Part shown: positions 1 to 64,000 of the stretch, one piece after another | Position numbering within the stretch: position 1 is the first letter of the stretch | Layout of the letters: every line of letters begins with the position of its first letter | Source of the DNA: Maritalea porphyrae | Lineage (GTDB): Bacteria > Pseudomonadota > Alphaproteobacteria > Rhizobiales > Devosiaceae | Direction: 5' to 3' | Assembly (NCBI RefSeq): GCF_030159895.1 | Contig: NZ_BSNI01000002.1 | Coordinates: 1,204,306-1,268,305, forward strand | Length of the DNA: 64,000 bases | The notes under the pieces: generated by a model | What the model was told of the DNA's origin: nothing | Seen by the model: the letters and a program-made list of their open reading frames with translations, nothing else | The model's database searches: none | Translations under genes and position numbers: made by a program

Positions 1-59
1 TTTTCGCTTTGCTATTGCGGTAATATAGCGGCAATCTTCGATTCATTCTTCGAGGCCTA
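1..59. other. Window edge; end of upstream gene or promoter
   Basis: One forward frame is open from base 1 to a TAA at 58-60 that overlaps the ATG of the next gene (TAATG). This would be the tail of an upstream gene, hisD being usual at this place in the order, but the 19 visible residues do not resemble a HisD end. The stretch may equally be a short intergenic region. Confidence 0.25.
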
Positions 60-1019
60 ATGGATATCGCACATCCTGACACGGATAAGCTGGTCACGGT
101 TACACTTGATCCAGAGACAATCATTTCGATTGATCCGGATGAAGTGCATGAGCGTCGTATTGCCGTGTTTGATTTGGTTGAAGAAAACCAATTCGCCCCG
201 ATTACGTCAATCGAAGAGGCGCATGGGCCGTACGCTCTGCACGTTTCAATTCAAGGCAACCATCTGGGCTTGGATGTACGTAACCCAACGACCAACGAGC
301 CAATTGCAGCACACTTTTTGTCTTTGACCCCATTCAGACATCTCATTCGCGACTATTTCCGCATCCGCGAAAGCTATTATGATGCGATTAAGAGTGCGCA
401 ACCCTATCAGATCGAAACCGTCGATATGGCTCGCCGTGGTTTGCATAACCAAGCCGCCGAGCTATTGCGCCATCGATTGGATGGCAAGCTCGAAATGGAC
501 GAAAACACCGCACGGCGGCTGTTTACCCTGATTTGTGCCGTGCAGCCTTATGCAGATCAGCGCACAAATTCAAAACCGGATATGCCAACGGTTTTGTTTG
601 TCTGTTCAATGAACTCGGTGCGCTCACCAATGGCAGCAGCCTTGGCGCGTCGAGCGTTTCCAACCCGCATCATCGCAAGGTCTGCTGGCGTTCGGTCCGG
701 CAAAGTGGACAACTTCGTTCACGAAGTTATGGAAGAAATTGGGGTTGATATGTCCGTGCACACGCCCCACACAATGGACGAGTTGGTCGCCAGTTCATTT
801 GACCTGATCGTGACCCTTTCGGATGAGGCACCACCCGCTGTTGACGCGCGCAACTATGAAGTTGGCAAGCGCCTTCATTGGGAAGTTGACGACCCTACAT
901 TGGTCGATGGCAACCGAGCGCAAAAACTGGATGCATATCGAGCCTTGCGCGAAGACTTAAACAACCGTATTAACACCGAGCTGCAATCGCTGGTGACAAA
1001 CGGTTCACAAATCGTTTGA
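60..1019 (+). CDS. UPF0262 / low-molecular-weight phosphotyrosine phosphatase fusion protein
   Basis: This 319-residue protein joins two domains that are usually separate neighbouring genes in related alphaproteobacteria. Residues 1 to about 165 resemble the uncharacterised UPF0262 family. Residues 175 to 315 form a low-molecular-weight phosphatase/arsenate-reductase-like domain: the CX5R loop is CSMNSVRS (C182, R188) and the general-acid Asp lies in VDDPT (D277 or D278). The phosphatase half should hydrolyse phosphotyrosine-type esters, but its natural substrate is unknown. It heads the infA-maf-yacG block. The reading frame runs through the junction with no stop, so the fusion is direct in the sequence unless there is a sequencing indel. 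I chose the ATG at 60 because it overlaps an upstream TAA and has a GAGG-like site before it. Confidence 0.88.
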   Translation: MDIAHPDTDKLVTVTLDPETIISIDPDEVHERRIAVFDLVEENQFAPITSIEEAHGPYALHVSIQGNHLGLDVRNPTTNEPIAAHFLSLTPFRHLIRDYFRIRESYYDAIKSAQPYQIETVDMARRGLHNQAAELLRHRLDGKLEMDENTARRLFTLICAVQPYADQRTNSKPDMPTVLFVCSMNSVRSPMAAALARRAFPTRIIARSAGVRSGKVDNFVHEVMEEIGVDMSVHTPHTMDELVASSFDLIVTLSDEAPPAVDARNYEVGKRLHWEVDDPTLVDGNRAQKLDAYRALREDLNNRINTELQSLVTNGSQIV

Positions 1020-1040
1020 ATTTGTATAGGTTGCCGCCAA

Positions 1041-1062
1041 TTCAAGCGCTTTTGCGCTTGAA
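1041..1062 (+). other. Stem-loop in the infA leader
   Basis: A perfect 9-bp inverted repeat (TTCAAGCGC, loop TTTT, GCGCTTGAA) lies between the phosphatase stop and the infA ribosome-binding site (AGGAG at about 1074). No T-run follows, so it is not a classical terminator. It may be a processing or leader-regulation element. Confidence 0.55.
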
Positions 1063-1082
1063 GGTGCTTATCAGGAGATAGA

Positions 1083-1301
1083 ATGGCAAAAGAAGAAATG
1101 CTCGAATTTCCGGGCGTCGTACAGGAGTTGTTGCCAAACGCAACATTCCGCGTGAAGCTCGAAAATGACCACGAAATCATCGCCCACACTGCGGGTCGTA
1201 TGCGCAAAAACCGCATCCGTGTTTTGGCAGGCGATAAGGTGCTTGTTGAAATGACACCTTATGACCTCACCAAGGGCCGGATCACATACCGCTTCAAATA
1301 A
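1083..1301 (+). CDS. infA: Translation initiation factor IF-1
   Basis: The 72-residue protein is a single S1-type OB-fold domain of the usual IF-1 length and sequence ([11 protein letters not shown] start, [14 protein letters not shown] core, [12 protein letters not shown] end). IF-1 binds the ribosomal A site on the 30S subunit during initiation. A good AGGAG Shine-Dalgarno site precedes the ATG. It sits between the phosphatase fusion and maf, as expected for this taxonomic group. Confidence 0.98.
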
Positions 1302-1336
1302 GCGGTACGTGCCCCTCAAAATGAGCCAAAACTAAA

Positions 1337-1972
1337 ATGGTCGCTGCTCGTCCCGAACTCATCCTTGCCTCTGCATCACCGCGCCGCCTGGCGCTATTGA
1401 ATCAGATTGGCGTGGAACCGGACCATTTGATTCCAGCCGATGTTGACGAAACACCGCTGAAAAACGAAATTCCGCGAAAACTTGCTGCGCGTCTTGCGCA
1501 CACCAAGGCACTGGCCGCTCAACACAAAGCTCGCCAAACCGGCATTGGTGACAATGCGCTGGTTTTGGGTGGCGACACCGTTGTAGCTGTTGGCCGCCGG
1601 ATCTTGCCAAAAGCGGAAATGCTCGATGATGCAGCAGCATCATTGCGTTTGCTCAGTGGTCGGTCGCATCGTGTTTTCACATCCATTTGCTTGCTCAATC
1701 CATCAGGCGGCAGCAAACGACGGGTGGTCGAAACACGGTTGCGGTTCAAACGTCTTTCGAATGCTGAAGTAGACGCATATCTCGCCAGTGGCGAATGGGA
1801 AGGCAAAGCAGGGGGCTATGCAATCCAGGGCATCGCGGGCGCGTTTGTGATTAAGCTGCAAGGCTCGTTTCATGCGGTCATGGGTTTGCCATTATACGAG
1901 ACGGTGCAATTGTTGCGCAGCGAAAACTATCCGATCGAGTTCAACTGGCTCAATTCTACTTCGGGAATCTAA
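1337..1972 (+). CDS. maf: Maf-like nucleoside triphosphate pyrophosphatase
   Basis: The 211-residue protein has the Maf signature SASPRR near residues 12-17 and the acidic GGDTVV motif with D80. Maf proteins hydrolyse non-canonical or pyrimidine nucleoside triphosphates to monophosphates and act in house-cleaning. Which substrate subclass this one belongs to cannot be read with confidence. It lies 36 bases after infA and 2 bases before yacG, so all three are probably cotranscribed. Confidence 0.93.
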   Translation: MVAARPELILASASPRRLALLNQIGVEPDHLIPADVDETPLKNEIPRKLAARLAHTKALAAQHKARQTGIGDNALVLGGDTVVAVGRRILPKAEMLDDAAASLRLLSGRSHRVFTSICLLNPSGGSKRRVVETRLRFKRLSNAEVDAYLASGEWEGKAGGYAIQGIAGAFVIKLQGSFHAVMGLPLYETVQLLRSENYPIEFNWLNSTSGI

Positions 1973-1974
1973 CT

Positions 1975-2184
1975 GTGGCAGATAAGTCAGACCGTTCTAA
2001 CATCACTGGATTGCGCCCTTCAAAGCCATGTGTGATGTGCGAGAAGCCAAGCGTTCGCGAGTTTCATCCCTTTTGTTCAAAGCGGTGTGCTGACCTTGAT
2101 TTAGGTAAATGGCTCAACGGATCTTACGCCATTCCAGTTGTGGAAGAGGATGGCGCGCAATTGGAAGATTACGATCCAGAATAG
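1975..2184 (+). CDS. yacG: DNA gyrase inhibitor YacG, zinc-binding
   Basis: The 69-residue protein has the four zinc ligands of YacG at C19, C22, C34 and C38 (CVMC and CSKRC), followed by the typical DLGKWLNGSYAIP segment. YacG proteins bind GyrB and inhibit gyrase. The start is GTG at 1975, two bases after the maf stop; no other start keeps the zinc motif in place. Confidence 0.95.
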   Translation: MADKSDRSNITGLRPSKPCVMCEKPSVREFHPFCSKRCADLDLGKWLNGSYAIPVVEEDGAQLEDYDPE

Positions 2185-2371
2185 GGCCAGATCGTCGGCG
2201 TCTCAAGCGCGGTAACATTCTGAAATATGTTGGGATTTTGCGGGATCGCGGGAAAGTTGCGAGATAAGTGGAAAATTTTGTCTTTCCCCGCTAGACAAGC
2301 CTGAATTCTCAACCTATAAACCCGCCAGCATGTTTGATTTCTCGCTTCGTTTCGAGAATGGTCAACAAGAT
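2185..2371. other. Intergenic, no gene seen
   Basis: This spacer before tRNA-Phe holds no convincing reading frame. The tRNA promoter presumably lies here, but I cannot point to clear -35 and -10 boxes. Confidence 0.5.
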
Positions 2372-2447
2372 GCCCGGATAGCTCAGTTGGTAGAGCAGCG
2401 GATTGAAAATCCGCGTGTCGGTGGTTCGAATCCGCCTCCGGGCACCA
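2372..2447 (+). tRNA. tRNA-Phe (GAA anticodon)
   Basis: The 76-base gene folds as a complete cloverleaf: acceptor GCCCGGA/TCCGGGC, D-arm GCTCAGTTGGTAGAGC, anticodon stem GCGGA/TCCGC with loop TTGAAAA (anticodon GAA), and T-loop GGTTCGAATCC. The 3' CCA is encoded. It closes the infA-maf-yacG block, a usual order in Hyphomicrobiales. Confidence 0.97.
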
Positions 2448-2566
2448 CTTCCTTTCAAAAAACTGATGGACAACAATTGCAATTGTGCGATTGCCGTTGA
2501 CTGTTTGCGTCGAATTAAGAGATGCTCGAAAGAGCAATTGGTTCATGAACGCGAGCGGCAGCCGAA

Positions 2567-3367
2567 ATGGATATTTTTTCGTCCAAGGATAATGTGCACT
2601 TCCAAGAGCTTGGTTTCGCAACATTCAAAGATGTTTCCGATCTTCGGCCCTATCTTGATGATATTAAAGAAGAAATTTCAACGCTAGCTCGCTCGTATGG
2701 CTTCGCCGATCCGTTTGGCGATGATCAAGCCCATTTCGATCCCCCGCAAGGTGATGAACGGCATCGATTCTATCGATCTTTGCGCTATCTACCCAGTCTT
2801 GGCAGGTTGGCGAATAGTCTTCTTTTGACCAACGCCAGCAAACAAATTGGTTTATCTCTTCCGCTCGTGATGAATGCGAGCAATATCCGCATGGATCAGG
2901 GCGGTCACAACCCCAACAAGTTTCACTGGCACCAAGACTACACCTATTTGCTTGGTTCGCTTAATTCGGTCACCTATTGGCTGCCACTGCAGCCAGTCTC
3001 AGCAACTCTTGGTGGGATCGAAATAGTGCCAGGTTCGCACAAAGAAAACTTGCGCCAATTCAAGATTATCAATGAAGAAGCGAGCGCCAAAACTGGTCAA
3101 CTATCGCCAAATGACTTAGCGCTTGCAGAGGAGCCAATGGACCCAAGGCAAGCTGTGGAGCTTGATTACGGTGACGGCATTGTGTTTTCACAATTCCTAT
3201 TGCACCGCAGCTTAGAGCATGCAGGTCCCCATACGAGATGGACGATACAAGTGCGCATAAGTGATGCGCTTGAAGATCATTACCGAGAGTTTGGCTGTCC
3301 TATGGGGGATACGACGACAATTCTGCGCCATGATGAGTTGAGATCCAAATTGGTTCAAGCGTCGTGA
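2567..3367 (+). CDS. Phytanoyl-CoA dioxygenase (PhyH) family protein
   Basis: The 266-residue protein is a non-haem Fe(II)/2-oxoglutarate dioxygenase of the PhyH family. The iron-binding facial triad is visible as HQD (H122, D124) and a distal H213 in LLHRS; R224 probably binds 2-oxoglutarate. Such enzymes hydroxylate lipids, sugars or small molecules. Its stop overlaps the GTG start of the methyltransferase (GTGA), and a carbamoyltransferase follows, so I infer a role in decorating a surface glycan or secondary metabolite. The substrate is unknown. The ribosome-binding site is weak. Confidence 0.85.
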   Translation: MDIFSSKDNVHFQELGFATFKDVSDLRPYLDDIKEEISTLARSYGFADPFGDDQAHFDPPQGDERHRFYRSLRYLPSLGRLANSLLLTNASKQIGLSLPLVMNASNIRMDQGGHNPNKFHWHQDYTYLLGSLNSVTYWLPLQPVSATLGGIEIVPGSHKENLRQFKIINEEASAKTGQLSPNDLALAEEPMDPRQAVELDYGDGIVFSQFLLHRSLEHAGPHTRWTIQVRISDALEDHYREFGCPMGDTTTILRHDELRSKLVQAS

Positions 3368-4512
3368 GTTCCAAAAGTGCACTCAGTTCCGCGCAAGTGA
3401 AGGCCCTTGATTCAGCTGGGATAGAAATCAACCATTATCACAGCTCAATGTTCCAAGGGGAAAACATCCATCAAGCATGGATCGACGATTGTGCAAGATA
3501 CTTGCAGTGCATTTTTGGTGACAAAATCGCTGGCAAAACAGTGGTCGATTACGGCTTTGGACGGGGCAATTGGAGTTTGGCATTTAGACAGCTTGGTGCC
3601 GAACATGTAATCAGCATTGAAGCGTCGCAAAACGCAGCTGAAAACTTTAAGCGGTATGTAAAAGATCACGAAATTCAAAACATATCGGTTCAATTGGGAA
3701 ATACTGATGATCAAGAGCTGCACATTGAAGCGGATATCGTTTTCCTTTACGGCATTTTGCATCACGTAAAGCACCCAGAACGACTACTTGGCAGTGCGCG
3801 TCATTGGTTGAAAGATGAGCAAAGTCAAATACTTGCTTATGCCTATGATGCGGGTTCAATGCGGGAGATGCTGGTTTCTGCATGTCGCAAATTGTTGGGG
3901 ACCGAAAAACCTGAACCTAGTTGGGAACTCGCGCTGCACCCGCTGGCACGACACCGAGCAGTCGATGATTTAGTTGCACCGATAGTTAGTTTTTGGACCC
4001 CCAAACAGTTGGTAGACGTCGCAAACGATGCTGGCTTGAAACCAATTGGACAAGAAAAAGACTTTTCGAATTTTCAGAACAAGTCGCTTGCCCCCGAGTT
4101 TGATCCTTACATTTTGTTGTTAAAGGCAAATGCCGCGCAAGAGGAGACAATTGAACCGATTGCAAATGCTCATCAATATATCGATGAATATAAGGTGATT
4201 GGCGAAGCGCTTGATTTAGTCGTGCAACATGCGCCGGCGCAATCAAAACCAAACATTGCCATCGGGATATTCAATAGCTGGTTTGCCGGCGCGCAACCAG
4301 CGTCATTTGAAGATAAACTGTTCTATTTATGGCGATATTTGTGCCATGCGATCAACACGATGCCCCAGGACTTAGTCTTCGCGTCGACAAGCGACGAATT
4401 GGAAACCTTGTTGTTTCTTACCCGTCGCATGAGCCATAAGAAATCAGATGAGTTGATGCGCAACTGCGAAATGCTCAAAGACAAAATCACAAACAATTCG
4501 TTCAGAATTTAG
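3364..4512 (+). CDS. SAM-dependent methyltransferase, class I
   Basis: The 382-residue protein has a Rossmann methyltransferase domain in its first half: motif I VDYGFGRGNW at residues 61-70 and ADIVFLYGILHHV near 123-135, as in methyltransferase family 11/12 proteins. The C-terminal 130 residues are helical-looking and unassigned. It starts with GTG inside the stop of the PhyH gene, so translation is probably coupled. It may methylate a sugar hydroxyl in the same pathway as the neighbouring carbamoyltransferase; this is inference from context. Confidence 0.85.
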   Translation: MSSKSALSSAQVKALDSAGIEINHYHSSMFQGENIHQAWIDDCARYLQCIFGDKIAGKTVVDYGFGRGNWSLAFRQLGAEHVISIEASQNAAENFKRYVKDHEIQNISVQLGNTDDQELHIEADIVFLYGILHHVKHPERLLGSARHWLKDEQSQILAYAYDAGSMREMLVSACRKLLGTEKPEPSWELALHPLARHRAVDDLVAPIVSFWTPKQLVDVANDAGLKPIGQEKDFSNFQNKSLAPEFDPYILLLKANAAQEETIEPIANAHQYIDEYKVIGEALDLVVQHAPAQSKPNIAIGIFNSWFAGAQPASFEDKLFYLWRYLCHAINTMPQDLVFASTSDELETLLFLTRRMSHKKSDELMRNCEMLKDKITNNSFRI

Positions 4513-4560
4513 ATCCGCAAGTAGTTGAGATTGTTGGATTCAAGAAAAGCGACTTCAGGT

Positions 4561-6144
4561 ATGAAATCTCTAGGCCTTCACAAAGATCCTTGGCACAATA
4601 CAGGTGCATGCGCCATCTCGGGCCATGATGGCGAATACAATATCGCGTTCTTGTCTGAAGAGCGGCTGGATCGAGTAAAAGACAGCCGTGCGTTCCCTCA
4701 GAAGTCCATTGAAGCGTGTATGCGGCATCTCGATGTACCCAGCATCTCCCAGTTCGATGCCGTCGTGATGGACTATATAGAAACCGACAAAGACTGGCGT
4801 CTTGATCAGTTTCGGCGACCTTGTTCGACGGAAAATCTGCTGCGCGATGTTGTGCCCGAGCGCATCCATATGATCGACCACCATTTGTGCCATGCTTACG
4901 CTGCATTTATGACCTCGCCGTTTGAGGAAGCTGCGATACTGATTGTGGATGGGCGGGGATCCAACAAGCAAACCCAATCGCTGTTTATTGGTTCAGGCAA
5001 CTCGATCAAGTTCATTGAAGGCACAGATACAATTGGTATTGGTTTGCTTTATGCGGCGATGACCCAGCATATCGGTTTTGGCAATCTGCAAGAGGGAAAA
5101 ACCATGGGCTTGGCCCCCTACGGCGCAAATGAGCCGCCGCTTGCATATGATTTTGATGGCAGATTTGAAGGCATCCGCACCAGCTACGAGACCTTTTGTG
5201 TTGAAGGAAACTATTCGCTTCGCCAAGACATCTTATCGCCATCTACCTTTGCTGAACAAGCACGCGCTGCCTATGAAACACAGATGGAGTGCGAACGTGC
5301 GTTACTTCATTTGGGGAAATATGCCCGCAAAGTGACGGGCATGCCAAACCTTTGCCTTTCAGGCGGTGTCGCACTCAACTCTGTAGCAAACAACTCCTTG
5401 CTCAAGGCGAGGATTTTTGACGATATTTTCATCAACCCAGCCGCCTCCGATACGGGAATACCGCTAGGTGCGGCCTATTATGGGCACTATGCTCTGGGGC
5501 AAAACAAGCGGCGGGCAGGGGAGATTTCACCCTATTTGGGCCCTACCTATTCTAGCGAACGTATCGACGAGGCTATTGCGGTTTTCTCTGGCTACAAGAT
5601 TGTCCGAGACAATGCATTGAAACAAGCAATTGAGATGCTGTGCGCCAACAAAATAGTTGCGCGCTTTGAAGGGCGTAGCGAAATGGGCCCACGGGCGTTA
5701 GGTCATCGATCAATATTGATGAACCCATTGATTGCCGAAAACAAAGACGTGCTAAATGCGCGTGTAAAGTTCCGCGAGGAGTTTCGGCCGTTCGCACCGA
5801 TTGTGATGGAAGAGCACAGCCAAGACTATTTCGACATCGATCGACCGTGTCCCTATATGTTGCTGGTGCCAAATGTTCTGCCGAACAAGCGCGACGTCAT
5901 CCCAGCTGTCACTCATGTTGATGGGACAGCTCGTGTGCAAACGGTCACACAAAGCTTTAACGGCAAGCTCTATACGATACTTGAAGCTTTTGACGAAAAA
6001 ACCGGCGTTCCCGTATTGCTAAATACCAGCTTCAATGTTGCAGGTGAGCCGATCGTCGAAACGCCCGAAGACGCCATAAAGTGTTTCCTTGGCACTGATA
6101 TTGATGCGCTTTTTATCGAAGATGTTTTGTTGGTGAAAAACTAA
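4561..6144 (+). CDS. Carbamoyltransferase, NodU/CmcH/TobZ family
   Basis: The 527-residue protein is full length for the family. The N-terminal Kae1-like domain has DHHLCHAYAA (H107, H108, H111) and IVDGRG; the C-terminal domain has EMGPRALGHRSIL and LLNTSFNVAGEPIVETPEDA. NodU-type enzymes transfer a carbamoyl group from carbamoyl phosphate through carbamoyl-adenylate to a sugar hydroxyl. I start at ATG 4561 because MKSLGLHKDPWHNTGACAI matches the family N-terminus; a TTG at 4525 would add 12 unrelated residues. It is the third gene of the PhyH-methyltransferase-carbamoyltransferase set. Confidence 0.93.
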   Translation: MKSLGLHKDPWHNTGACAISGHDGEYNIAFLSEERLDRVKDSRAFPQKSIEACMRHLDVPSISQFDAVVMDYIETDKDWRLDQFRRPCSTENLLRDVVPERIHMIDHHLCHAYAAFMTSPFEEAAILIVDGRGSNKQTQSLFIGSGNSIKFIEGTDTIGIGLLYAAMTQHIGFGNLQEGKTMGLAPYGANEPPLAYDFDGRFEGIRTSYETFCVEGNYSLRQDILSPSTFAEQARAAYETQMECERALLHLGKYARKVTGMPNLCLSGGVALNSVANNSLLKARIFDDIFINPAASDTGIPLGAAYYGHYALGQNKRRAGEISPYLGPTYSSERIDEAIAVFSGYKIVRDNALKQAIEMLCANKIVARFEGRSEMGPRALGHRSILMNPLIAENKDVLNARVKFREEFRPFAPIVMEEHSQDYFDIDRPCPYMLLVPNVLPNKRDVIPAVTHVDGTARVQTVTQSFNGKLYTILEAFDEKTGVPVLLNTSFNVAGEPIVETPEDAIKCFLGTDIDALFIEDVLLVKN

Positions 6145-6270
6145 TCATTCGGTGAGGCGCGACCAATCGTCCTCGCAAAATTACAAGACCGATTTGCGTT
6201 AATTGGGTTTGCGCCCGTCAAAAGCTTTGTGCAAACTGAATTTCAACTTATGAAAATCGGGAGTGAGACG

Positions 6271-7263
6271 ATGGCGTTTAATGCAATGGTGGTGCGCAAA
6301 GATGATCAGGGTAAAACCTCAGCGCAACTCGAGCAGCTCGAGCTTGATCAACTTCCCGATGGCGACGTAACTGTAGCGATTGAGTATTCAACGCTGAATT
6401 ACAAAGATGGCCTGTGCTTGGGTCCTGGTGGTGGATTGGTTCGAAACTACCCCCATGTTCCGGGTATCGACTTTGCCGGAACGGTCGAAGCCTCCAACGA
6501 TGCGCGATATAAAGCCGGCGACAAAGTTGTGCTGACCGGTTGGAATGTGGGCGAAAACTGGTGGGGTGGTTACGCGCAAAAGGGACGTGTAAAGGCGGAT
6601 TGGCTTGTCCCATTGCCTCAAGGCTTGAGCACCAAAGACGCAATGGCGGTTGGTACTGCGGGCTTCACCGCAATGTTGGCCACCATGGCTTTGGAAGATC
6701 ACGGCCTTAAGCCGGAGAACGGCCCAGTATTGGTAACTGGCGCTGCCGGTGGTGTGGGCTCTGTGGCGACGGCCATCCTCTCCAATTTGGGCTATGAAGT
6801 TGCAGGTGTGACGGGGCGCCCTGAAACCGCGGAATATCTAAAATCACTTGGCGCCACAACGATTGTGCCGCGCAATGAACTAAATGAAACGGTCAAACGT
6901 CCACTTGAAAGCGAAACATGGGCTGGATGCATCGACGCTGTGGGTGGCGAAATGCTGGCGCGCGTGCTTGGCCAAATGAAATATGGCACTTCTGTCGCCG
7001 CTGTTGGTTTGGCCGGTGGCGCGCATCTTCCTGCAACGGTCATTCCGTTTTTGCTGCGCGGCGTGAACCTGTTGGGCATCGATTCAGTGCGGCGCCCATA
7101 TGAGGATCGCGTGCGGGCATGGAAGCGTGTGGCAACTGATCTGCCAATGGACAAGTTGAATGAAATGGTTGAGCCAGCAACGTTGAAAGACCTGCCGGCG
7201 CTTGGCAAAGCCATTTTAGCCGGTGAAGTGCGCGGCCGCGTCGTGGTGGATGTAAATGCCTAA
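6271..7263 (+). CDS. acuI: Acrylyl-CoA reductase / quinone oxidoreductase (AcuI/YhdH family)
   Basis: The 330-residue protein is a zinc-free medium-chain dehydrogenase/reductase of the YhdH/AcuI group. It has the NADPH-binding VTGAAGGVGSVA motif, the LNYKDGLCL segment near the N-terminus and GRVVVDVN at the end. AcuI reduces acryloyl-CoA to propionyl-CoA and is important in marine DMSP users. The exact substrate here is not proven by sequence alone. ATG 6271 is preceded by GGGAG at 6259-6263; an in-frame upstream start at 6229 lacks such a site. Confidence 0.88.
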   Translation: MAFNAMVVRKDDQGKTSAQLEQLELDQLPDGDVTVAIEYSTLNYKDGLCLGPGGGLVRNYPHVPGIDFAGTVEASNDARYKAGDKVVLTGWNVGENWWGGYAQKGRVKADWLVPLPQGLSTKDAMAVGTAGFTAMLATMALEDHGLKPENGPVLVTGAAGGVGSVATAILSNLGYEVAGVTGRPETAEYLKSLGATTIVPRNELNETVKRPLESETWAGCIDAVGGEMLARVLGQMKYGTSVAAVGLAGGAHLPATVIPFLLRGVNLLGIDSVRRPYEDRVRAWKRVATDLPMDKLNEMVEPATLKDLPALGKAILAGEVRGRVVVDVNA

Positions 7264-7289
7264 GTGCGATACGCTAGCGTAATCGCTTA
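7261..7289. other. Palindrome spanning two convergent stop codons
   Basis: The segment contains ACGCTAGCGT (7271-7280) flanked by GCGAT and ATCGC, giving a near-perfect palindrome. It overlaps the stop of the CmcI-like gene on the minus strand and abuts the acuI stop. There is no T-run, but it may act as a shared 3' end or block read-through. Confidence 0.4.
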
Positions 7290-8041
7290 ACGAAAGCGCT
7301 TGGCCAATAAGTTACGCGTTTTTCCAAAACACCTTCATTGAAGGGCCATTTGGGCTCTTCAATAGCAAAGTTCGAATTGTTTTTGGTGAACTCAATCGCG
7401 GCCGCTTTGGGGTTGGATGTTTTCCAATCTTCGCCAGTTCTCGGGCCACCCGCTACCAATTCCATGATTCCGTCAGCCGCAACGATGTAGCAACCGGGGG
7501 TAACCAATTCGCCATATGCCTCTAGCTCTTTCAAAACGTGAGGCTTCTTGTGATTTGAATCAAGCATCACCATTACTTTTTCGCCCGGCTTGATCTTCGA
7601 CTTTACGGTCTCGATTGTTTTCGGGTCGATGGATGAGCCTTCAACGATTTCAATAAGGCTTCTTAAGGGGTGAGCATCGATTGCTTTGCGATTGTGGTCG
7701 CGCAATTCAATTTCAACACCAATAACGCGCCCCTTTCCAATAGCCTTGAACAAGCTTGCATAAAAAACTAGCGAACCGCCATGTGCGACGCCGGTTTCTA
7801 CAATAACGTCAGGTTGGTGGTCCCAAATTACTTCTTGGATGCGGATCATGTCCTCTGGCAGTTGGATGATTGGGCGCCCGAACCAAGAAAAGCTATAGAT
7901 GTATTTTGTGTCCCAACTGGCACGCAGCCAAGCCTCAGACATGACTTCAAATGCTTTTGCGCTTTCGAGCGGATAAACTTCCTCAGTTCCATCGTCGTGC
8001 TGCTTTGTTACGGTGCCTTTTTTGTCATCAAAAATAATCAT
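7274..8041 (-). CDS. CmcI-like cephalosporin hydroxylase family protein
   Basis: The 255-residue protein belongs to the CmcI family, which has a Rossmann methyltransferase-like fold and includes proteins of antibiotic and O-antigen clusters. Visible marks are SFSWFGRPIIQLPEDM, DVIVETGVAHGGSLVFYAS (nucleotide-binding glycine loop), VIGVEIELRDHNR and VMLDSNHKKPHVLKELE. In polysaccharide loci such proteins are annotated as hydroxylases or methyltransferases; the true reaction is unsure. I start at the internal ATG 8041 (MIIFDDKKG) by family fit; an ATG at 8116 in the same frame would add 25 residues. It is convergent with acuI. Confidence 0.85.
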   Translation of the reverse strand: MIIFDDKKGTVTKQHDDGTEEVYPLESAKAFEVMSEAWLRASWDTKYIYSFSWFGRPIIQLPEDMIRIQEVIWDHQPDVIVETGVAHGGSLVFYASLFKAIGKGRVIGVEIELRDHNRKAIDAHPLRSLIEIVEGSSIDPKTIETVKSKIKPGEKVMVMLDSNHKKPHVLKELEAYGELVTPGCYIVAADGIMELVAGGPRTGEDWKTSNPKAAAIEFTKNNSNFAIEEPKWPFNEGVLEKRVTYWPSAFVKRLR

Positions 8042-8222
8042 CAAGCTCTGCCCAAACACAAATGGAAAATGATGAATTGAAATTGGGCGAACGTTCGTCG
8101 CCAATTTGTTTGTCATTCATCTCGAATCACGCGATTTTGTCATCACAAACCACATTGCAACATTCGTCAACTTGAACACTAATCCTTTGAGTGGACAATC
8201 TGAATAGTTGGAGCCGATCAAC

Positions 8223-9035
8223 ATGCCGGAGCAGTTCACAATATTCGGTGCCAACGGGTTTATCGGTCGCGCGATGGTGGATCATTTGCGCTCGCTGGGC
8301 CATGAGGTGCTCGAGTGTACGCGCAACAATTGGCCGGCGAAGAATACCGATCTTGGCCACGTAATCTACGCTGCAGGCATGACATCTCACTACGCAAAAG
8401 TACCTTTCGAAACGGTGCGATCCCAAACGACATTGCCCGCTCAAATTCTAGAAGAATATAAATACTCCTCCTTTCTTTATCTCTCATCGACACGGTTTTA
8501 CGCCGGTGCCGCAGCATCGGATGAGCAAGCAAAATTTGAGATATCACCGACTGATCCTAATGACATTTACACGTTAACCAAAACCACAGCGGAATGCCTT
8601 TGTTTGTCTCATCCATCCAAGAATGTGCGCGTTGTTCGGCTGTCCAACGTCTACGGCCAATTCACCAAAAATATTGTCTCCTTGGCATCGATTTTGGATG
8701 AAGCTGTGCGGACGGGAAGCGTTGAATTTTTGTCTTCACCGCAATCGGCAAAAGACTATATCTCACTGAATGACGTTGTGAGCATTTTGCCAAAAATCGC
8801 GCTGCGGGGAAATAAGCGGATCTACAACGTGGCCAAGGGCGCAAATACTTCGAATGAAGAGATTGCAAATGTGCTCGAACAAGAAGGTGTTCGTATAACT
8901 TTTCGCCAAAATGCGCCAACACTGGTCTCGCCGCAAATCAATGTTGAACGGTTAACAACCGAGTTTGACCGCGCGAAGTCCGAGCTTTTGGAAGAACTAC
9001 CAGCATTGTTAGATTTCGCGCGGCAAAAGCAATAG
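8223..9035 (+). CDS. NAD(P)-dependent sugar epimerase/dehydratase (SDR family)
   Basis: The 270-residue protein is an extended SDR: the nucleotide-binding motif is FGANGFIGRAM, the central Ser lies in LYLSSTRFY, and the catalytic pair is YTLTK. It probably reduces or epimerises a nucleotide-linked keto sugar. Given the neighbouring CDP-glucose pathway, the product of RfbG is a plausible substrate. ATG 8223 has GGAG 10 bases upstream; a TTG at 8208 is a less likely start. Confidence 0.85.
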   Translation: MPEQFTIFGANGFIGRAMVDHLRSLGHEVLECTRNNWPAKNTDLGHVIYAAGMTSHYAKVPFETVRSQTTLPAQILEEYKYSSFLYLSSTRFYAGAAASDEQAKFEISPTDPNDIYTLTKTTAECLCLSHPSKNVRVVRLSNVYGQFTKNIVSLASILDEAVRTGSVEFLSSPQSAKDYISLNDVVSILPKIALRGNKRIYNVAKGANTSNEEIANVLEQEGVRITFRQNAPTLVSPQINVERLTTEFDRAKSELLEELPALLDFARQKQ

Positions 9036-9097
9036 AAAATAGAAACGGGCTCCAAACTGACAAGTGGACAAGTCCGCTGAATACCAAGTGTTTGCAG

Positions 9098-9655
9098 TTA
9101 GACTTTAATGCCATCGCCAATGCTTTTGAGCGGGGGCATTTCTTGGTCGCGCGCTGAGATCGTGCTGGGCGGAAGCGGCCAATCAATTGCCAAGTCTTTG
9201 TCATTCCAGATGACGCCGCTTTCATTTTCAGGCGCATAGGCGCAAGACGCGAAATAGACCAACATGCTGTCGCTCTCTAGCGCTTGAAAACCGTGCGCGA
9301 AACCTTTCGGAACGAGCAAGCTCATCTGATTTTTAGCGCTCAATTCCGTTCCAAACCAGCGACCAAATGTTGAAGAGCCTTTTCGTAAATCCACAGCCAC
9401 ATCAAATACTGCACCACTGACGCAGGTGACCAGTTTCGCTTCCGCATCTGGAGGATACTGGAAGTGCAAACCACGAATTGCGCCAACCGCATTGGTTTTG
9501 GAGAAATTGCTTTGTGCGACTTCACTTGGCCAGCCAAACTCACCCAACGCTTTTTCACAATACAAGCGAGAGAAATATCCGCGCTCATCACCCGCACATT
9601 GCCTCTTGATTAGTTTGAGGCCCAGCATTGGTTCTTCAACCAGTTCAAATTTCAT
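9098..9655 (-). CDS. rfbC: dTDP-4-dehydrorhamnose 3,5-epimerase-like protein
   Basis: The 185-residue cupin-fold protein matches the RfbC/RmlC family, with the catalytic His in RGLHFQ (H64) and typical DERGYFSR, VPKGFAHGFQ and GVIWNDKDLAIDWP segments. RmlC acts on dTDP-4-keto-6-deoxyglucose, but this gene overlaps the CDP-glucose dehydratase gene (ATGA), so it more likely epimerises the CDP-4-keto-6-deoxy sugar. It is the last gene of the GT41-rfbF-rfbG-rfbC operon. Confidence 0.9.
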   Translation of the reverse strand: MKFELVEEPMLGLKLIKRQCAGDERGYFSRLYCEKALGEFGWPSEVAQSNFSKTNAVGAIRGLHFQYPPDAEAKLVTCVSGAVFDVAVDLRKGSSTFGRWFGTELSAKNQMSLLVPKGFAHGFQALESDSMLVYFASCAYAPENESGVIWNDKDLAIDWPLPPSTISARDQEMPPLKSIGDGIKV

Positions 9656-10719
9656 GCTGCGGCCTCATATGCTGCAATATCGGCCATGCAGAGATCGCGC
9701 GCGTCCGCTCCGTCAAAATGCCGCCGGTACCAATTCATGGTCACAGATATTGCTTCATCGGTGCGCCATTTTGGTCCAACACCTAGCTTCTTTTTTGCCT
9801 TCGTGTTGTCAAGGCTAAGCAAGTGCGCCTCGTGCGGACCAGTTTCAAACTGCGCAAACTCTGCATCACCTTTGCCAAAGGCTGTGCTTGCTTGCTCAAC
9901 CACATTGCGCACGGTGAACACATCATCCGCATTAGGGCCAAAGTTGAACGGTTGCGCAAGATTTGGATTGTCCCAAATTACTTCGGCGAGCTTGATATAG
10001 CCAAATAAAGGTTCCAACACATGCTGCCACGGGCGCACAGCGTTTGGCCGCCTGACATCAAGACAGCTGCCTTTACTCCATGCTCTGATCGCGTCCGGAA
10101 TTAATCGCTCTTGCGACCAATCTCCACCGCCAATCGCATTACCAGCGCGTGCCGAAGCTAGCGCGACGCCATGCTCTGCCAAAAAGCTTTTGGCGTAGCT
10201 TTCGACCACCATTTCGCTGGCTGCTTTGCTCGCGCTATAAGGGTCATGACCACCCAAGGGAGCCTGCTCTTCAAACGCGATGCCATGCTCAGTATTGCGA
10301 TAGACCTTGTCAGTTGTTGCCACCACGCATGCTGCAACGGAATGGGTGCGCCGAATAGCATCGAGCACGTGTGCCGTTCCCATGACGTTAATCGCAAATG
10401 TTTCAAGCGGATCGTCGTAACTGGGTCGCACCAATGCCTGGGCCGCCAAATGAAATACGACCTCAGGCTGAAATTCAGCAAAGATTTTCGCGGTAGATTT
10501 TGCGTCACGAATATCGCAAATCTGGTGTGCAACCGTGTCGTCCAAGTGCGCAAGTGAAAACAGGTTGGGGTCAGTTTTTGGCGCAAGGCTCAAGCCAGAA
10601 ACCTGTGCACCTAGACGATGTAGCCATAGGCTTAGCCATGCCCCTTTAAACCCGGTGTGACCTGTGACCAGCACGCGCTTGCCAGCCCAGAAACCTGTAT
10701 TTGGTTTTGTGGCCGCCAT
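9652..10719 (-). CDS. rfbG: CDP-glucose 4,6-dehydratase
   Basis: The 355-residue SDR protein carries VLVTGHTGFKGAWL (NAD binding), VATTDKVYRN and the catalytic YSASK, all diagnostic of CDP-glucose 4,6-dehydratase. It turns CDP-glucose into CDP-4-keto-6-deoxyglucose. Its stop overlaps the rfbC start by 4 bases and its ATG (10719) lies two bases after the rfbF stop, so I use this start and not the in-frame one inside rfbF at 10761. No rfbH (3-dehydrase) gene is near, so a 3,6-dideoxy sugar is not the obvious product. Confidence 0.94.
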   Translation of the reverse strand: MAATKPNTGFWAGKRVLVTGHTGFKGAWLSLWLHRLGAQVSGLSLAPKTDPNLFSLAHLDDTVAHQICDIRDAKSTAKIFAEFQPEVVFHLAAQALVRPSYDDPLETFAINVMGTAHVLDAIRRTHSVAACVVATTDKVYRNTEHGIAFEEQAPLGGHDPYSASKAASEMVVESYAKSFLAEHGVALASARAGNAIGGGDWSQERLIPDAIRAWSKGSCLDVRRPNAVRPWQHVLEPLFGYIKLAEVIWDNPNLAQPFNFGPNADDVFTVRNVVEQASTAFGKGDAEFAQFETGPHEAHLLSLDNTKAKKKLGVGPKWRTDEAISVTMNWYRRHFDGADARDLCMADIAAYEAAA

Positions 10720-10721
10720 GG

Positions 10722-11495
10722 CTATTCCCAAATTTTCCAAGGCGCTTCGCCAGTCTGCCACAATCGTTCAAGCCGGTTCTTTTCACGCAGCGTATCCATA
10801 GGTTGCCAGAACCCATTGTGGCGAAACGAGTTCAGTTCACCGTCTTGCGCCAGCTGGCTCAACGTCGTTTCTTCCCAAGATGTTTGGTCACCTTCGATCA
10901 GTTCCACGCACTTGGGCGAAACGACAAAATAACCGCCATTAATTAGAGCGCCATCACCGCGGGGTTTTTCGTCAAATCCAACAACTTTTTCACCATCGCT
11001 ATGTAATGCACCAAAACGTCCTGGTGGACTAACGGCGGTTAGGGTTGCCAATTGATCGCGCTGCATGTGGAAGTCCACAAGTTCGGAAACATTGACGTCG
11101 GAAAGCCCATCGCCATAGGTGAAGCAAAATGCTTCTTCATCCTTGATGTGATCATAAATGCGCTTTAAGCGCCCACCGGTCTGTGTTTCTAACCCGGTAT
11201 CAACAAGTGTCACGCGCCACGGTTCTGCATGTTGTTCGTGCACATGCATTTGATTGTTGGCCATGTCAAATGTGACGTCAGATTTGTGCAAAAAGTAGTT
11301 GGCGAAATATTCCTTGATCACATAGCCCTTGTAACCGCAGCAAACGATGAAGTCGTTTATGCCGTGGGTCGAGTAGACTTTCATAATGTGCCACAGCAGG
11401 GGCATGCCGCCAATTTCAATCATTGGCTTGGGCCGCAGATGCGTTTCTTCCGAAATCCGTGTGCCCAGTCCGCCAGCTAAGATGACCGCCTTCAT
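10722..11495 (-). CDS. rfbF: Glucose-1-phosphate cytidylyltransferase
   Basis: The 257-residue nucleotidyltransferase begins [18 protein letters not shown] and has [11 protein letters not shown], the usual RfbF features. It makes CDP-glucose from CTP and glucose-1-phosphate, feeding RfbG. The start ATG overlaps the stop of the GT41 gene (ATGA at 11492-11495), which decides between it and an upstream in-frame ATG at 11519. The enzyme is cytosolic and full length. Confidence 0.95.
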
Positions 11496-13921
11496 GCTTT
11501 TTCGCACCATCTTTGCCACATTTGCCGAAACGCATTTTCAAACCGATCAACAAACAAGCGTTCATTCATCAACTCGCTTGCCTTAAATTTTTCGCGCATC
11601 GTTTCCCGAGTTTGTGAAAGTGTGTCCAGGTCGCTGGCAAGATTTGTGGCAATATCGACATATTCTTCTTCAGACTTTGCAACCCATTCGCCAAACCCTG
11701 CGCCACTCACAATTGTGCCCCCAAGTGTACCAACGCTCGCCCGCCCATAGAGGGTCACAACTGGGTTGCCCATATAAAGGTGCTCATAAAGGGTGGTGCC
11801 AGAATTGTGCGGGAAACAATCAAGAGCAATGTCCATGTCCCGTAAAACGTCCCATGGCGGGCTGTTAAAGCCCATAATCAGCCGGTCGCGCTCAATACCA
11901 TGTTTGGCAAACCGGGCAGCGAGGCGATCACACATAACTGGGTCGGCAAAGTTTCGGCTATCGGCGCGCAATTTTGAGTTTGGAACACGTTTAAGAATCT
12001 CAGCCCATGCTTTGACAGTTTTCTCATTTATGCGCACAGATCGCGACAATGTGCCGAAGGTGATGTAGCCTTTTTCAAGCGCTGGAAGCGGTCCCACTTC
12101 ACCCATGCCTTCCGCTGGCCGGTAGACGAATGATGGCCCATCAATCCGCCATACTTCCTTCTCGCCAAACAAATGGTCCTGTCCTTCAGGCGTCACAACT
12201 GGATCGCCTAAATAATAGTCGATGCTGCTCAAACCGGTTGTGTAGCCAAAATCCAACCAGTGAAGCGAAACCGGAGCGGGTTTGCGCGCAAATACACCCA
12301 ACCGGCTGTCATTGGCGTGGCCCGCAATGTCTACCAAAATATCTATTTCATCTGCGCGAATGCGTTCGGCTAGTTCCTCGTCACTCATACCTTTTGTTAG
12401 AATGAAGTGGTCGCTGGCGTCACGGTATTGTTCGGTAAAATGGTCGGCCTTTGAAAGGTTGGCATAGGCGTAGATCTCAAACTCGTCGTGGTTTGCAAGA
12501 TCAAACAGTGGCAGCAGGAAGAAGCTTACGGCGTGCTTGTAAAAAGTCGGCGCCACATACCCAATCTTGATGCGCCGATTGGGATCCGCGTTGTTGGTGT
12601 GTGGCTTTTGCATAGCGTAGAGCGGTCGCGCGAAACGCTCTTCATAAGCGCGATAGTGGGTGAATATCTCTTCACCAGATTTGTCTGGATCGTAGTTCAA
12701 GGCAAACAGCATGTTTGAATGTGCTTCTAGATAAAGCGGGTCGGCAACCAACGCCCGCTCAAAACATGAATGCGCCTGTTCAAATTCACCCAATTCTTGG
12801 TGTAGATTCCCGAGGTTGTTATGCGCTTCGGCAAAGTCAGGTTTTAGCTCTAGGGCGCGCTCAAAACTGCTTTGCGCCTCTTGCAAGCGTCCAGACCGTA
12901 CCAGTGCGCCACCCAAATTGTTGTGCATACCTGACGAATTGGGGGCATATTCCAGTGCCTTTTGGAAATGCGGAATAGCATCACTGGCGCGTCCCATTGC
13001 CAACAACGCATTGCCGTGGTCGTTATGGGCGTGTGGATATTCAGGCTGGATTGTCGTTGCGCCCTCAAAGCACTCAATGGCCTCTGCATTATGCCCAATA
13101 TCCATCAGGGCGAGCCCAAGATTATAGTAGTGCTCTTCTGATTGTGGTTGTAGTTCCGCCGCGCGTTGTAATGGTGCTATCGCATCGGACGAGCGCTTCA
13201 ACCCTCTTAACACCAGACCATAGTTGCTTAACGCCTCTGGGAAATCGGGCTGTTCTTTTAGTATCCCTTGGTAGATTTCCAAAGCGCGCAGGTCGTCGCC
13301 TTTTTGTTGCAATGCCCGCGCGTAGTTGTAGCGAGCTGGTACGAAATCAGCATTCAGCGACAGTGTTTTTTCATATGTTTCAATCGCTTTGTCCAACGCG
13401 CCTTGGGCTTCATAAATATTGCCAAGATTGTTGTAAGCCTCCAAGAAATTGCTTTGTAACTCAATTGCCTTCTGAGTGCTTTGCAGCGCCTCATCCAGCT
13501 TTTCCGCATCCTTGTAAAGTAGCCCCAGCCCATTATGTGCCGCAGCAAATTTTGGATCGATCCTGATTGCCTCTTTATAGGCTACTTCGGCAGCGTCGTT
13601 TTCGCCAAGGTTTTTCAGCACCAAACCTTTGATATTATGAAAGTTTGCATTTTGCGGGTGGGCGGCAATGGCTTTGTTCAAATATGGCAGGGCCAAATCA
13701 TTGCGCCCTGCTTGGTGCGCAAGTGTGCCCATAAGATGGTTTGCGTCAGGGTGGTCGGGCTGCATTTTCAGCGCTTGCTGGTAATGCTGCTCAGCCGCCG
13801 GCAAATTGCCAGCTTTGTGGTGCTGCAAGCCAGTTTGCAAGATCTGCATGAACTCCTGACTGCCGACATGCACGCCCTTTTTGGCCAATTTCTTTTGCTG
13901 CCGTCTCAGCGCCCTGTTCAT
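11492..13921 (-). CDS. TPR-repeat GT41 family glycosyltransferase (O-GlcNAc transferase/SPINDLY-like)
   Basis: The 809-residue protein has about 11 tandem TPR units over residues 30-420 (repeating YNLG/HNNLG, A..P....AH signatures) and a C-terminal SPY/OGT domain, seen in [46 protein letters not shown] and [17 protein letters not shown]. Eukaryotic GT41 enzymes glycosylate Ser/Thr of cytosolic proteins; the bacterial ones are mostly uncharacterised. The end overlaps rfbF, so it is cotranscribed with CDP-sugar genes, which suggests a protein or glycan acceptor modified with that sugar. ATG 13921 has AGGG eight bases upstream; an ATG at 13936 is possible. Confidence 0.9.
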
Positions 13922-14064
13922 TATCGCACCCTGCAATCTTTAAAAGAATCAGTTTTTCGCTGACTATCGTAGCACCGCTTGGCCCATTTGCTACGACTTG
14001 CACGCGAGATCAATTGCAGATACCTAATTCGGCATCCATTTTTAGAAATCGAATTTGAAAAACT
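13922..14064. other. Divergent intergenic region
   Basis: This region lies between the GT41 operon and the WecA-like gene and must contain both promoters. No clear operator or -10/-35 pair stands out. Confidence 0.35.
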
Positions 14065-15081
14065 GTGGTAGACCTTAGCATCATTGGCATCCTTTGCTTG
14101 GCCAGCTTCTTTTTCGCGGCGTTGGCCACATTTGGCCTCATACACGCGGCGCCACACTTTTCGTTATTGCAGTACGCCAACGCTCGTTCATCTCACACAG
14201 AGCCTACGCCAACCGGGGGAGGTGTGTCGTTTGCGGTTGCCGGATTGCTGGCTGGGTTTTTCATTTCACTGATGTCGGCCTCTCTTGTTCCATACGTGTT
14301 GTTCACGCTGATTTTGTCCTTACTAGGCTTCCTGGATGATCTCTTCGACCTTCCTGCGGCGCTGCGATTTGTGGTCCAAGTGGTTTTGACTTTGCTTTTA
14401 TTCTGGCATGTGGGGGTGTTCGGCGGTACAGGGCAGATTGTGAATGGATACTTCACGATCCCGCTTTTGGTTGGCATGTTTGTTGCATCAATTTGGTGGC
14501 TCAATCTTGTCAATTTCATGGACGGGATTGATGGTTTGGTTGCAACTCAGGCGTGTGCAATCATTATCGCAGGTTACTTTGTCACCAACTTGATATTTGA
14601 TCAGCCGATGTCCCATGTGGAGGTATGGGTTATAGTCACGTCTTTTGCGGTTTTTGGTTTTTTGGTTTTTAACTTACCACCTGCAAGAATATTTATGGGT
14701 GACGCGGGCAGTTACTTTATTGCCGCGCTATTGCTGTTGCAGTTCTTGCACACGTTGATGACACGTGGCGAGCTAATTAGTATGTGGCTATTGTTAGCCG
14801 CGCCGTTGGCTTGTGATGCTACTACGACATTGCTGGTCAGACTATTCGGTGGTGAGAAATGGTATGCGCCTCACCGCCAACATCTTTATCAAAAGCTTAG
14901 CCGTCGTTGGGCTAGCCACAGAGCAGCAACTCTAGTGTATCTTGCGTGCACCCTGTTTGTCTTTTTACCTTTAGGGGTTTTAAGCGCATTTTTGCCATTA
15001 TTTGCACCACTATTTTTATTTGTTGGTTACGCTGCTGGCTTTGTCTTGTGCATTGTGTTGGGGGCAGGTCGCCAAGACTAA
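14065..15081 (+). CDS. WecA/MraY-like undecaprenyl-phosphate sugar-1-phosphate transferase
   Basis: The 338-residue integral membrane protein has about 10 hydrophobic segments and the acidic signatures of the polyprenyl-phosphate GlcNAc-1-P transferase family: DDLFDLP, NFMDGIDGL and IFMGDAGSYF. A C-terminal APHRQHLYQKL segment matches the HxH loop of WbpL/WecA proteins. It should start a lipid-linked glycan (O-antigen or similar) at the inner membrane. The start is GTG 14065. The CapD-like dehydratase gene follows within 90 bases. Confidence 0.9.
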   Translation: MVDLSIIGILCLASFFFAALATFGLIHAAPHFSLLQYANARSSHTEPTPTGGGVSFAVAGLLAGFFISLMSASLVPYVLFTLILSLLGFLDDLFDLPAALRFVVQVVLTLLLFWHVGVFGGTGQIVNGYFTIPLLVGMFVASIWWLNLVNFMDGIDGLVATQACAIIIAGYFVTNLIFDQPMSHVEVWVIVTSFAVFGFLVFNLPPARIFMGDAGSYFIAALLLLQFLHTLMTRGELISMWLLLAAPLACDATTTLLVRLFGGEKWYAPHRQHLYQKLSRRWASHRAATLVYLACTLFVFLPLGVLSAFLPLFAPLFLFVGYAAGFVLCIVLGAGRQD

Positions 15082-15169
15082 CATCATTGCTTGCAGTCGC
15101 GGCAGCAGCCAATATAAACAATCATTCGGAGCCAATTTGCAGGGTTCTTTTTTGGAGAAGATTTTTAAC

Positions 15170-17041
15170 ATGAGAGATTGGCTGCGCAAATTTGCATTGG
15201 AATTGCCGAGGAGCCAGAAACGTTTGGTGTTCTTGTGTTTTGATTTTTTTGCGCTGATTTCTATTGTTTGGCTGAGCTACACATTGCGTTTTGGAGTGAT
15301 GTTCACGCCAAGCAGTAAACAGTTCATGTTAATGTTGGCTGCGCCGATTGTTGCCATTCCAATTTTTATTCGACTGGGCATTTATCGAGCCGTAATTCGA
15401 TATTTGCCCGAAAGGGCAATCTGGACAATTCTGTTCGCCGTTGGCCTTGCCACCATTGCGTGGGTTTTTATTGCTTTTGCCACCGAAATGACTGGTGGGC
15501 AGGGTGTGCCCCGCTCGATTCCTTTGTTGTACTTCGCGTTCGCTGTCCTTGTGATTGGCGGTAGCCGTTTTTTTGCAAAGTCGATCATTGTTGGTCCAAA
15601 AGGATCCGCTATTGCAGGGAATGCGGTGCTCATATATGGCGCAGGAAATGCGGGATCCCAACTCTGTTCAGCCATTGCTGCGCAGGGCCATAATTATGTT
15701 GCCGGATTTGTTGATGACGATCCCACAATTTGGGGCACTGAAGTCGTTGGCGTACGCGTGCACAACCCGGAGCGCATCGATAGTTTGATTTCAGACTACG
15801 GTGTTAAAGAAATCATCATCTCTATTCCATCTATTTCCGCCAGCAAAAGGCGGGATATCGTGGACGCGCTTAGCCAGTACAATGTAAAAATCCGCACACT
15901 TCCGCTTTTATCTGACCTGGTGGAAGGCAAGTATCTCATCAACCAAATCCGTGTCATTGATATCGATGAATTGCTTGGAAGATCATCAGTGCCAGCTCAA
16001 GCAGATTTGTTGGAAACTGCGTTGCAAAATAAATCAATATTGATTACCGGCGCGGGTGGGTCCATCGGGGCCGAGTTGTGCAAGCTAGCCATAAAATGGA
16101 ACCCAGAGAAAATTGTACTATATGAAGCAAACGAGTTTGCGCTTTATACGATCCAGCAAACCCTTTTAGACCGAGGTTTTAAAAACGTTGTATCGGTCCT
16201 CTCATCAATCGAAAACCGCAGTGCGTTAAAGTCAGCAATTATGGACAATGATGTTGACGTTATTTTTCATGCCGCCGCGCACAAGCATGTCCCGCTATTG
16301 GAAGAGAACGTAATTGAGGGCGTGCGCAACAATATCCTGGGAACCAAATGTGTGGCCGAAGTGGCCGCTGAAACGAGCGTCGAGCGAGTAGTGTTGATTT
16401 CGTCCGACAAAGCGGTTCGACCGACCAATGTAATGGGCGCTACCAAGCGCTGGGCCGAAGAAATTATGAGAAATCACGCAAATTTGGCAGATGAACGCAA
16501 AACAGGTCAGGTTTTTGCGTGTGTGCGGTTTGGCAATGTCCTTGGCTCGAACGGGTCGGTAGTTCCAAAGTTTCGAGCACAAATCGAACGTGGCGGACCG
16601 ATCACACTAACCGACTCTGCAATGACCCGGTATTTTATGTCTATCCACGAAGCTGCTGAGCTGATTGTTCAAGCCAGTGCCCTTGCGTCGGGAGGTGATA
16701 TTTTCGTTTTAGAGATGGGCAAGTCTGTTCCAATTATAGAATTGGCACGGAACATGATCCAACTGGCCGGTTTGACGGTGCGAGACGCTTCAAATCCCAA
16801 TGGTGATATTGAGATTATTGAAACCGGTATTAGACCAGGTGAAAAACTTTATGAAGAGCTTTTCTATGATGAGGCCACAGTGACACGCACTACTCATACC
16901 AAAATTATGCGTGCCAAGACACAAAGTACAAATTCATCCAACAACGTTCCAGTTGCATTGGAACAACTCGAAAGAGCGCTAGATCGCAAGGATGAAACTG
17001 AGGTTCGCAACGTACTTTTTGATTTCGTTCGTAGGAAATAG
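15170..17041 (+). CDS. CapD/WbpM-type membrane nucleotide-sugar 4,6-dehydratase
   Basis: The 623-residue protein has four N-terminal membrane segments (about residues 15-130), a CoA-binding-like Rossmann domain (IYGAGNAGSQL), and a C-terminal SDR dehydratase with ITGAGGSIGAEL, SSDKAVRPTNVMGATKR and RFGNVLGSNGSV. Family members such as WbpM and PglF convert UDP-GlcNAc to the 4-keto-6-deoxy sugar for QuiNAc, FucNAc or bacillosamine. ATG 15170 has GGAGAAG upstream; the frame is open back to 15002 but that part overlaps the WecA-like gene. The pair would make and load the first sugar of a surface glycan. Confidence 0.92.
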   Translation: MRDWLRKFALELPRSQKRLVFLCFDFFALISIVWLSYTLRFGVMFTPSSKQFMLMLAAPIVAIPIFIRLGIYRAVIRYLPERAIWTILFAVGLATIAWVFIAFATEMTGGQGVPRSIPLLYFAFAVLVIGGSRFFAKSIIVGPKGSAIAGNAVLIYGAGNAGSQLCSAIAAQGHNYVAGFVDDDPTIWGTEVVGVRVHNPERIDSLISDYGVKEIIISIPSISASKRRDIVDALSQYNVKIRTLPLLSDLVEGKYLINQIRVIDIDELLGRSSVPAQADLLETALQNKSILITGAGGSIGAELCKLAIKWNPEKIVLYEANEFALYTIQQTLLDRGFKNVVSVLSSIENRSALKSAIMDNDVDVIFHAAAHKHVPLLEENVIEGVRNNILGTKCVAEVAAETSVERVVLISSDKAVRPTNVMGATKRWAEEIMRNHANLADERKTGQVFACVRFGNVLGSNGSVVPKFRAQIERGGPITLTDSAMTRYFMSIHEAAELIVQASALASGGDIFVLEMGKSVPIIELARNMIQLAGLTVRDASNPNGDIEIIETGIRPGEKLYEELFYDEATVTRTTHTKIMRAKTQSTNSSNNVPVALEQLERALDRKDETEVRNVLFDFVRRK

Positions 17042-17178
17042 AGCGCTACTCGCTTCATTCTTGATTACCTCCATTTGGTCCATTTGTCCAAAAAATTGAA
17101 CGCTTGGTCGATAATCTCTTTGACAAGTTGGCGCGAAACAATAGCCTTACACACCGAGTCGAGGGTTTTGGGGGCAAA

Positions 17179-18090
17179 ATGGCGACACCACCATTGTTGG
17201 TGCTAGGGAATGTAAACCTAGAACTAATCTTAGGCACTTTGACCGAATGGCCAGAGTTTGAAAGCGAGACCATCATGTCCACGTCCAATTTGCGGGCGGG
17301 CGGCGCTGCGGGCAACACCGCGCTTGCGCTTGCCGGACTGAGTGTTGAGCATCGCTTGATTGCCGCAATTGGCAATGACGAGTTGGGTACTTGGTTGAAA
17401 GGTGAGTTTCAACCCAGCACCACATCTTGGACTGCCGTGCCTGCCAACACATCGGTATCAGTGAGCATTTTGCATGAAAAGGGACGTGTATTCCTTACCT
17501 CGCAAGGGCATCTTGGTGCCGCAACCGTTGATACAATGCTCGATGCAATTCCCCCAGCAACGTCGCGCTCCTCTTTTGCTTTGGTGACGGGTATCAATTT
17601 GATGCCGGGCATCACCGCAGGCATGTCGCAACTGCTAACAATGCTGTCCACAATGGGCTGGTCGACCGTTATGGATTATGGGCGTCCACCTGAAGGCTGG
17701 AACGAAGACACCATATCCGTTTATCGCAATTGGGCGCGCGCATCTGATATCATTATTGTTCTAGAAGATGATCTGCAAACCATCATGCACAATGACAATA
17801 CGGATGAGGCGCAAGCCGAACTTGCCGACAGTCTCGCCAGTCACCAAATTTTGGTCGTTTTGCGCGGGCTAACGCGTGTTGATGCCGTGAACCAGGGCAA
17901 AGTTGCCACAGCAACTTGTGAAGCGATCGATTCTGAAGATACGGTTGGATTTGGCGACATCTTTAATGCAGGGTTTCTCAATTCATTGATGGCCGGTGAG
18001 GGGTTGCAAATGGCAATTGAATCCGGGCTTACGGTCGCTCGAATTGCCGTCACCACCTCACCACGACTATATGGCGTATTTGTCGACTAA
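17179..18090 (+). CDS. PfkB family carbohydrate kinase
   Basis: The 303-residue protein is a ribokinase/PfkB-type kinase: N-terminal LRAGGAAGNTALALAGL and, near the C-terminus, DTVGFGDIFNAGF, where the usual GAGD anion-hole motif reads GFGD and keeps the catalytic Asp. The sugar substrate cannot be told from sequence. It sits between the glycan genes and the GlcNAc operon, so either link is possible. ATG 17179 follows a G-rich stretch (TTTTGGGGGC); a TTG at 17104 is an alternative. Confidence 0.82.
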   Translation: MATPPLLVLGNVNLELILGTLTEWPEFESETIMSTSNLRAGGAAGNTALALAGLSVEHRLIAAIGNDELGTWLKGEFQPSTTSWTAVPANTSVSVSILHEKGRVFLTSQGHLGAATVDTMLDAIPPATSRSSFALVTGINLMPGITAGMSQLLTMLSTMGWSTVMDYGRPPEGWNEDTISVYRNWARASDIIIVLEDDLQTIMHNDNTDEAQAELADSLASHQILVVLRGLTRVDAVNQGKVATATCEAIDSEDTVGFGDIFNAGFLNSLMAGEGLQMAIESGLTVARIAVTTSPRLYGVFVD

Positions 18091-18145
18091 CACCGAAAAT
18101 TGTTGCTGATCTGATGGCTCGGTTCGCCATGCAACATTCAAAACC

Positions 18146-18164
18146 GAAGATTCCGATCTTCTTT
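18146..18164 (+). terminator. Possible weak terminator after PfkB kinase gene
   Basis: GAAGAT, loop TCCG, ATCTTC, then TTTG. The stem is only 6 bp and the T-run is short, so this is a tentative call. Confidence 0.35.
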
Positions 18165-18250
18165 GTTCACAAGAGTTAATCCAAAATAATTGATGATTTT
18201 CAACGCGTTGCGCGATGTGCTCGCGCATTGACTTGCTGAAATTGCGTACA

Positions 18251-18298
18251 TTGGTAATTTTTTGGTTGCAAAATGGTATCTTATTGGTTTTATTTGGA
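18251..18298 (+). promoter_or_regulatory. Helically phased TTGGT boxes upstream of gntR-nagA-nagK
   Basis: TTGGT occurs at 18251, 18262 and 18284, with ATGGT at 18273 and TTGGA at 18294. The first four boxes are exactly 11 bp apart, so they face the same side of the helix. They lie 20-67 bp before the GntR start codon and could be a cooperative operator for this GntR protein or another regulator. Confidence 0.5.
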
Positions 18299-18317
18299 GC
18301 CAAGGGAGGCCTGTCGA

Positions 18318-19103
18318 ATGCAAAACAGCGCGATTGGTGGCGATACAAGGTTCGATTGCATAAGCGATCAGATTTCTGCGTTCATGCCGCTTGATGACAA
18401 AAACACATCGCCGCTCAATAAAAAGCTTCAGTCAGCGCTGCGGTGCGCCATTGAATATGGTGTGTTGGGGCATGGCGATCAGTTGCCGACAGAAACTCAA
18501 CTTTCCCGCTCCTTCGGTGTGCCGATTAAAACGGTCAAAAGTGCACTCAACAAAATGGTTGGTGCCGGCGTGCTACGCGAAAGCGAAGGGCAGGGAAAAT
18601 TTGTTGCCGAACGCTTTGCTGCACCACTATCCACATCAAGTGGATTTTCGTCTGATGCGGCGGTCAACGGTCACAAGACGCGATGTCAAATTTTGAACAT
18701 GACACAGGGCGAACCGACAGCCCTTGAACTTGATATGCTTGAGCTTTCACCGGGCGACAAGGTTACACGCATTCATCGCCTTCGATTTGCTGACGACAAG
18801 CCACTTTGTGTTGAACTTGCTTGTTTGCCAGCCAGTGTTTTGCCTGTTGATGCTGACATTTCAACATCGCTTTATGCCTATTTGGCGAAATGCAATCTAA
18901 AGCCAATCCGCGGTGTTCAGCGCGTACGTGCTGAACTGTTGGAAGAGCAAGAAGCGCAATATCTAAATCTTAAAACTGGCTCACCTTGTCTGTTTGTGGA
19001 GCAGCAAAGCTTCGTACGATCAGGTGCGCCAATTGAATATGTTTGCACCCATTATCGGGGCGACGCTTATGACTTTATTGTTGAAATGAAAGTGGGCAAC
19101 TAA
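18318..19103 (+). CDS. GntR/HutC family regulator with UTRA domain (NagR-like)
   Basis: The 261-residue protein has a winged-helix DNA-binding part (LPTETQLSRSFGVPIKTVKSAL, with KFVAERF wing end, residues about 45-110) and a C-terminal UTRA effector domain. UTRA regulators of GlcNAc genes bind GlcN6P or GlcNAc6P. Its stop overlaps the nagA start by one base (TAATG), so it should control its own operon. ATG 18318 has a strong GGGAGG site; the in-frame ATG at 18273 falls inside the TTGGT box array. Confidence 0.9.
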   Translation: MQNSAIGGDTRFDCISDQISAFMPLDDKNTSPLNKKLQSALRCAIEYGVLGHGDQLPTETQLSRSFGVPIKTVKSALNKMVGAGVLRESEGQGKFVAERFAAPLSTSSGFSSDAAVNGHKTRCQILNMTQGEPTALELDMLELSPGDKVTRIHRLRFADDKPLCVELACLPASVLPVDADISTSLYAYLAKCNLKPIRGVQRVRAELLEEQEAQYLNLKTGSPCLFVEQQSFVRSGAPIEYVCTHYRGDAYDFIVEMKVGN

Positions 19104-20299
19104 TGGGACTAACGACGAGCCCAGTTTCAGATAGTCAAATTGACAAACAGCACTCCTTGTTGCTGCGCAATTTGAAGCTCTTTGACGGCGAGACCTTCCA
19201 AGAGGGAAAAGCCGTGCTCGTTGAAAACGGTAAAGTCTCATTGATTGTTGAAGAAGATCAGTTGCGTTCTGATGTCGCCAATGCCGAAGACTTGGGTGGC
19301 AAGCTTTTGGTGCCTGGCTTTGTTGATGTGCAGGTCAATGGCGGTGGTGGTGTGATGTTCAACGATGAACAGTCAACAGATGCGCTCGCAACCATCGCCA
19401 ATGGTCATCGCAAGTTTGGCACAACGACTTTATTGCCCACATTCATTACCGATAGCTTTGAAAATATGCAGGCTGCAGCAGGTGCGATGCAAGACGCGAT
19501 CAAAGTAGGGCTGCCCGGCATTCGAGGTGTACACTTTGAAGGGCCTTATTTTTCGATGGAACGCCGGGGTGTTCATGCGGCAGAATTTGTTCGCGCTGTG
19601 GATGATGGTGCGCTTGATTTGTTCACGCAAGATGGTTTGGGCGCAACGATTGTTACACTTGCACCAGAACAGGTGCCTGCAGATTTCATCAACGCGCTCA
19701 GCAACGCTGGTGTGCGCGTATGTGCTGGCCACACCAGCGCAACCTACGAGCAGGCCGTAGGCGGCTTCGCGGCTGGGGTTTCAGGGGTCACCCATCTCTA
19801 TAACGCAATGCCGCCAATGATGAACCGTGAACCCGGCCTCATTGGCGCTGCATATGATCACAGCGACATCTATTGCGGCTTGATTGTGGATGGCCACCAT
19901 TTGCACCACTCAACAGCGCGTACTGTGATTTCGTGCAAGTCGACGCAAAAAATCATGCTGGTCACTGACGCGATGGCGACTGTTGGATCGGACAAGAAAA
20001 GCTTCAATCTCTATGGCACTGAGATTTTTGTTGAAAACGGTCGGTTGGCAACAAGCGAAGGCCAGTTGGCAGGTTCTGACCTCAACATGATGGACGCTGT
20101 GCGCCTAACGCGTGATGAACTTGGTGTTGAATTTGGTGAAGCGCTGCGCATGGCTTCACTCTACCCAGCGACCTATTTGGGGCTGGAAAATCAAATCGGC
20201 AAAATTGCTGTGGGCTTTGATGCTGACTTTGCGCTGATTGATGAAGCCGCCGACAAGGTTGTGCGCACTTGGATCAAGGGCAAGGGGGCAAATAGCTAA
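19103..20299 (+). CDS. nagA: N-acetylglucosamine-6-phosphate deacetylase
   Basis: The 398-residue amidohydrolase has the NagA marks GFVDVQVNGGGGV, VHFEGPYFS, GHTSATYEQA, THLYNAMPPM, DGHHLHH and VTDAMATVG, which supply the metal and substrate ligands. It converts GlcNAc-6-P to GlcN-6-P and acetate in the cytosol. It overlaps gntR upstream and nagK downstream by single bases, a fully coupled operon. No glucosamine-6-phosphate deaminase gene was found in the window. Confidence 0.96.
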   Translation: MGLTTSPVSDSQIDKQHSLLLRNLKLFDGETFQEGKAVLVENGKVSLIVEEDQLRSDVANAEDLGGKLLVPGFVDVQVNGGGGVMFNDEQSTDALATIANGHRKFGTTTLLPTFITDSFENMQAAAGAMQDAIKVGLPGIRGVHFEGPYFSMERRGVHAAEFVRAVDDGALDLFTQDGLGATIVTLAPEQVPADFINALSNAGVRVCAGHTSATYEQAVGGFAAGVSGVTHLYNAMPPMMNREPGLIGAAYDHSDIYCGLIVDGHHLHHSTARTVISCKSTQKIMLVTDAMATVGSDKKSFNLYGTEIFVENGRLATSEGQLAGSDLNMMDAVRLTRDELGVEFGEALRMASLYPATYLGLENQIGKIAVGFDADFALIDEAADKVVRTWIKGKGANS

Positions 20300-21219
20300 T
20301 GCCTTATTGTTTTGACATTGGCGGCACGAATATTCGGTTCGGTATGCCCGAGGGGAACGGCGACGTGCCGGTTATTCACTCGGTGCCAACGCCGACTCAT
20401 TCGCTTGCGCAATTTGTCGAAGCAATTTCTGGCTTGATTGAGCATGAAGGCCGCGGCCGCCATAACTCAATTGCGATTTCACTAACTGGTGTTGTCCACC
20501 CAGAAACAAACAAGGTGCGCGTAGCCAATATTCCAGCCATTGACGGCGTGGATATTGCACATGAGCTGACCAAAAAAACTGGCCTTCCGGCGGTGGTGGC
20601 AAATGATGCGGATTGTTTGGCACTTGCCGAAGCCCGCGTTGGAATTGCAAAAGATGCAAACAATGTCTTTGCTATTGTATTGGGCACCGGCGTTGGCGGT
20701 GGGCTGGTTTTGGATGGTAATCTTGTTGTTGGCCGCAATGGTGCAACCGGTGAGTGGGGCCACGGGCCTGTGGTTGATCCAACCGCCAATGGCATTGTCG
20801 CGAGCATCGGGCAATTCAAATGCGGATGTGGTCAAGTTGGGTGTTTGGACACTGTTGGTGGTGCTCGCGGACTTGAGCGCATTCATCGTTCTCTTCACAG
20901 CGACAATCTTGCCAGCGAACAAATTGTGAGCATGTGGCTTGATGGCGACATCAATGCCAACAAAACAATCGTTGTTTGGTCCGAAATGTTGGCTGGGCCT
21001 CTGGCAATGATCGTAAACCTTTTGGGGCCAGATGTGGTGCCTGTTGGCGGCGGCCTTTCAAATGCATCCGAACTAATTGCGCTGTTGGATGAAAAGGTGC
21101 GCAAACGCTGCTTGTTTCCAGCCGATCAGCCTTTGGTGCTGCCAGCCAAATTTGCAAAAAATGCTGGGCTTGTTGGCGCAGCACAGCTTGATGTTCCTTC
21201 CATCAAGGGGGTGGCATAA
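20299..21219 (+). CDS. nagK: ROK family N-acetylglucosamine kinase
   Basis: The 306-residue protein has the ROK ATP-binding motif DIGGTNIRFG, the GTGVGGGLV loop, GEWGHGPV and the zinc motif CGCGQVGCLD. By context it phosphorylates GlcNAc to GlcNAc-6-P for NagA; ROK kinases of this type are often annotated NagK. Start and stop both overlap neighbours as TAATG. Confidence 0.92.
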   Translation: MPYCFDIGGTNIRFGMPEGNGDVPVIHSVPTPTHSLAQFVEAISGLIEHEGRGRHNSIAISLTGVVHPETNKVRVANIPAIDGVDIAHELTKKTGLPAVVANDADCLALAEARVGIAKDANNVFAIVLGTGVGGGLVLDGNLVVGRNGATGEWGHGPVVDPTANGIVASIGQFKCGCGQVGCLDTVGGARGLERIHRSLHSDNLASEQIVSMWLDGDINANKTIVVWSEMLAGPLAMIVNLLGPDVVPVGGGLSNASELIALLDEKVRKRCLFPADQPLVLPAKFAKNAGLVGAAQLDVPSIKGVA

Positions 21220-21968
21220 TGTCTGCGATCAAACTTGAAGTTTGCGTTGATAGCATGGCATCGCTGGAAGCTGCGGTTGCTGGCGGTGCTGATCGCATCG
21301 AATTGTGCGCGGCCCTCAGCGAAGGTGGCCTTACCCCGAGTTTTGGCTTCATGAAAGTGGCGGCCGAGTTTGATGTTTCTGTGCATGCCATGGTGCGTCC
21401 GCGTGGAGGAGACTTCTGTTATTCGACAGCGGAAATTGCTGCGATGTGCGACGACATCAAAACCGCTGAACAGCTTGGCTTGGCGGGTGTGGTCTTGGGC
21501 GTTGCCAATCACGATGACACATTGGACCTAGACGCGTTGGCAAAGCTACGTGCCGCTGCCACAGGTATTCAATGCACACTCCACCGCGTTATTGATTTGA
21601 CGCCAAATATTCTTGAGGCGACAGAGCAAGCAATTGGTCTTGGTTTCGATCGCATTCTGACTTCCGGTGGTGCACGAAAAGCACAGGATGGCACGGCGGC
21701 AATCGCTAGAATGGTCCATCAAGCTTCTGGGCGCGTTGAGGTGATGGCAGGGTCTGGTGTTACAGCGCAAAATGTAGCGGAGATCGTGGGAAAAACCGGC
21801 GTAAGCGATGTGCATGCCTCCTGTTCAGAAGCGGAAAAGTCGCATTCAGGAAAAGTTGAAGAGATGGCATTTTCGCCGGCCCAAGGGCTGAGGGTAACAA
21901 GCGCTCTACGGGTTTCAGAAATGCGCGCAACCGTTGATTCCATTCACATGGAGGCGGCACATGCATAG
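21219..21968 (+). CDS. cutC: CutC family protein
   Basis: The 249-residue TIM-barrel protein matches the CutC family: LEVCVDSMASLEAAVAGGADRIELC at the N-terminus, then MVRPRGGDFCYS, HRVIDLT and ILTSGGARKA. CutC was named for copper homeostasis in E. coli, but the link is disputed. In the nag operon a sugar-related role seems more likely. The start overlaps the nagK stop. Confidence 0.92.
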   Translation: MSAIKLEVCVDSMASLEAAVAGGADRIELCAALSEGGLTPSFGFMKVAAEFDVSVHAMVRPRGGDFCYSTAEIAAMCDDIKTAEQLGLAGVVLGVANHDDTLDLDALAKLRAAATGIQCTLHRVIDLTPNILEATEQAIGLGFDRILTSGGARKAQDGTAAIARMVHQASGRVEVMAGSGVTAQNVAEIVGKTGVSDVHASCSEAEKSHSGKVEEMAFSPAQGLRVTSALRVSEMRATVDSIHMEAAHA

Positions 21969-22028
21969 TCCAACTCAGCAATCCAAAATGTGGTTTTTTT
22001 CAGTTTTCAGCGATAATTTCACAATTTA

Positions 22029-22043
22029 TGAAAATAAATTTCA
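22029..22043. promoter_or_regulatory. Operator-like palindrome 1, RpiR candidate
   Basis: TGAAAATAAATTTCA is a perfect TGAAA-N5-TTTCA inverted repeat, and a further TTTCA half-site lies at 22017-22021. It resembles the AT-rich palindromes typical of RpiR/MurR operators and related sequences at 22082, 31705 and 31779. Confidence 0.55.
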
Positions 22044-22072
22044 CAAATTACACGCAATTGGCGCCATTTTGA

Positions 22073-22101
22073 TTGACCTTATGAAAATAATTGCACAATA
22101 T
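22073..22101 (+). promoter_or_regulatory. Candidate promoter with operator in the spacer
   Basis: TTGACC (-35, 22073-22078) and CAATAT (-10, 22096-22101) are 17 bp apart. The spacer is filled by TGAAAATAATTGCA (22082-22095), a second operator-like palindrome. A repressor bound there would block polymerase. The -10 box is a weak match. Confidence 0.5.
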
Positions 22102-22142
22102 GAGAAAAAAAATTACATGGTGTGTGATGGGAGGTCAGCGCT

Positions 22143-23342
22143 ATGACCCGTATCGGAATTGTCGGGCTTGGATACCGTTTAGGCTATCTCGCCCAAGTCA
22201 TTGGTCAAACTCAAACTGATATCGAATTTGTCGGCTATGTCGATCCATCGCCTGCCGGTTTGCCGTTGGTGACGGGCGAGGGCGTCAAAGGTTTGAGCAT
22301 CGATCCTTCAACTTTGAAGTCTTTCAATCCAGGTCGCCATTTCGATAGTCTTGATCAGATGATCGATGAGGGAAATCTCGACCTGTTGATGATCGGTTCC
22401 CCGAACCACATGCACCTTGAACATATTCGCGCAGCGCTCGAAGCTGGCGTGAAAACGTTCACTGAAAAACCTGTTGTTACAACCGAAGCACAAACATTTG
22501 AGTTGCTTGATCTTTTGGCCAAGCACGGCGGCAACACTGACCAACTGATGATTGGTTTGGTGCTTCGTTATGCGCCACTATATCGCGATCTCATCAAAGC
22601 GCGTGACGCGGGCACATTGGGCGATATCGCTTCTATCGAAGCGTCCGAGCATATTGCGCCATATCACGGTGGGTTTTTCATGCGGGACTGGCGTCGGTAC
22701 TCTGAGTATTCAGGCGGGTTTATGCTGGAGAAATGCTGCCACGATCTTGACCTTTACAATGGGCTGGTTGGAACGCGCCCCTTACGCGTCGCCAGCTTTG
22801 GTGGCCGAAAAAGTTTTGTGCCTTCGCGTGAAGTTGAAAACGATATTGATGTCTATCAGTTCAAACCATCGGGCTGGATGGGCTCAAACAAAGTGTTTTC
22901 AAGCGATGGAGATATCATCGATTACCAAACCGCGATCATTGAATATGAAGACGGTGCGAACCTTTGTTTTCACACCAATATGAACGTGCCGGATGAATTC
23001 CGTCGCTTTGCCGTCATTGGCTCCAAAGGCATGGCGGAAGGTGATTTCATTCGCAACTTCTTTAAGTTGACGGACGCGAAATCACGCGAGACGCTTGAAG
23101 ACAAAAGCTACCAAGGCTCGGAGCTATCTGTGCACTATGGTGCTGACGAACAAATGATTGCAGATATCTTTGCGCATCTGCGCGAAGGCACGCCGTTGCC
23201 GGTGTCCATTTTGGATGGTTTGGCAGCAGGTCTGACAGCAATCAAACTAGACGAAGCCCGTCAATCGCGCCAGGTCATCGACCTCACATCAATGTGGGCG
23301 CGGTTTGACAATTTTAACTTCTCGAATGGGGAGGTTGCATAA
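22143..23342 (+). CDS. Gfo/Idh/MocA family oxidoreductase
   Basis: The 399-residue protein has an N-terminal NAD(P)-binding Rossmann domain (GIVGLGYRLGYL) and the family EKP motif (KTFTEKPVVTT near residue 108), followed by the usual alpha/beta domain. Members oxidise or reduce sugars and inositols, or hydrolyse glycosides by an NAD-dependent mechanism. As first gene of the ABC importer operon it likely acts on the imported sugar. GGGAGG precedes ATG 22143, and the stop is directly followed by the permease ATG. Confidence 0.9.
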   Translation: MTRIGIVGLGYRLGYLAQVIGQTQTDIEFVGYVDPSPAGLPLVTGEGVKGLSIDPSTLKSFNPGRHFDSLDQMIDEGNLDLLMIGSPNHMHLEHIRAALEAGVKTFTEKPVVTTEAQTFELLDLLAKHGGNTDQLMIGLVLRYAPLYRDLIKARDAGTLGDIASIEASEHIAPYHGGFFMRDWRRYSEYSGGFMLEKCCHDLDLYNGLVGTRPLRVASFGGRKSFVPSREVENDIDVYQFKPSGWMGSNKVFSSDGDIIDYQTAIIEYEDGANLCFHTNMNVPDEFRRFAVIGSKGMAEGDFIRNFFKLTDAKSRETLEDKSYQGSELSVHYGADEQMIADIFAHLREGTPLPVSILDGLAAGLTAIKLDEARQSRQVIDLTSMWARFDNFNFSNGEVA

Positions 23343-24233
23343 ATGCAATCACTTGGGGGACGCCCGAACATATTTCCGTATCTCTTGCTGTTGCCAGCAT
23401 TAATCATCACTTTGGTGATTGTTGCCTGGCCACTGGTGGAGACGGTGCGCCTTTCATTTACTGACGCAGCGCTAAAGCCAACAGAGAATTTTGTCGGCTT
23501 TGCCAATTACGAGAAGATCTTTTCAAAAAAATTCCCAGAGGTTATTGGCCGTACCTTCTACTGGATGGCGATTTCTGTGTCGTTGAAAATGATCGTCGGC
23601 ACGATGGGCGCAATGTTGCTCAACTCGCGCGTGCCAGGACGTGACTTTTTCCGCGTATTGGTTATGCCGCCCTGGATCGTGCCGATCGCTATCGGTGTGT
23701 TCATCTGGGCGTGGATGTACAACGGTCAGTTCGGTATGATTTCAGGTGTCGCGCAATATCTGCACATTATTGCTGGACCATATGAATTCTTGGGCGATCG
23801 CACAGGTGCTTTCTATTCAACCATTGTGACCGATATTTGGATCGGCACGCCAATGGTCACGATTTACCTGCTCGCAGCGATGCAGTCTATATCGCCTGAT
23901 CTACATGAAGCCGCTTGGGTGGATGGCGCAGGGCGCATGTATCGCTTCCGCCGGATTACCTTGCCGCTCATTTTGCCAGCTATTGCAACGATGGGACTAT
24001 TGTCAGCAATTTGGACATTCAACTCGTTCGATATCATCTGGATCCTGACCAAGGGTGGCCCACGTGATGCCACAACAACGATGATCATCGATACTTATAA
24101 GACGGCGATTTCGCGTAACAAATATGGTGAAGGCGCAGCCCGCGCGGTGATGATCGTGATTTTCCTATCCTCATTTGCTGGGTTCTACTTCTTCATGCTC
24201 AAGCAATTCGCAAAACGGAGCTTGGCCAAATGA
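23343..24233 (+). CDS. Sugar ABC transporter permease, MalF type (CUT1)
   Basis: The 296-residue inner-membrane protein has six predicted membrane segments and the EAA loop EAAWVDGAGRMYRFRRITLPL near residues 190-215, which docks to the ATPase. It pairs with the second permease gene, whose ATG overlaps its stop (ATGA). By context the importer carries GlcNAc or its oligomers; the substrate is not proven. Confidence 0.93.
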   Translation: MQSLGGRPNIFPYLLLLPALIITLVIVAWPLVETVRLSFTDAALKPTENFVGFANYEKIFSKKFPEVIGRTFYWMAISVSLKMIVGTMGAMLLNSRVPGRDFFRVLVMPPWIVPIAIGVFIWAWMYNGQFGMISGVAQYLHIIAGPYEFLGDRTGAFYSTIVTDIWIGTPMVTIYLLAAMQSISPDLHEAAWVDGAGRMYRFRRITLPLILPAIATMGLLSAIWTFNSFDIIWILTKGGPRDATTTMIIDTYKTAISRNKYGEGAARAVMIVIFLSSFAGFYFFMLKQFAKRSLAK

Positions 24234-25072
24234 TCAACAAATATAGCCGTTTAGAAATGGTTGGCATCTATCTGGGCATTGGGGTGTTCCTCACCTTTAT
24301 CCTAGCGCCATTCCTTGAAGCGTTTTTGGTGTCGCTGCGCCCGCTCAACCAGATCAACTCAGTGCCTTATAAAATCTTCACTGAGAACATGAGCTTTGAT
24401 GCTTACTTCTCTATGTGGCACAACGTGCCAAAGCTTTGGCTTTATATGTGGAACAGCTTCTTTGTTGCGACTTGTGTGACGTTGCTGGCGCTGTTCGCGG
24501 TAATTCCATCAGCTTGGGCATTTGCACGATTTGAGTTTAAGGGCCGCGACGCTTTGCTAGGAGCATTCCTAGCGATCAACATGGTTGGCGGCGCGGTATT
24601 GATTATCCCGCTTTTCAAATTGATGAAAAATGTTGGCTTGCTCAACACTTATTGGTCAATGATTTTGCCCGGTGCAGCGTTCCTTATTCCAACAGGCATT
24701 TGGTTGTTGCGTTCGTACCTGATGAAAATTCCACGCGAGCTTGAAGAAGCAGCATGGGTTGATGGCGCGTCGCGTCTTTACATCCTGCGCCGCGTGATCA
24801 TGCCAATCGCAATGCCTGGTATTGTCGTGGTCGCTATTGCCACCTTCATCGGTGCCTACGCGCAACAATTCCTATTCGCTCTGACATTTAATTCATCGAG
24901 CGATCTCTACCCACTGCCTGTGGGCATCAATCAGTTTTTCGGTCGTCAACAAGTCGTTTGGAACGAAGTGATGGCCGCGAGTTTGGTCGGCATCTTGCCA
25001 GTGCTCGCCATCTACATCTTCCTCCAGCGCTACATTATCGCTGGCCTAACTGCTGGCGCGGTGAAGGAGTAG
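24230..25072 (+). CDS. Sugar ABC transporter permease, MalG type (CUT1)
   Basis: The 280-residue protein has six membrane segments and the EAA loop EEAAWVDGASRLYILRRVIMP. It forms the heterodimeric membrane channel with the preceding permease and overlaps it by four bases. The solute-binding protein gene follows after 40 bases. Confidence 0.93.
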   Translation: MINKYSRLEMVGIYLGIGVFLTFILAPFLEAFLVSLRPLNQINSVPYKIFTENMSFDAYFSMWHNVPKLWLYMWNSFFVATCVTLLALFAVIPSAWAFARFEFKGRDALLGAFLAINMVGGAVLIIPLFKLMKNVGLLNTYWSMILPGAAFLIPTGIWLLRSYLMKIPRELEEAAWVDGASRLYILRRVIMPIAMPGIVVVAIATFIGAYAQQFLFALTFNSSSDLYPLPVGINQFFGRQQVVWNEVMAASLVGILPVLAIYIFLQRYIIAGLTAGAVKE

Positions 25073-25112
25073 GAGGAATGTTACAATTTTGGCAACAAAA
25101 AGGGAGTTCACA

Positions 25113-26330
25113 ATGAAACTAGCTAAAATCTTGCTCGGCTCAGCAGTCGTGCTCGGCTCATTGGCCGGCGCATCATATGCTGAAGACCAACGCATCCACA
25201 TCATCCTTTGCGGTGACGATACATGGGGTGGCGAAGTAAACGCTGCACACATGGCTGCATGGGAAGCTTCAAACCCAGGTTTTAAGACAGACATCGAGTA
25301 TGTGCCTTGGGGTCAGTGTCAAGATAAAGCCACAACTTTGGCTGCATCTGGCAACCCACCAGCAATTGCTTATATGGGCTCACGCACATTGAAGCAGTTG
25401 GCTCAAAACGAGTTGATCATGTCACATGATCTAACCGAAGAAGAGCTTGCCTCATACGCTGCTCCAATCTTGGGCACTGTTACTGCTGACGGCAAAATTT
25501 GGGGCCTACCACGTGCCTTCTCAACAAAAGCTTTGTACTACAACAAAGATTTGTTTGAAGCCGCTGGCCTTGATCCAAACTCACCACCAAAAACTTGGGA
25601 CGAGTTGTACAGCGCAGCTGCTGCGATTAAAGAAAAAACAGATGCTGATGGCATCGGTTTGGCTGCTGCATCATTCGATAACACCATGCACCAGTTCATG
25701 AACTACGTTTACACAAACGGTGGTGAAGTGATCAATGCAGACGGTGATATCGTCTTCAACTCACCAAACAACGTCGAAACAATGGAATTCTACGGCAAGT
25801 TGGCTTCAGTTTCACAACCTGGCCCTGTTGCTTATGACCGCGGTAAGTTGGTTCCTTTGTTCAACGAAGCCAAAATCGGCATGTACATTTCTGGTCCTTG
25901 GGGCCGCAGCCAAACTGGCGACGCGGTTAACTGGGGTGTTGCACCACTTCCAGTGGGTCCAAACGGCACACCAGGTACATTGTTGATCACTGACTCATAT
26001 GCAGTGTTCAAAGGTTCAGGCGTTGAAGAAGCTGCTTTGAGCTTGGCGAAATTCATGACCAGCACAGACAATCAAATGGAATTTGAAATTGCTGCTGGCT
26101 TGACACCACTTCGTCCTGATCACCCAGAAGTTGCTAAATTGCGCGAAGCTGACCCAACATGGGGCGCCTTCCTTGATGCAATTGCAACTGGTGGTCCAGA
26201 GCCTTTCGTAACTGACTATGTTGGCCTTCAAGATGTCATCAACGAAGCTATCCAATCAGTTGTATTGGGTGAAGCTTCAGCTGCTGACGCTGTTGCACAA
26301 GCAGCAGAAGATCTCGAAGAATACAAATAA
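25113..26330 (+). CDS. Periplasmic sugar-binding protein of the ABC importer
   Basis: The 405-residue protein is a family-1 extracellular solute-binding protein. A Sec signal peptide is clear: MKLAKILLGS start, hydrophobic core, and cleavage probably after ASYA. It captures the sugar in the periplasm for the two permeases. ATG 25113 has AAAGGGAG upstream; the upstream in-frame start at 25089 would spoil the signal peptide. Codons here are more uniform than in neighbours (frequent GCT, CCA, TCA), which suits a highly expressed binding protein. Confidence 0.94.
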   Translation: MKLAKILLGSAVVLGSLAGASYAEDQRIHIILCGDDTWGGEVNAAHMAAWEASNPGFKTDIEYVPWGQCQDKATTLAASGNPPAIAYMGSRTLKQLAQNELIMSHDLTEEELASYAAPILGTVTADGKIWGLPRAFSTKALYYNKDLFEAAGLDPNSPPKTWDELYSAAAAIKEKTDADGIGLAAASFDNTMHQFMNYVYTNGGEVINADGDIVFNSPNNVETMEFYGKLASVSQPGPVAYDRGKLVPLFNEAKIGMYISGPWGRSQTGDAVNWGVAPLPVGPNGTPGTLLITDSYAVFKGSGVEEAALSLAKFMTSTDNQMEFEIAAGLTPLRPDHPEVAKLREADPTWGAFLDAIATGGPEPFVTDYVGLQDVINEAIQSVVLGEASAADAVAQAAEDLEEYK

Positions 26331-26337
26331 GCAAACA

Positions 26338-26370
26338 GGTGGGATCCGGCCAAAATGGCCGGGTCTCACC
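26338..26370 (+). other. Long stem-loop between binding-protein and ATPase genes
   Basis: A 14-bp stem with two G-T pairs (GGTGGGATCCGGCC, loop AAAAT, GGCCGGGTCTCACC) follows the binding-protein stop by 7 bases. No T-run follows. Such hairpins often protect the 3' end of binding-protein mRNA, so the ATPase is made in smaller amounts. Confidence 0.7.
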
Positions 26371-26402
26371 CTCCAAGAATTCTAGTAATTGGGAGAATGA
26401 CC

Positions 26403-27527
26403 GTGGGTCAACTCAAGCTTGAAAATGTAAAAAAACGCTTCGGTACGGCAGAAGTCATCAAAGGCGTTTCGCTGGATGTGAAACATGGCGAGTTCATCGT
26501 ATTCGTTGGGCCATCAGGTTGCGGCAAATCCACCCTGTTGCGCATGATTGCAGGGCTTGAAGAAATCTCCGAAGGCGACGTGCATATTGATGACCGTGTG
26601 GTCAACTCATTGCCACCTGCAAAACGCGGCATCGCGATGGTGTTCCAATCCTACGCGCTTTATCCGCACATGACAGTTTATGAAAACATCGCGTTCCCAT
26701 TGCGCGTCGACAAGCTCTCGAATGATGAAGTCGACAAAAAGGTAATGGTCGCAGCGCGCATTTTGAAATTGGAAGAACGCTTGCAACACAAGCCTGGCGA
26801 ACTGTCAGGTGGTCAGCGCCAACGTGTTGCTATTGGCCGCGCGATTGTGCGGGAGCCAAGCGTGTTCCTGTTCGATGAACCACTTTCCAACCTAGACGCC
26901 GCGCTACGTGCCACCATGCGGGTTGAGTTGACAAAACTGCATCACGATCTTGATGCGACCATGATTTATGTGACGCACGACCAAGTGGAAGCCATGACCA
27001 TGGCGGACCGTATTGTGGTGCTGGATGCTGGCTTCATCGCCCAAGTCGGTACACCGCTCGAGCTTTACCACAAGCCAGACAATTTGTTTGTGGCTGGCTT
27101 TATTGGCAACCCAAAAATGAACTTCATTGAAGTTGAGTGTACGGGCACAACCAAGTCGGGCATAAAGGTCAAAGTTGCAGATACTGGTGAGATCACCGTT
27201 CCGGTTGCACCGCGCGGCGACATTAAAGGCAAGACGCTAACACTTGGCATTCGCCCAGAGCATACCCGTCTAACAAAATCTGACCTTACTCTTAACTTGC
27301 ACGCAAATGTTGTTGAGCGTCTTGGCATTCACACCGTGACTTACGCCAACTTGCCAAATGACGATGAAGTCTTTTGCACCGTGCAAGAAGGCACTGCACC
27401 AATCGAAGCAAATTCAGAATTCAGCATTGGTATCAACGCAATTGATTGCCACCTCTTTGATGAGGAAGGCGTTGCATTTGAGCGTGATATTGATCTGTCT
27501 AATTTGGGATTGCCAGAAGTCGCCTAG
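26403..27527 (+). CDS. Sugar ABC transporter ATP-binding protein (MalK/UgpC type)
   Basis: The 374-residue ATPase has Walker [10 protein letters not shown], the Q-loop region [20 protein letters not shown], signature [14 protein letters not shown], Walker [14 protein letters not shown], the H-loop VTHD and a C-terminal TOBE-type domain. It energises the CUT1 importer. I prefer GTG 26403 ([14 protein letters not shown]) because GGGAG (26391-26395) is 7 bases before it; the ATG at 26397 is too close to that site, and the ATG at 26355 lies in the stem-loop. Confidence 0.93.
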
Positions 27528-27567
27528 CGCGTACTTCCGTTAATTCCAATTTCCTCCCCACGACCCA

Positions 27568-27594
27568 AAAAGCCCCGTCATTGACGGGGCTTTT
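27568..27594. terminator. Rho-independent terminator after the ABC operon
   Basis: AAAAGCCCCGTCA and TGACGGGGCTTTT form a 13-bp stem around a very short loop, with A- and T-runs on both sides. It can end both the ABC operon and the convergent NTF2-like gene. Confidence 0.9.
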
Positions 27595-27612
27595 CTGGTT
27601 TTCGAGGTTGGC

Positions 27613-27999
27613 CTAAAGCGTTTCAATTGGTGCCTTGCCGTCAAGGTGCCAAACCTTTGCAACAATCTTCCAGCCATTCTCGCCATAAACGAAGCTGAGA
27701 TGGTCGACAAAAACATTGCCGAGCGATTGCAATCGAAGTTTCACCACCGCGCTTAGGTCCGACAGCCAATCAATCGAAACAATGTTATCGTCGCGTTTTT
27801 GGTTAGCACCCGCAGGTGAGGGGCGAGAGGCAACGTCTTTACGCCATTCACCAACCGGGTCGACAAAGATTTTGCCTTCGTCGGCATCAAACAGGCTGGC
27901 TGATGGGTGAAAAATGAATTCAAGTTTTTCAACGTCGCAATAATAGATGACATCGAGATAGGTGTTGATAGCGGTGAGTAGTTCTTCGGTGCGGGTCAT
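27613..27999 (-). CDS. NTF2-like (putative lumazine-binding) protein
   Basis: The 128-residue protein has the pattern of the SnoaL/NTF2-like cone fold (TEELLTAINTYLDVIYYCDVEKL at the N-terminus; FVDHLSFVYGENGWKIVAKVWH at the C-terminus) and resembles the putative lumazine-binding subgroup. Function is unknown; members are often small enzymes or ligand binders. It stands alone, convergent with the ABC operon and divergent from the thioesterase. A second NTF2-like gene lies at 31220-31705. Confidence 0.8.
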   Translation of the reverse strand: MTRTEELLTAINTYLDVIYYCDVEKLEFIFHPSASLFDADEGKIFVDPVGEWRKDVASRPSPAGANQKRDDNIVSIDWLSDLSAVVKLRLQSLGNVFVDHLSFVYGENGWKIVAKVWHLDGKAPIETL

Positions 28000-28122
28000 A
28001 GATGGCTCCTCTTTCTGGAGCCAATTTCACTCATTACTCGCATATTCGCCAGTGGCGTAAATGACAATGAACGTTAAATAAATGCCAAAAACGACATTTG
28101 CAGGTCCGTCATATTTGCTTAC

Positions 28123-28148
28123 AATGTTCCAGAAATGAACATTTGTTC
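28123..28148. promoter_or_regulatory. Overlapping inverted repeats before the thioesterase gene
   Basis: AATGTTC and GAACATT (28123-28143, 7-bp gap) overlap GAACATTTGTTC (28137-28148). The repeats end just before the ribosome-binding site AGGAGAAA. A regulator may bind here, but none is adjacent. Confidence 0.4.
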
Positions 28149-28162
28149 AATTAGGAGAAAGT

Positions 28163-28609
28163 ATGCAGCCGGCGGTAGTAAATTTTAAAGAGCGTGTAAT
28201 GAAGAGCTTTCAAAAGCAGACGGCTTGCGCATCAATTGGATTGAAGCTCAGCAATGTCGAGGCAGGCGAGGCGCTGTTTACATTGCCTTTCAATAGCAAC
28301 TTCACACAGCAACACGGGTTTATGCACGCCGGTATCATCACAACAGCGCTGGATACAGCGTGTGGCTACGCGGCATTTTCGTTGATGCCGGAAGATGCTG
28401 CGGTGTTGAGTATTGAGTTTAAAACGAACTTGTTGCGCCCAGCCATTGGCGAAAGGTTCCTCATCCTTGGCAAAGTGATAAAGCCAGGCCGTAACATTAA
28501 TTTCTGTGAAGCAACGGCAACTGCAATCGATGCGCACGGTGCCGAAACCAAAGTGGCGACAATGAGCGCATCGATAATGGCAGTCTATGATCGAGCAATC
28601 AGCGACTAG
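28163..28609 (+). CDS. PaaI-type hotdog thioesterase
   Basis: The 148-residue protein has the hotdog-fold signature HGFMHAGIITTALDTACGYAA, as in PaaI and YigI acyl-CoA thioesterases, with a following SIEFKTNLLRPAIGE strand. It hydrolyses acyl-CoA thioesters; the acyl group is unknown. Its stop abuts the stop of the convergent D-serine dehydratase-like gene at 28610. Confidence 0.88.
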   Translation: MQPAVVNFKERVMKSFQKQTACASIGLKLSNVEAGEALFTLPFNSNFTQQHGFMHAGIITTALDTACGYAAFSLMPEDAAVLSIEFKTNLLRPAIGERFLILGKVIKPGRNINFCEATATAIDAHGAETKVATMSASIMAVYDRAISD

Positions 28610-29677
28610 CTACCAAACTTTGCCACGAGCAGCGACGTCCAGTTTACGGTCAAACTCGCCGCCTTTGTGCACATAGATATTGTCCATCAAGTTCGACACC
28701 ACACAGGTGTGGTTTGGGATGATGCGGATCTTTTCGCCTATCTCGGGTTTCTTTGTGCAAGCTGAAAGGTCCACTACGGCGTGCTCTTCTGATAGTCCCG
28801 TGATGACAGCCTCAGGGTAATCCACCACATAGCCGAAATCTGTAAAGCCGAGAAGATCAGAGGTTAGCGCTTTGGAACCTGCATCGAGCACAGCACGGCT
28901 TTCGGTTGGGCGCGAAACGACAGTTGTCAGAATGTGCATGGCGCAATCGTCAAACCCGCAATGGCCCGCGCGCACAAGTGAGCGATCATTGTAGATATAT
29001 GTGCCTGCGCGATATTCGTTCGCAATTGTTGTGCGTTCTGCGCTGAACAGGCTAGGTGATCCGCCTGTCGAGAATATCTCGCATTCGAGACCAGCTTGCT
29101 TCAAAAGACCGGCGGTTTGTTCAAAGAATGCCTCTACATTGTCTTCTGTGTTGGGCATTGGATAAGTCATCAACCCAACAAACTTCAAGCTAGGTTGCTC
29201 AGCAATATATTGCGCCAGCTCGGTCGCTTCACGAGGTGTTTGTACACCGCAGCGTTGGCCACCCGTGTCGCACTCAACCATCACGCGCAACGGGCGTTCG
29301 GCGCTAAAGGTCTTGGCTAGTCCATCAACAGTGTGCGTGCTATCTGCGACCACCGTCAGTGTGATTTGATTGTGCAGCGCTTTAAGCGCTTCAAGTTTTT
29401 CTTCGCCAATAATATTGAAGGTGAGCAAAATGTCGTTGATACCTGCATCGGCAAAAACCTGTGCTTCAGAAATTTTCTGGCAGGTAATGCCCACAGCGCC
29501 TGCTGCCAGTTGCTTTTTGGCGAATTCAGGAATTTTGTGTGTTTTGATATGTGGCCGCGCCTTCAACCCAGCCTCATCCATATATTTTTGCACCCGCGCA
29601 ATGTTTTTGTCGACAATTATCTCGTCGATCAAAACAGCGGGAGTGGTGAGGGAAAAAACAGAACCTTGTTGTGCCAT
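28610..29677 (-). CDS. D-serine dehydratase / D-threonine aldolase-like PLP enzyme (alanine racemase fold)
   Basis: The 355-residue protein is a fold-type III PLP enzyme. RPHIKTHK near residues 41-48 holds the expected PLP lysine (K45), and NHTC near the C-terminus (H323, C325) matches the His-x-Cys zinc site of DSD1-type D-serine dehydratases. ECDTGGQRCGVQ and the FSTGGSPS phosphate loop also fit. It would deaminate D-serine to pyruvate or split D-3-hydroxy amino acids. No clear ribosome-binding site is visible; TTG 29698 would add 7 residues. It follows the M81 gene on the same strand. Confidence 0.87.
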   Translation of the reverse strand: MAQQGSVFSLTTPAVLIDEIIVDKNIARVQKYMDEAGLKARPHIKTHKIPEFAKKQLAAGAVGITCQKISEAQVFADAGINDILLTFNIIGEEKLEALKALHNQITLTVVADSTHTVDGLAKTFSAERPLRVMVECDTGGQRCGVQTPREATELAQYIAEQPSLKFVGLMTYPMPNTEDNVEAFFEQTAGLLKQAGLECEIFSTGGSPSLFSAERTTIANEYRAGTYIYNDRSLVRAGHCGFDDCAMHILTTVVSRPTESRAVLDAGSKALTSDLLGFTDFGYVVDYPEAVITGLSEEHAVVDLSACTKKPEIGEKIRIIPNHTCVVSNLMDNIYVHKGGEFDRKLDVAARGKVW

Positions 29678-29725
29678 GGGTGCGTACCAATTTTTCAAAT
29701 GCCAGTGAACTTAGTCCGAACAAAA

Positions 29726-31207
29726 CTAGACCGCGTTTGAAAGTCCGTGTGGATCTTCAATCATGGGCCAAATATTCTTTGGCGCCTTTTTGTACGCATT
29801 GGTCGCTGGGTTGTTGGGATAAGGTCGTCCTGCGGAGCAATATAATATTGTTGCTGCGATTGGCGCAAATGAATCATAGAAATGATTTGTCGATTTTATC
29901 AACAAAATGTCCTTTGACGCATAATCGACGCCCGCAACTGTGAACAGGCTTTTGTCAAAACTCTGTGCGCGGGTCGAATTTAACACCACTTCAATGCCGT
30001 CAAACGCGATGGTTGCGATATCGCCCATCGGTACATAACTGTCGCCAAAACGTTGCTCGGCGTCCGCGACCAGTTTCTTGATCGTCACCGTCTTGTCGAT
30101 TGGGTTGCCGGTAAACGGCGCAGATTTGGCGCCAAACCGCAAGGGAACGGTGGCGCCTTCGCCAGCTGCAAAACAAATCTGAACGGCAATTGGGTCCCAT
30201 ATGGTACCCACAGCCACATTTGTCGCGCCGCGCGAAATCAGTTCCTGAAGTAGCACTGTGGCATCGCCCGCCGTGCCGCCGCCCGGATTGTCCCAAACAT
30301 CTGCGATGACCACGGGTTTATTGCTAGAGATCGAAAGGGCCTGGCCTACGGCTTGTGTTTCATTGATTTGTTCTGGCATTACCTTGCCGCGCATATCAAA
30401 CAAGCGCATGCCCAGCTCTTTGGCCAATTTGTCGCCTTGGGCTTTGTTGTTGTTGGTCACAACAACAAGTTTGCTGCCCATTTCGGGCACATCCGAAGCC
30501 ATAAAGCCGTGAATTACCGAAATCGACAGCACTTCAGTGTCGGCATTTTCGATATGCATGATGTCATCAATAAATGAGCGCATAGGCTCAAATGATGTCG
30601 GGAATACATCTATCATTTTGCAATCAAATACCGACACTGAAGGCTTCACGTTGCCCGCAATTGTCTCGTCAAGAATACGCAAAAGGTCTTGCGCGCGCTC
30701 AACAAAATCAATGTGCGGGAATTCTTTAAAGGCAAGGAAGAAATCAAGTGCTTCAACGCGTTTTTGAGAAAGCTGACTATGCGGGTCAAACGTTGCACAC
30801 ACAATAACATTAGGGCCAACGATCTCACGTATCCGGGCGAGCAGATCGCCCTCGGGATCATCATAACCATTGGCCACCATCGCGCCATGTAGACCCAAAA
30901 CGACACCGTCTAGCGGCAAGGCTGCGCGAAGTTGGTCCAATATCTCATCGCGTAAACTTTCATATGCCTCGCGATTGATCAGACCGGCTGGGTCAGCCCA
31001 TGCTGCAGTGCCTTCAATCCATTCATAACCGCGTTTCTTTGCCCATGCGCGTCCCTCGGTTAGCGGCGCGGAGCAAAGGGTGGGTGTTTCAGGATGTTCA
31101 CCTGGTTTTGCATATAGCGACGCTTCAAACCCACGCCTATCAATGGCTATCGGCGAGAAGGTGTTCGATTCGGTGGCGAGTACAGCTGTGAAAAAGCGTT
31201 TGGTCAT
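29726..31207 (-). CDS. M81 family (MlrC-like) metallopeptidase, copy 1
   Basis: The 493-residue protein belongs to the M81/MlrC family, named for microcystin-degrading MlrC. Family segments seen are ATESNTFSPI at the N-terminus, GLHGAMVANGYDDPEGD, ATFDPHSQLSQ, EFPHIDFVERA and ADVWDNPGGGTAGD. The usual DLHGNLS motif reads DPHSQLS here, keeping the His but losing Gly and Asn. Hydrolysis of an unusual peptide or amide bond is a family-based guess. It lies 12 bases after the SnoaL-like gene and 48 before the D-serine dehydratase-like gene, so the three form one unit. Confidence 0.9.
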   Translation of the reverse strand: MTKRFFTAVLATESNTFSPIAIDRRGFEASLYAKPGEHPETPTLCSAPLTEGRAWAKKRGYEWIEGTAAWADPAGLINREAYESLRDEILDQLRAALPLDGVVLGLHGAMVANGYDDPEGDLLARIREIVGPNVIVCATFDPHSQLSQKRVEALDFFLAFKEFPHIDFVERAQDLLRILDETIAGNVKPSVSVFDCKMIDVFPTSFEPMRSFIDDIMHIENADTEVLSISVIHGFMASDVPEMGSKLVVVTNNNKAQGDKLAKELGMRLFDMRGKVMPEQINETQAVGQALSISSNKPVVIADVWDNPGGGTAGDATVLLQELISRGATNVAVGTIWDPIAVQICFAAGEGATVPLRFGAKSAPFTGNPIDKTVTIKKLVADAEQRFGDSYVPMGDIATIAFDGIEVVLNSTRAQSFDKSLFTVAGVDYASKDILLIKSTNHFYDSFAPIAATILYCSAGRPYPNNPATNAYKKAPKNIWPMIEDPHGLSNAV

Positions 31208-31219
31208 ACGAGCGAGCGC

Positions 31220-31705
31220 CTATCCCATCGGGTTGGGCAAATAGCCGTTAAAGCCAGCGATTTTCCAACTTCCATCAACTCGATGACAATAATAAACGGT
31301 CTGCCAGTTCATTATGTCCTTTTCACCGTCTGCTTTGGTGATGTGCCCATCAAATTTCTTATGAACGATCGCGCGATCACCATTGATCTCAATGTCGCGC
31401 AAAATGGTCGCCGAAAAAATTGCCGTGCGCGGGTCGTCTGCATAGCTTCCTTTTTGGAAATCTTGCGCCTGGCGCAGCCATTCATCGCGATATTCTTCTA
31501 GTGAAGGAAACGCCAAACGCCAGTGATCTGGGTTGGCTGTGCCGTGCCCATGCACGCCCATAAAGCGATCTTTGGCGAAATCATTTTCAACCATCGACCA
31601 ATCAGCGGCCAAGAAGGCCGTGATGTCGCGGTCAACGAGCATTTCCCAAATCGCGTAGCGATCAGGATCAGTTTTTGGAAATGGATTTGTAAATTGTGAT
31701 GACAT
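31220..31705 (-). CDS. SnoaL-like (NTF2 fold) protein
   Basis: The 161-residue protein has a SnoaL/NTF2-like pattern: WEMLVDRDITAFLAADWSMVENDF at the start and WQTVYYCHRVDGSWKIAGFNGYLP at the end. Its function is unknown. It is the first gene of the leftward M81/D-serine dehydratase unit. The start ATG at 31705 abuts an operator-like sequence and has no visible ribosome-binding site, so a leaderless or nearly leaderless mRNA is possible. Confidence 0.78.
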   Translation of the reverse strand: MSSQFTNPFPKTDPDRYAIWEMLVDRDITAFLAADWSMVENDFAKDRFMGVHGHGTANPDHWRLAFPSLEEYRDEWLRQAQDFQKGSYADDPRTAIFSATILRDIEINGDRAIVHKKFDGHITKADGEKDIMNWQTVYYCHRVDGSWKIAGFNGYLPNPMG

Positions 31706-31720
31706 GACAAATTATTTTCA
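31705..31720 (-). promoter_or_regulatory. Operator-like sequence at the SnoaL-like start codon
   Basis: On the minus strand this reads TGAAAATAATTTGTCA and ends in the start codon. It shares GAAAATAATTT with the sites at 31779 and, in part, 22082 and 22029. AATAAT inside it could serve as a -10 box. Confidence 0.5.
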
Positions 31721-31730
31721 TTTTTTGCGT

Positions 31731-31746
31731 TTTTTCTATAGAAAAA
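31731..31746. promoter_or_regulatory. Perfect 16-bp palindrome in the divergent promoter
   Basis: TTTTTCTATAGAAAAA lies between the two GAAAATAATTT sites of the SnoaL/RidA intergenic region. It may be a separate operator or part of the same complex. Confidence 0.4.
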
Positions 31747-31759
31747 CTCGCTCAATTCT

Positions 31760-31793
31760 GTTGATATGTCAATCAACAAGAAAATAATTTACA
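31760..31793 (+). promoter_or_regulatory. Candidate ridA promoter and operator
   Basis: TTGATA (31761-31766) and AATAAT (31783-31788) with a 16-bp spacer form a good promoter. The -10 box lies inside AGAAAATAATTTACA (31779-31793), the operator-like motif. GTTGAT and ATCAAC (31760-31777) also form an inverted repeat over the -35 region. Confidence 0.55.
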
Positions 31794-31814
31794 TAAATTC
31801 GTTGGAGGACTGAA

Positions 31815-32213
31815 ATGTCAATCATCCGATATGGTGCCGAAAAAAGCGGTGCCGGTGGCCAAAATCTCCCTTTCGCCCGTGCTGTGGAAGCAGATGGCTG
31901 GCTGCATGTTTCTGGCCAGGTGGCTATGGTAGACGGTGAAGTCACCGGTGGCAATATCGTCGAGCAAACTCACGTCGCCATTAAAAACCTTCTCGCGATT
32001 CTTGATGAAGCTGGTTACGGCAAAGAGCATATTGTGCGCATTGGCGTTTGGCTGGATGATCCGCGCGATTTTTGGTCGTTCAATGGCGTGTATAAGAGCT
32101 ACTTTGGCGAGCACCCGCCAGCACGTGCCTGTGTGCAATCCGCACTAATGGTTGACTGTAAGGTTGAAGTTGATTGTGTTGCTTTCGATCCAAATCGAAA
32201 GTCACGAGGATAA
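31815..32213 (+). CDS. RidA family imine/enamine deaminase
   Basis: The 132-residue protein has the RidA (YjgF/YER057c/UK114) pattern: FARAVEADGWLHVSGQVA, VEQTHVAIKNLLAILDEAGYG and PPARACVQSALMVDCKVEVDC, where the Arg of PPAR is the likely catalytic residue. RidA proteins hydrolyse reactive imines such as 2-aminoacrylate, the first product of serine dehydratases. This fits the divergent D-serine dehydratase-like gene. GGAGG precedes the ATG. Confidence 0.92.
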   Translation: MSIIRYGAEKSGAGGQNLPFARAVEADGWLHVSGQVAMVDGEVTGGNIVEQTHVAIKNLLAILDEAGYGKEHIVRIGVWLDDPRDFWSFNGVYKSYFGEHPPARACVQSALMVDCKVEVDCVAFDPNRKSRG

Positions 32214-32222
32214 AACGCAATC

Positions 32223-33089
32223 ATGGTCGATATATTAGGCACGCTCAGTCAAGAGATGGATGGACTTTCAAGGTCCGAGCAGCGCATCGCAACGATCATT
32301 TTCGATGATCGTCCATTCGCGGTGAATGCGTCCATTATTGAACTGGCTGCGCGTGCCGAAGTATCACCCCCAACCGTTACGCGCTTCTGTCGGCGTTTGG
32401 GTTGCCAGAGTTTTTCAGATTTCAAAGTCCGGTTGGCGCAGAGCGCTTTCATTGGTCAAAGATATGAAGAGCCACAATCTAACGCCTCAAATGCAACAGA
32501 GGTCGTTGATACAATACTGACACGCGCGCAGTCGGTTCTTCACAATTTGCATGATCAATTGGACGTTGATGCCATTGAGACAGCTGCAACAGCCATCGCC
32601 TCGGCGGACATGATTTATGCCTTTGGGTCTGGTGGTAATTCGTCGCTATTCGCTGGTGAAGTGCAAAATCGGCTGTTTAGATTGGGACTTCGAGCCTCAT
32701 CGACAAATGATCATTCAATGCAGCTGATGACGGCCTCCACCGTTTCGGAAAATGACGTTGTGATCGGTCTGTCCATTTCTGGCAATAACCGCGAATTGGT
32801 TCGTGCGCTAGAAGTTGCGTCTGGCTATGGCGCACAAGTGATCACATTGACCAAACAAAATAGTCTTGTTGCCGAAGTAGCGAGCATCAATGTTGCAATA
32901 GATTTGGCAGAAGGGGTGGATGTGCTCCGCCCATCGTCAGCACGCTTTGCATTTCTGGCAACAATCGACATTCTTGCGCATTTGGTTGCGATCAAACGCA
33001 AAGACTTGGCCATTGAGCCACTGCGCCGGATTAAGCGCCAATTGGTCACACATCGCGATGGCGACGATTCTCAACCCCTTGGCGATTAG
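32223..33089 (+). CDS. RpiR/MurR family transcriptional regulator with SIS domain
   Basis: The 288-residue protein has an N-terminal HTH_6 domain (RAEVSPPTVTRFCRRLGCQSFSDFK, residues about 1-80) and a C-terminal SIS sugar-phosphate-binding domain (IYAFGSGGNSSLFAGEVQ; GLSISGNNRELV). Such regulators sense phosphosugars, for example MurNAc-6-P for MurR. It sits between ridA and the SDR gene and is the obvious candidate to bind the GAAAATAATTT palindromes in the two nearby promoter regions. Confidence 0.93.
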   Translation: MVDILGTLSQEMDGLSRSEQRIATIIFDDRPFAVNASIIELAARAEVSPPTVTRFCRRLGCQSFSDFKVRLAQSAFIGQRYEEPQSNASNATEVVDTILTRAQSVLHNLHDQLDVDAIETAATAIASADMIYAFGSGGNSSLFAGEVQNRLFRLGLRASSTNDHSMQLMTASTVSENDVVIGLSISGNNRELVRALEVASGYGAQVITLTKQNSLVAEVASINVAIDLAEGVDVLRPSSARFAFLATIDILAHLVAIKRKDLAIEPLRRIKRQLVTHRDGDDSQPLGD

Positions 33090-33115
33090 CTTTAGAACCC
33101 TGATAGGAATTCACT

Positions 33116-33895
33116 TTGACCGAACAAGTTGCAATCATCACTGGCACCGGCGGCGACATTGGCCGCGCCATTGCTATTCAGCTTAGCCAAGACGGTTTCG
33201 CAGTTCTGTGCGTTGATATTGCCCGAGAGCTGAACGCCGAGACCGTGGACATCATCAAAGGCAATGGTGGCAAGGCGCAAGCATTGACAGTGAATATTTT
33301 GGATGCGGTTGATCAGCAAACAATGCTGGAAACGGCCAAAACAATGGGTGCGCCAAGGCTATTGGTCAATAATGTCGGCGCAATTTCGGGCGCTTCCATT
33401 CAAGAAAGCACCATTGAGAATTGGCAACACGATTTTGATCTAAACCTCAAAGGAGCAGTTTCGTGCTTCAAGACCTTTGAAAGCGACTTCAAGACGAACC
33501 AAGGTGTTGTGGTCAACATCGCCTCGGTGAATGGCTATGGGGTCTATGGTCATCCTGGCTATAGCGCCATGAAAGCGGCATTGGTGCACTTCACAAAGTT
33601 TGCCGCCGTTGAATATGGCAAATTCGGCATCCGCATCAACGCTGTGGCGCCAGGGACTGTTCGCACAAAGGCATGGAATGACCGTGCAGAAAAAAACCCG
33701 AAAGTATTTGAAGAGGCGAAACGCTGGTACCCGCTGCAGCGGGTCGCAGACCCAAAAGACATTGCCAATGCGGTGAGCTTTTTAAGCTCGTCCAACGCCG
33801 ATGCCATTACCGGAATTTGCCTGCCAGTTGATTGCGGCTTGACCGCAGGTCAAGCTGAGTTGGCTGGCACATTTTCTCAATCATCTGACTTTTAA
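33116..33895 (+). CDS. Short-chain dehydrogenase/reductase
   Basis: The 259-residue classical SDR has ITGTGGDIGRAI (cofactor loop), NNVG, the catalytic Ser in NIASVNGYG, and YSAMK as the YxxxK pair. C-terminal VDCGLTAG is typical. Cytosolic; substrate unknown, plausibly a sugar or hydroxy acid in the same pathway. The start is TTG 33116 with AGGA upstream; an ATG start that keeps the TGxxxGIG loop is absent. Confidence 0.88.
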   Translation: MTEQVAIITGTGGDIGRAIAIQLSQDGFAVLCVDIARELNAETVDIIKGNGGKAQALTVNILDAVDQQTMLETAKTMGAPRLLVNNVGAISGASIQESTIENWQHDFDLNLKGAVSCFKTFESDFKTNQGVVVNIASVNGYGVYGHPGYSAMKAALVHFTKFAAVEYGKFGIRINAVAPGTVRTKAWNDRAEKNPKVFEEAKRWYPLQRVADPKDIANAVSFLSSSNADAITGICLPVDCGLTAGQAELAGTFSQSSDF

Positions 33896-33958
33896 CGATC
33901 AGAGATAAAACAACTAAGTTCACAATTCAAAAAACGCCCGTTAGAGGAGTTTCTACAA

Positions 33959-35875
33959 ATGACATCACAATTCCGTCTCGACGCCATTTGGCGCGAAACT
34001 GACCCGAAAAATGGATCAATGATCCTCACGCTGACCAACCTCTCTGATCAACCGATTAGTGGGTTCCGTTTGGCTTACACTTCGCTTTTGCGGGTCTCCA
34101 AAGAGCATGTGGCGCATAACGCGACCTTTATCCGTCGCTTTGCTAACTTTCATGAATTTGATCCGCTTGATGGCTTGGTGCTGGGTTCCGGCGAAAGCTG
34201 GACGTTTGAGTTGGAAAAACTCACCCATATTCCAAAGCATCGTAATGATGGTCCAAAGTCAGCTTACCTGACCCTAAAAGACGGCACTCATGTCAAAGTC
34301 GATACTGGCGATATGGCGCTTGAAGGTCGGGTTAGCAAAACTGGCGGGGTGTTGGTGCCTGAAGGCAAACTTGATCTGCCAATCGCGCTTTCGCCTTGGC
34401 CAAACCAAATCTCAGTCTCACAGTTTAGCGATGCGCCGGTAGCATTTTCGCTTGCGTCCGCAACGCGTGAGGAAAAAGCGGCGGCGGCAAGGGTGAATGG
34501 GTTGAGTGATCGTTTGTTCACTGATTTGCCTAATCCATTTTCGCTTATTGAAGTGCCGGGTGGCTTGACGCTTAGCTTGTCACACGACGGCAATCTGGCC
34601 GAAGAAGGATACAGTGTCTCATTTGCAGCCGCGGGTGTTTCCTTGGCTTATGGTGCAGCAAAGGGCTTGATCAACGGTCTGATTTCACTGGCGCAAATCA
34701 TCAATGGGCCAAAGTCTGACCCAACCAAATTTCAGTTCCCGGCTGTGGGCACTATCAACGATGCGCCACGCTTTGGCTGGCGCGGGTCGCATTTGGATGT
34801 CTCACGTCAATTCTATCCTTTTGAAGACGTAAAGCGCTTCGTGGATATTTTGGCATGGAACAAGATGAATATCCTACACTGGCACCTCAGCGACGATGAG
34901 GGCTGGCGTGTTGAAATCAAGGCCTATCCAGAACTCACCAATGCGGGTGCAAAGCGGGGCGCAAATGAAGCCATGCCAGCACAATTGGGTTCGGGTTTCG
35001 AAACCTATGGCGGCTTTTACACGCAAGAACAAATCAAAGAGCTGATTGCGCACGGTGAAGCGATCAATGTTGAGATCGTGCCCGAACTTGATATTCCGGG
35101 GCACTGCACCGCGGTCCTGGCTGCGTATCCTGATTTGCGCGATCCTGATGAGCCCGAAGAAAGCTATCGCTCAATTCAAGGTTATCCCAATAATGCACTG
35201 AACCCGGGCTTACCAGCGACCTACAAATTCATCGAAACCGTCGTTGAGGAAATCGCAGACCTGTTTCCCTCAAAGTTCATCCATGTGGGTGGCGATGAAG
35301 TGGATGAGAACTCTTGGATGGAATCTCCAGCGGTTGAAAAACTGATGAATGAGGAGCGCCTGAACGGCACCATGCAGGTGCAAGCGCACTTCTTGGGCAA
35401 GGTTCAAAAAATGATCAAGAAGAAGGGCAAAATTGTTGGCGGTTGGGATGAAGTATCCCATGGCGGCGGTATCGAAAAAGAGGGCGGTACTTTGCTGTTC
35501 GCTTGGCAGAAGGCTGAAGTCGGCATTACCTTGGCCGAAGAAGGCTATGATGTGGTCATGACCCCAGGCCAAGCCTATTATTTGGATATGGCCCAATCTG
35601 AAGAATGGCAAGAGCCGGGCGCGAGCTGGGCGGGAACTGCATCCCCGCAAACCACATATGAGTTTGAAGCCGCTGGCGACTTTTCTGACGAACTCAAGCC
35701 ACGCATTAAAGGCGTACAGGCCTGTATTTGGTCTGAGCATTTGATCAGTCGAGAACTGTTCAACCACATGGTATTCCCACGCCTAAGCGCGATTGCGGAA
35801 GCAGCTTGGACCGAACCAGAAAACAAAAACTGGTTGCGTTTCGCAGCGCAGTCGCATCACCTGCCACGCCTCTAG
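33959..35875 (+). CDS. Beta-N-acetylhexosaminidase, GH20, without signal peptide
   Basis: The 638-residue protein is a GH20 hexosaminidase. The catalytic pair is D446-E447 in HVGGDEVDENSW; HWHLSDDEGWRVEI and DIPGHCTA are also characteristic. GH20 enzymes use the N-acetyl group of the substrate as nucleophile and release GlcNAc or GalNAc from chain ends. The N-terminus (MTSQFRLDAIW) has no signal peptide, so it should act in the cytosol on imported oligosaccharides. GAGGAG precedes the ATG, and the second M81 gene follows after 12 bases. Confidence 0.94.
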   Translation: MTSQFRLDAIWRETDPKNGSMILTLTNLSDQPISGFRLAYTSLLRVSKEHVAHNATFIRRFANFHEFDPLDGLVLGSGESWTFELEKLTHIPKHRNDGPKSAYLTLKDGTHVKVDTGDMALEGRVSKTGGVLVPEGKLDLPIALSPWPNQISVSQFSDAPVAFSLASATREEKAAAARVNGLSDRLFTDLPNPFSLIEVPGGLTLSLSHDGNLAEEGYSVSFAAAGVSLAYGAAKGLINGLISLAQIINGPKSDPTKFQFPAVGTINDAPRFGWRGSHLDVSRQFYPFEDVKRFVDILAWNKMNILHWHLSDDEGWRVEIKAYPELTNAGAKRGANEAMPAQLGSGFETYGGFYTQEQIKELIAHGEAINVEIVPELDIPGHCTAVLAAYPDLRDPDEPEESYRSIQGYPNNALNPGLPATYKFIETVVEEIADLFPSKFIHVGGDEVDENSWMESPAVEKLMNEERLNGTMQVQAHFLGKVQKMIKKKGKIVGGWDEVSHGGGIEKEGGTLLFAWQKAEVGITLAEEGYDVVMTPGQAYYLDMAQSEEWQEPGASWAGTASPQTTYEFEAAGDFSDELKPRIKGVQACIWSEHLISRELFNHMVFPRLSAIAEAAWTEPENKNWLRFAAQSHHLPRL

Positions 35876-35887
35876 GCGGCTGCACCA

Positions 35888-37336
35888 ATGCGCATTGCAG
35901 TAGGCGGTATGCACACAGAATGCAGCACATACACAGATGTGCTGCAAAAAACAGACGACTTCAAAGTGTTGCGCGGCAATGATTTGATGATCTCTGACTT
36001 TTTCTGCTTCTTGCCAAAGGCGAGGGCGGAAATAGTGCCGCTCATGCATGCGCGCTCAACCCCTGGCGGCGCGGTTGCCCGCGCCACCTATGACGAGTTT
36101 AAAGAAGAGTTTTTGTCTAAACTTGAAATGACCATCGCAGACGCGCCAATTGATGGGCTATATTTGGCCATGCATGGTGCGGTTCACGTGCATGGCATGG
36201 ACGACGCCGAAGGGGATTGGATTGCGGCCGCGCGCAAGCTCGTTGGGCCCATGTGCCCAATTTCAGTTTCTTTCGATCTCCATGGCAATCTCAGTCAAAA
36301 AATCATCGATCAAATCGATCTGTTTACCGCCTTTCGACATGCGCCGCACATCGACACCCAAGAGACCATGGAGCGCGCCCTCAATGGGCTCATCAAGGTG
36401 ATTGAAACTGGCGAGCGGCCCTTTGTCGGCTGGGTGCCAATTCCCGTTTTGTTGCCGGGCGAGCGCACAAGTACAATCGATGAGCCCGCAAAATCGCTCT
36501 ATGCGCAACTGCCGCAAATCGATCGTGTTGATGGCATCACTGATGCGTCCTTGATGGTGGGTTATGTCTGGGCCGATGTGGCGCGCGCTAACGCCGCGGC
36601 GGTGATAACGGGAACCGATCAAGTCGCCGTAAAAAGCGAAGCGGAAAAGTTAGCGCAAAACTATTTCGACGCGCGCGCCAATTTTGAGTTTGGGCCAACG
36701 ACCGGCTCACTTCGAGAAATGATGCAGCTTGCCACCAGCAGCGAAACACATCCCGTTATCTTAACCGATTCCGGCGACAACCCCGGGGGCGGCGGTGTCG
36801 GTGACCGCGCATGTGTGCTGAAATATTGCGTTGAAAACAATATCCGCGACGCGCTGATTGTTGGCATCGCAGACGCGCCGGCGGTCCAACAGTGTTTTGG
36901 ATTGGGGGAAGGTGTCTTCACAGATATTTGGCTCGGCGCAACGCTTGATCCAGCGCGCTCGAAACCTTGGCGCGGGCATGTTCGGATAGAAAAGATTGCA
37001 ACCGATAATAAGCGCGGAAACAAACTTGCACTGCTGAACTGCAACGGATTGCGTATCGTCATCTCGGATCGTCGTTACACATTCCATGAGCCGGAAAATG
37101 TAGAACCCTTGGGAATCGACTTAGCCCAAGAGCGTATCGTCGTCATCAAGTGCGGGTACATTTCACCAGCAATGGCTAAGATCGCAAACCCCAACTTGAT
37201 GGCGCTTACCGATGGCGCGGTAAACCAAGATATTCCGGCGCTGGAAAACAAAAATCGGCCAAGACCGACTTATCCGTTTCAAACAGATTTTGACCTTTCG
37301 CCAGTCTGCTACTTGTCGCAAAGAGCACCGAAATAG
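35888..37336 (+). CDS. M81 family (MlrC-like) metallopeptidase, copy 2
   Basis: The 482-residue protein has GGMHTECSTYTDV, AMHGAVHVHGMDDAEGD, SFDLHGNLSQ, RHAPHIDTQETM and TDSGDNPGGGGVGD, the conserved blocks of the M81/MlrC family. Unlike copy 1 it keeps the regular DLHGNLS motif. It is placed between GH20 and the AEC transporter, so it probably cuts an amide bond in the compound whose sugar is released by GH20. The two copies differ too much to be a recent duplication. Confidence 0.9.
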   Translation: MRIAVGGMHTECSTYTDVLQKTDDFKVLRGNDLMISDFFCFLPKARAEIVPLMHARSTPGGAVARATYDEFKEEFLSKLEMTIADAPIDGLYLAMHGAVHVHGMDDAEGDWIAAARKLVGPMCPISVSFDLHGNLSQKIIDQIDLFTAFRHAPHIDTQETMERALNGLIKVIETGERPFVGWVPIPVLLPGERTSTIDEPAKSLYAQLPQIDRVDGITDASLMVGYVWADVARANAAAVITGTDQVAVKSEAEKLAQNYFDARANFEFGPTTGSLREMMQLATSSETHPVILTDSGDNPGGGGVGDRACVLKYCVENNIRDALIVGIADAPAVQQCFGLGEGVFTDIWLGATLDPARSKPWRGHVRIEKIATDNKRGNKLALLNCNGLRIVISDRRYTFHEPENVEPLGIDLAQERIVVIKCGYISPAMAKIANPNLMALTDGAVNQDIPALENKNRPRPTYPFQTDFDLSPVCYLSQRAPK

Positions 37337-37444
37337 CGCGTGATTGATTGACGACTTAAGTTGGGCTGAATAAGCTTTGCGTGTTCCTTTCCACTTTTGG
37401 TCCTTCCCCAAGTTGGGGACCGCGACCAGAAAGCACGCCGATAT

Positions 37445-38377
37445 ATGTATTTCGTCATAGACGTTGTTGCGCCAGTCTTCGTCATAGTCCTTCTTGGCTA
37501 TGTGGCGGTGAAACTGCGCATTTTCCCCAGCGGGGGCATAAATGCGCTGATCGCGTTCACCAATAATTTCGCCGCCCCGATGCTGTTGTTCCGGGCTATG
37601 CTGACGCTAGACTTTTCGACGGCGCTGGACCCCAAAATCATCTTGCCCTTTTATGTTGCTGGCATATCAGGATTTGTGCTGGGCATCATATTGGCGCGCA
37701 AGCTGTTTGCCTACAGGCCAGGCGAGGCCGTGTCTGTTGGCTTTTCTGCGCTATTCACCAACACCGTTTTACTGGGCATTCCAATTGTGCAACGCGCCTA
37801 TGGTGTTGAAGCGCTGCCAATTATTTTCCTCATCATTGGTTTTCACGCGCCAAGTCTGATGACCATCGGCATGCTCACAATGGAATTGTCGCGTCGCGAT
37901 GGGCGGCCCTTGTCTGTCGCCATTCTTGATGCGCTCAAGCGCATCGTTTCAAACCCGCTGTTAATCGGTATCGCGTGCGGTGTGGCATTGAACTTGAGTG
38001 GCCTGAAACTGCCAAAAGTGTTGGACGATGCGACCAGCATGATGGTTGCCGCTGTCTTGCCAACTGCGCTGTTTGGCCTTGGCGCAGCGCTGACCCAATA
38101 TAGCATCAAGAAGGCGGTTTTGCCCGCTGCCGCCATGTCGGCGATCAAGACCATCATGCACCCATTGCTCGCATGGATTATTCTGGTTCCGATTTTGGGC
38201 ATGCCCCACGAAATCGCTCGCGCCGTGGTGCTGTTGGCGGCGATGCCATCAGGCATCAATGCCTACATTTTTGCGACCTATTACAATCGAGCGCTGGACG
38301 TTGCTACTTCCACCGTGCTGCTTTCAACGCTGGTCAGCATCTTTTCAATTTCATTCTGGTTATGGTTCCTATCATGA
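37445..38377 (+). CDS. AEC family transporter
   Basis: The 310-residue membrane protein has about ten hydrophobic segments in two halves, as in the auxin efflux carrier/AEC family (VVAPVFVIVLLGYVAVKLRIF at the N-terminus; ALFGLGAALTQY in the second half). Bacterial members move dicarboxylates or other organic acids. ATG 37445 gives the typical short N-terminus; an in-frame start at 37397 adds a hydrophilic stretch. Its stop overlaps the next gene (ATGA). Confidence 0.88.
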   Translation: MYFVIDVVAPVFVIVLLGYVAVKLRIFPSGGINALIAFTNNFAAPMLLFRAMLTLDFSTALDPKIILPFYVAGISGFVLGIILARKLFAYRPGEAVSVGFSALFTNTVLLGIPIVQRAYGVEALPIIFLIIGFHAPSLMTIGMLTMELSRRDGRPLSVAILDALKRIVSNPLLIGIACGVALNLSGLKLPKVLDDATSMMVAAVLPTALFGLGAALTQYSIKKAVLPAAAMSAIKTIMHPLLAWIILVPILGMPHEIARAVVLLAAMPSGINAYIFATYYNRALDVATSTVLLSTLVSIFSISFWLWFLS

Positions 38378-39303
38378 AAAAGATATTGCTTGCGGGGCAG
38401 GTGCCCCAAGATTGCATTGAAATGCTTGAAAACAAATTTGAGTTGTTCAAACTCTATGAGGCTGCAAATCGCGATGCATTTTTGTTGGAGCACGGTGATA
38501 AAATCGATGGAGTTACGGGCGGGCGCATAGATGCCGAGTTGATTTCTCAACTGCCTAATCTGAAGGTCATCGCCAACTATGGCGTTGGATATGACAATGT
38601 GGATGTCGGCGCTGCAAGCACACGCGGTATTCGCGTGTCAAACACCCCAAACCGTCTCAATGCTGCTGTCGCAGAATTGACCGTTGGCCTGATGGTGTCG
38701 TTGGCACGCGAAATTCCGTCAAACCATGCCTATGTTAAGTCCGGGCGTTGGGCGAGCGAAGGTCAAACGCCGCTGACTGCTCAACTTGCTGGCGCGCGCG
38801 TTGGGATATTGGGACTTGGGCGAATTGGCAAAGCCATCGCTGTGCGTTTGACCGCGTTCGATATGGAAGTGTCTTATCATGGCAGGACGCACCAGAAAGA
38901 TCAGCCTTACCACTATTTTGACGATCTAACCGATATGGCCAAAAACGTTGACTGGTTGGTGGTGATTGCGCCGGGTGGCGAGGGGACACACAAGATCATT
39001 ACCCGTGAAGTGCTTCAGGCCTTGGGGGCAAATGGTTCTTTCGTCAACATCGCTCGCGGCAATATGGTGGATCAAGACGCACTGATTGACCTGCTGTCGA
39101 ATGGCGGATTGCGCGGGGCAGCGCTGGATGTGTTTGATGGCGAACCAGAAGTGCCTGAAGCCTTGCGGATGCTCGATAATGTTATTTTGTCGCCACACAA
39201 AGGCTCAGCGACCCGCCAAACGCGCGCGCAAATGAGCAGCCAAGTTGTTGAAAATCTGGTCGCCTATTTTGAAAAAGGCGAATTGCTAGACCCGGTGATT
39301 TAG
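38374..39303 (+). CDS. D-2-hydroxyacid dehydrogenase (glyoxylate/hydroxypyruvate reductase-like)
   Basis: The 309-residue protein is a D-isomer-specific 2-hydroxyacid dehydrogenase. It has GILGLGRIGKAIA (NAD(P) loop), INIARGNMVDQDAL with the catalytic Arg, the Glu in DVFDGEPEVPEAL and the His in VILSPHKGSAT. Likely substrates are glyoxylate or hydroxypyruvate. It overlaps the AEC gene by four bases, which sets the start at 38374. Hydroxypyruvate would fit a pathway that also handles D-serine; this is inference. Confidence 0.92.
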   Translation: MKKILLAGQVPQDCIEMLENKFELFKLYEAANRDAFLLEHGDKIDGVTGGRIDAELISQLPNLKVIANYGVGYDNVDVGAASTRGIRVSNTPNRLNAAVAELTVGLMVSLAREIPSNHAYVKSGRWASEGQTPLTAQLAGARVGILGLGRIGKAIAVRLTAFDMEVSYHGRTHQKDQPYHYFDDLTDMAKNVDWLVVIAPGGEGTHKIITREVLQALGANGSFVNIARGNMVDQDALIDLLSNGGLRGAALDVFDGEPEVPEALRMLDNVILSPHKGSATRQTRAQMSSQVVENLVAYFEKGELLDPVI

Positions 39304-39306
39304 GCA

Positions 39307-39333
39307 CAAAAAAGCCCCGCACAAAGGCGGGGC
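39307..39333 (-). terminator. Terminator for the M20 hydrolase gene, perhaps bidirectional
   Basis: GCCCCGC (39314-39320) and GCGGGGC (39327-39333) pair around a 6-base loop. The A-run at 39308-39313 reads as a T-run on the minus strand, so the main use is for the leftward M20 gene. Confidence 0.85.
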
Positions 39334-39357
39334 CAAGTGACCATTGAGGTCAGGAAC

Positions 39358-40530
39358 CTATTGGTTCGCGGGCATGGCTGTTTCAACCAATTGTGCCCAA
39401 TAAGATGAGCCGTAAGGGATCACCTCGTCGTTAAAATCATAAGTGTCTTGGTGAAGGCCAGCTGTGTCGCCGTTGCCAATCATGATGAACGCACCTGGGC
39501 GCGCGTTGGCCATAAACGAAAAGTCCTCGCCACCCATTGTTGGCAACACATTTGTGTCCACACGATCTTCGCCCACAAGTTTTTGCGCAATTGAAGCGGC
39601 AAACTCTGTCTGTGCCGGTGCGTTCATGGTCACAGGGTAACCGTCTTTGTAGTCAACTTCTGCCTTGCCGCCAAAGCTCGCCGCGATGTTCTGAGCCGTT
39701 GAGATCAATCGTGATTTTACGTTTTCACGAACCTCAGGATCAAGCGCACGAACCGTGCCGCAAATCTCTACATTCATTGGGATAATGTTGAACGCAGAAC
39801 CACCATTGATTTTTGTGGTCGACAAAACCGCAGATTGGATCGGGTCCACATTGCGAGACACAATGGTTTGAAGTGCAGTGATGATGTGCGCCGAAATCAC
39901 CACAGGATCGACTGATAGGTGTGGCATGGCCGCATGGCTATCAACGCCCGTCACCTTGATGGTCCATTGGTCCGCTGCCGCCATGATGCCGCCTTCGCGG
40001 ATCGCGAATTGACCAACTGGAATGCCGGGGAAGTTGTGCATGCCGAACACTTCTTCGATGCCAAAGCGTTCCATCATCCCGTCGTCAACCATGGCCTTGC
40101 CGCCCGCGCCGCCTTCTTCAGCTGGCTGGAAGATAACAGCAACAGTGCCGTCAAAATTGCGCGTTTCAGCCAAATATTTCGCGGCACCAAGTAGCATCGC
40201 AGTATGACCATCATGGCCGCACGCGTGCATCGCACCTTCTGTTTTAGAAGCGTGAGGCAATCCGGTTTTTTCAAAAATTGGTAGCGCATCCATGTCTGCA
40301 CGCAAACCGATAACCCGACCGCTGCCGGTTTTGTTGCCTTTGATGATGCCCACAACACCTGTTTGGCCGATACCCGGCACAACTTCGTCGCAGCCAAAGC
40401 TTTTCAGCAGTTCTTCAACTTTTCCCGCTGTGCGGTGAACCTCATACAAGATTTCAGGGTTTTCGTGCAGGTCGCGGCGCCATGCAGTAATCTCGTCATG
40501 AAATTCGGCAATACGATTTATAATTGGCAC
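39358..40530 (-). CDS. M20 family amidohydrolase (hippurate hydrolase-like)
   Basis: The 390-residue enzyme belongs to the M20D group with HippO and IAA-amino-acid hydrolases. Metal-site motifs are MHACGHDGHTAM, QPAEEGGAGG and FGMHNFPGIPVG, followed by the dimerisation domain (SHAAMPHLSVDP) and PTMGGEDFSFM. It hydrolyses N-acyl amino acids or related amides in the cytosol. It is convergent with the 2-hydroxyacid dehydrogenase gene. Its substrate may be linked to the amino-sugar unit, but it is transcribed separately. Confidence 0.93.
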   Translation of the reverse strand: MPIINRIAEFHDEITAWRRDLHENPEILYEVHRTAGKVEELLKSFGCDEVVPGIGQTGVVGIIKGNKTGSGRVIGLRADMDALPIFEKTGLPHASKTEGAMHACGHDGHTAMLLGAAKYLAETRNFDGTVAVIFQPAEEGGAGGKAMVDDGMMERFGIEEVFGMHNFPGIPVGQFAIREGGIMAAADQWTIKVTGVDSHAAMPHLSVDPVVISAHIITALQTIVSRNVDPIQSAVLSTTKINGGSAFNIIPMNVEICGTVRALDPEVRENVKSRLISTAQNIAASFGGKAEVDYKDGYPVTMNAPAQTEFAASIAQKLVGEDRVDTNVLPTMGGEDFSFMANARPGAFIMIGNGDTAGLHQDTYDFNDEVIPYGSSYWAQLVETAMPANQ

Positions 40531-40648
40531 TTGTTTCTCCCAAAGATCGTTGTTGGTTGCGCTTCGCCAAAGGCATGCGCATTGGTTGGACCATTATTGT
40601 GCACCAAGTGGCGCAAATTGAAAAGAGGAATGTCGGACAATTTAGCGC

Positions 40649-41482
40649 CTATTGCAAGGCAATCACAAAATTGTCCCCACTCTCCAGCTTCAGTACGACT
40701 TGATGAGGCGCCTTATCCACTTGCAATTCAAAGTCGCCATCTGCGGGTGAGGGGAGCTGCCAACGGCGTAATTGTTTTATCTCCGGCACCAGCGTAACTG
40801 CGATGATTTCCGTTCTGTTCGCGCTCGGTATGAGCAGATCAACAACACCATCATTGTTGATGTCATATGCCGCGCTCATACGTTGGTTACGCGATCCGTT
40901 GCGATGGTTCGAAAAGCCGTTAGCTGAGCCAACCCGCACCAGCCTCTCTCCATCGAGACGCCAGAATTCTAAGCGCTTGGTCAAGTGAGGCTTTTGCACC
41001 AACGCAATTTCTAGATTTCCATCGCCATCAAAATCAGCGATGCCTGCCGGGTTAAGCCACCGATAGGGTAGGCCAATATGTGGCGTTGTCGCCAATAGGT
41101 GCAGCCCACTTTGGTCCGCGTTGAACACCGCCAGAGCAGCTCCCAAGCTTATCGAACTCATCACCACGACAAGTTCGTCCGCGCCATCATTGTTTAAGTC
41201 GGCCAAGCGGACATGCCGATCTTCAAATACAAAGGAGGCGGGCAACTCATGGCTAAATTGCTGGCCATTCGCCAATTGCACCACGAGCCGGGAGGCTTCA
41301 AATCGGTCACCAAGCACGAAATGCTGATATCTAGTTGTTGGCTCACTCAACCAAGCGCGCGCGATTTGCTTTTGCCCAACAGCTACATAGCTGTTTTTGA
41401 TCGGGGGGTAGGGCTGTGCCATGGCGCCCGAAACGAATGCTGGCAAAAGCATAGCCAAGGAAAGAATGAAAAGCAGGCGCAT
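40649..41482 (-). CDS. Secreted FG-GAP/VCBS repeat protein
   Basis: The 277-residue protein starts with a Sec signal peptide (MRLLFILSLAMLLPAFVSGAMAQ, cut probably after AMA). The mature part has FG-GAP-like repeats with calcium-loop patterns: DLNNDGADELVVV, DFDGDGNLEIALV and DINNDGVVDLLIP. This suggests a small beta-propeller in the periplasm or outside the cell. Its function is unknown, and it stands alone. Confidence 0.85.
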   Translation of the reverse strand: MRLLFILSLAMLLPAFVSGAMAQPYPPIKNSYVAVGQKQIARAWLSEPTTRYQHFVLGDRFEASRLVVQLANGQQFSHELPASFVFEDRHVRLADLNNDGADELVVVMSSISLGAALAVFNADQSGLHLLATTPHIGLPYRWLNPAGIADFDGDGNLEIALVQKPHLTKRLEFWRLDGERLVRVGSANGFSNHRNGSRNQRMSAAYDINNDGVVDLLIPSANRTEIIAVTLVPEIKQLRRWQLPSPADGDFELQVDKAPHQVVLKLESGDNFVIALQ

Positions 41483-41624
41483 ATGATTTCCTGATCAAAT
41501 GGTCGAATAAAACCAGTTTGAATTGAACTAAATTCCCATGCAAATCACTTGCTTGTTACGTTTGCGCTGGTTAACACAATTGCTGTGCCACATCCGGCAC
41601 AAACAACTAAACCGGAACAAGGTC

Positions 41625-42812
41625 ATGTTTGAAAAACTATCACCCGCACCACAAGACAAAATCATTGCGCTAATCGCTGAATTTGCAGCAGACGAGCGCG
41701 ACAATAAGATCGATCTCGGCGTAGGCGTTTATAAAGACGCTACCGGCAACACGCCGATTATGACAGCAGTGCAAAAGGCGGAAGCCAAACGGGTGAAAGA
41801 CCAAACCACCAAGACCTATGTCGGTATGGCCGGCAATGTGGGCTTTAATGATGCGATGGTAGATTTGGTGCTTGGCGATAGTGTCGGCAAAAATCGTGTG
41901 CGCGCGGCGCAAGCACCAGGCGGTACAGGTGCTTTGCGCTTGATTGCAGATTTGCTCAATGTCGCAAAGCCTGGCGCAACGGTTTACATCTCTGATCCAA
42001 CTTGGCCAAACCACATTCCTTTGATGGAAGCAGCCGGCCTCAAAACCGCCTCCTACCCATATTTTGACGCTGAAAAGCGCAATGTGCGGTTCGACGATAT
42101 GTGCGAAGCAGTATCGAAAATGACCAGCGACGATATTTTGTTGCTGCATGGCTGCTGCCACAACCCAACTGGCGCCAACCTGACCAACGAGCAGTGGGAC
42201 AAACTCACTGACATTATCGAAGATGCAGGCGTGTTTGTGCTCGTCGATATCGCATATCTTGGTTTTGGCGACGGACTGACTGACGATGCATATGGCGTGC
42301 GCAAACTCGCTGCCACATTGCCTGAGATGGCGGTAGCCGCATCATGCTCAAAGAACTTTGGCCTTTATCGTGAACGCGTTGGCTGCGCGATGATCATTGG
42401 CATTGATGAACCATCAGCGAATGTCACCTTCTCACAACTACTTAGCGCGGCCCGCGCAAACTATTCTATGCCGCCTGATCATGGTGCAGAAATTGTCCGC
42501 ATTATCCTAAACGACAAAGACTTGCGGGCTGAGTGGGAAGCTGAGTTGACCGATGTGCGCAACCACATGGTGACCATTCGTAAGAATTTGGCGGAAGCCA
42601 TGCGCAAGCGTTCCAACAGCGCGGACTATGATTTTATCGCTGAACACCGGGGCATGTTCTCGCTGATCGGCATTTCGCAAGACGACGTAGAAAAGCTGAA
42701 AAAAGACCATGGCGTCTATATGGTCGGCAACTCACGTATGAATATTGCCGGTCTTGGCGTCGACAAAATCGACATCTTTGCCGACGCGCTTGCCGAAGTT
42801 TCACGCAGCTAA
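41625..42812 (+). CDS. Aromatic/aspartate aminotransferase (class I)
   Basis: The 395-residue protein is a PLP aminotransferase of the AspC/TyrB subgroup: DKIDLGVGVYKD near residue 26, LHGCCHNPTGANL, and the PLP lysine in SCSKNFGLYRERVG (K243). It transfers amino groups between aspartate or aromatic amino acids and 2-oxoglutarate. I start at ATG 41625 (MFEKLSPAPQDKI) with AAGG upstream; the frame extends to 41538 but that part does not fit the family. Confidence 0.93.
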   Translation: MFEKLSPAPQDKIIALIAEFAADERDNKIDLGVGVYKDATGNTPIMTAVQKAEAKRVKDQTTKTYVGMAGNVGFNDAMVDLVLGDSVGKNRVRAAQAPGGTGALRLIADLLNVAKPGATVYISDPTWPNHIPLMEAAGLKTASYPYFDAEKRNVRFDDMCEAVSKMTSDDILLLHGCCHNPTGANLTNEQWDKLTDIIEDAGVFVLVDIAYLGFGDGLTDDAYGVRKLAATLPEMAVAASCSKNFGLYRERVGCAMIIGIDEPSANVTFSQLLSAARANYSMPPDHGAEIVRIILNDKDLRAEWEAELTDVRNHMVTIRKNLAEAMRKRSNSADYDFIAEHRGMFSLIGISQDDVEKLKKDHGVYMVGNSRMNIAGLGVDKIDIFADALAEVSRS

Positions 42813-42834
42813 AATCATTCAATACTGAATTTTG

Positions 42835-42860
42835 AAAGGCCCGCGCTAGCGGGCCTTTTT
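42835..42860. terminator. Bidirectional terminator between aminotransferase and marR
   Basis: AAAGGCCCGC and GCGGGCCTTT pair around GCTA, followed by T's. The flanks suit termination of both convergent genes. Confidence 0.9.
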
Positions 42861-43293
42861 ATTTGGCCAGTTTGTTGAGCAGAGCGGCAAGCGTTGTTGT
42901 TTCTTCTTCCGACAATTTTGCACCAAGCATGTCGTGCATCAGTTTGCCATAAATTGCCCACATCTTTGCGCGGGTGGTGCGTCCTGCTTCGGTAATCCCG
43001 AGCACTTGCCCGCGCCCATCCTCTGGGCATTCCTGTTTCTGGATTAAGCCCGCCGCCTCCATGCGCGTCAAAATGCGTGACATGCCATATTGCGGCAATA
43101 GGAGTTTTGGCTGCAACTCATATGCCCGCAGTCCACAATGCTCAGTTTTTTCAAGTTCCCAAAGCACGTCATACCACGTCAATGGCGGCAGGTTGGCGGC
43201 TTTCAGCTCTGCCTCAACCTGTTCATGAAAGATCTTATGCACCCGATAAAGGGCACACCATGCACTTTGAGTTTGATCACTTGGTATCACCAT
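42859..43293 (-). CDS. MarR family transcriptional regulator
   Basis: The 144-residue winged-helix protein has the MarR pattern: LPPLTWYDVLWELEKTEH, LRAYELQPKLLLPQYGMSRILTRMEAAGLI and a wing with ECPEDGRGQVLGITEAGR. It is divergent from the glutathione S-transferase gene. Two ATGCARTTGCAT palindromes lie between them, so it probably represses both genes. Confidence 0.9.
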   Translation of the reverse strand: MVIPSDQTQSAWCALYRVHKIFHEQVEAELKAANLPPLTWYDVLWELEKTEHCGLRAYELQPKLLLPQYGMSRILTRMEAAGLIQKQECPEDGRGQVLGITEAGRTTRAKMWAIYGKLMHDMLGAKLSEEETTTLAALLNKLAK

Positions 43294-43306
43294 AATGTGA
43301 AAATAG

Positions 43307-43354
43307 ATGCAGTTGCATTTAAATGCAAGTCCATCTATGTAGATGCAATTGCAT
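43307..43354. promoter_or_regulatory. Two palindromic operators in the marR/GST region
   Basis: ATGCAGTTGCAT (43307-43318) and the perfect palindrome ATGCAATTGCAT (43343-43354) both follow TAG or GTAG and are 36 bp apart. They fit dimer sites of the divergent MarR protein. Confidence 0.65.
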
Positions 43355-43370
43355 GTTTATGGAGATGAAA

Positions 43371-44042
43371 ATGCCAAATTACAAACTGATAAGTTTCCCC
43401 CTTTGCCCCTATGTTCAACGCGCGCTGATTGTATTGGCAGAAAAAAACGTGCCGTTTGAACGCGTCGATATTGATTTGGCGAATAAGCCAGACTGGTTCC
43501 TAGAACTATCGCCCTTGGGCAAAGTGCCTGTGTTGCAGGCAGACGATAATGTGTTGTTTGAAAGCCAAGTGATTGCCGAATATCTCGACGAGGTTACCGA
43601 AGGCTCGCTGCATCCAACTGATCCTTTGCAAAAGGCTAAACATCGCGCTTGGATTGAGTTTGCTTCGCAAACACTGGCGACCCTTTGGGGCCTATACACC
43701 TCGGAAACTGAAGAGACGTTCGAAGCAAAGCGCAAAGAACTGGCTGAGAAATTCGCACGCGTAAGTGAACAGGTTGAGGGCCCATATTTCGCTGGTGACC
43801 AATTCCACCTGGTAGATGGTGTATGGGGTACCGTGTTCCGCTATATCAGCGTTTTTGAAACCCTTGGCGACTTCGACTTCTATCAGGGTTCGGAAAAGCT
43901 GCGTACTTGGCACAATAAGGTGCTATCGCGCCAAAGCGTAATTGATGCCGCACCGGCTGACTATGCGGACCAACTATTGGCTTTCACCAAGAAGAAAGAC
44001 GGCTATTTAGCATCCTTCATCACCGAGCCAAAAGCGGCGTAG
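43371..44042 (+). CDS. Glutathione S-transferase family protein
   Basis: The 223-residue protein has an N-terminal thioredoxin-like domain (KLISFPLCPYVQRALIVLAEKNVPFE; VPVLQADDNVLFESQVIAEYLDE with the cis-Pro and ES glutathione contact) and an all-helical C-terminal domain. CPYV at residues 10-13 resembles omega/DHAR-type GSTs with an active-site Cys. It likely conjugates or reduces with glutathione. ATG 43371 has GGAG at 43361. It is controlled by the divergent MarR in all likelihood. Confidence 0.9.
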   Translation: MPNYKLISFPLCPYVQRALIVLAEKNVPFERVDIDLANKPDWFLELSPLGKVPVLQADDNVLFESQVIAEYLDEVTEGSLHPTDPLQKAKHRAWIEFASQTLATLWGLYTSETEETFEAKRKELAEKFARVSEQVEGPYFAGDQFHLVDGVWGTVFRYISVFETLGDFDFYQGSEKLRTWHNKVLSRQSVIDAAPADYADQLLAFTKKKDGYLASFITEPKAA

Positions 44043-44049
44043 CCAAACA

Positions 44050-44075
44050 AAAAAGAGGCGGGGCATTGCCCCGCC
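44050..44075 (-). terminator. Terminator for ornithine cyclodeaminase gene, perhaps bidirectional
   Basis: GGCGGGGC (44057-44064), ATT, GCCCCGCC (44068-44075). The preceding AACAAAAAAGA gives a T-run on the minus strand. Confidence 0.85.
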
Positions 44076-44098
44076 AAAGTCACTCTTGGGTGGAAATC

Positions 44099-45166
44099 TT
44101 AGCTGGCCGCTTGCTCGGGTGTTTTCGCCCGTTGCACCATGCCAAATAGATCGCGTGGATCGTCAGGGTCAGCGATCATATCAAGATCTTCGTAGAACCC
44201 TGTTTCCTTATAATGGTCGCGCAAATAACGAAGTGCCGAAAAGTCCTCGACTGCAAAGCCCACGCCATCAAATAAGGTGATCTGGCCATCGCTGGTGCGA
44301 CCCTCTTTTTGTCCCGTAATGACTTCCCACAATTCAGTCACCGGATAATCATCGTCGAGCTGCTGAATTTCGCCTTCGATGCGGGTTTGTGGCGTATATT
44401 CCACAAAGATGCCGGAGCGCAGCAAAATGTCTTTGTGCAACTCTGTTTTGCCCGGGCAGTCGCCGCCAATCGCGTTGATATGCAAGCCAGAGCCAACCAT
44501 ATTGTCCGTGAGGATCGTGGCATATTGCTTGTCGGCAGTGCAGGTGGTGACAATTTGCGCGCCTTCAAGTGCCTCTTGTGATGAGGTGCAGCTCACCACA
44601 TTCAAGCCGCGACCCGCCAAGTTACGCGCACACTTTTCTGTCGCTGCCGGATCGATATCGTAAAGTCGAACTTCCTCAATGCCCAAAATGGTTTTGAAAG
44701 CCAGCGCTTGAAATTCTGATTGCGCGCCATTGCCGATCATCGCCATCACTTTGGCGTTCTTGGCTGCCAAATGCTTTGCCGCAACGGCAGATGTGGCGGC
44801 GGTACGCAGCGCGGTCAAAATCGTCATTTCTGAGAGCAAAACAGGATAGCCTGTTTCAACATCCGCTAACATGCCGAAAGCGGTTACTGTTTGCAGACCT
44901 TCTTTGGTGTTGGCTGGGTGGCCGTTCACATATTTAAAGCCGTAAACTTCCCCGTCGCTTGTGGGCATCAACTCGATCACGCCCTTTTCAGAATGGGAAG
45001 GGACCCGAGGCGTCTTGTCGAACAATTCCCACCGTTTGAAATCGTCTTCAACATATTCGGCAATGCCCTTAAGCATTTTTTCCACGCCGATCTGCAACAC
45101 GATTTTCATCATGTGATCTACGCTCACAAAGGGAACAATGTTTAGCGAATTGGGGTCAAATTTCAT
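44099..45166 (-). CDS. Ornithine cyclodeaminase / mu-crystallin family protein
   Basis: The 355-residue protein matches ornithine cyclodeaminase: GFKYVNGHPANT, SEMTILTALRTAATSAVAAKHLA, MIGNGAQSEFQALAF (NAD loop) and INAIGGDCPGKTEL. The length of about 350 fits true cyclodeaminases, which turn L-ornithine into L-proline and ammonia. It is divergent from an Lrp-type regulator that probably responds to an amino acid and controls it. Confidence 0.92.
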   Translation of the reverse strand: MKFDPNSLNIVPFVSVDHMMKIVLQIGVEKMLKGIAEYVEDDFKRWELFDKTPRVPSHSEKGVIELMPTSDGEVYGFKYVNGHPANTKEGLQTVTAFGMLADVETGYPVLLSEMTILTALRTAATSAVAAKHLAAKNAKVMAMIGNGAQSEFQALAFKTILGIEEVRLYDIDPAATEKCARNLAGRGLNVVSCTSSQEALEGAQIVTTCTADKQYATILTDNMVGSGLHINAIGGDCPGKTELHKDILLRSGIFVEYTPQTRIEGEIQQLDDDYPVTELWEVITGQKEGRTSDGQITLFDGVGFAVEDFSALRYLRDHYKETGFYEDLDMIADPDDPRDLFGMVQRAKTPEQAAS

Positions 45167-45189
45167 TGGTTTATGGCCCTGTAGTTACA

Positions 45190-45205
45190 ACCCGTTTGAA
45201 CGGGT
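45190..45205. promoter_or_regulatory. Inverted repeat before the cyclodeaminase gene
   Basis: ACCCGTT, TG, AACGGGT lies 24 bases upstream of the cyclodeaminase start. It may be a leader hairpin or an operator. Confidence 0.4.
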
Positions 45206-45261
45206 GAATGAACAAAGGACAATTCTAACGCGCGAAAATATCAATGAAAATGGCAAAAGCT

Positions 45262-45275
45262 TGCAAAAATTTGCA
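45262..45275. promoter_or_regulatory. Lrp-type operator candidate
   Basis: TGCAAA-AA-TTTGCA is a perfect inverted repeat midway between the divergent cyclodeaminase and lrp genes. It is a likely binding site for the Lrp-family protein. Confidence 0.55.
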
Positions 45276-45323
45276 GGATACTGTTAAAATTCACACCGAA
45301 GATTAAGCAAAGTGATAGGCGTC

Positions 45324-45761
45324 ATGCAAAACGACAAATTCATCCTTGATTCCTTAGACCATGAATTGGTGTCGCTTTTGCGCTCAGATGGGCGTGCTTC
45401 TTTGGCCAAACTGGCCGAAGTGCTTAAGGTGTCGCGCGGCACGGTGCAAAACCGCCTTGATCGGTTGATGGCGTCTGGCACTTTGCTGGGTTTCACGGTG
45501 CGTATGCGCGAAGATTATGACAATGATCAGGTGCGCGCGATCATGATGATTGAAATTGCGGGCAAATCGACTGCAGACATTGTGCGCAAACTGCGTGGCC
45601 TGCCCGAAGTGCGCTCGATCCATTCCACCAATGGCAATTGGGATTTGATCGCCGAAATCCACACCGGTTCTTTGTCCGAGTTCGACAATGTCTTGCGCAA
45701 GGTGCGCATGATCGACGGGATATTGAATTCCGAAACAAACTTACAGCTCGCGGCGATGTAG
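45324..45761 (+). CDS. Lrp/AsnC family transcriptional regulator
   Basis: The 145-residue protein has the Lrp-type HTH (LDHELVSLLRSDGRASLAKLAEVLKVSRGTVQNRLDRL) and a C-terminal RAM ligand-binding domain. These proteins assemble as octamers and sense amino acids. It is divergent from ornithine cyclodeaminase, so ornithine or arginine is a likely effector. ATG 45324 is preferred; a GTG at 45312 would add 4 residues. Confidence 0.92.
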   Translation: MQNDKFILDSLDHELVSLLRSDGRASLAKLAEVLKVSRGTVQNRLDRLMASGTLLGFTVRMREDYDNDQVRAIMMIEIAGKSTADIVRKLRGLPEVRSIHSTNGNWDLIAEIHTGSLSEFDNVLRKVRMIDGILNSETNLQLAAM

Positions 45762-45800
45762 GTGCAAAGGAAATAGCGCCAGTTTTGAGCCCCAATTGGC

Positions 45801-45938
45801 GGGGGTGCCGGGGAAGCACCGAAGGTGCGACGGCGGCAAGAAAGAAGCAGTCGGGGTGCCGGGAAAGCACAGATTGTGCGACGGCGGCAAGAAAAAAGCA
45901 GTCGGGGGTGCCGGGAAAGCACTGAAGGTGCGACGGCG
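45801..45938. repeat. Tandem structured repeat array 1 (three units)
   Basis: Three head-to-tail units (45801-45852, 45853-45903, 45904-45938, the last shortened) share GGGGTGCCGGGRAAGCAC, a short loop, then GTGCGACGGCGGCAAG and AAGCAGTC. Each unit folds as outer stem GCCG/CGGC, an asymmetric GGRAA/GA internal loop and an inner 5-bp stem closed by a 3-base loop. The innermost pair is C-G, A-T or T-G in the three copies. The same core occurs at 49968-50100. Confidence 0.8.
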
Positions 45939-46118
45939 AATTTCCCCTTCGTCACCGGCAGACTTGACCTGAGGGCTAATGCAAAGTCAGTTTTGTGGAT
46001 AAAATGACGTCATCCATCTGCAATTCAAATGGCACGCTAAGCATGTTCAGCTCGATATCTATTGTCGCCAGTGGTTGCCGAGGCGGAAATTGCTTAGAGC
46101 TGAGATTTGAAGGAAGAG
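45939..46118. other. Intergenic, no gene seen
   Basis: This stretch after repeat array 1 has no convincing frame or RNA. TGACGTCA (46006-46013) is a short palindrome. Confidence 0.5.
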
Positions 46119-46781
46119 TCAGCGGCTGAATTCCATCAAAATTCCGAGCAGCAAGGTTTCGAATTCAGCCAGAATTTCCGGTGAGCGTATATCCAGTTTG
46201 CTGTGGTAGTTTTGGAATTCTTCAACCGAGAGCCTGCCTTCGGTCAGGTCAAGTAGGGCGGTATAGCTGGTTTCCAATACCAGATCAGCATCGTTCATTG
46301 TGCGAACTTCCGTCCTTGCGATGCCGTTGGCGATGGTCAAAGCGATGGTTTCGCCATCCACAATAAGCACCGCGTCGAAACCCATTTCGGGTGTTACGAC
46401 CCGTTTTGCTGCGGCACCCAACGTCGTTGCGACAGTCCGTAGGTTGCCTGGTTTAACCACCTTTCCCACTGGCGGAAATACTGCGCCGAAACGAGCAAGT
46501 TCGAAGATGATGTCCGAACTGCGTTCCCCTAGCGGGGTTAACTGATAGAGTGTCACGCCGTAATTGCTTTCCACTTGAGTAATCAGCTCATCCTCCATCA
46601 GTGCGGCAAGTCGATCAGTGAGCAGATTGGCGGCGATTCCGACTAAACCACGTTGCAGTTCCGAAAAGCGCGCAGGCCCCGCGAGAAGGTCCCGCAGGAT
46701 CAAGAGGGACCAGCGGTCGCCCACGCGATCGAGCGCGCGGGAGATTGGGCAAAGGAGCTTGTAACTTCGACGGTTGGGCAT
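46119..46781 (-). CDS. HxlR family regulator with C-terminal SCP2-like domain
   Basis: The 220-residue protein has an HxlR winged helix at residues 1-100 (CPISRALDRVGDRWSLLILRDLLAGPARFSELQRGL) and a C-terminal part that resembles a sterol-carrier-like ligand domain (MGFDAVLIVDGETIALTIANG). HxlR proteins often sense reactive electrophiles or oxidants. It is divergent from the NmrA-like gene and probably controls it. Confidence 0.88.
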   Translation of the reverse strand: MPNRRSYKLLCPISRALDRVGDRWSLLILRDLLAGPARFSELQRGLVGIAANLLTDRLAALMEDELITQVESNYGVTLYQLTPLGERSSDIIFELARFGAVFPPVGKVVKPGNLRTVATTLGAAAKRVVTPEMGFDAVLIVDGETIALTIANGIARTEVRTMNDADLVLETSYTALLDLTEGRLSVEEFQNYHSKLDIRSPEILAEFETLLLGILMEFSR

Positions 46782-46800
46782 AGGGCCTCACAAAAACGTT

Positions 46801-46824
46801 ACTTTAAAAAATAAAGTGATCACT
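46801..46824. promoter_or_regulatory. Operator-like palindromes in the hxlR/nmrA region
   Basis: ACTTTA-N5-TAAAGT (46801-46817) overlaps AGTGATCACT (46815-46824). Both are inverted repeats between divergent start codons and suit an HxlR dimer. Confidence 0.5.
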
Positions 46825-46861
46825 CTATTTGTCTAACCAACTTGTAGTCGGGAGAAAACAG

Positions 46862-47971
46862 ATGTCAACGTCAACCAAAATCCTCGTTACCTCTGCAACT
46901 GGTCATATCGGTCAGCATGCTGTGCGCTTGCTTGTTGAGTGCGGCTATCAGGTGCGCGCATTCGTTCGGCGTGATGACTGGCGTTCACGGGCCCTTGCGG
47001 AAATAGGCGCTGAGGTCTTCATCGGAAACCTTTATGATTTTCGTGATTTGTCCGACGCGATGATCGGCGTACAGCGTGTTTTCCACATACCGCCTTTTGC
47101 GCCGCATCTGCTGCACAACACCATGCTGACCTGTCTGGCGGCGCAGGAAGCGGGGGTCGAGGCGATGGTGTTGTTGTCGGGCTGGAATCCTAATCCGTCG
47201 CATCCGTCCCTGCTGACGCGCGAACATTGGATTGCAAACAATGTGGCGCGTTGGATGCCCAATGTGGATGTTATTCATCTGACCCCGGGGATATTCGCTT
47301 TCACCTACCTACTGACGATTTCTGTGACGCGGCGTCTCGGGGTGCTCCCCTTGCCATTCGGGGAAGGACTAAACGCGCCTGTTTCCGAACGCGATATTGC
47401 ACGCTCAGGAGTTGCGTTGCTCAAGGAACCCAAGAAATACGCAGGGACGACGTGGCGGCCGACCGGCCCACAACTGCTCTCCTCCGCCGATGTCGCTGAG
47501 GTCCTCAGCGATGTTCTTGGTCGCACGATCAAATACCAACCAATCTCATTCAGGATGTTCACCAAGGCCGCGCGCGCAATGGGCGCAGCGGAGTTCGACA
47601 TGCACAATTTGCGGCACTATGCTGAGGAGATCGAACAGGGTGCCTTCGCCATCGGCGCGCCGACCAATCATGTCGCGCAACTCACCGGTAGCCCTGCTGA
47701 GAGCTTTAGAGAGACCGCTGCGTATTATGCTGCTGATGTGCGCCGGCTCGCGCCCAATCTGCGCGAACTGTCCACGCTTGGCGCGTTGCTCTTCATGTTG
47801 AAAATCCTGCTGACGCCCGCACCCGACTTCATGGCTTTCGAAGCCGCAGAGGGTTCGACTCGCATCGCCGATCCTAAGCCGGGGCACAAAAACGCCGAGT
47901 GGCAAGCCGCTGCCATGACTGGGCGACTGTCCATTTTAGGCCCGCGCGCCCCCAAAACCAATATGATGTAG
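46862..47971 (+). CDS. NmrA-like NAD(P)-binding protein
   Basis: The 369-residue protein is an atypical SDR of the NmrA/HSCARG type. The loop VTSATGHIGQHAVRLL binds NAD(P), followed by YQVRAFVRRDDWRSRAL. It lacks a clear YxxxK pair, so it may sense redox state or act as a reductase. Its C-terminal 60 residues (FMLKILLTPAPDFMAFEAAE) extend beyond the usual NmrA length of about 290. GGGAGAA precedes ATG 46862. Confidence 0.85.
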   Translation: MSTSTKILVTSATGHIGQHAVRLLVECGYQVRAFVRRDDWRSRALAEIGAEVFIGNLYDFRDLSDAMIGVQRVFHIPPFAPHLLHNTMLTCLAAQEAGVEAMVLLSGWNPNPSHPSLLTREHWIANNVARWMPNVDVIHLTPGIFAFTYLLTISVTRRLGVLPLPFGEGLNAPVSERDIARSGVALLKEPKKYAGTTWRPTGPQLLSSADVAEVLSDVLGRTIKYQPISFRMFTKAARAMGAAEFDMHNLRHYAEEIEQGAFAIGAPTNHVAQLTGSPAESFRETAAYYAADVRRLAPNLRELSTLGALLFMLKILLTPAPDFMAFEAAEGSTRIADPKPGHKNAEWQAAAMTGRLSILGPRAPKTNMM

Positions 47972-48016
47972 CCTCAAACTACATATTAATCTCAACCGCC
48001 AGAATAGGAGGACGAC

Positions 48017-48559
48017 ATGTCCACCCACGCAATATTTCTCGACCGAAATGCACGGATTGCTGAGACCTTCGAACACGGCGAGATGCCCGCTTTACCGTCT
48101 TTGAACACCATGGTTCTGACCTGTATAGACGCACGGGTGGACCCGGCCCACGTGCTGGGTGTCGACCTTGGCGAGGTTGTTGTTTTTCGCAATAATGGCG
48201 GTCGGGTCACACCGGGGTTCATCGATGAGCTTTCCGCGTTGTCAGCTATGGTCAAACGGATGACAGGGGCACAACAGGACCCAAGCTTTGCCGTTGTCTT
48301 GATGCAACACACCAATTGCGGTGCGCAGAGCTTGGCTGACCCCGCTTTCGCCGCTGAGATCAAGACCACACTAGATGTGGATGTCTCAGCGATGGCCATC
48401 ACCAACCAGAATACGGACCTGATTGCGGACATCGACCGGCTAACTGCGGCGGAAAAAATCCCCGGTTCAATCACAGTATCTGCGCTGCTTTACGACGTTC
48501 AAACAGGCAAAGCGTCGGAAGTCGCTGCCCCAAAAACACTCGATGAATTGCGCACGTAA
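48017..48559 (+). CDS. Beta-class carbonic anhydrase-like protein
   Basis: The 180-residue protein has the zinc ligands of beta carbonic anhydrases: CIDAR (C36, with the D38-R40 dyad) and HTNC (H98, C101). The N-terminal part is shorter than in typical beta enzymes, as in the small mycobacterial/actinobacterial group. It should interconvert CO2 and bicarbonate in the cytosol. A strong AGGAGG site precedes the ATG. It may be cotranscribed with the NmrA-like gene 45 bases upstream. Confidence 0.88.
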   Translation: MSTHAIFLDRNARIAETFEHGEMPALPSLNTMVLTCIDARVDPAHVLGVDLGEVVVFRNNGGRVTPGFIDELSALSAMVKRMTGAQQDPSFAVVLMQHTNCGAQSLADPAFAAEIKTTLDVDVSAMAITNQNTDLIADIDRLTAAEKIPGSITVSALLYDVQTGKASEVAAPKTLDELRT

Positions 48560-48615
48560 ACGAATGGCCTTCAACTACTAGCAGGTCAAATTAGCCAGCA
48601 TGTAATAGCGATGGG

Positions 48616-48801
48616 ATGGGAGGCAATTTGAGAAATGCGTGCGTCGCCGCCTTCCGCGCCGAGATTAAAAAATCTTTCAAAGCCAATATTCCCCCCCTCA
48701 GCGCGCAAATCAAACAGCACGAAGATGAAATCAACAAACTCGTTTACGAACTTTTTGACCTGACACAGGACGAAATCGAGCCTTTAGAGGCCAGCATATG
48801 A
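48616..48801 (+). pseudogene. Remnant of a type II restriction-modification protein C-terminus
   Basis: The 61-codon frame ends in EDEINKLVYELFDLTQDEIEPLE. This closely resembles the common C-terminal tail (EIDxLVYELYGLTxEEIxxVE) of Eco57I/TaqI-like type IIG restriction-methyltransferases, which are around 1000 residues. Nothing upstream continues the homology in any frame that I can see, so it is a truncated relic left after deletion. A repeat-rich region follows directly. Confidence 0.6.
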
Positions 48802-48833
48802 CCTTCCCAACAAGGTTATTAACGCCAAGGTCT

Positions 48834-48940
48834 GTCATCCCCGCGCAGGCGGGGATCCAGGTCGGACTGTCGAGAAACCTGAGGGTTATAGATCTGCTTC
48901 AAATCCAGCACTGGATCCTCGGGTCAAGCCCGAGGATGAC
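48834..48940. repeat. Inverted pair of dispersed palindromic repeats
   Basis: GTCATCCCCGCGCAGGCGGG..GATCCAG at 48834-48860 and CTGGATCC..GGATGAC at 48911-48940 are opposite-facing copies of the common proteobacterial palindromic element. Each half is a hairpin: ATCCCCGC/GCGGGGAT (48837-48856) and ATCCTCGGG/CCCGAGGAT (48915-48937). Such elements are frequent between genes. Confidence 0.8.
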
Positions 48941-49148
48941 GGGGGGCGGGTTGCATCGGGTTTGTACAACTTTCACTTTTGGGCATTGTTGGTTACGGCA
49001 CGACAACTCCGGCGTGCGCACCGTTTACGGCAAAACACATCGGTTGCCACCATAGGTTCTATTGGTCCCGCATCTACCTGTCTGGCGCGAGCGCCACTTG
49101 GTTGTGCGGGACGGTGCAATTTGTCACCTCGACCTTTCCCCTCGCACC
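48941..49148. other. Intergenic, no gene supported
   Basis: Open frames pass through this segment in several phases, but none has a start, a codon pattern or a recognisable protein. Confidence 0.5.
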
Positions 49149-49197
49149 GCCCCGGACTTGATCCGGGGCCAAGTTTCCCTCCCCTTGATGGGGAGGG
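49149..49197. repeat. Two adjacent GC-rich hairpin repeats
   Basis: GCCCCGGA/TCCGGGGC (49149-49169) and CCCTCCCC/GGGGAGGG (49177-49197) are short hairpins. The first (CCCCGGACTTGATCCGGGG) is a known type of dispersed element in alphaproteobacteria. Confidence 0.7.
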
Positions 49198-49666
49198 ACT
49201 AAAGGCGGGGTGCATGGGATGCGTGCTGCGGCGGTTTTCCCTTGTGACCTTTCTTCGCTTGGATGAGCTTTTGGGGTTCATTGTGATTTGCACCCAAAAA
49301 ACTTATCCCCGCCCTTTCAACCCATGCGAAACTGGTCTCGTCTTTCGTTTAGCCACGCAGCTTGCTGACGAGCAGGGGGTGGTCGGGTAATCCGTCAGTG
49401 GGTTCCATTGGGGGTGATCTTTTCGGAAGATGGTGATGGGTCGTGGCGACGGTTGCGGCACACGCGTTAATTGAAGCATCTGTCCAGTCAGACACCGATG
49501 GCACCTGTAAGTCGCTTGGCGGGTATTGTTTTACCGTCTTTTTGGGGCGAAAATCCCAAAATCATCCATTGGGCAAAGACCCAAAACAATATGGGTGGAG
49601 CGCAGGCAAAGGGGATAGAAGGGTGAGCACCCCGGGATAGTTTGCCTCAAGCAACGCACATCATCA
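49198..49666. other. Gene-poor stretch
   Basis: About 470 bases without a supported gene. A GTG-started frame at 49443-49640 (65 codons) has no recognisable features or ribosome-binding site. Confidence 0.5.
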
Positions 49667-49734
49667 CATGCGAGGTCATTATGGTCTCATTACAAATTTT
49701 CTAGCGCATAACGAGACGATAAAGACCTCGCATG
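49667..49734. repeat. 68-base nested palindrome
   Basis: CATGCGAGGTC (49667-49677) pairs with GACCTCGCATG (49724-49734). Six bases further in on each side GTCTC (49684-49688) pairs with GAGAC (49713-49717), around a 24-base AT-rich loop. The symmetric spacing suggests a real structure such as a recombination site, a mobile-element end or a small RNA. It has no second copy in the window. Confidence 0.6.
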
Positions 49735-49859
49735 CTGCATTTATGTCAATACGCGATGCCCACCATAGCATGGCGACCTTTGTGTTGGTTTAATTGCCTC
49801 ACGGCTCGCATCACTATTCGGCACGACGACCTAAGACCGGTCTGTTTGAATAGTTGAGC

Positions 49860-49913
49860 CTCCGGCGGGGCGCGCAAAAAGTTGCGCGGGGTCCTTGCGT
49901 TTCTAATCAAACG
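49860..49913. repeat. GC-rich hairpin element related to array 2
   Basis: GCGCAA-AAA-GTTGCGC forms a hairpin within CCTCCGGCGGGGCGCGC..GCGGGGTCC. The pattern GGCGG, GCGCAAAAA, GGGTCC recurs at about 50090-50130, so the two may be related. Confidence 0.45.
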
Positions 49914-49967
49914 CTTCGTCCATCTTGTCCCTCATTTGCTCGGAAATAGTGATGGGCACCAATCGGC

Positions 49968-50100
49968 GGGGGTGCCGGGGAAGCGGTCGTAAGACCGCGA
50001 CGGCGGCAATGTAAAATGCTCAGGGGTGCCGGGGAAGCGGTCGTAAGACCGCGACGGCGGCAATGTAAAATGCTCGGGGGTGCCGGGCCAGCCTGCGCGG
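49968..50100. repeat. Tandem structured repeat array 2 (two full units and one degenerate)
   Basis: Units at 49968-50022 and 50023-50075 are nearly identical: GGGGTGCCGGGGAAGC, then GGTC-GTAA-GACC, then GCGACGGCGGCAATG and TAAAATGCTC. A third copy begins at 50076 but diverges after GTGCCGGG. The flanks GGTGCCGGGGAAGC and GCGACGGCGGCAA equal those of array 1, while the inner stem differs in sequence but still pairs (GCGGTC/GACCGC with a GTAA tetraloop). Both arrays begin with CAATYGGCGGGGG. Confidence 0.8.
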
Positions 50101-50108
50101 CGTGAGCG

Positions 50109-50174
50109 CAAAAAAAAGAGGCAGGGTCCCGGACAACTAGGTGGCGTTCGCGCCGCACGGGCCAATCCGGGACC
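50109..50174 (-). terminator. Terminator-like hairpin after the MBL hydrolase gene
   Basis: GGTCCCGGA (50125-50133) and TCCGGGACC (50166-50174) pair, with an inner GGCG-TTCG-CGCC hairpin. On the minus strand the stem is followed after 7 bases by eight T's. It lies 8 bases after the stop of the leftward MBL gene. Confidence 0.65.
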
Positions 50175-50182
50175 AGCCATTC

Positions 50183-51142
50183 CTATTCGAATGCGGGGAA
50201 TTGCGCCAATTGCGCCACCACCGGGCCATCATGGGTGGGCACAATATTCAGGTCCGGATTGTCCTTGGCGATTTCGTGCAAAAGCGCCAAAGTACGTTCT
50301 GTCCGGGCCTTGTCATTGTCGACCATGCTCTGCACCAGCGGAATTTTTGGGTTGGCATTTTTCACGCCGGCAAGCGACCAGCTGGAATCGCCGATGAAGA
50401 AAAAACGCTTGCCCGTGCTGGTGGTGATAAAAGCGCCAACGCTGCCCGTTGTGTGGCCTTCAAGCGGCACAATCACAAAGCTTTGGTCGCCAAAAAGGTC
50501 TAGGCTTTTGTCGAACGGGCCGAACGCAATGTCGGTAAGTTCAAAGGGTTGCCAATTGGTGCCATCACGGGTCAAGTGTTCTTCAAAAATCGAAAAATGC
50601 GCCTTGGCTTCCGCCCGGGCGAATTCAAGTTCTGTTTGGCTGGTCAAAATCGGCACGCCATCAAAGTCAGGGATCACCGCTGCATGGTCCCAATGCAGGT
50701 GGGTCAGCAGTATTTTGTCGATTTTGGAGCTGTCATATCCCGCCGCATCCAAGCGCTCCTTCGCGGTCGAAGTTTTGGTGTAGGCGAACAATTGTTGCTC
50801 GAATAAATTGAAGTTTTCGGCATGTTCCGCTGCAATGTTTTCGCCAATGCCACCTTCGAGCAAAATGGTGGCGTCTGGGTGTTCAATCACGAAGCCAGAA
50901 TAAACGCTTTGATGCGCTTTGAACAAATTGCCGCCGCTGTAAATCACCGCTTCCGGGCTTTCATTGAACCCGGTCGAAAAGGCGGATAGTCGGATGGGCG
51001 AGGGGCCAGACATCGCTGGGATCGTCGCATCTAGATCGGCAAATGTTTCAACCGTGCGTGGCCAGAATTGGTAGGTGAAAAAGCCAGTGATGGCCAAAAT
51101 TAGGGCAAAGATAACGCCAAGGGAGATTTTGAGAATTCGCAT
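50183..51142 (-). CDS. MBL-fold metallo-hydrolase, membrane-anchored or exported
   Basis: The 319-residue protein has an N-terminal hydrophobic segment (ISLGVIFALILAITGFFTYQF) that is a membrane anchor or uncleaved signal. A metallo-beta-lactamase domain follows with HLHWDH, the second His in LEGHTTGSVG, an Asp in FIGDSSW and a last His in PTHDGP. Relatives include lactonases such as AiiA-like enzymes, but the substrate is unclear. ATG 51142 has AAGGAG seven bases upstream. It lies 10 bases after the TetR gene, so both form one operon. Confidence 0.88.
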   Translation of the reverse strand: MRILKISLGVIFALILAITGFFTYQFWPRTVETFADLDATIPAMSGPSPIRLSAFSTGFNESPEAVIYSGGNLFKAHQSVYSGFVIEHPDATILLEGGIGENIAAEHAENFNLFEQQLFAYTKTSTAKERLDAAGYDSSKIDKILLTHLHWDHAAVIPDFDGVPILTSQTELEFARAEAKAHFSIFEEHLTRDGTNWQPFELTDIAFGPFDKSLDLFGDQSFVIVPLEGHTTGSVGAFITTSTGKRFFFIGDSSWSLAGVKNANPKIPLVQSMVDNDKARTERTLALLHEIAKDNPDLNIVPTHDGPVVAQLAQFPAFE

Positions 51143-51152
51143 TTGATACTCC

Positions 51153-51740
51153 TTATGCGACAAGTTTTTTGAGGTGTGGTGCAGCCCTCAAGATCGGTGC
51201 GACGTCGCGCTGCGCACGCGCCAAAATCATTGCGCCTTCTACGCTGGCATAAATCAATTCTGCCAGGTCGCGCGCCTTTACGTTTGCAATGCCTGTTTGC
51301 TTTAGCGACGCAGCACAAAGGTCTATCCAATGCGCGAATGCGCTAGCGCACGCCGCGCGAATGGGTTCTGAAGAGCCTGCCATCTCCAGGTTGATCGTGG
51401 TGATCGGGCAGCCCTTGTTAAAGTCCGATTGCGCAAGATTTTGTGCAAACCGCGCAAGCAAAATGTCGATAAATTGATCAACACTCTTTGCGGAAGACGT
51501 CGCTTCACCCAAATCCGTCGCAACTTGATGTTTCGCCGCGTCAATCACCGCAACGGCAATCTGCTCTTTGCCCTTTGGGAAATGGTAGTAGAGCGACCCT
51601 TTGGGCAAGTCGCCGACAGCGCAAATCTCGTTCAGGCCAACCGCGTGATACCCTTTTTCGTGAAACAGTGTCGCCGCAACGCCAACCAGTTTCTCGCGGG
51701 TTATCTCGCCTTTGGTCTTCTTGTTTATTTGCGCGGTCAT
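51153..51740 (-). CDS. TetR family transcriptional regulator (LmrA/YxaF-like)
   Basis: The 195-residue protein has the TetR HTH (ATLFHEKGYHAVGLNEICAVGDLPKGSLYYHFPKGKEQI) and a C-terminal domain with GCPITTINLEMAG, typical of the LmrA/YxaF subgroup. It heads the operon with the MBL hydrolase. A TAGACCAGTCTA palindrome upstream is its likely operator, so it should repress itself and the hydrolase until a ligand binds. Confidence 0.92.
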   Translation of the reverse strand: MTAQINKKTKGEITREKLVGVAATLFHEKGYHAVGLNEICAVGDLPKGSLYYHFPKGKEQIAVAVIDAAKHQVATDLGEATSSAKSVDQFIDILLARFAQNLAQSDFNKGCPITTINLEMAGSSEPIRAACASAFAHWIDLCAASLKQTGIANVKARDLAELIYASVEGAMILARAQRDVAPILRAAPHLKKLVA

Positions 51741-51787
51741 AAATCACCTCACTCCATCTACTCTCAACCGATTTCTATCGCAATAAA

Positions 51788-51801
51788 ATAGACCAGTCTA
51801 T
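51788..51801. promoter_or_regulatory. TetR operator candidate
   Basis: ATAGAC-CA-GTCTAT is an inverted repeat 47 bases before the TetR start. TAGAC..GTCTA sites are typical for regulators of the LmrA/YxaF kind. Confidence 0.7.
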
Positions 51802-51945
51802 ATAAAAATGATTGAGGTTGAAGTGTGGTTGTGTTGAAGTTGGGCGCCTGCTACGTTTTGTGTTGCGGTTGGCAACGATCTTCTGTTCACGTCATGTGTT
51901 GCGGTGCGTAGTTTTCAGGCCTCAACGACACAGTTTGGTCGCGCT

Positions 51946-52584
51946 CTAATCTGACATGTTGGCTTGTATCGACTGAGCAAAAGCTTCTGCATTCGCAGTC
52001 CCTTCGCCGCGCAGCCCTGTCACAATTCCAGCTTTGTCGCGTGCGTCTTTGTTTTGGCTTGCTTTCCAGACCGCATCAAGCTCCTCGATTTCGATTTCCA
52101 ATCCAACAATGCCTTTTAACTGGCGAGTTATGAAATCATCGGGCGCGTCTGAGAGCGTCCATGGTTTCTCTCGCTGGGCTTCATGTTGATGCGATAACGA
52201 AGCCAAATGCTCTAGCAGCCAATCGTTATCTTTGACCAGCTTCAATTGACCACGTGCATGCGCCACAACATAATTCCATGTCGGCACAGCTTTTCCATGC
52301 TCCTCTTTTGAAGGGTACCAACCTGGAGAGATGTAAGTTTGCGGCCCTTGGAAGACCACAAGTGCCTGATGTGAGTTTTCTTCTAGGCGACAAATCGGAT
52401 TGCCGCGCGCAATGTGCCCTCGCAAAACGCCTTTTTCAGACAGATCCTCATGTATCATCATTGGAATATGATCCATTTCTAACCGCCCAGATTGATATGT
52501 AGAGAGCGATGCAAAAGGCGAACTTCGCATCAAATTGTGGATTTGGTCGACGCGGCTTTCTCTGAAAATGGGTGGTTGAAACAT
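51946..52584 (-). CDS. PaiB-like FMN-binding protein
   Basis: The 212-residue protein matches the PaiB/FMN-binding negative regulator family: the MFQPPIFRE start, SSPFASLSTY, GHIARGNP, VVFQGPQTYISPGWYPSK and PTWNYVVAHARGQ. It has a split-barrel flavin-binding fold. PaiB from Bacillus was linked to sporulation and protease control, but most members are likely flavin- or haem-related enzymes. It lies 37 bases after the FeS-flavin reductase on the same strand. Confidence 0.92.
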   Translation of the reverse strand: MFQPPIFRESRVDQIHNLMRSSPFASLSTYQSGRLEMDHIPMMIHEDLSEKGVLRGHIARGNPICRLEENSHQALVVFQGPQTYISPGWYPSKEEHGKAVPTWNYVVAHARGQLKLVKDNDWLLEHLASLSHQHEAQREKPWTLSDAPDDFITRQLKGIVGLEIEIEELDAVWKASQNKDARDKAGIVTGLRGEGTANAEAFAQSIQANMSD

Positions 52585-52621
52585 CTCGTTTTCCTTCTCT
52601 ATTTTGACGCAGTGTTTGGCG

Positions 52622-53773
52622 TTAGATGTCTAGGACAACATCGCCCGTTGGCCGGGAGCAGCAGATCAAGACTTTGTCGGGTTTTTGCGCGTCCAACGGC
52701 TCTTCAAAATACTCGACCTCGCCTGATAGCAACGCGCACGAGCACGTGTTGCATATGCCTTCGCGACAGCTAAACTCTGGCGTTAGGCCCGCATTTTCAG
52801 CGGCCTCAAGCAAGGACGAATTGGCATCATTCCACCTTATGGATTTGCCGGACTTTGCAAACGTGACCAGCGGTTCCTCACCCTGCAAGGCTGAGCTTTC
52901 TAATTGCCGGCTATTATTCGGGTTTTTTGCTGCCAAAGTTGCACCAAGACGAGCAACATTAGTAGGCCTAGCAATTGGTTGGCGTGCTGCCGTTGCAAGT
53001 TCTTCTAAAGAGTGCGCTTTCCCAAAGAATTCATATGCGATGTTTGGCGGCGAGACGCCTAGGTCAACCAAAAGATTGTACATTGCCACCATAAACGGCG
53101 TCGGGCCGCATATATATGCGTCATAACAATCAAGTGGTAGCTCGCGCTGCAAGGTGTCCTGGTTGATGCGGCCCGCGCTGTAAAAACCCATCGTCTCTTG
53201 GTCCATTTTGGTTGGACTGCTGTAGGTGAAGTGCGATCGAATGCGTCCCTTTGAAGCTCTTGAGAGTTTTTCAACTTCCTCGCGCAAGGCGTGCTCGCTA
53301 CCATTTTTGCAGGCGTGAAAAAACCAAACGTTGCGGTTCGTTTTGGCAAGCGCATGAAGCATTGAAAGCAGAGGCGTTAGCCCCACACCCCCGGCAAGCA
53401 AGATCACAGGGCGATCTGAAGTCTGGTCCAAAACAAATGAACCTCTTGGTGGGGCAACTTGCAAATCATCACCAACCTTGACGTGGTCATGTATCCAAGT
53501 TGAACCAATTCCCGCCCGCGCACTAGGTGAATCAACAGGAGCTGGCTCGCGCTTTACGGTAATGCGATATATGTGCTGGTCATCGCAATCAGATGACAAT
53601 GAGTATGTGCGATTGACGGGACCGTCGTTGGTCGGGACTTTGAGGGTTAGATACTGTCCAGGTGCAGCTGGCCACAACGGCTTGCTATCCGTCGGCTGGA
53701 GAAATAACGAGACGATATTGTCGCATTCTATCTGCTTTTTGCGTACGCGGAACGGTCTAAATTCCATTGCCAT
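52622..53773 (-). CDS. Flavin reductase with C-terminal plant-type 2Fe-2S ferredoxin domain
   Basis: The 383-residue protein has an FAD domain (NRTYSLSS), an NAD-binding domain (VILLAGGVGLTPLLSML; YICGPTPFM) and a C-terminal 2Fe-2S domain with C336, C341, C344 and C371 or C372 (CREGICNTC). It resembles HCP reductase and oxygenase reductase components, which pass electrons from NAD(P)H to a partner. No oxygenase or Hcp gene is adjacent, so the partner is unknown. PaiB follows. ATG 53773 has AGG upstream; ATG 53767 and an upstream start at 53791 are alternatives. Confidence 0.9.
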   Translation of the reverse strand: MAMEFRPFRVRKKQIECDNIVSLFLQPTDSKPLWPAAPGQYLTLKVPTNDGPVNRTYSLSSDCDDQHIYRITVKREPAPVDSPSARAGIGSTWIHDHVKVGDDLQVAPPRGSFVLDQTSDRPVILLAGGVGLTPLLSMLHALAKTNRNVWFFHACKNGSEHALREEVEKLSRASKGRIRSHFTYSSPTKMDQETMGFYSAGRINQDTLQRELPLDCYDAYICGPTPFMVAMYNLLVDLGVSPPNIAYEFFGKAHSLEELATAARQPIARPTNVARLGATLAAKNPNNSRQLESSALQGEEPLVTFAKSGKSIRWNDANSSLLEAAENAGLTPEFSCREGICNTCSCALLSGEVEYFEEPLDAQKPDKVLICCSRPTGDVVLDI

Positions 53774-53873
53774 TTCACCTGCTTCTTTCACTGCCGTTGG
53801 GTTCGTTATTGCAAATTGCTTCTGACCGGGCGTCTGTCATTATTTGCGAAGGCTTGGACAATTTGCAGTAAAG

Positions 53874-53902
53874 TGGATATATAGAAATATCCAAAATATG
53901 AT
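53874..53902 (+). promoter_or_regulatory. Candidate mocR promoter with inverted repeat
   Basis: TGGATA (53874-53879) and TATGAT (53897-53902) have a 17-bp spacer. GGATAT-N6-ATATCC (53875-53892) overlaps the -35 box and may be the binding site of the MocR protein. Confidence 0.45.
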
Positions 53903-53919
53903 AAAATGAGCATACCAAT

Positions 53920-55335
53920 ATGAAGCAAAAGCCTTCGCTTACATTTGCTTTGGATCGAAGTTCAGACACACCGCTTTTTGAGCAAATTTGCCAAGCTGTT
54001 CGAAAAATGGCGAATTCTGATGGTCTCAAGAAGGGTGAAATTCTGCCCGCAACGCGAGAGTTGAGTGCCGATCTGGGGGTGTCCAGGTCAACAGTGATTG
54101 CCGCATACGATCAGTTGGTTGCCGAAGGGTATCTGTTGGGCAAAAGAGGGGCTGGGTATGAAGTCTGCTCCGTGGCGGGCCTCGAAATGAATAAATTGCA
54201 GCGTCCTAAGTCTGTGGACACACAGCCAGCCGAGGCCGGCCGCCCACTGCCGTTTGAGCCAAGTCAGCCTGATATGCGCATATTTCCTTACAGGAGTTGG
54301 GCAAAGACATTGTCACGGGTTGGTCGAACAAATCCGCAATCATTGTTGGTTGGGGGATCGGCTTTTGGCAACCATGATCTGCGCTGTGCAATTGCCGATC
54401 ATGTGTTGAATTGGCGCGGTATATCGGTCTCGCCCGAACAAGTCATAGTGACCTCTGGTGCCATGGGTGCCTTGGAAGCGTGTCTGAGGACATTGTCAAA
54501 ATCGGGTGATGGTGTAGGCGTTGAGGACCCCGGGTATGTGCCATTGGTTAGATATATTCAAGCCATGGGGTTGCGCCCGCAATTTTTGCAAGTTGATGAT
54601 GAGGGGGCAGAACTCCCAAAAGGCACCTCGCAGCCAAAATTGACCATTCTCACCCCATCGCATCAATATCCGTTGGGAGGCACAATGTCTCCGCAACGTC
54701 GATTAGAATACATAAAATGGGCTGATCAGAATAACACTTGGATTGTGGAAGACGACTATGACAGCGAGTTCCGTTTCGCCGGACGACCAATACCTGCAAT
54801 GGCGGGAACAGATAGACTAAAGCGCACAATCTATATTGGGACATTCTCCAAATTGTTCTCCAATGCGTTTCGGCTCGGCTACGCAGTTGTGCCCGAGAGT
54901 TTGGTGGAGCAGTTCCACAATTGCATTGATACCTTCTCCATGAAGGCTGGCATTATGCCTCAACAAATATTGGCTGAATTTTTTGAATCTGGCGAATTCT
55001 ACAAATATTTGCGCCGTGCCCGTCGCATTTACGCAGAACGAAGGGACTTCCTGTTGCACCGGCTCGGGTCGGATTTTGCCGATTTTGGTACATTCACAGA
55101 TAATCAAGCAGGGATGCAGATCGTTTTCCATCTTCAAGCAGACTTGAAGGACACCACGATCAGCGAACTGGCCGCGAAAGAGGGAGTGGCATTGCATCCA
55201 CTTTCTGCTTCTCTTTCTGGGGAGGGGCAACTTAACGGGTTGATATTGGGATATTGTGCCCACACCCGCCAAGAAATGGAAGCAGCGCTGCTTGTTCTAC
55301 GCTCTTGTTTTAAGAAAGCTCAAAGGGCTAATTAG
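53920..55335 (+). CDS. MocR family PLP-dependent transcriptional regulator
   Basis: The 471-residue protein joins a GntR-type winged helix (residues 5-75, ATRELSADLGVSRSTVIAAYDQL) to an aminotransferase-like domain with the PLP lysine in GTFSKLFSN (K311) and EDDYDSEFRF. MocR/PdxR proteins regulate PLP synthesis, GABA or taurine use. It is divergent from the reductase/PaiB pair, its likely targets. The start ATG has only a weak ribosome-binding site. Confidence 0.93.
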   Translation: MKQKPSLTFALDRSSDTPLFEQICQAVRKMANSDGLKKGEILPATRELSADLGVSRSTVIAAYDQLVAEGYLLGKRGAGYEVCSVAGLEMNKLQRPKSVDTQPAEAGRPLPFEPSQPDMRIFPYRSWAKTLSRVGRTNPQSLLVGGSAFGNHDLRCAIADHVLNWRGISVSPEQVIVTSGAMGALEACLRTLSKSGDGVGVEDPGYVPLVRYIQAMGLRPQFLQVDDEGAELPKGTSQPKLTILTPSHQYPLGGTMSPQRRLEYIKWADQNNTWIVEDDYDSEFRFAGRPIPAMAGTDRLKRTIYIGTFSKLFSNAFRLGYAVVPESLVEQFHNCIDTFSMKAGIMPQQILAEFFESGEFYKYLRRARRIYAERRDFLLHRLGSDFADFGTFTDNQAGMQIVFHLQADLKDTTISELAAKEGVALHPLSASLSGEGQLNGLILGYCAHTRQEMEAALLVLRSCFKKAQRAN

Positions 55336-55341
55336 ACTTGA

Positions 55342-55848
55342 TCACTTACCGCCCATCTTCCCAAATGCAGGTTTCAGATCATGGGCTTGTTCATCTTCGA
55401 TAATCTGAAGTACCCTAGATTTTACATCATAATACTTGATTTCAACACAAATAGTGCCGCGAAACCAATGGGCCAAATGAAGAGAATAAGTACTTATAGA
55501 TCCGTATCCTAAATGCTCTCTTGCGCGCTTTCTTATGTCTGTCGCTGAGGAGCCCACATACATCACAGGAGAGGGGGAGTTCATTCTCGGGCAGTTTCTT
55601 AGTCGTTCCGACTTGTATTCTTTTGCTGCCTCAAATGTTGTAATTGGGTTGCCGCCAAGCTCGCGGATTACGTAGACATAACCCCCAGTCGAGTCGTTCG
55701 TCGGCTTTGTGCGCTGCTTGAATATTTGGATGTCTTCAAGTGCTGTCTTAACTTCGTCTCCGACTTGCCATTCGAAATCCATTTGATCTTTTGGTTCTGC
55801 CGCGGCTGCCCGGTTGCAGTCTGAAATTAATTCATCGATGTACCCCAT
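55342..55848 (-). CDS. GIY-YIG domain protein
   Basis: The 168-residue protein has a GIY-YIG-type nuclease core: GYVYVI at residues 56-61, MYVGSSA at 96-102, IRKRAREHL with the catalytic-type Arg, and the acidic residue in IIEDEQAHDLKPAFGKMGGK near 151. The N-terminal 50 residues are unassigned. It could be a small nuclease of repair or defence type. Its ATG overlaps the stop of the Cys-rich protein gene by one base, so the two are cotranscribed. No colony of defence genes is nearby. Confidence 0.75.
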   Translation of the reverse strand: MGYIDELISDCNRAAAAEPKDQMDFEWQVGDEVKTALEDIQIFKQRTKPTNDSTGGYVYVIRELGGNPITTFEAAKEYKSERLRNCPRMNSPSPVMYVGSSATDIRKRAREHLGYGSISTYSLHLAHWFRGTICVEIKYYDVKSRVLQIIEDEQAHDLKPAFGKMGGK

Positions 55849-56366
55849 TAGACCTTGTCTCCTAAGCTTTTGAAAAAATTGCGTATTTCTTCAAAAGTGC
55901 CACTTGTCTGGAAAGCAGTTAGTGTCGCAACTGACCATGGAGCGGCGGGGGTCAACTCTGCTTCAAAGACCGAAACTTGGCGAAGTTGCGCTTCATCCAG
56001 CGTCAGTTTTTTCGCCGCTTGCAGCATGGCCAAAAACTCATGCACATTGTGCATCACGCGGTAGGCATCAAATATGTCTTGAGCTTGTTCTGGGTGATCT
56101 CGCCACGAGCGACGATCAAACAGTTCGTTGAACACGCGCTGCCCAGCACCAAAGCAATTATAGCGCACGCAGCCCCTAAAGCCTTTGGTTTTTAGATCAT
56201 CATGGATTGTGCATTCGTGCTTAGCGTCCAAATGCTTGCAAGGTTCTGCTGCCTGCTTGTCATAAGCGAACATTGTAGACTTATCGAAAGCCAGCGCCAC
56301 ACAGCAATAGGCGGCGCAATTTGCGCAATCTGGTTCAAGTTTGATATTATGCAAATTGGCGGGCAT
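55848..56366 (-). CDS. Cysteine-rich protein with CxxCxxxCC metal-site motif
   Basis: The 172-residue protein has eight Cys in its first 71 residues: C14, C17, C21, C22, C43, C52, C66 and C71 (CANCAAYCC, PCKHL, ECTIH, GCVRYNCFGAGQ). This pattern looks like an iron-sulphur or zinc site and resembles the YkgJ type and the N-terminal part of some pentapeptide-repeat proteins. The C-terminal 100 residues are helical. Function is unknown. It is coupled to the GIY-YIG gene by a TAATG overlap. Confidence 0.7.
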   Translation of the reverse strand: MPANLHNIKLEPDCANCAAYCCVALAFDKSTMFAYDKQAAEPCKHLDAKHECTIHDDLKTKGFRGCVRYNCFGAGQRVFNELFDRRSWRDHPEQAQDIFDAYRVMHNVHEFLAMLQAAKKLTLDEAQLRQVSVFEAELTPAAPWSVATLTAFQTSGTFEEIRNFFKSLGDKV

Positions 56367-56454
56367 GGGTCAGTGCTATCTGACAGATGAAGAGATCGCA
56401 ACCAAACAAAATTTGACCATTTGATAAATAATTGAAACTCAATTATGGTCGCCG

Positions 56455-56495
56455 CCTGTCGTGAAGGTAAAAAGTGCATTGCACCTTGCGACAGG
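56455..56495 (+). other. Strong stem-loop in the leader of the aldolase gene
   Basis: CCTGTCG, then AAGGT, pair with ACCTT and CGACAGG; two and one unpaired bases separate the two helices. It ends 59 bases before the fsa ATG. No T-run follows, so a leader-based control or a processing site is more likely than a terminator. Confidence 0.6.
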
Positions 56496-56554
56496 GGGGC
56501 AAATTGTGAGACAACGGCCCAACATTTTGACGCGAGAACCAAACTAGGTGAGCC

Positions 56555-57208
56555 ATGAAATTTTTCGTCGACACTGCTGAAGTTGCAGACATTAAAGAAC
56601 TCAATGAAACCGGTCTTTTGGATGGTGTTACAACCAACCCAAGTTTGATCGCAAAATCTGGCCGCGACTTTTTGGAAGTGGTCAAAGAGATTTGCGACAT
56701 CGTTGATGGTCCGGTTTCTGCAGAAGTAGCCGCAACAGACTATGACGGTATGGTTGCTGAAGGCGAGCATCTTGCCAAAATTGCCGATAACGTTGTGATC
56801 AAATTGCCATTGACTATGGACGGATTGAAAGCCTGTAAATACTTCACCGGCAAGGGCATCAAAACCAACGTAACATTGTGTTTTTCTGCCAACCAGGCGC
56901 TGTTGGCCGCTAAAGCTGGCGCAACTTACATTTCACCATTTATTGGCCGCTTGGACGATATCAACCTCGACGGCATTCAGCTGATCGAAGATATCCGCAC
57001 CATCTACGACAATTACGGTTACGAAACTGAAATTTTGGCGGCATCAATCCGCTCAGTAAATCATGTTTCAGATAGCGCACTTGCCGGTGCTGATGTGGCA
57101 ACTATACCGCCAAGCGTGATCCGCAAATTGGCGCAGCATCCTTTGACAGATAAGGGCCTTGATGCCTTTGTGAAGGACTGGGCATCAACAGGTCAGAAAA
57201 TTCTCTAA
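56555..57208 (+). CDS. fsa: Fructose-6-phosphate aldolase / transaldolase-like protein
   Basis: The 217-residue protein is of the short transaldolase (TalC/FSA) type: [33 protein letters not shown], and the Schiff-base Lys in VVIKLPLT (K83). FSA cleaves fructose-6-phosphate to dihydroxyacetone and glyceraldehyde-3-phosphate; many relatives are true transaldolases, and sequence alone does not decide. A long leader with a hairpin precedes it. mrp follows 39 bases downstream. Confidence 0.92.
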
Positions 57209-57247
57209 CGACCAGCTGAAAACAAATAGAAGCGAACGGAAAAAACC

Positions 57248-58306
57248 ATGAGCGACAAAGCTTTGGAAGATGAAGTGCGTGCGGCGCTAGGGCAAGTTCA
57301 ACTGCCCGGCGGTGCGCCATTGGCCACATATGCGGGCCTTAGCGATATCATCATCACCAAAGGCGCCATTGCGTTCGCCATCACCATTGCACCGGGACTA
57401 GAGGCATCTTTTGCCCCGGTGCGCGATCAGGCTCAAAAAGCGGTCAGCAAGATTGCCGGCGAGCGCAAAGTGATGATTTCCATCACTTCGGACAAGCAGC
57501 AGGCGCAAAAAGCGCAAGCCACTGCCGCGCCGCGCCAACCTGGGCCACCACCAAAAGAGCCGGTGAAGGGCATAAAGTCGATCATCGCCGTTGCTTCAGG
57601 CAAGGGCGGCGTTGGCAAATCCACCACCGCAGTAAATTTTGCGCTAGCGCTGAAGGCAAGGGGCCAAAAAGTAGCGATTTTGGATGCTGACATCTATGGC
57701 CCTTCCATGCCCAAATTGCTCGGTATTGAGGGTAAGCCTGCCATGCGCGACGATGGCATTTTCACCCCGCATGAAGCTTATGGCATCAAAGTGATGTCAA
57801 TCGGCTCAATGCTAGAAGGCGACCAAGCGGTCGTTTGGCGCGGGCCTATGGCGACGTCGGCATTGCGACAATTGCTGCGCGAAACGGACTGGGGCGAAAT
57901 CGATACGTTGGTTGTTGATCTACCGCCGGGTACTGGCGATGTGCATATTTCGCTTGTGCAAACCGTGCCGTTAACCGGTGCGATTGTGGTTTCAACGCCG
58001 CAAGATTTGGCGCTGATTGATGCCAAAAAAGCCATCGACATGTTCGCTCGGACGCAGGTCAGCATTTTAGGCATTGTGGAAAATATGAGCTATTTCCTTT
58101 GCCCATCTTGCGGCACGCGTTCCGACATTTTTGGCACAGGCGGTGCGGCAGACACAGCAAAATCACTCGGCGTGCCATTCCTTGGCGGAATTCCTTTGCA
58201 CATGGATATTCGCGAGCGTTCTGATGCGGGTACGCCCATTGTGGCCACCGCGCCTGAAAGCGATGAAGCAAAGGCTTACATCGCAGTCGCCGAGTTGGTG
58301 AACTAA
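57248..58306 (+). CDS. apbC: Mrp/ApbC iron-sulphur cluster carrier ATPase
   Basis: The 352-residue protein has an N-terminal DUF59/MIP18 domain (residues 1-85), a Pro-rich linker, and a P-loop ATPase with AVASGKGGVGKSTT and a CPSCG pair near residue 283 that holds a bridging 4Fe-4S cluster in dimers. It carries and inserts Fe-S clusters. Full length. Confidence 0.95.
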   Translation: MSDKALEDEVRAALGQVQLPGGAPLATYAGLSDIIITKGAIAFAITIAPGLEASFAPVRDQAQKAVSKIAGERKVMISITSDKQQAQKAQATAAPRQPGPPPKEPVKGIKSIIAVASGKGGVGKSTTAVNFALALKARGQKVAILDADIYGPSMPKLLGIEGKPAMRDDGIFTPHEAYGIKVMSIGSMLEGDQAVVWRGPMATSALRQLLRETDWGEIDTLVVDLPPGTGDVHISLVQTVPLTGAIVVSTPQDLALIDAKKAIDMFARTQVSILGIVENMSYFLCPSCGTRSDIFGTGGAADTAKSLGVPFLGGIPLHMDIRERSDAGTPIVATAPESDEAKAYIAVAELVN

Positions 58307-58369
58307 GCTCAAAAGCCCTTTAAGCAAAACCTTTGGCGCACAGTTCCTGCGATTTTTTGGTTGCGTCGA

Positions 58370-58391
58370 GATATGTAATCGATTACATATC
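58370..58391. promoter_or_regulatory. Perfect 22-bp LacI-type palindrome before the glucosidase gene
   Basis: Half-site GATATGTAATC is mirrored exactly as GATTACATATC. The centre TGTAATCGATTACA is the form of operator used by LacI-family sugar regulators. No LacI gene is in the window, so the regulator would be encoded elsewhere. Confidence 0.75.
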
Positions 58392-58441
58392 GAATCCAAC
58401 TTAAAGAGCGACGGTCGCTTATTCTGAAACTGTGGGGCCCA

Positions 58442-59749
58442 ATGTTTACATTCAACAAGCAAGACTTTGGTGACTTCACCTTTGGCGCCGCAACGGCTGC
58501 CTATCAAATCGAGGGCGGGCAGACTGAAGGGCAGGGCATGTCCATCTGGGATAGCTTTGCTGCCACTGGTCGCAACGTAGCGGGTCAAGAAACGGGCGAA
58601 ATCGCGTGCGATCACTACAATCGGTGGCCCGAAGATCTTGATCTGCTCAAAGAAGCAGGGTTTGACGCCTATCGCTTTTCCTTTGCTTGGCCGCGTATTT
58701 TGCCTCAAGGCACGGGTGCGATTAATCAAGCGGGGCTAGATTTTTATGACCGCTTGATCGATGGCATGCTTGAGCGAAACCTCAAACCATTTGCCACCCT
58801 GTATCACTGGGATCTGCCATCCACATTGCAGGACAAGGGCGGTTGGCTAAACCGCGATATCGCCAATTGGCTCGCTGACTATGCTGAGCTGGTCTATCAA
58901 AAGTTTGGCGATCGATTGGCCAAAATTGCCACCATCAACGAGCCGTGGTGCGTTTCGTTTCTGTCCCACTATTTGGGTGTCCATGCACCAGGCTATCGTG
59001 ATTTGCGAGCAACTGCGCGCGCCATGCACCACGTGCTTTTGGCGCATGGCACAACGATTGAAAGATTGCGCAGTCTGGGTGCAAAGGATTTGGGGATCGT
59101 TCTAAACCTCGAATTTGCCAAAGGCGCAACTGAAAGTGATGAGGATAAAGCGGCGGCCGATCTTTGGGACAGCATCTACAATAAGTGGTTCCTGGGCGGT
59201 GTGTTCAAGCAAAACTATCCGCAAAATGTCATGGATGTCCTTGAGCCATACATGCCTGATAACTATCAGGATGATATGCCAACAATTGGCACCAAGCTTG
59301 ATTGGCTCGGCATCAATTATTACACGCGTTCACACATGAAGCACGACGCATCTGTGCCAAATTTCCAGATTTCTAGTGTGCCGGGCCCGTTGGAAAAGAC
59401 AGATTTGGGCTGGGAGATTTACCCCCAAGGGCTGACGGAGCTTTTAAAGCGCGTTGCCAAAGACTACACCGACTTGCCGCTCTATGTTACAGAAAACGGC
59501 CTCGCTGACGCTGAACTGTACGATGATCAGTTGCGCGTGAAATACTATGATCAGCATTACAAAGCGGCGCTACAAGCTAAGCAAGAAGGTGTTGATTTGC
59601 GGGGCTATTTTGCTTGGTCGCTGCTCGATAATTACGAGTGGGCAGAAGGTTATGACAAACGCTTTGGCATGGTGCACGTGGATTATGAAACGCAAAAACG
59701 TACACCAAAAAGCTCCTACCGCGCATTCCAGAAATTGCTGAAGGATTAG
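58442..59749 (+). CDS. Beta-glucosidase, GH1
   Basis: The 435-residue protein is a GH1 glycosidase. The acid/base is E167 in TINEPW and the nucleophile is E351 in YVTENGL; FGAATAAYQIEGG at the start and LLDNYEWAEGYDKRFG near the end are typical. No signal peptide is seen, so it acts in the cytosol on beta-glucosides. A perfect LacI-type operator lies 51 bases upstream. It is a single-gene unit with no transporter next to it. Confidence 0.95.
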   Translation: MFTFNKQDFGDFTFGAATAAYQIEGGQTEGQGMSIWDSFAATGRNVAGQETGEIACDHYNRWPEDLDLLKEAGFDAYRFSFAWPRILPQGTGAINQAGLDFYDRLIDGMLERNLKPFATLYHWDLPSTLQDKGGWLNRDIANWLADYAELVYQKFGDRLAKIATINEPWCVSFLSHYLGVHAPGYRDLRATARAMHHVLLAHGTTIERLRSLGAKDLGIVLNLEFAKGATESDEDKAAADLWDSIYNKWFLGGVFKQNYPQNVMDVLEPYMPDNYQDDMPTIGTKLDWLGINYYTRSHMKHDASVPNFQISSVPGPLEKTDLGWEIYPQGLTELLKRVAKDYTDLPLYVTENGLADAELYDDQLRVKYYDQHYKAALQAKQEGVDLRGYFAWSLLDNYEWAEGYDKRFGMVHVDYETQKRTPKSSYRAFQKLLKD

Positions 59750-59806
59750 CGCACGACCGTGATCCTGCAGCCTTCACCATCGGTCTAGTTGAGGGGCGGG
59801 ATCTAC

Positions 59807-60349
59807 TCAGCTTATTCGTCCTTCTTTCCAAGAGCTGGCCACTGACCAGACCAACAACAAAAAAAGTGAAAGCAAAGAGGCCAATGCAACTAGCATTCCC
59901 AACGAGCTGATTAGATTGCTTGCTTTAAATATTTCCGCGTACTCGATGTATCTTGTTGGTTTTGGAAATCCAAGAACCAAAACAAGGTGCGGCCAACTCG
60001 TGCAGATCAGAGAAATGTGTAACAGCCAAAACAAGAGAGTGGTAATTCGCGGGAGTCGCATCGCGCCAAATTGGACTTGAAACCACGTCACAAGCGCACA
60101 CGTGGTCATGATTAGGGCAAACACCAGAGAAGGGCCCGCAGTTGTCACCATATAGTGTGTATCGGCATCGTGTGTAGCCTGACCGCGTGGATCGCTTAGC
60201 ATAATTTGAGTTTCAATATTGGAAGCAATACCAAAAACGCCGTAAATCAGTGCAGCTATCGTAAACAGAGCTTGTGGTTTCCAACGTCGAATATGGGCGA
60301 ATAGAGGCGCAACGATTAAAAACAATAGTAACAAATTTAGCAGGTTCAC
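59807..60349 (-). CDS. Membrane protein of unknown function
   Basis: The 180-residue protein has about five hydrophobic segments (near residues 2-18, 28-45, 72-92, 102-120 and 150-172). The N-terminus MNLLNLLLLFLIVAPLFAHIRRW has no cleavage site. I do not recognise a family. It is convergent with the glucosidase gene. Confidence 0.6.
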   Translation of the reverse strand: MNLLNLLLLFLIVAPLFAHIRRWKPQALFTIAALIYGVFGIASNIETQIMLSDPRGQATHDADTHYMVTTAGPSLVFALIMTTCALVTWFQVQFGAMRLPRITTLLFWLLHISLICTSWPHLVLVLGFPKPTRYIEYAEIFKASNLISSLGMLVALASLLSLFLLLVWSVASSWKEGRIS

Positions 60350-60487
60350 GTTTTAAGAAAACTCGTTTTATGCGGTTGTAGTAAAACTAGATGATGGTGA
60401 AAGCTACCCAATTTTTTAGCTAAGCCCAATGATTTAGCCTTCATTTAGTACACGTTTCGTGACTATTTCTAACGAGGACCAGCGGCT

Positions 60488-61582
60488 CTACCGCACCACC
60501 GTGATCCGTTCTGCGGCACGCGTTACCGCCGTATAGAGGTGCCGCGCGCGGTCTTCGCGGAATGCCCAACTTTCGTCAAACAAATAAACATCATCCCACT
60601 GGCTGCCTTGCGCCTTGTGCACGGTGAGGGCATAGCCGAAATAGAACTCGTCATATTTCTTGCGCTCACCCCAACCTAGTTCTTCTTCTTTACCGTGGAA
60701 GAATTTTTCGTGCGTGGTGACGTTGGCGCGGTTCGTGCGGTCGCCAGCATCGTCTGGATTAAGGACCATATCGAGCACGCCAAGGCCCTTATAGACCACA
60801 TCTTCGGCAATCCAGAGTTGCCCATTAAGCAACTGTTTTTGATGGTTGTTTCTCAAGCAGATCAAGCGGTCGCCAACCACAGGCTCTTGCGCTGGTAAGT
60901 CTTTGAGGGCACGCACGCGATCATTGTAGGAGATGCGGGTGGCGTTGGTGCCGCACAGGATTTGATCGGCGGCGAGGACCTCTTCGCGCTCCACATCGCG
61001 TTTCCGCACCACCTTGGACTGATCATAGGTGCCATAATCCAATCGGCCATTTTCGCGGATTTCCAAAGATAGCCGCACAATTGGATTGTCTGCTGCTTGT
61101 CGGTGAATTTCAGTGAGCATGAAGTCAGGCTCGGCTTGGGTGAAATAGCCTGTGTCATTAATCGGTGGCAGTTGAAACGGGTCGCCCAAAACAAGCACTT
61201 TGGTGCCAAAAGACAGCAAGTCTTCCGCCAATTGCTGGCCGACCATCGACACTTCGTCGATCACGATCAGCTCCGCGTCGCACACATCGCTATCGTCGTT
61301 CAATTTGAACTGCGGGTTGCCCTGTTTGTCATTCACATATTTGTAGATGAGACTGTGAATGGTGGAAGCGCCTTCGCACCCACGGCGCCGCATCACCAAG
61401 GCTGCTTTGCCGGTAAATGCTGCAAATACAACGCTGCCCACATTCTTCGCTAAATGCACCGCGAGAGTGGATTTGCCAGTGCCTGCCCATCCAAATAGGC
61501 GGAATACTTGCGGCCCATTTTTGTCTTTGAGCCAAGCATCAACAGCCTTTAGGGCTTCATCTTGTTGGGGCGACCATTGCAT
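60488..61582 (-). CDS. RecD/Dda-like superfamily 1 DNA helicase
   Basis: The 364-residue protein has Walker A FGWAGTGKSTLA, Walker B LIVIDEVSMVG, LVLGDPFQLPPI (motif III) and the C-terminal VHKAQGSQWDDV and YTAVTRAAERI (motifs V-VI). This is the compact ATP-dependent helicase type seen in phage T4 Dda and bacterial RecD-like proteins. It should unwind DNA 5' to 3'. Length is shorter than RecD2, so N-terminal extra domains are missing. It may be a chromosomal or a phage-derived gene; the surroundings show no other phage gene. Confidence 0.9.
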   Translation of the reverse strand: MQWSPQQDEALKAVDAWLKDKNGPQVFRLFGWAGTGKSTLAVHLAKNVGSVVFAAFTGKAALVMRRRGCEGASTIHSLIYKYVNDKQGNPQFKLNDDSDVCDAELIVIDEVSMVGQQLAEDLLSFGTKVLVLGDPFQLPPINDTGYFTQAEPDFMLTEIHRQAADNPIVRLSLEIRENGRLDYGTYDQSKVVRKRDVEREEVLAADQILCGTNATRISYNDRVRALKDLPAQEPVVGDRLICLRNNHQKQLLNGQLWIAEDVVYKGLGVLDMVLNPDDAGDRTNRANVTTHEKFFHGKEEELGWGERKKYDEFYFGYALTVHKAQGSQWDDVYLFDESWAFREDRARHLYTAVTRAAERITVVR

Positions 61583-61586
61583 GAAT

Positions 61587-61648
61587 TGTTGGCTCGAATT
61601 AGGTTTTGTGAACCTGCACCATAAATGGGCAAAAGATTCGAGCCAACA
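61587..61648. other. Long inverted repeat before the helicase gene
   Basis: TGTTGGCTCGAAT (61587-61599) pairs exactly with ATTCGAGCCAACA (61636-61648). An inner AGGTT-TTGTG-AACCT hairpin (61601-61615) lies within. The near arm ends 4 bases before the helicase ATG, so the structure could hide its translation start. Confidence 0.6.
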
Positions 61649-61658
61649 GCTCTTGTGT

Positions 61659-62408
61659 CTATTTCAGCTCGCCGGGCAGGCTCAGGTTGCCTGATGCGAC
61701 ATCAAATACATTCGTGACACACAATAGAGGCGCGTGAATGCTCGCATTGACCCGTAATGCTGAAGTCACTCCATCATAGTTGGTGCCAGCAAGATCTGTG
61801 TCTTGTGAGAAGGGCGCGTTGACCACAATCTCGTCGCCATCAAACACTGGGGAGTATCCGGGGCTGTCGATAAATATGGGTAGTCCTGGCCAGGTGAGGG
61901 GCAATTTGGGCGTTGTGCCATCGGCAATGTCGCGAACCGCCAATGCGCCATCACCACATGCATCGTTTCCAGTCATAACCACCCAGTGTGAATGCCAAAG
62001 ATCTCCGTCATTGGCCAAGTCGCCATCGCCGTTTTCATCGTAAAGCGGTGTGTCATCAAAGTCAGGGTGGCTGGTGGCAGCCAATGCAAGAATGCCCGTT
62101 TTCGCTTCAAAGCCAACTGTGGAAGGGTCAAGCGATGTTGGCCAGACATAGGCATAAACCGGGGCGCCGGCCAATTCACCATGCGCGGACGGCTTCTCCG
62201 CGCCCGATTTGCCCGCTGTCGTCATGTGAAAAGTCACCACATTGCCCTTGCGGTGGGCGTGTGCGGCCAAAATGTCAAATGATGCATGCACGGCCTCATT
62301 TGCCCCTGACTTGATGGCGTTGTCCATTTTGTGCGCGTGAACGCCGTCAGCAAAACTGGGAAGGGTGAGTGTTGCTGTCAAAGCGGAAGCGATAGCTAAT
62401 TTATTCAT
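61659..62408 (-). CDS. Secreted protein of unknown function
   Basis: The 249-residue protein has a Sec signal peptide (MNKLAIASALTATLTLPSFADG, cut probably after SFA). The mature part has a DENGDGDLANDGD calcium-loop-like segment and four acidic patches, but I recognise no family. An N-terminal HAHKMDNAIK stretch is His-rich. It is divergent from a MarR protein with a Cys cluster and shares a large palindromic region with it, so it is probably induced under a metal or redox signal. Confidence 0.7.
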   Translation of the reverse strand: MNKLAIASALTATLTLPSFADGVHAHKMDNAIKSGANEAVHASFDILAAHAHRKGNVVTFHMTTAGKSGAEKPSAHGELAGAPVYAYVWPTSLDPSTVGFEAKTGILALAATSHPDFDDTPLYDENGDGDLANDGDLWHSHWVVMTGNDACGDGALAVRDIADGTTPKLPLTWPGLPIFIDSPGYSPVFDGDEIVVNAPFSQDTDLAGTNYDGVTSALRVNASIHAPLLCVTNVFDVASGNLSLPGELK

Positions 62409-62440
62409 TTCAATCTCCGTTGGTTGATGGGAGCGACATA

Positions 62441-62487
62441 TAATAGCGAATCGAAACTATTGCAATAGTGGTTTTGACTCGCTATTA
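62441..62487. promoter_or_regulatory. Large nested operator between the secreted protein and MarR genes
   Basis: TAATAGCGA (62441-62449) is mirrored by TCGCTATTA (62479-62487), with the perfect palindrome ACTATTGCAATAGT (62456-62469) between. GAAAC and GTTTT extend the symmetry. It is likely bound by the MarR protein. Confidence 0.65.
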
Positions 62488-62494
62488 CTTTCGC

Positions 62495-63043
62495 ATGTCA
62501 GAATCAAAACAACGAATCAGCGATCTGTTGGATCGAATCAGTCGCCTAAACCAGTCTCAGTCTTGGGATGATGGGTTGAATCCTGCGCAGTTGGCGGCAT
62601 TGCGCTATTTGGTCGCTGCAAACCAATTTTCGCGAGCGCCATCGCATGTCGCAGACTATCTGGGGGCAACGCGCGGAACGGTTTCGCAATCTTTAAAAAC
62701 GTTGGACGGTAAGGGGCTTATCACTCAAATCCGATCTTCATCAGATAAGCGTCGTGCCCGATATGATGTAACGCCTCAAGGACACGCTCTATTGGGTTCA
62801 CCAACCCAAACTGATAGTGCAATTGAGCAATTAGACGAAAATGAAAGAGCGCATCTTGCAAAATTGTTAAGTAATGTGTTGCATATGACATTGCGCGCTC
62901 GGGGCGGCAAAAGTTTTGGTATTTGTAAGAACTGCAAGCATCATGGAATGAAAGCAAAACGGCCATACTGTCGATTGCTTGATGTTGAACTGGCAGATCA
63001 CGAAATTGATCAGATCTGTCATGAACATGAGACTGCGGCTTAA
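62495..63043 (+). CDS. MarR family regulator with C-terminal four-cysteine motif
   Basis: The 182-residue protein has a MarR winged helix (PSHVADYLGATRGTVSQSLKTLDGKGLI, DKRRARYDVTPQG) at residues 20-135. A C-terminal segment with C144, C147, C159 and C175 (CKNC, YC, ICHEH) could bind a Fe-S cluster or zinc and so sense redox or metal. ATG 62495 keeps the palindromic operator upstream; an in-frame TTG at 62468 would lie inside it. The neighbouring divergent gene encodes a secreted protein, and the MOSC gene follows after 17 bases. Confidence 0.85.
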   Translation: MSESKQRISDLLDRISRLNQSQSWDDGLNPAQLAALRYLVAANQFSRAPSHVADYLGATRGTVSQSLKTLDGKGLITQIRSSSDKRRARYDVTPQGHALLGSPTQTDSAIEQLDENERAHLAKLLSNVLHMTLRARGGKSFGICKNCKHHGMKAKRPYCRLLDVELADHEIDQICHEHETAA

Positions 63044-63060
63044 GTTTTTTGAGAGATTTT

Positions 63061-63747
63061 ATGAAGTTCACAACACCAGTTTTGGGCCTGTTCGTTGGTA
63101 AAGCAAAAGAACGTTGGCCCGGGAAACCGCCAAGCGCCATTGCAAAGTTCGCCGCAAATGGCCGACAGCAGCTCATCGAAACTGGTTTTGTAACCGATGC
63201 ACAAGCCGATTTGCGCGTTCATGGCGGCGCAGATAAGGCGGTCCACCATTATCCCGCTGACCATTACTCAGCTTGGCAAGCCAAAAAATTCGACACCTCA
63301 TTTGCGTTTAGGCCCGGCGGTTTTGGCGAGAATATTTCAACAGCCGGTATTGTTGAAAGTGATGTTTGCCTTGGCGATATTTTTGAGCTTGGCACGGCGC
63401 GTGTCCAAATCTCACAAGGTCGACAACCCTGCTGGAAATTGAACATGCATTCGCGGGTGAAACATATGGCTGTGGAACTGCAAAATAGCGGCAAAACAGG
63501 CTGGTACTATCGTGTTTTGCAGCAGGGTGAAGTCCAGCTTGGGGATCAGCTGAAACTGATAGAGCGGCCGATTGAGCAATGGCCGCTGAACAGGCTGATT
63601 AGCGCACGTTTCGACAAAAACCTGCCGCGATTGATCGCCAAAGAGCTTTGCGAGTATCCCGAACTAGCCAAAAATTGGCGTCAGCATTTTTATAAACGGG
63701 CAAACACTGATTTTGTAGAAGATCAAACCCCAAGGCTTGTTGGGTAA
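63061..63747 (+). CDS. MOSC domain protein, YiiM-like
   Basis: The 228-residue protein has a MOSC domain of the YiiM type: HGGADKAVHHYPADHY, FGENISTAGI and ISQGRQPCWKLNMH with the conserved Cys. YiiM binds molybdenum cofactor and reduces N-hydroxylated compounds such as 6-hydroxylaminopurine. GAGAG precedes ATG 63061. It is probably cotranscribed with the MarR gene 17 bases upstream. Confidence 0.92.
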   Translation: MKFTTPVLGLFVGKAKERWPGKPPSAIAKFAANGRQQLIETGFVTDAQADLRVHGGADKAVHHYPADHYSAWQAKKFDTSFAFRPGGFGENISTAGIVESDVCLGDIFELGTARVQISQGRQPCWKLNMHSRVKHMAVELQNSGKTGWYYRVLQQGEVQLGDQLKLIERPIEQWPLNRLISARFDKNLPRLIAKELCEYPELAKNWRQHFYKRANTDFVEDQTPRLVG

Positions 63748-64000
63748 TACGCATATAAAGCAAATAAATTGCCCAATATGGCGCTTTTGCCTATGCATAA
63801 GTGGCTGAAATATTTGTTGAAAATGTAAAAGCGCATGTTGCGCAAATTTTTCTTGGCAAAGCGAAAAAGATATGCAAGCCTAAAGGGGAACCACCTTTTG
63901 CGTGGCATTTGGGTCGAGTTTCCAAAACGTTTTGGAAGATGCGATCTGAAGGGGAGTTAAGTGAACTAGTGTTTGCTTTCTCACCTCAAGTGCAAACGCA
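63748..64000. other. Terminal intergenic region with hairpins
   Basis: No gene is supported in these 253 bases. CCTAAA-GGGGAA-CCAC-CTTTTGC-GTGG-CA-TTTGGG can fold as two helices with an asymmetric internal loop (63880-63914), and TTCCAAAACGTTTTGGAA (63919-63936) is a perfect palindrome. GAAGGGGAG (63948-63956) looks like a ribosome-binding site near the edge. This could be the leader of a gene that begins outside the window. Confidence 0.4.

Follow-up and report, generated by a model that had tools for sequence, protein, structure and literature searches.

A conserved MarR-family regulator with a four-cysteine tail and its secreted partner: a candidate stress switch in Maritalea porphyrae

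The window analyzed here, a 64,000-nucleotide stretch of DNA from Maritalea porphyrae, contains a divergent pair of genes followed on one side by a third. Sec, a secreted protein without a known family (249 residues, predicted to be a beta-sandwich), is encoded on the minus strand at positions 61659–62408, and a MarR-family regulator of 182 residues on the plus strand at 62495–63043; the gene for a YiiM-like MOSC protein of 228 residues (63061–63747, plus strand) starts 17 nucleotides past the MarR stop. The MarR start is taken as the ATG at 62495 in preference to a longer alternative, the GTG at 62468, because the starts of relatives agree. The regulator carries a Cys4 tail (C-x2-C-x11-C-x15-C, codons 144–175, positions 62924–63019, plus strand), and the four cysteines singled out by the first-pass annotation, C144, C147, C159, and C175, are the only ones in the protein. 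An AAA_30/UvrD_C_2 helicase-like gene (60488–61582, minus strand) adjoins Sec in the window and, with identity above 92%, also in genomes G114 and G115; this is probably mere neighborhood.

The regulator matches the Pfam model MarR_2 (PF12802) with 40.4 bits against a cut-off of 27, and its core is a standard winged-helix fold, with structural Z scores of up to 13.0 over residues 1–136. In the structural comparison (MarR 1–139), the 50 matches listed all stop at model residue 142 or earlier, short of the tail. The tail is nonetheless predicted to be structured: the model of the protein has a mean confidence of 90.5, and of 92–94 over residues 141–180, where it forms a short hairpin and a helix, and all four cysteines are invariant in 77 aligned sequences. 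The spacing x2, x11, x15 is found in 67 of 76 tails and the x15 element in 75 of 76, with longer loops in a second branch of MarRs; invariant cysteines around a loop of variable length suggest a metal site. Cysteines able to hold the Fe-S cluster that had been suggested for them are thus conserved, but four cysteines would fit zinc equally well. When 24 tails were scanned against Pfam, all matches were weak and HiPIP was absent among them; the DZR_2 zinc ribbon gave a weak match in 9 of the 24 (best E 0.0031, below the cut-off; 14.1 bits against 27 for the tail in the window) and LRV_FeS a match in one (E 0.13), so that these profiles lean to zinc more than to Fe-S. The idea that the tail is a known fold was dropped, as a profile built from 24 of the 77 tails matched no sequence in the PDB at E ≤ 10 and the Pfam matches were weak, although it should be noted that short sequences weaken such a search. 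A phage origin of MarR was likewise set aside, one scan of viral contigs having yielded no relative.

These features of the tail bear on two readings in which it is not a sensor metal site. The zinc-type profiles, as its best weak matches, and the standard MarR fold of the core would suit a purely structural zinc, with a small organic ligand sensed in the MarR pocket and handled by Sec and MOSC; we regard this as rather unlikely in light of the gene neighborhoods discussed below. A plain thiol-disulfide switch of the OhrR type, without metal, is improbable, because OhrR-type sensors have one or two cysteines, whereas the four invariant cysteines, CxxC knuckle, and variable loop found here resemble a metal site. 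On the other hand, a redoxin is often a neighbor, and thiol-based MarR sensors are known, as PMC12506092 describes for OhrR.

The nested palindrome reported between the two divergent genes is real. The arms of its outer inverted repeat (62441–62487, unstranded), at 62441–62457 and 62471–62487, are 88% complementary, and a perfect inner 7-base pair lies at 62456–62469. By consensus scoring, the palindrome is made up of two operator-like sites of 13 bp with the form TAKCGASTCGMTA, both unstranded, namely O1 (TAGCGAATCGAAA, 62444–62456) and O2 (TTTTGACTCGCTA, 62472–62484, 28 bp from O1), which flank a self-complementary TTGCAA (62460–62465, unstranded). Of the 77 intergenic regions compared, those of 76 relatives and of the window, 76 contain two sites that agree with TAKCGASTCGMTA in at least 10 of 13 positions; as the consensus itself was derived by eye from these regions, the count is not independent. 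Dinucleotide shuffles (n = 1540) contained two sites in 0.26% and one site in 9.7%, placing the arrangement beyond chance. The spacing between sites is 28 in 42 of the 77 regions and 42–43 in 23. The palindromes are operator-like, and the MarR dimer is the predicted binder.

The layout also suggests where the promoters may lie. TTGCAA is present in 70 of the 77 regions, and in 67 of these it is located 28–30 nucleotides before the chosen MarR start, the starts of relatives having been chosen by a length rule, the distance to the first tail cysteine. It is proposed as a −35 element common to both promoters; a 17-nucleotide spacer then leads to TATTAC (62483–62488, plus strand, 6 nucleotides before the ATG) as the MarR −10 and to TATATG (62437–62442, minus strand) as the Sec −10, and each operator-like site sits inside the spacer of one of the two proposed divergent promoters. 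The proposed −10 is not independent evidence for a promoter because its first TA also ends the operator. On the Sec side, a hexamer starting with TA at the 17-nucleotide spacing is less uniform among the regions, and where the sites are 42–43 apart, Sec probably uses another −35. An SD-like sequence lies ahead of Sec in 72 of the 77 regions and ahead of MarR in 10, and given its rarity before MarR, the MarR mRNA is probably leaderless.

A wider regulon was considered and rejected, since matches to ATAGCGANTCGAAA at 0–1 mismatch in the organism's own genome are confined to the two arms at this locus; 56 other sites in that genome need two mismatches and are fewer than in the reversed control. 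Across eight genomes, exact TAKCGASTCGMTA was found only in G039 and G002, in each case at this locus. One-mismatch TAKCGASTCGMTA sites do exist elsewhere in the eight genomes, three of them in the own genome, whose own locus is missing from that set because its sites deviate by more; further targets elsewhere in the genome may therefore exist.

When 136 genomes from the family were searched with the MarR, close relatives were found in G114, G115, G112, G113, G039, G011, and G002, and in all seven Sec is divergent beside MarR; MOSC is found, in regions of 14–15 kb, only in the four of these that belong to the same genus. G111, of the same genus, gave only weak MarR matches, with no close relative and no Sec. 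On a larger scale, an alignment scan for Sec identified at least 577 relatives among 591 candidate stretches, and in the best 80 loci of this set a divergent, adjacent MarR with all four cysteines accompanies Sec in 76. The exceptions, L047, L102, L119, and L113, are without such a neighbor; in L113, a distant four-Cys MarR lies about 4 kb from Sec, beside a MOSC gene. When Sec alone was searched in a phylum sample, it was found in 15 of 398 genomes (the own genome included), and a four-Cys MarR lay within about 1.5 kb in 14 of 17 Sec places, with the own locus counted and a broken fragment, L167, left out; none was found within that distance in L153, L155, and L166. Comparison at the level of sequence thus establishes the genes, their pairing, the conserved cysteines, and the operator-like sites with their layout, and it lends good support to the switch initially proposed for these genes, as the divergent pair, the two sites, and the four cysteines are conserved together.

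The converse, that the tail is confined to the pairing with Sec, does not hold. Among 61 MarR loci, which are the matches of several MarR searches with the own locus counted twice, 23 have the tail and Sec, 14 the tail without Sec, one Sec without the tail, and 23 neither; 14 of 37 tailed loci are accordingly without Sec within about 1.5 kb. It should be recognized that the compared loci represent related lineages rather than independent events and that single tail calls may err because the tail was recognized by a regular expression. The sole locus with Sec and no tail (L008, G011) is a relative with a frame break inside the tail. A MarR frame that breaks at the tail CxxC is seen in L037 (G011, about 7225–7632, minus strand), where the adjoining Sec is intact and loss of the MarR tail is probable. 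Three genomes (G193, G197, and G281) place a four-Cys MarR (L216, L217, and L218, respectively) in a common gene setting, and Sec, MOSC, redoxin, and HTHP are all absent within 10 kb; the tail therefore has other clients.

In more distant four-Cys MarRs (L012, L016, L017, and L029), which form the second branch, the gene is in tandem with Sec, not divergent. TAGGASTCCTA, an 11-mer that likewise follows the odd-palindrome theme, is present in 6 of 17 second-branch or related loci (L016, L017, L029, L178, L206, and L227). In L113 (Massilia arenae), two TAGGAGTC half-palindromes, at 3588 and 3759, lie upstream of a gene resembling that for the AhpD-like peroxidase-related enzyme and near redoxin and Sec; they are a possible second-branch operator. 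The module also occurs on plasmids: those of Deinococcus and Hymenobacter carry Sec and a four-Cys MarR within one gene cluster, two Leisingera plasmids carry Sec with redoxin and without a MarR alongside, and a pattern search of a Vibrio campbellii plasmid with Sec returned no four-Cys MarR.

Sec was initially described as a secreted protein of unknown family, and this description is retained: the N terminus is signal-like, as judged by eye, and the protein has no match to any Pfam or NCBIfam model at E ≤ 1 and no informative PDB sequence match. Its model consists mainly of strands (mean confidence 83.9, pTM 0.81). No Foldseek match was obtained at E ≤ 0.001, which does not imply a new fold, and in the structural comparison all matches are below Z 8, the best being the gamma subunit of ethylbenzene dehydrogenase (6.6), followed by CBM9 (6.4), NxrC (6.2), an antibody (6.1), and the cytochrome of cellobiose dehydrogenase (5.2). 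From these model-based matches, a heme-binding sandwich is a lead and no more. Residues invariant in 81 Sec sequences include H114, D116, D118, D119, D124, E125, D134, H139, H141, and H225. Such histidines and acidic residues would be in keeping with a tail that senses a metal (zinc, copper, or iron) in a repressor of metal homeostasis, with Sec as a periplasmic metal binder, but no family of metal transporters or efflux proteins recurs among the neighbor clusters listed, and inspection by eye indicates that a Hymenobacter relative of Sec is without H225 and has Glu in place of D118; this explanation is unlikely.

The assignment of the downstream gene as a YiiM-like MOSC protein was borne out. 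The MOSC domain (PF03473) is matched with an E value of 1.3e-33 (116 bits against a cut-off of 22.7), and a comparison with PDB sequences at E ≤ 0.01 gave three YiiM entries and nothing else, aligned over nearly the full length. The description "molybdenum-linked enzyme" may be kept as a family assignment. The protein resembles E. coli YiiM, a 6-N-hydroxylaminopurine reductase, in its MOSC domain and in the extent of these matches, but differs in falling short of the NCBIfam equivalog NF008577 (YiiM, 6-hydroxyaminopurine reductase; 173.4 bits against a cut-off of 294). The YiiM 3-alpha domain (PF03475) is below cut-off in the window (17.5 bits against 22.7) and above it in a relative, L092 (36.8 bits). 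In E. coli, 6-N-hydroxylaminopurine is reduced by YiiM and YcbX, as described in the cited part of PMC3831636.

The redox theme of the first-pass annotation gains support from recurring neighbors, which include redoxin, HTHP, catalase, Hmp, and protoglobin. Up to a distance of 2.5 kb from Sec, the 80 best loci contain MOSC in 44, redoxin in 34, HTHP in 16, GST in 9, and an AhpD-like protein in 1; at least one among MOSC, redoxin, HTHP, and AhpD-like is present in 64 of the 80, and 36 have no MOSC at this distance. One or more of these five neighbors is found in 16 of 36 tailed MarR loci (3.4–3.6 kb) and in none of the 23 tail-less loci, which also have no Sec; this count overlaps with that for the Sec loci, since the 36 include many of the latter. 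In 8 of 12 longer regions around tailed MarRs without Sec, there is no MOSC, redoxin, HTHP, AhpD-like protein, or GST. The fullest set is that of Ruegeria pomeroyi DSS-3, where MOSC-MarR is divergent from Sec-HTHP-redoxin-MOSC-PDR/VanB oxidoreductase. A plasmid of Hymenobacter volaticus carries hmpA (an NO-inducible flavohemoprotein), Rrf2, catalase, Sec, HTHP, protoglobin, DUF2024, a four-Cys MarR, and MOSC, and Rhizobium SL42 has catalase, a four-Cys MarR, Sec, and a peroxidase-related enzyme. The locus of Phaeobacter inhibens, situated among a ring-hydroxylating dioxygenase and oxidoreductases, is in keeping with an organic ligand and a structural zinc; that reading is opposed by the recurrence of redox and heme proteins as neighbors in three phyla and by the fact that, in the loci compared, Sec tracks the tail rather than the MarR core.

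Since the pair and the double operator recur in numerous bacteria, often beside genes of oxidant or nitrogen stress, the locus is probably an overlooked stress switch, and the reading that we favor, with somewhat more confidence than doubt, is that of a dedicated, autoregulated Cys4 MarR switch, responsive to oxidant or NO, over MarR itself, Sec, and MOSC. We infer repression, the cofactor, the signal, and the function of Sec, as well as the leaderless MarR mRNA, and the sequence of events would be as follows. The C-x2-C-x11-C-x15-C tail of the MarR dimer would fold into a small metal module, with zinc or Fe-S, and the dimer would occupy the two 13-bp operators; as each operator lies between the common −35 and one of the divergent −10 elements, binding would shut both promoters. 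Attack on the Cys4 site, by an oxidant or by a reactive nitrogen species such as nitric oxide, would cause the repressor to release the DNA; Sec would be made and exported, and marR-mosc would also be made, the MOSC protein then reducing N-hydroxylated compounds. A bolder version is tentative: that MarR is an Fe-S sensor of NO or peroxide over an undescribed ROS/RNS defense module in Pseudomonadota, Deinococcota, and Bacteroidota, in which a new class of secreted beta-sandwich, perhaps heme- or metal-binding, acts with a YiiM-like MOSC, redoxin, and HTHP. As judged from the sequences compared, the conserved module is strong, the circuit would be an ordinary autoregulated divergent MarR, the tail is unusual, and the secreted partner is unstudied.

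Like MarR repressors, of which FabT and MepR are nearest by profile, the present protein has a winged-helix core, divergent genes, and palindromic sites over promoters, but it differs from the FabT/MepR type in adding a 40-residue Cys4 tail. SufR is a four-Cys Fe-S repressor in which a winged helix is followed by widely spaced cysteines, as in the present MarR, although the spacing differs. ArnR of Corynebacterium is a winged-helix [4Fe-4S] regulator that loses DNA binding with NO and in which, similarly, a MarR/ArsR-like DNA-binding domain is joined to a cysteine domain at the C terminus; the likeness is by description, and the cited passages of PMC12343034 give three conserved cysteines (179, 193, and 223) and no fourth, in contrast to the four found here. 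No description of the Sec-MarR pairing was found in the open-access papers searched. If the favored reading is correct, the MarR family gains a branch that probably bears a metal or a cluster, a secreted family that is widespread and unannotated (the at least 577 relatives among 591 candidate stretches) gains a job, and YiiM-like MOSC, redoxin, and HTHP join one regulated stress pathway. The parts are small and are present in R. pomeroyi DSS-3 and P. inhibens DSM 17395 also, so that the idea is directly testable.

Several neighbors merit separate comment. In G501 (L224, 4473–6135), a cytochrome P460 takes the place of Sec, divergent from a four-Cys MarR and followed by the kind of redoxin found after Sec in other loci, which is a hint of hydroxylamine or NO chemistry. 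The idea that P460 regularly replaces Sec was rejected: among the 30 P460 loci examined, a tailed MarR adjoins only the one from which the idea came. HTHP was similarly rejected as a core partner, being present in 5 of 385 genomes, with Sec near one of the five. The HTHP of R. pomeroyi, under the name Silicibacter pomeroyi, has been studied for peroxide electrocatalysis, according to the cited part of PMC4813847; in strain DSS-3, HTHP and redoxin follow Sec, which is divergent from the four-Cys MarR, whereas in the window neither is next to Sec. In G115, of the same genus, HTHP (L004, 2927–3151) comes directly after Sec, and this gene, absent in the window, is one that has been gained or lost within the genus. 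The DUF2024 gene of the Hymenobacter cluster is at 6070–6333 of L177, and in L156 (1168–2513), near Sec, there is a small protein that by eye is like DUF2024, together with a small thioredoxin-like protein.
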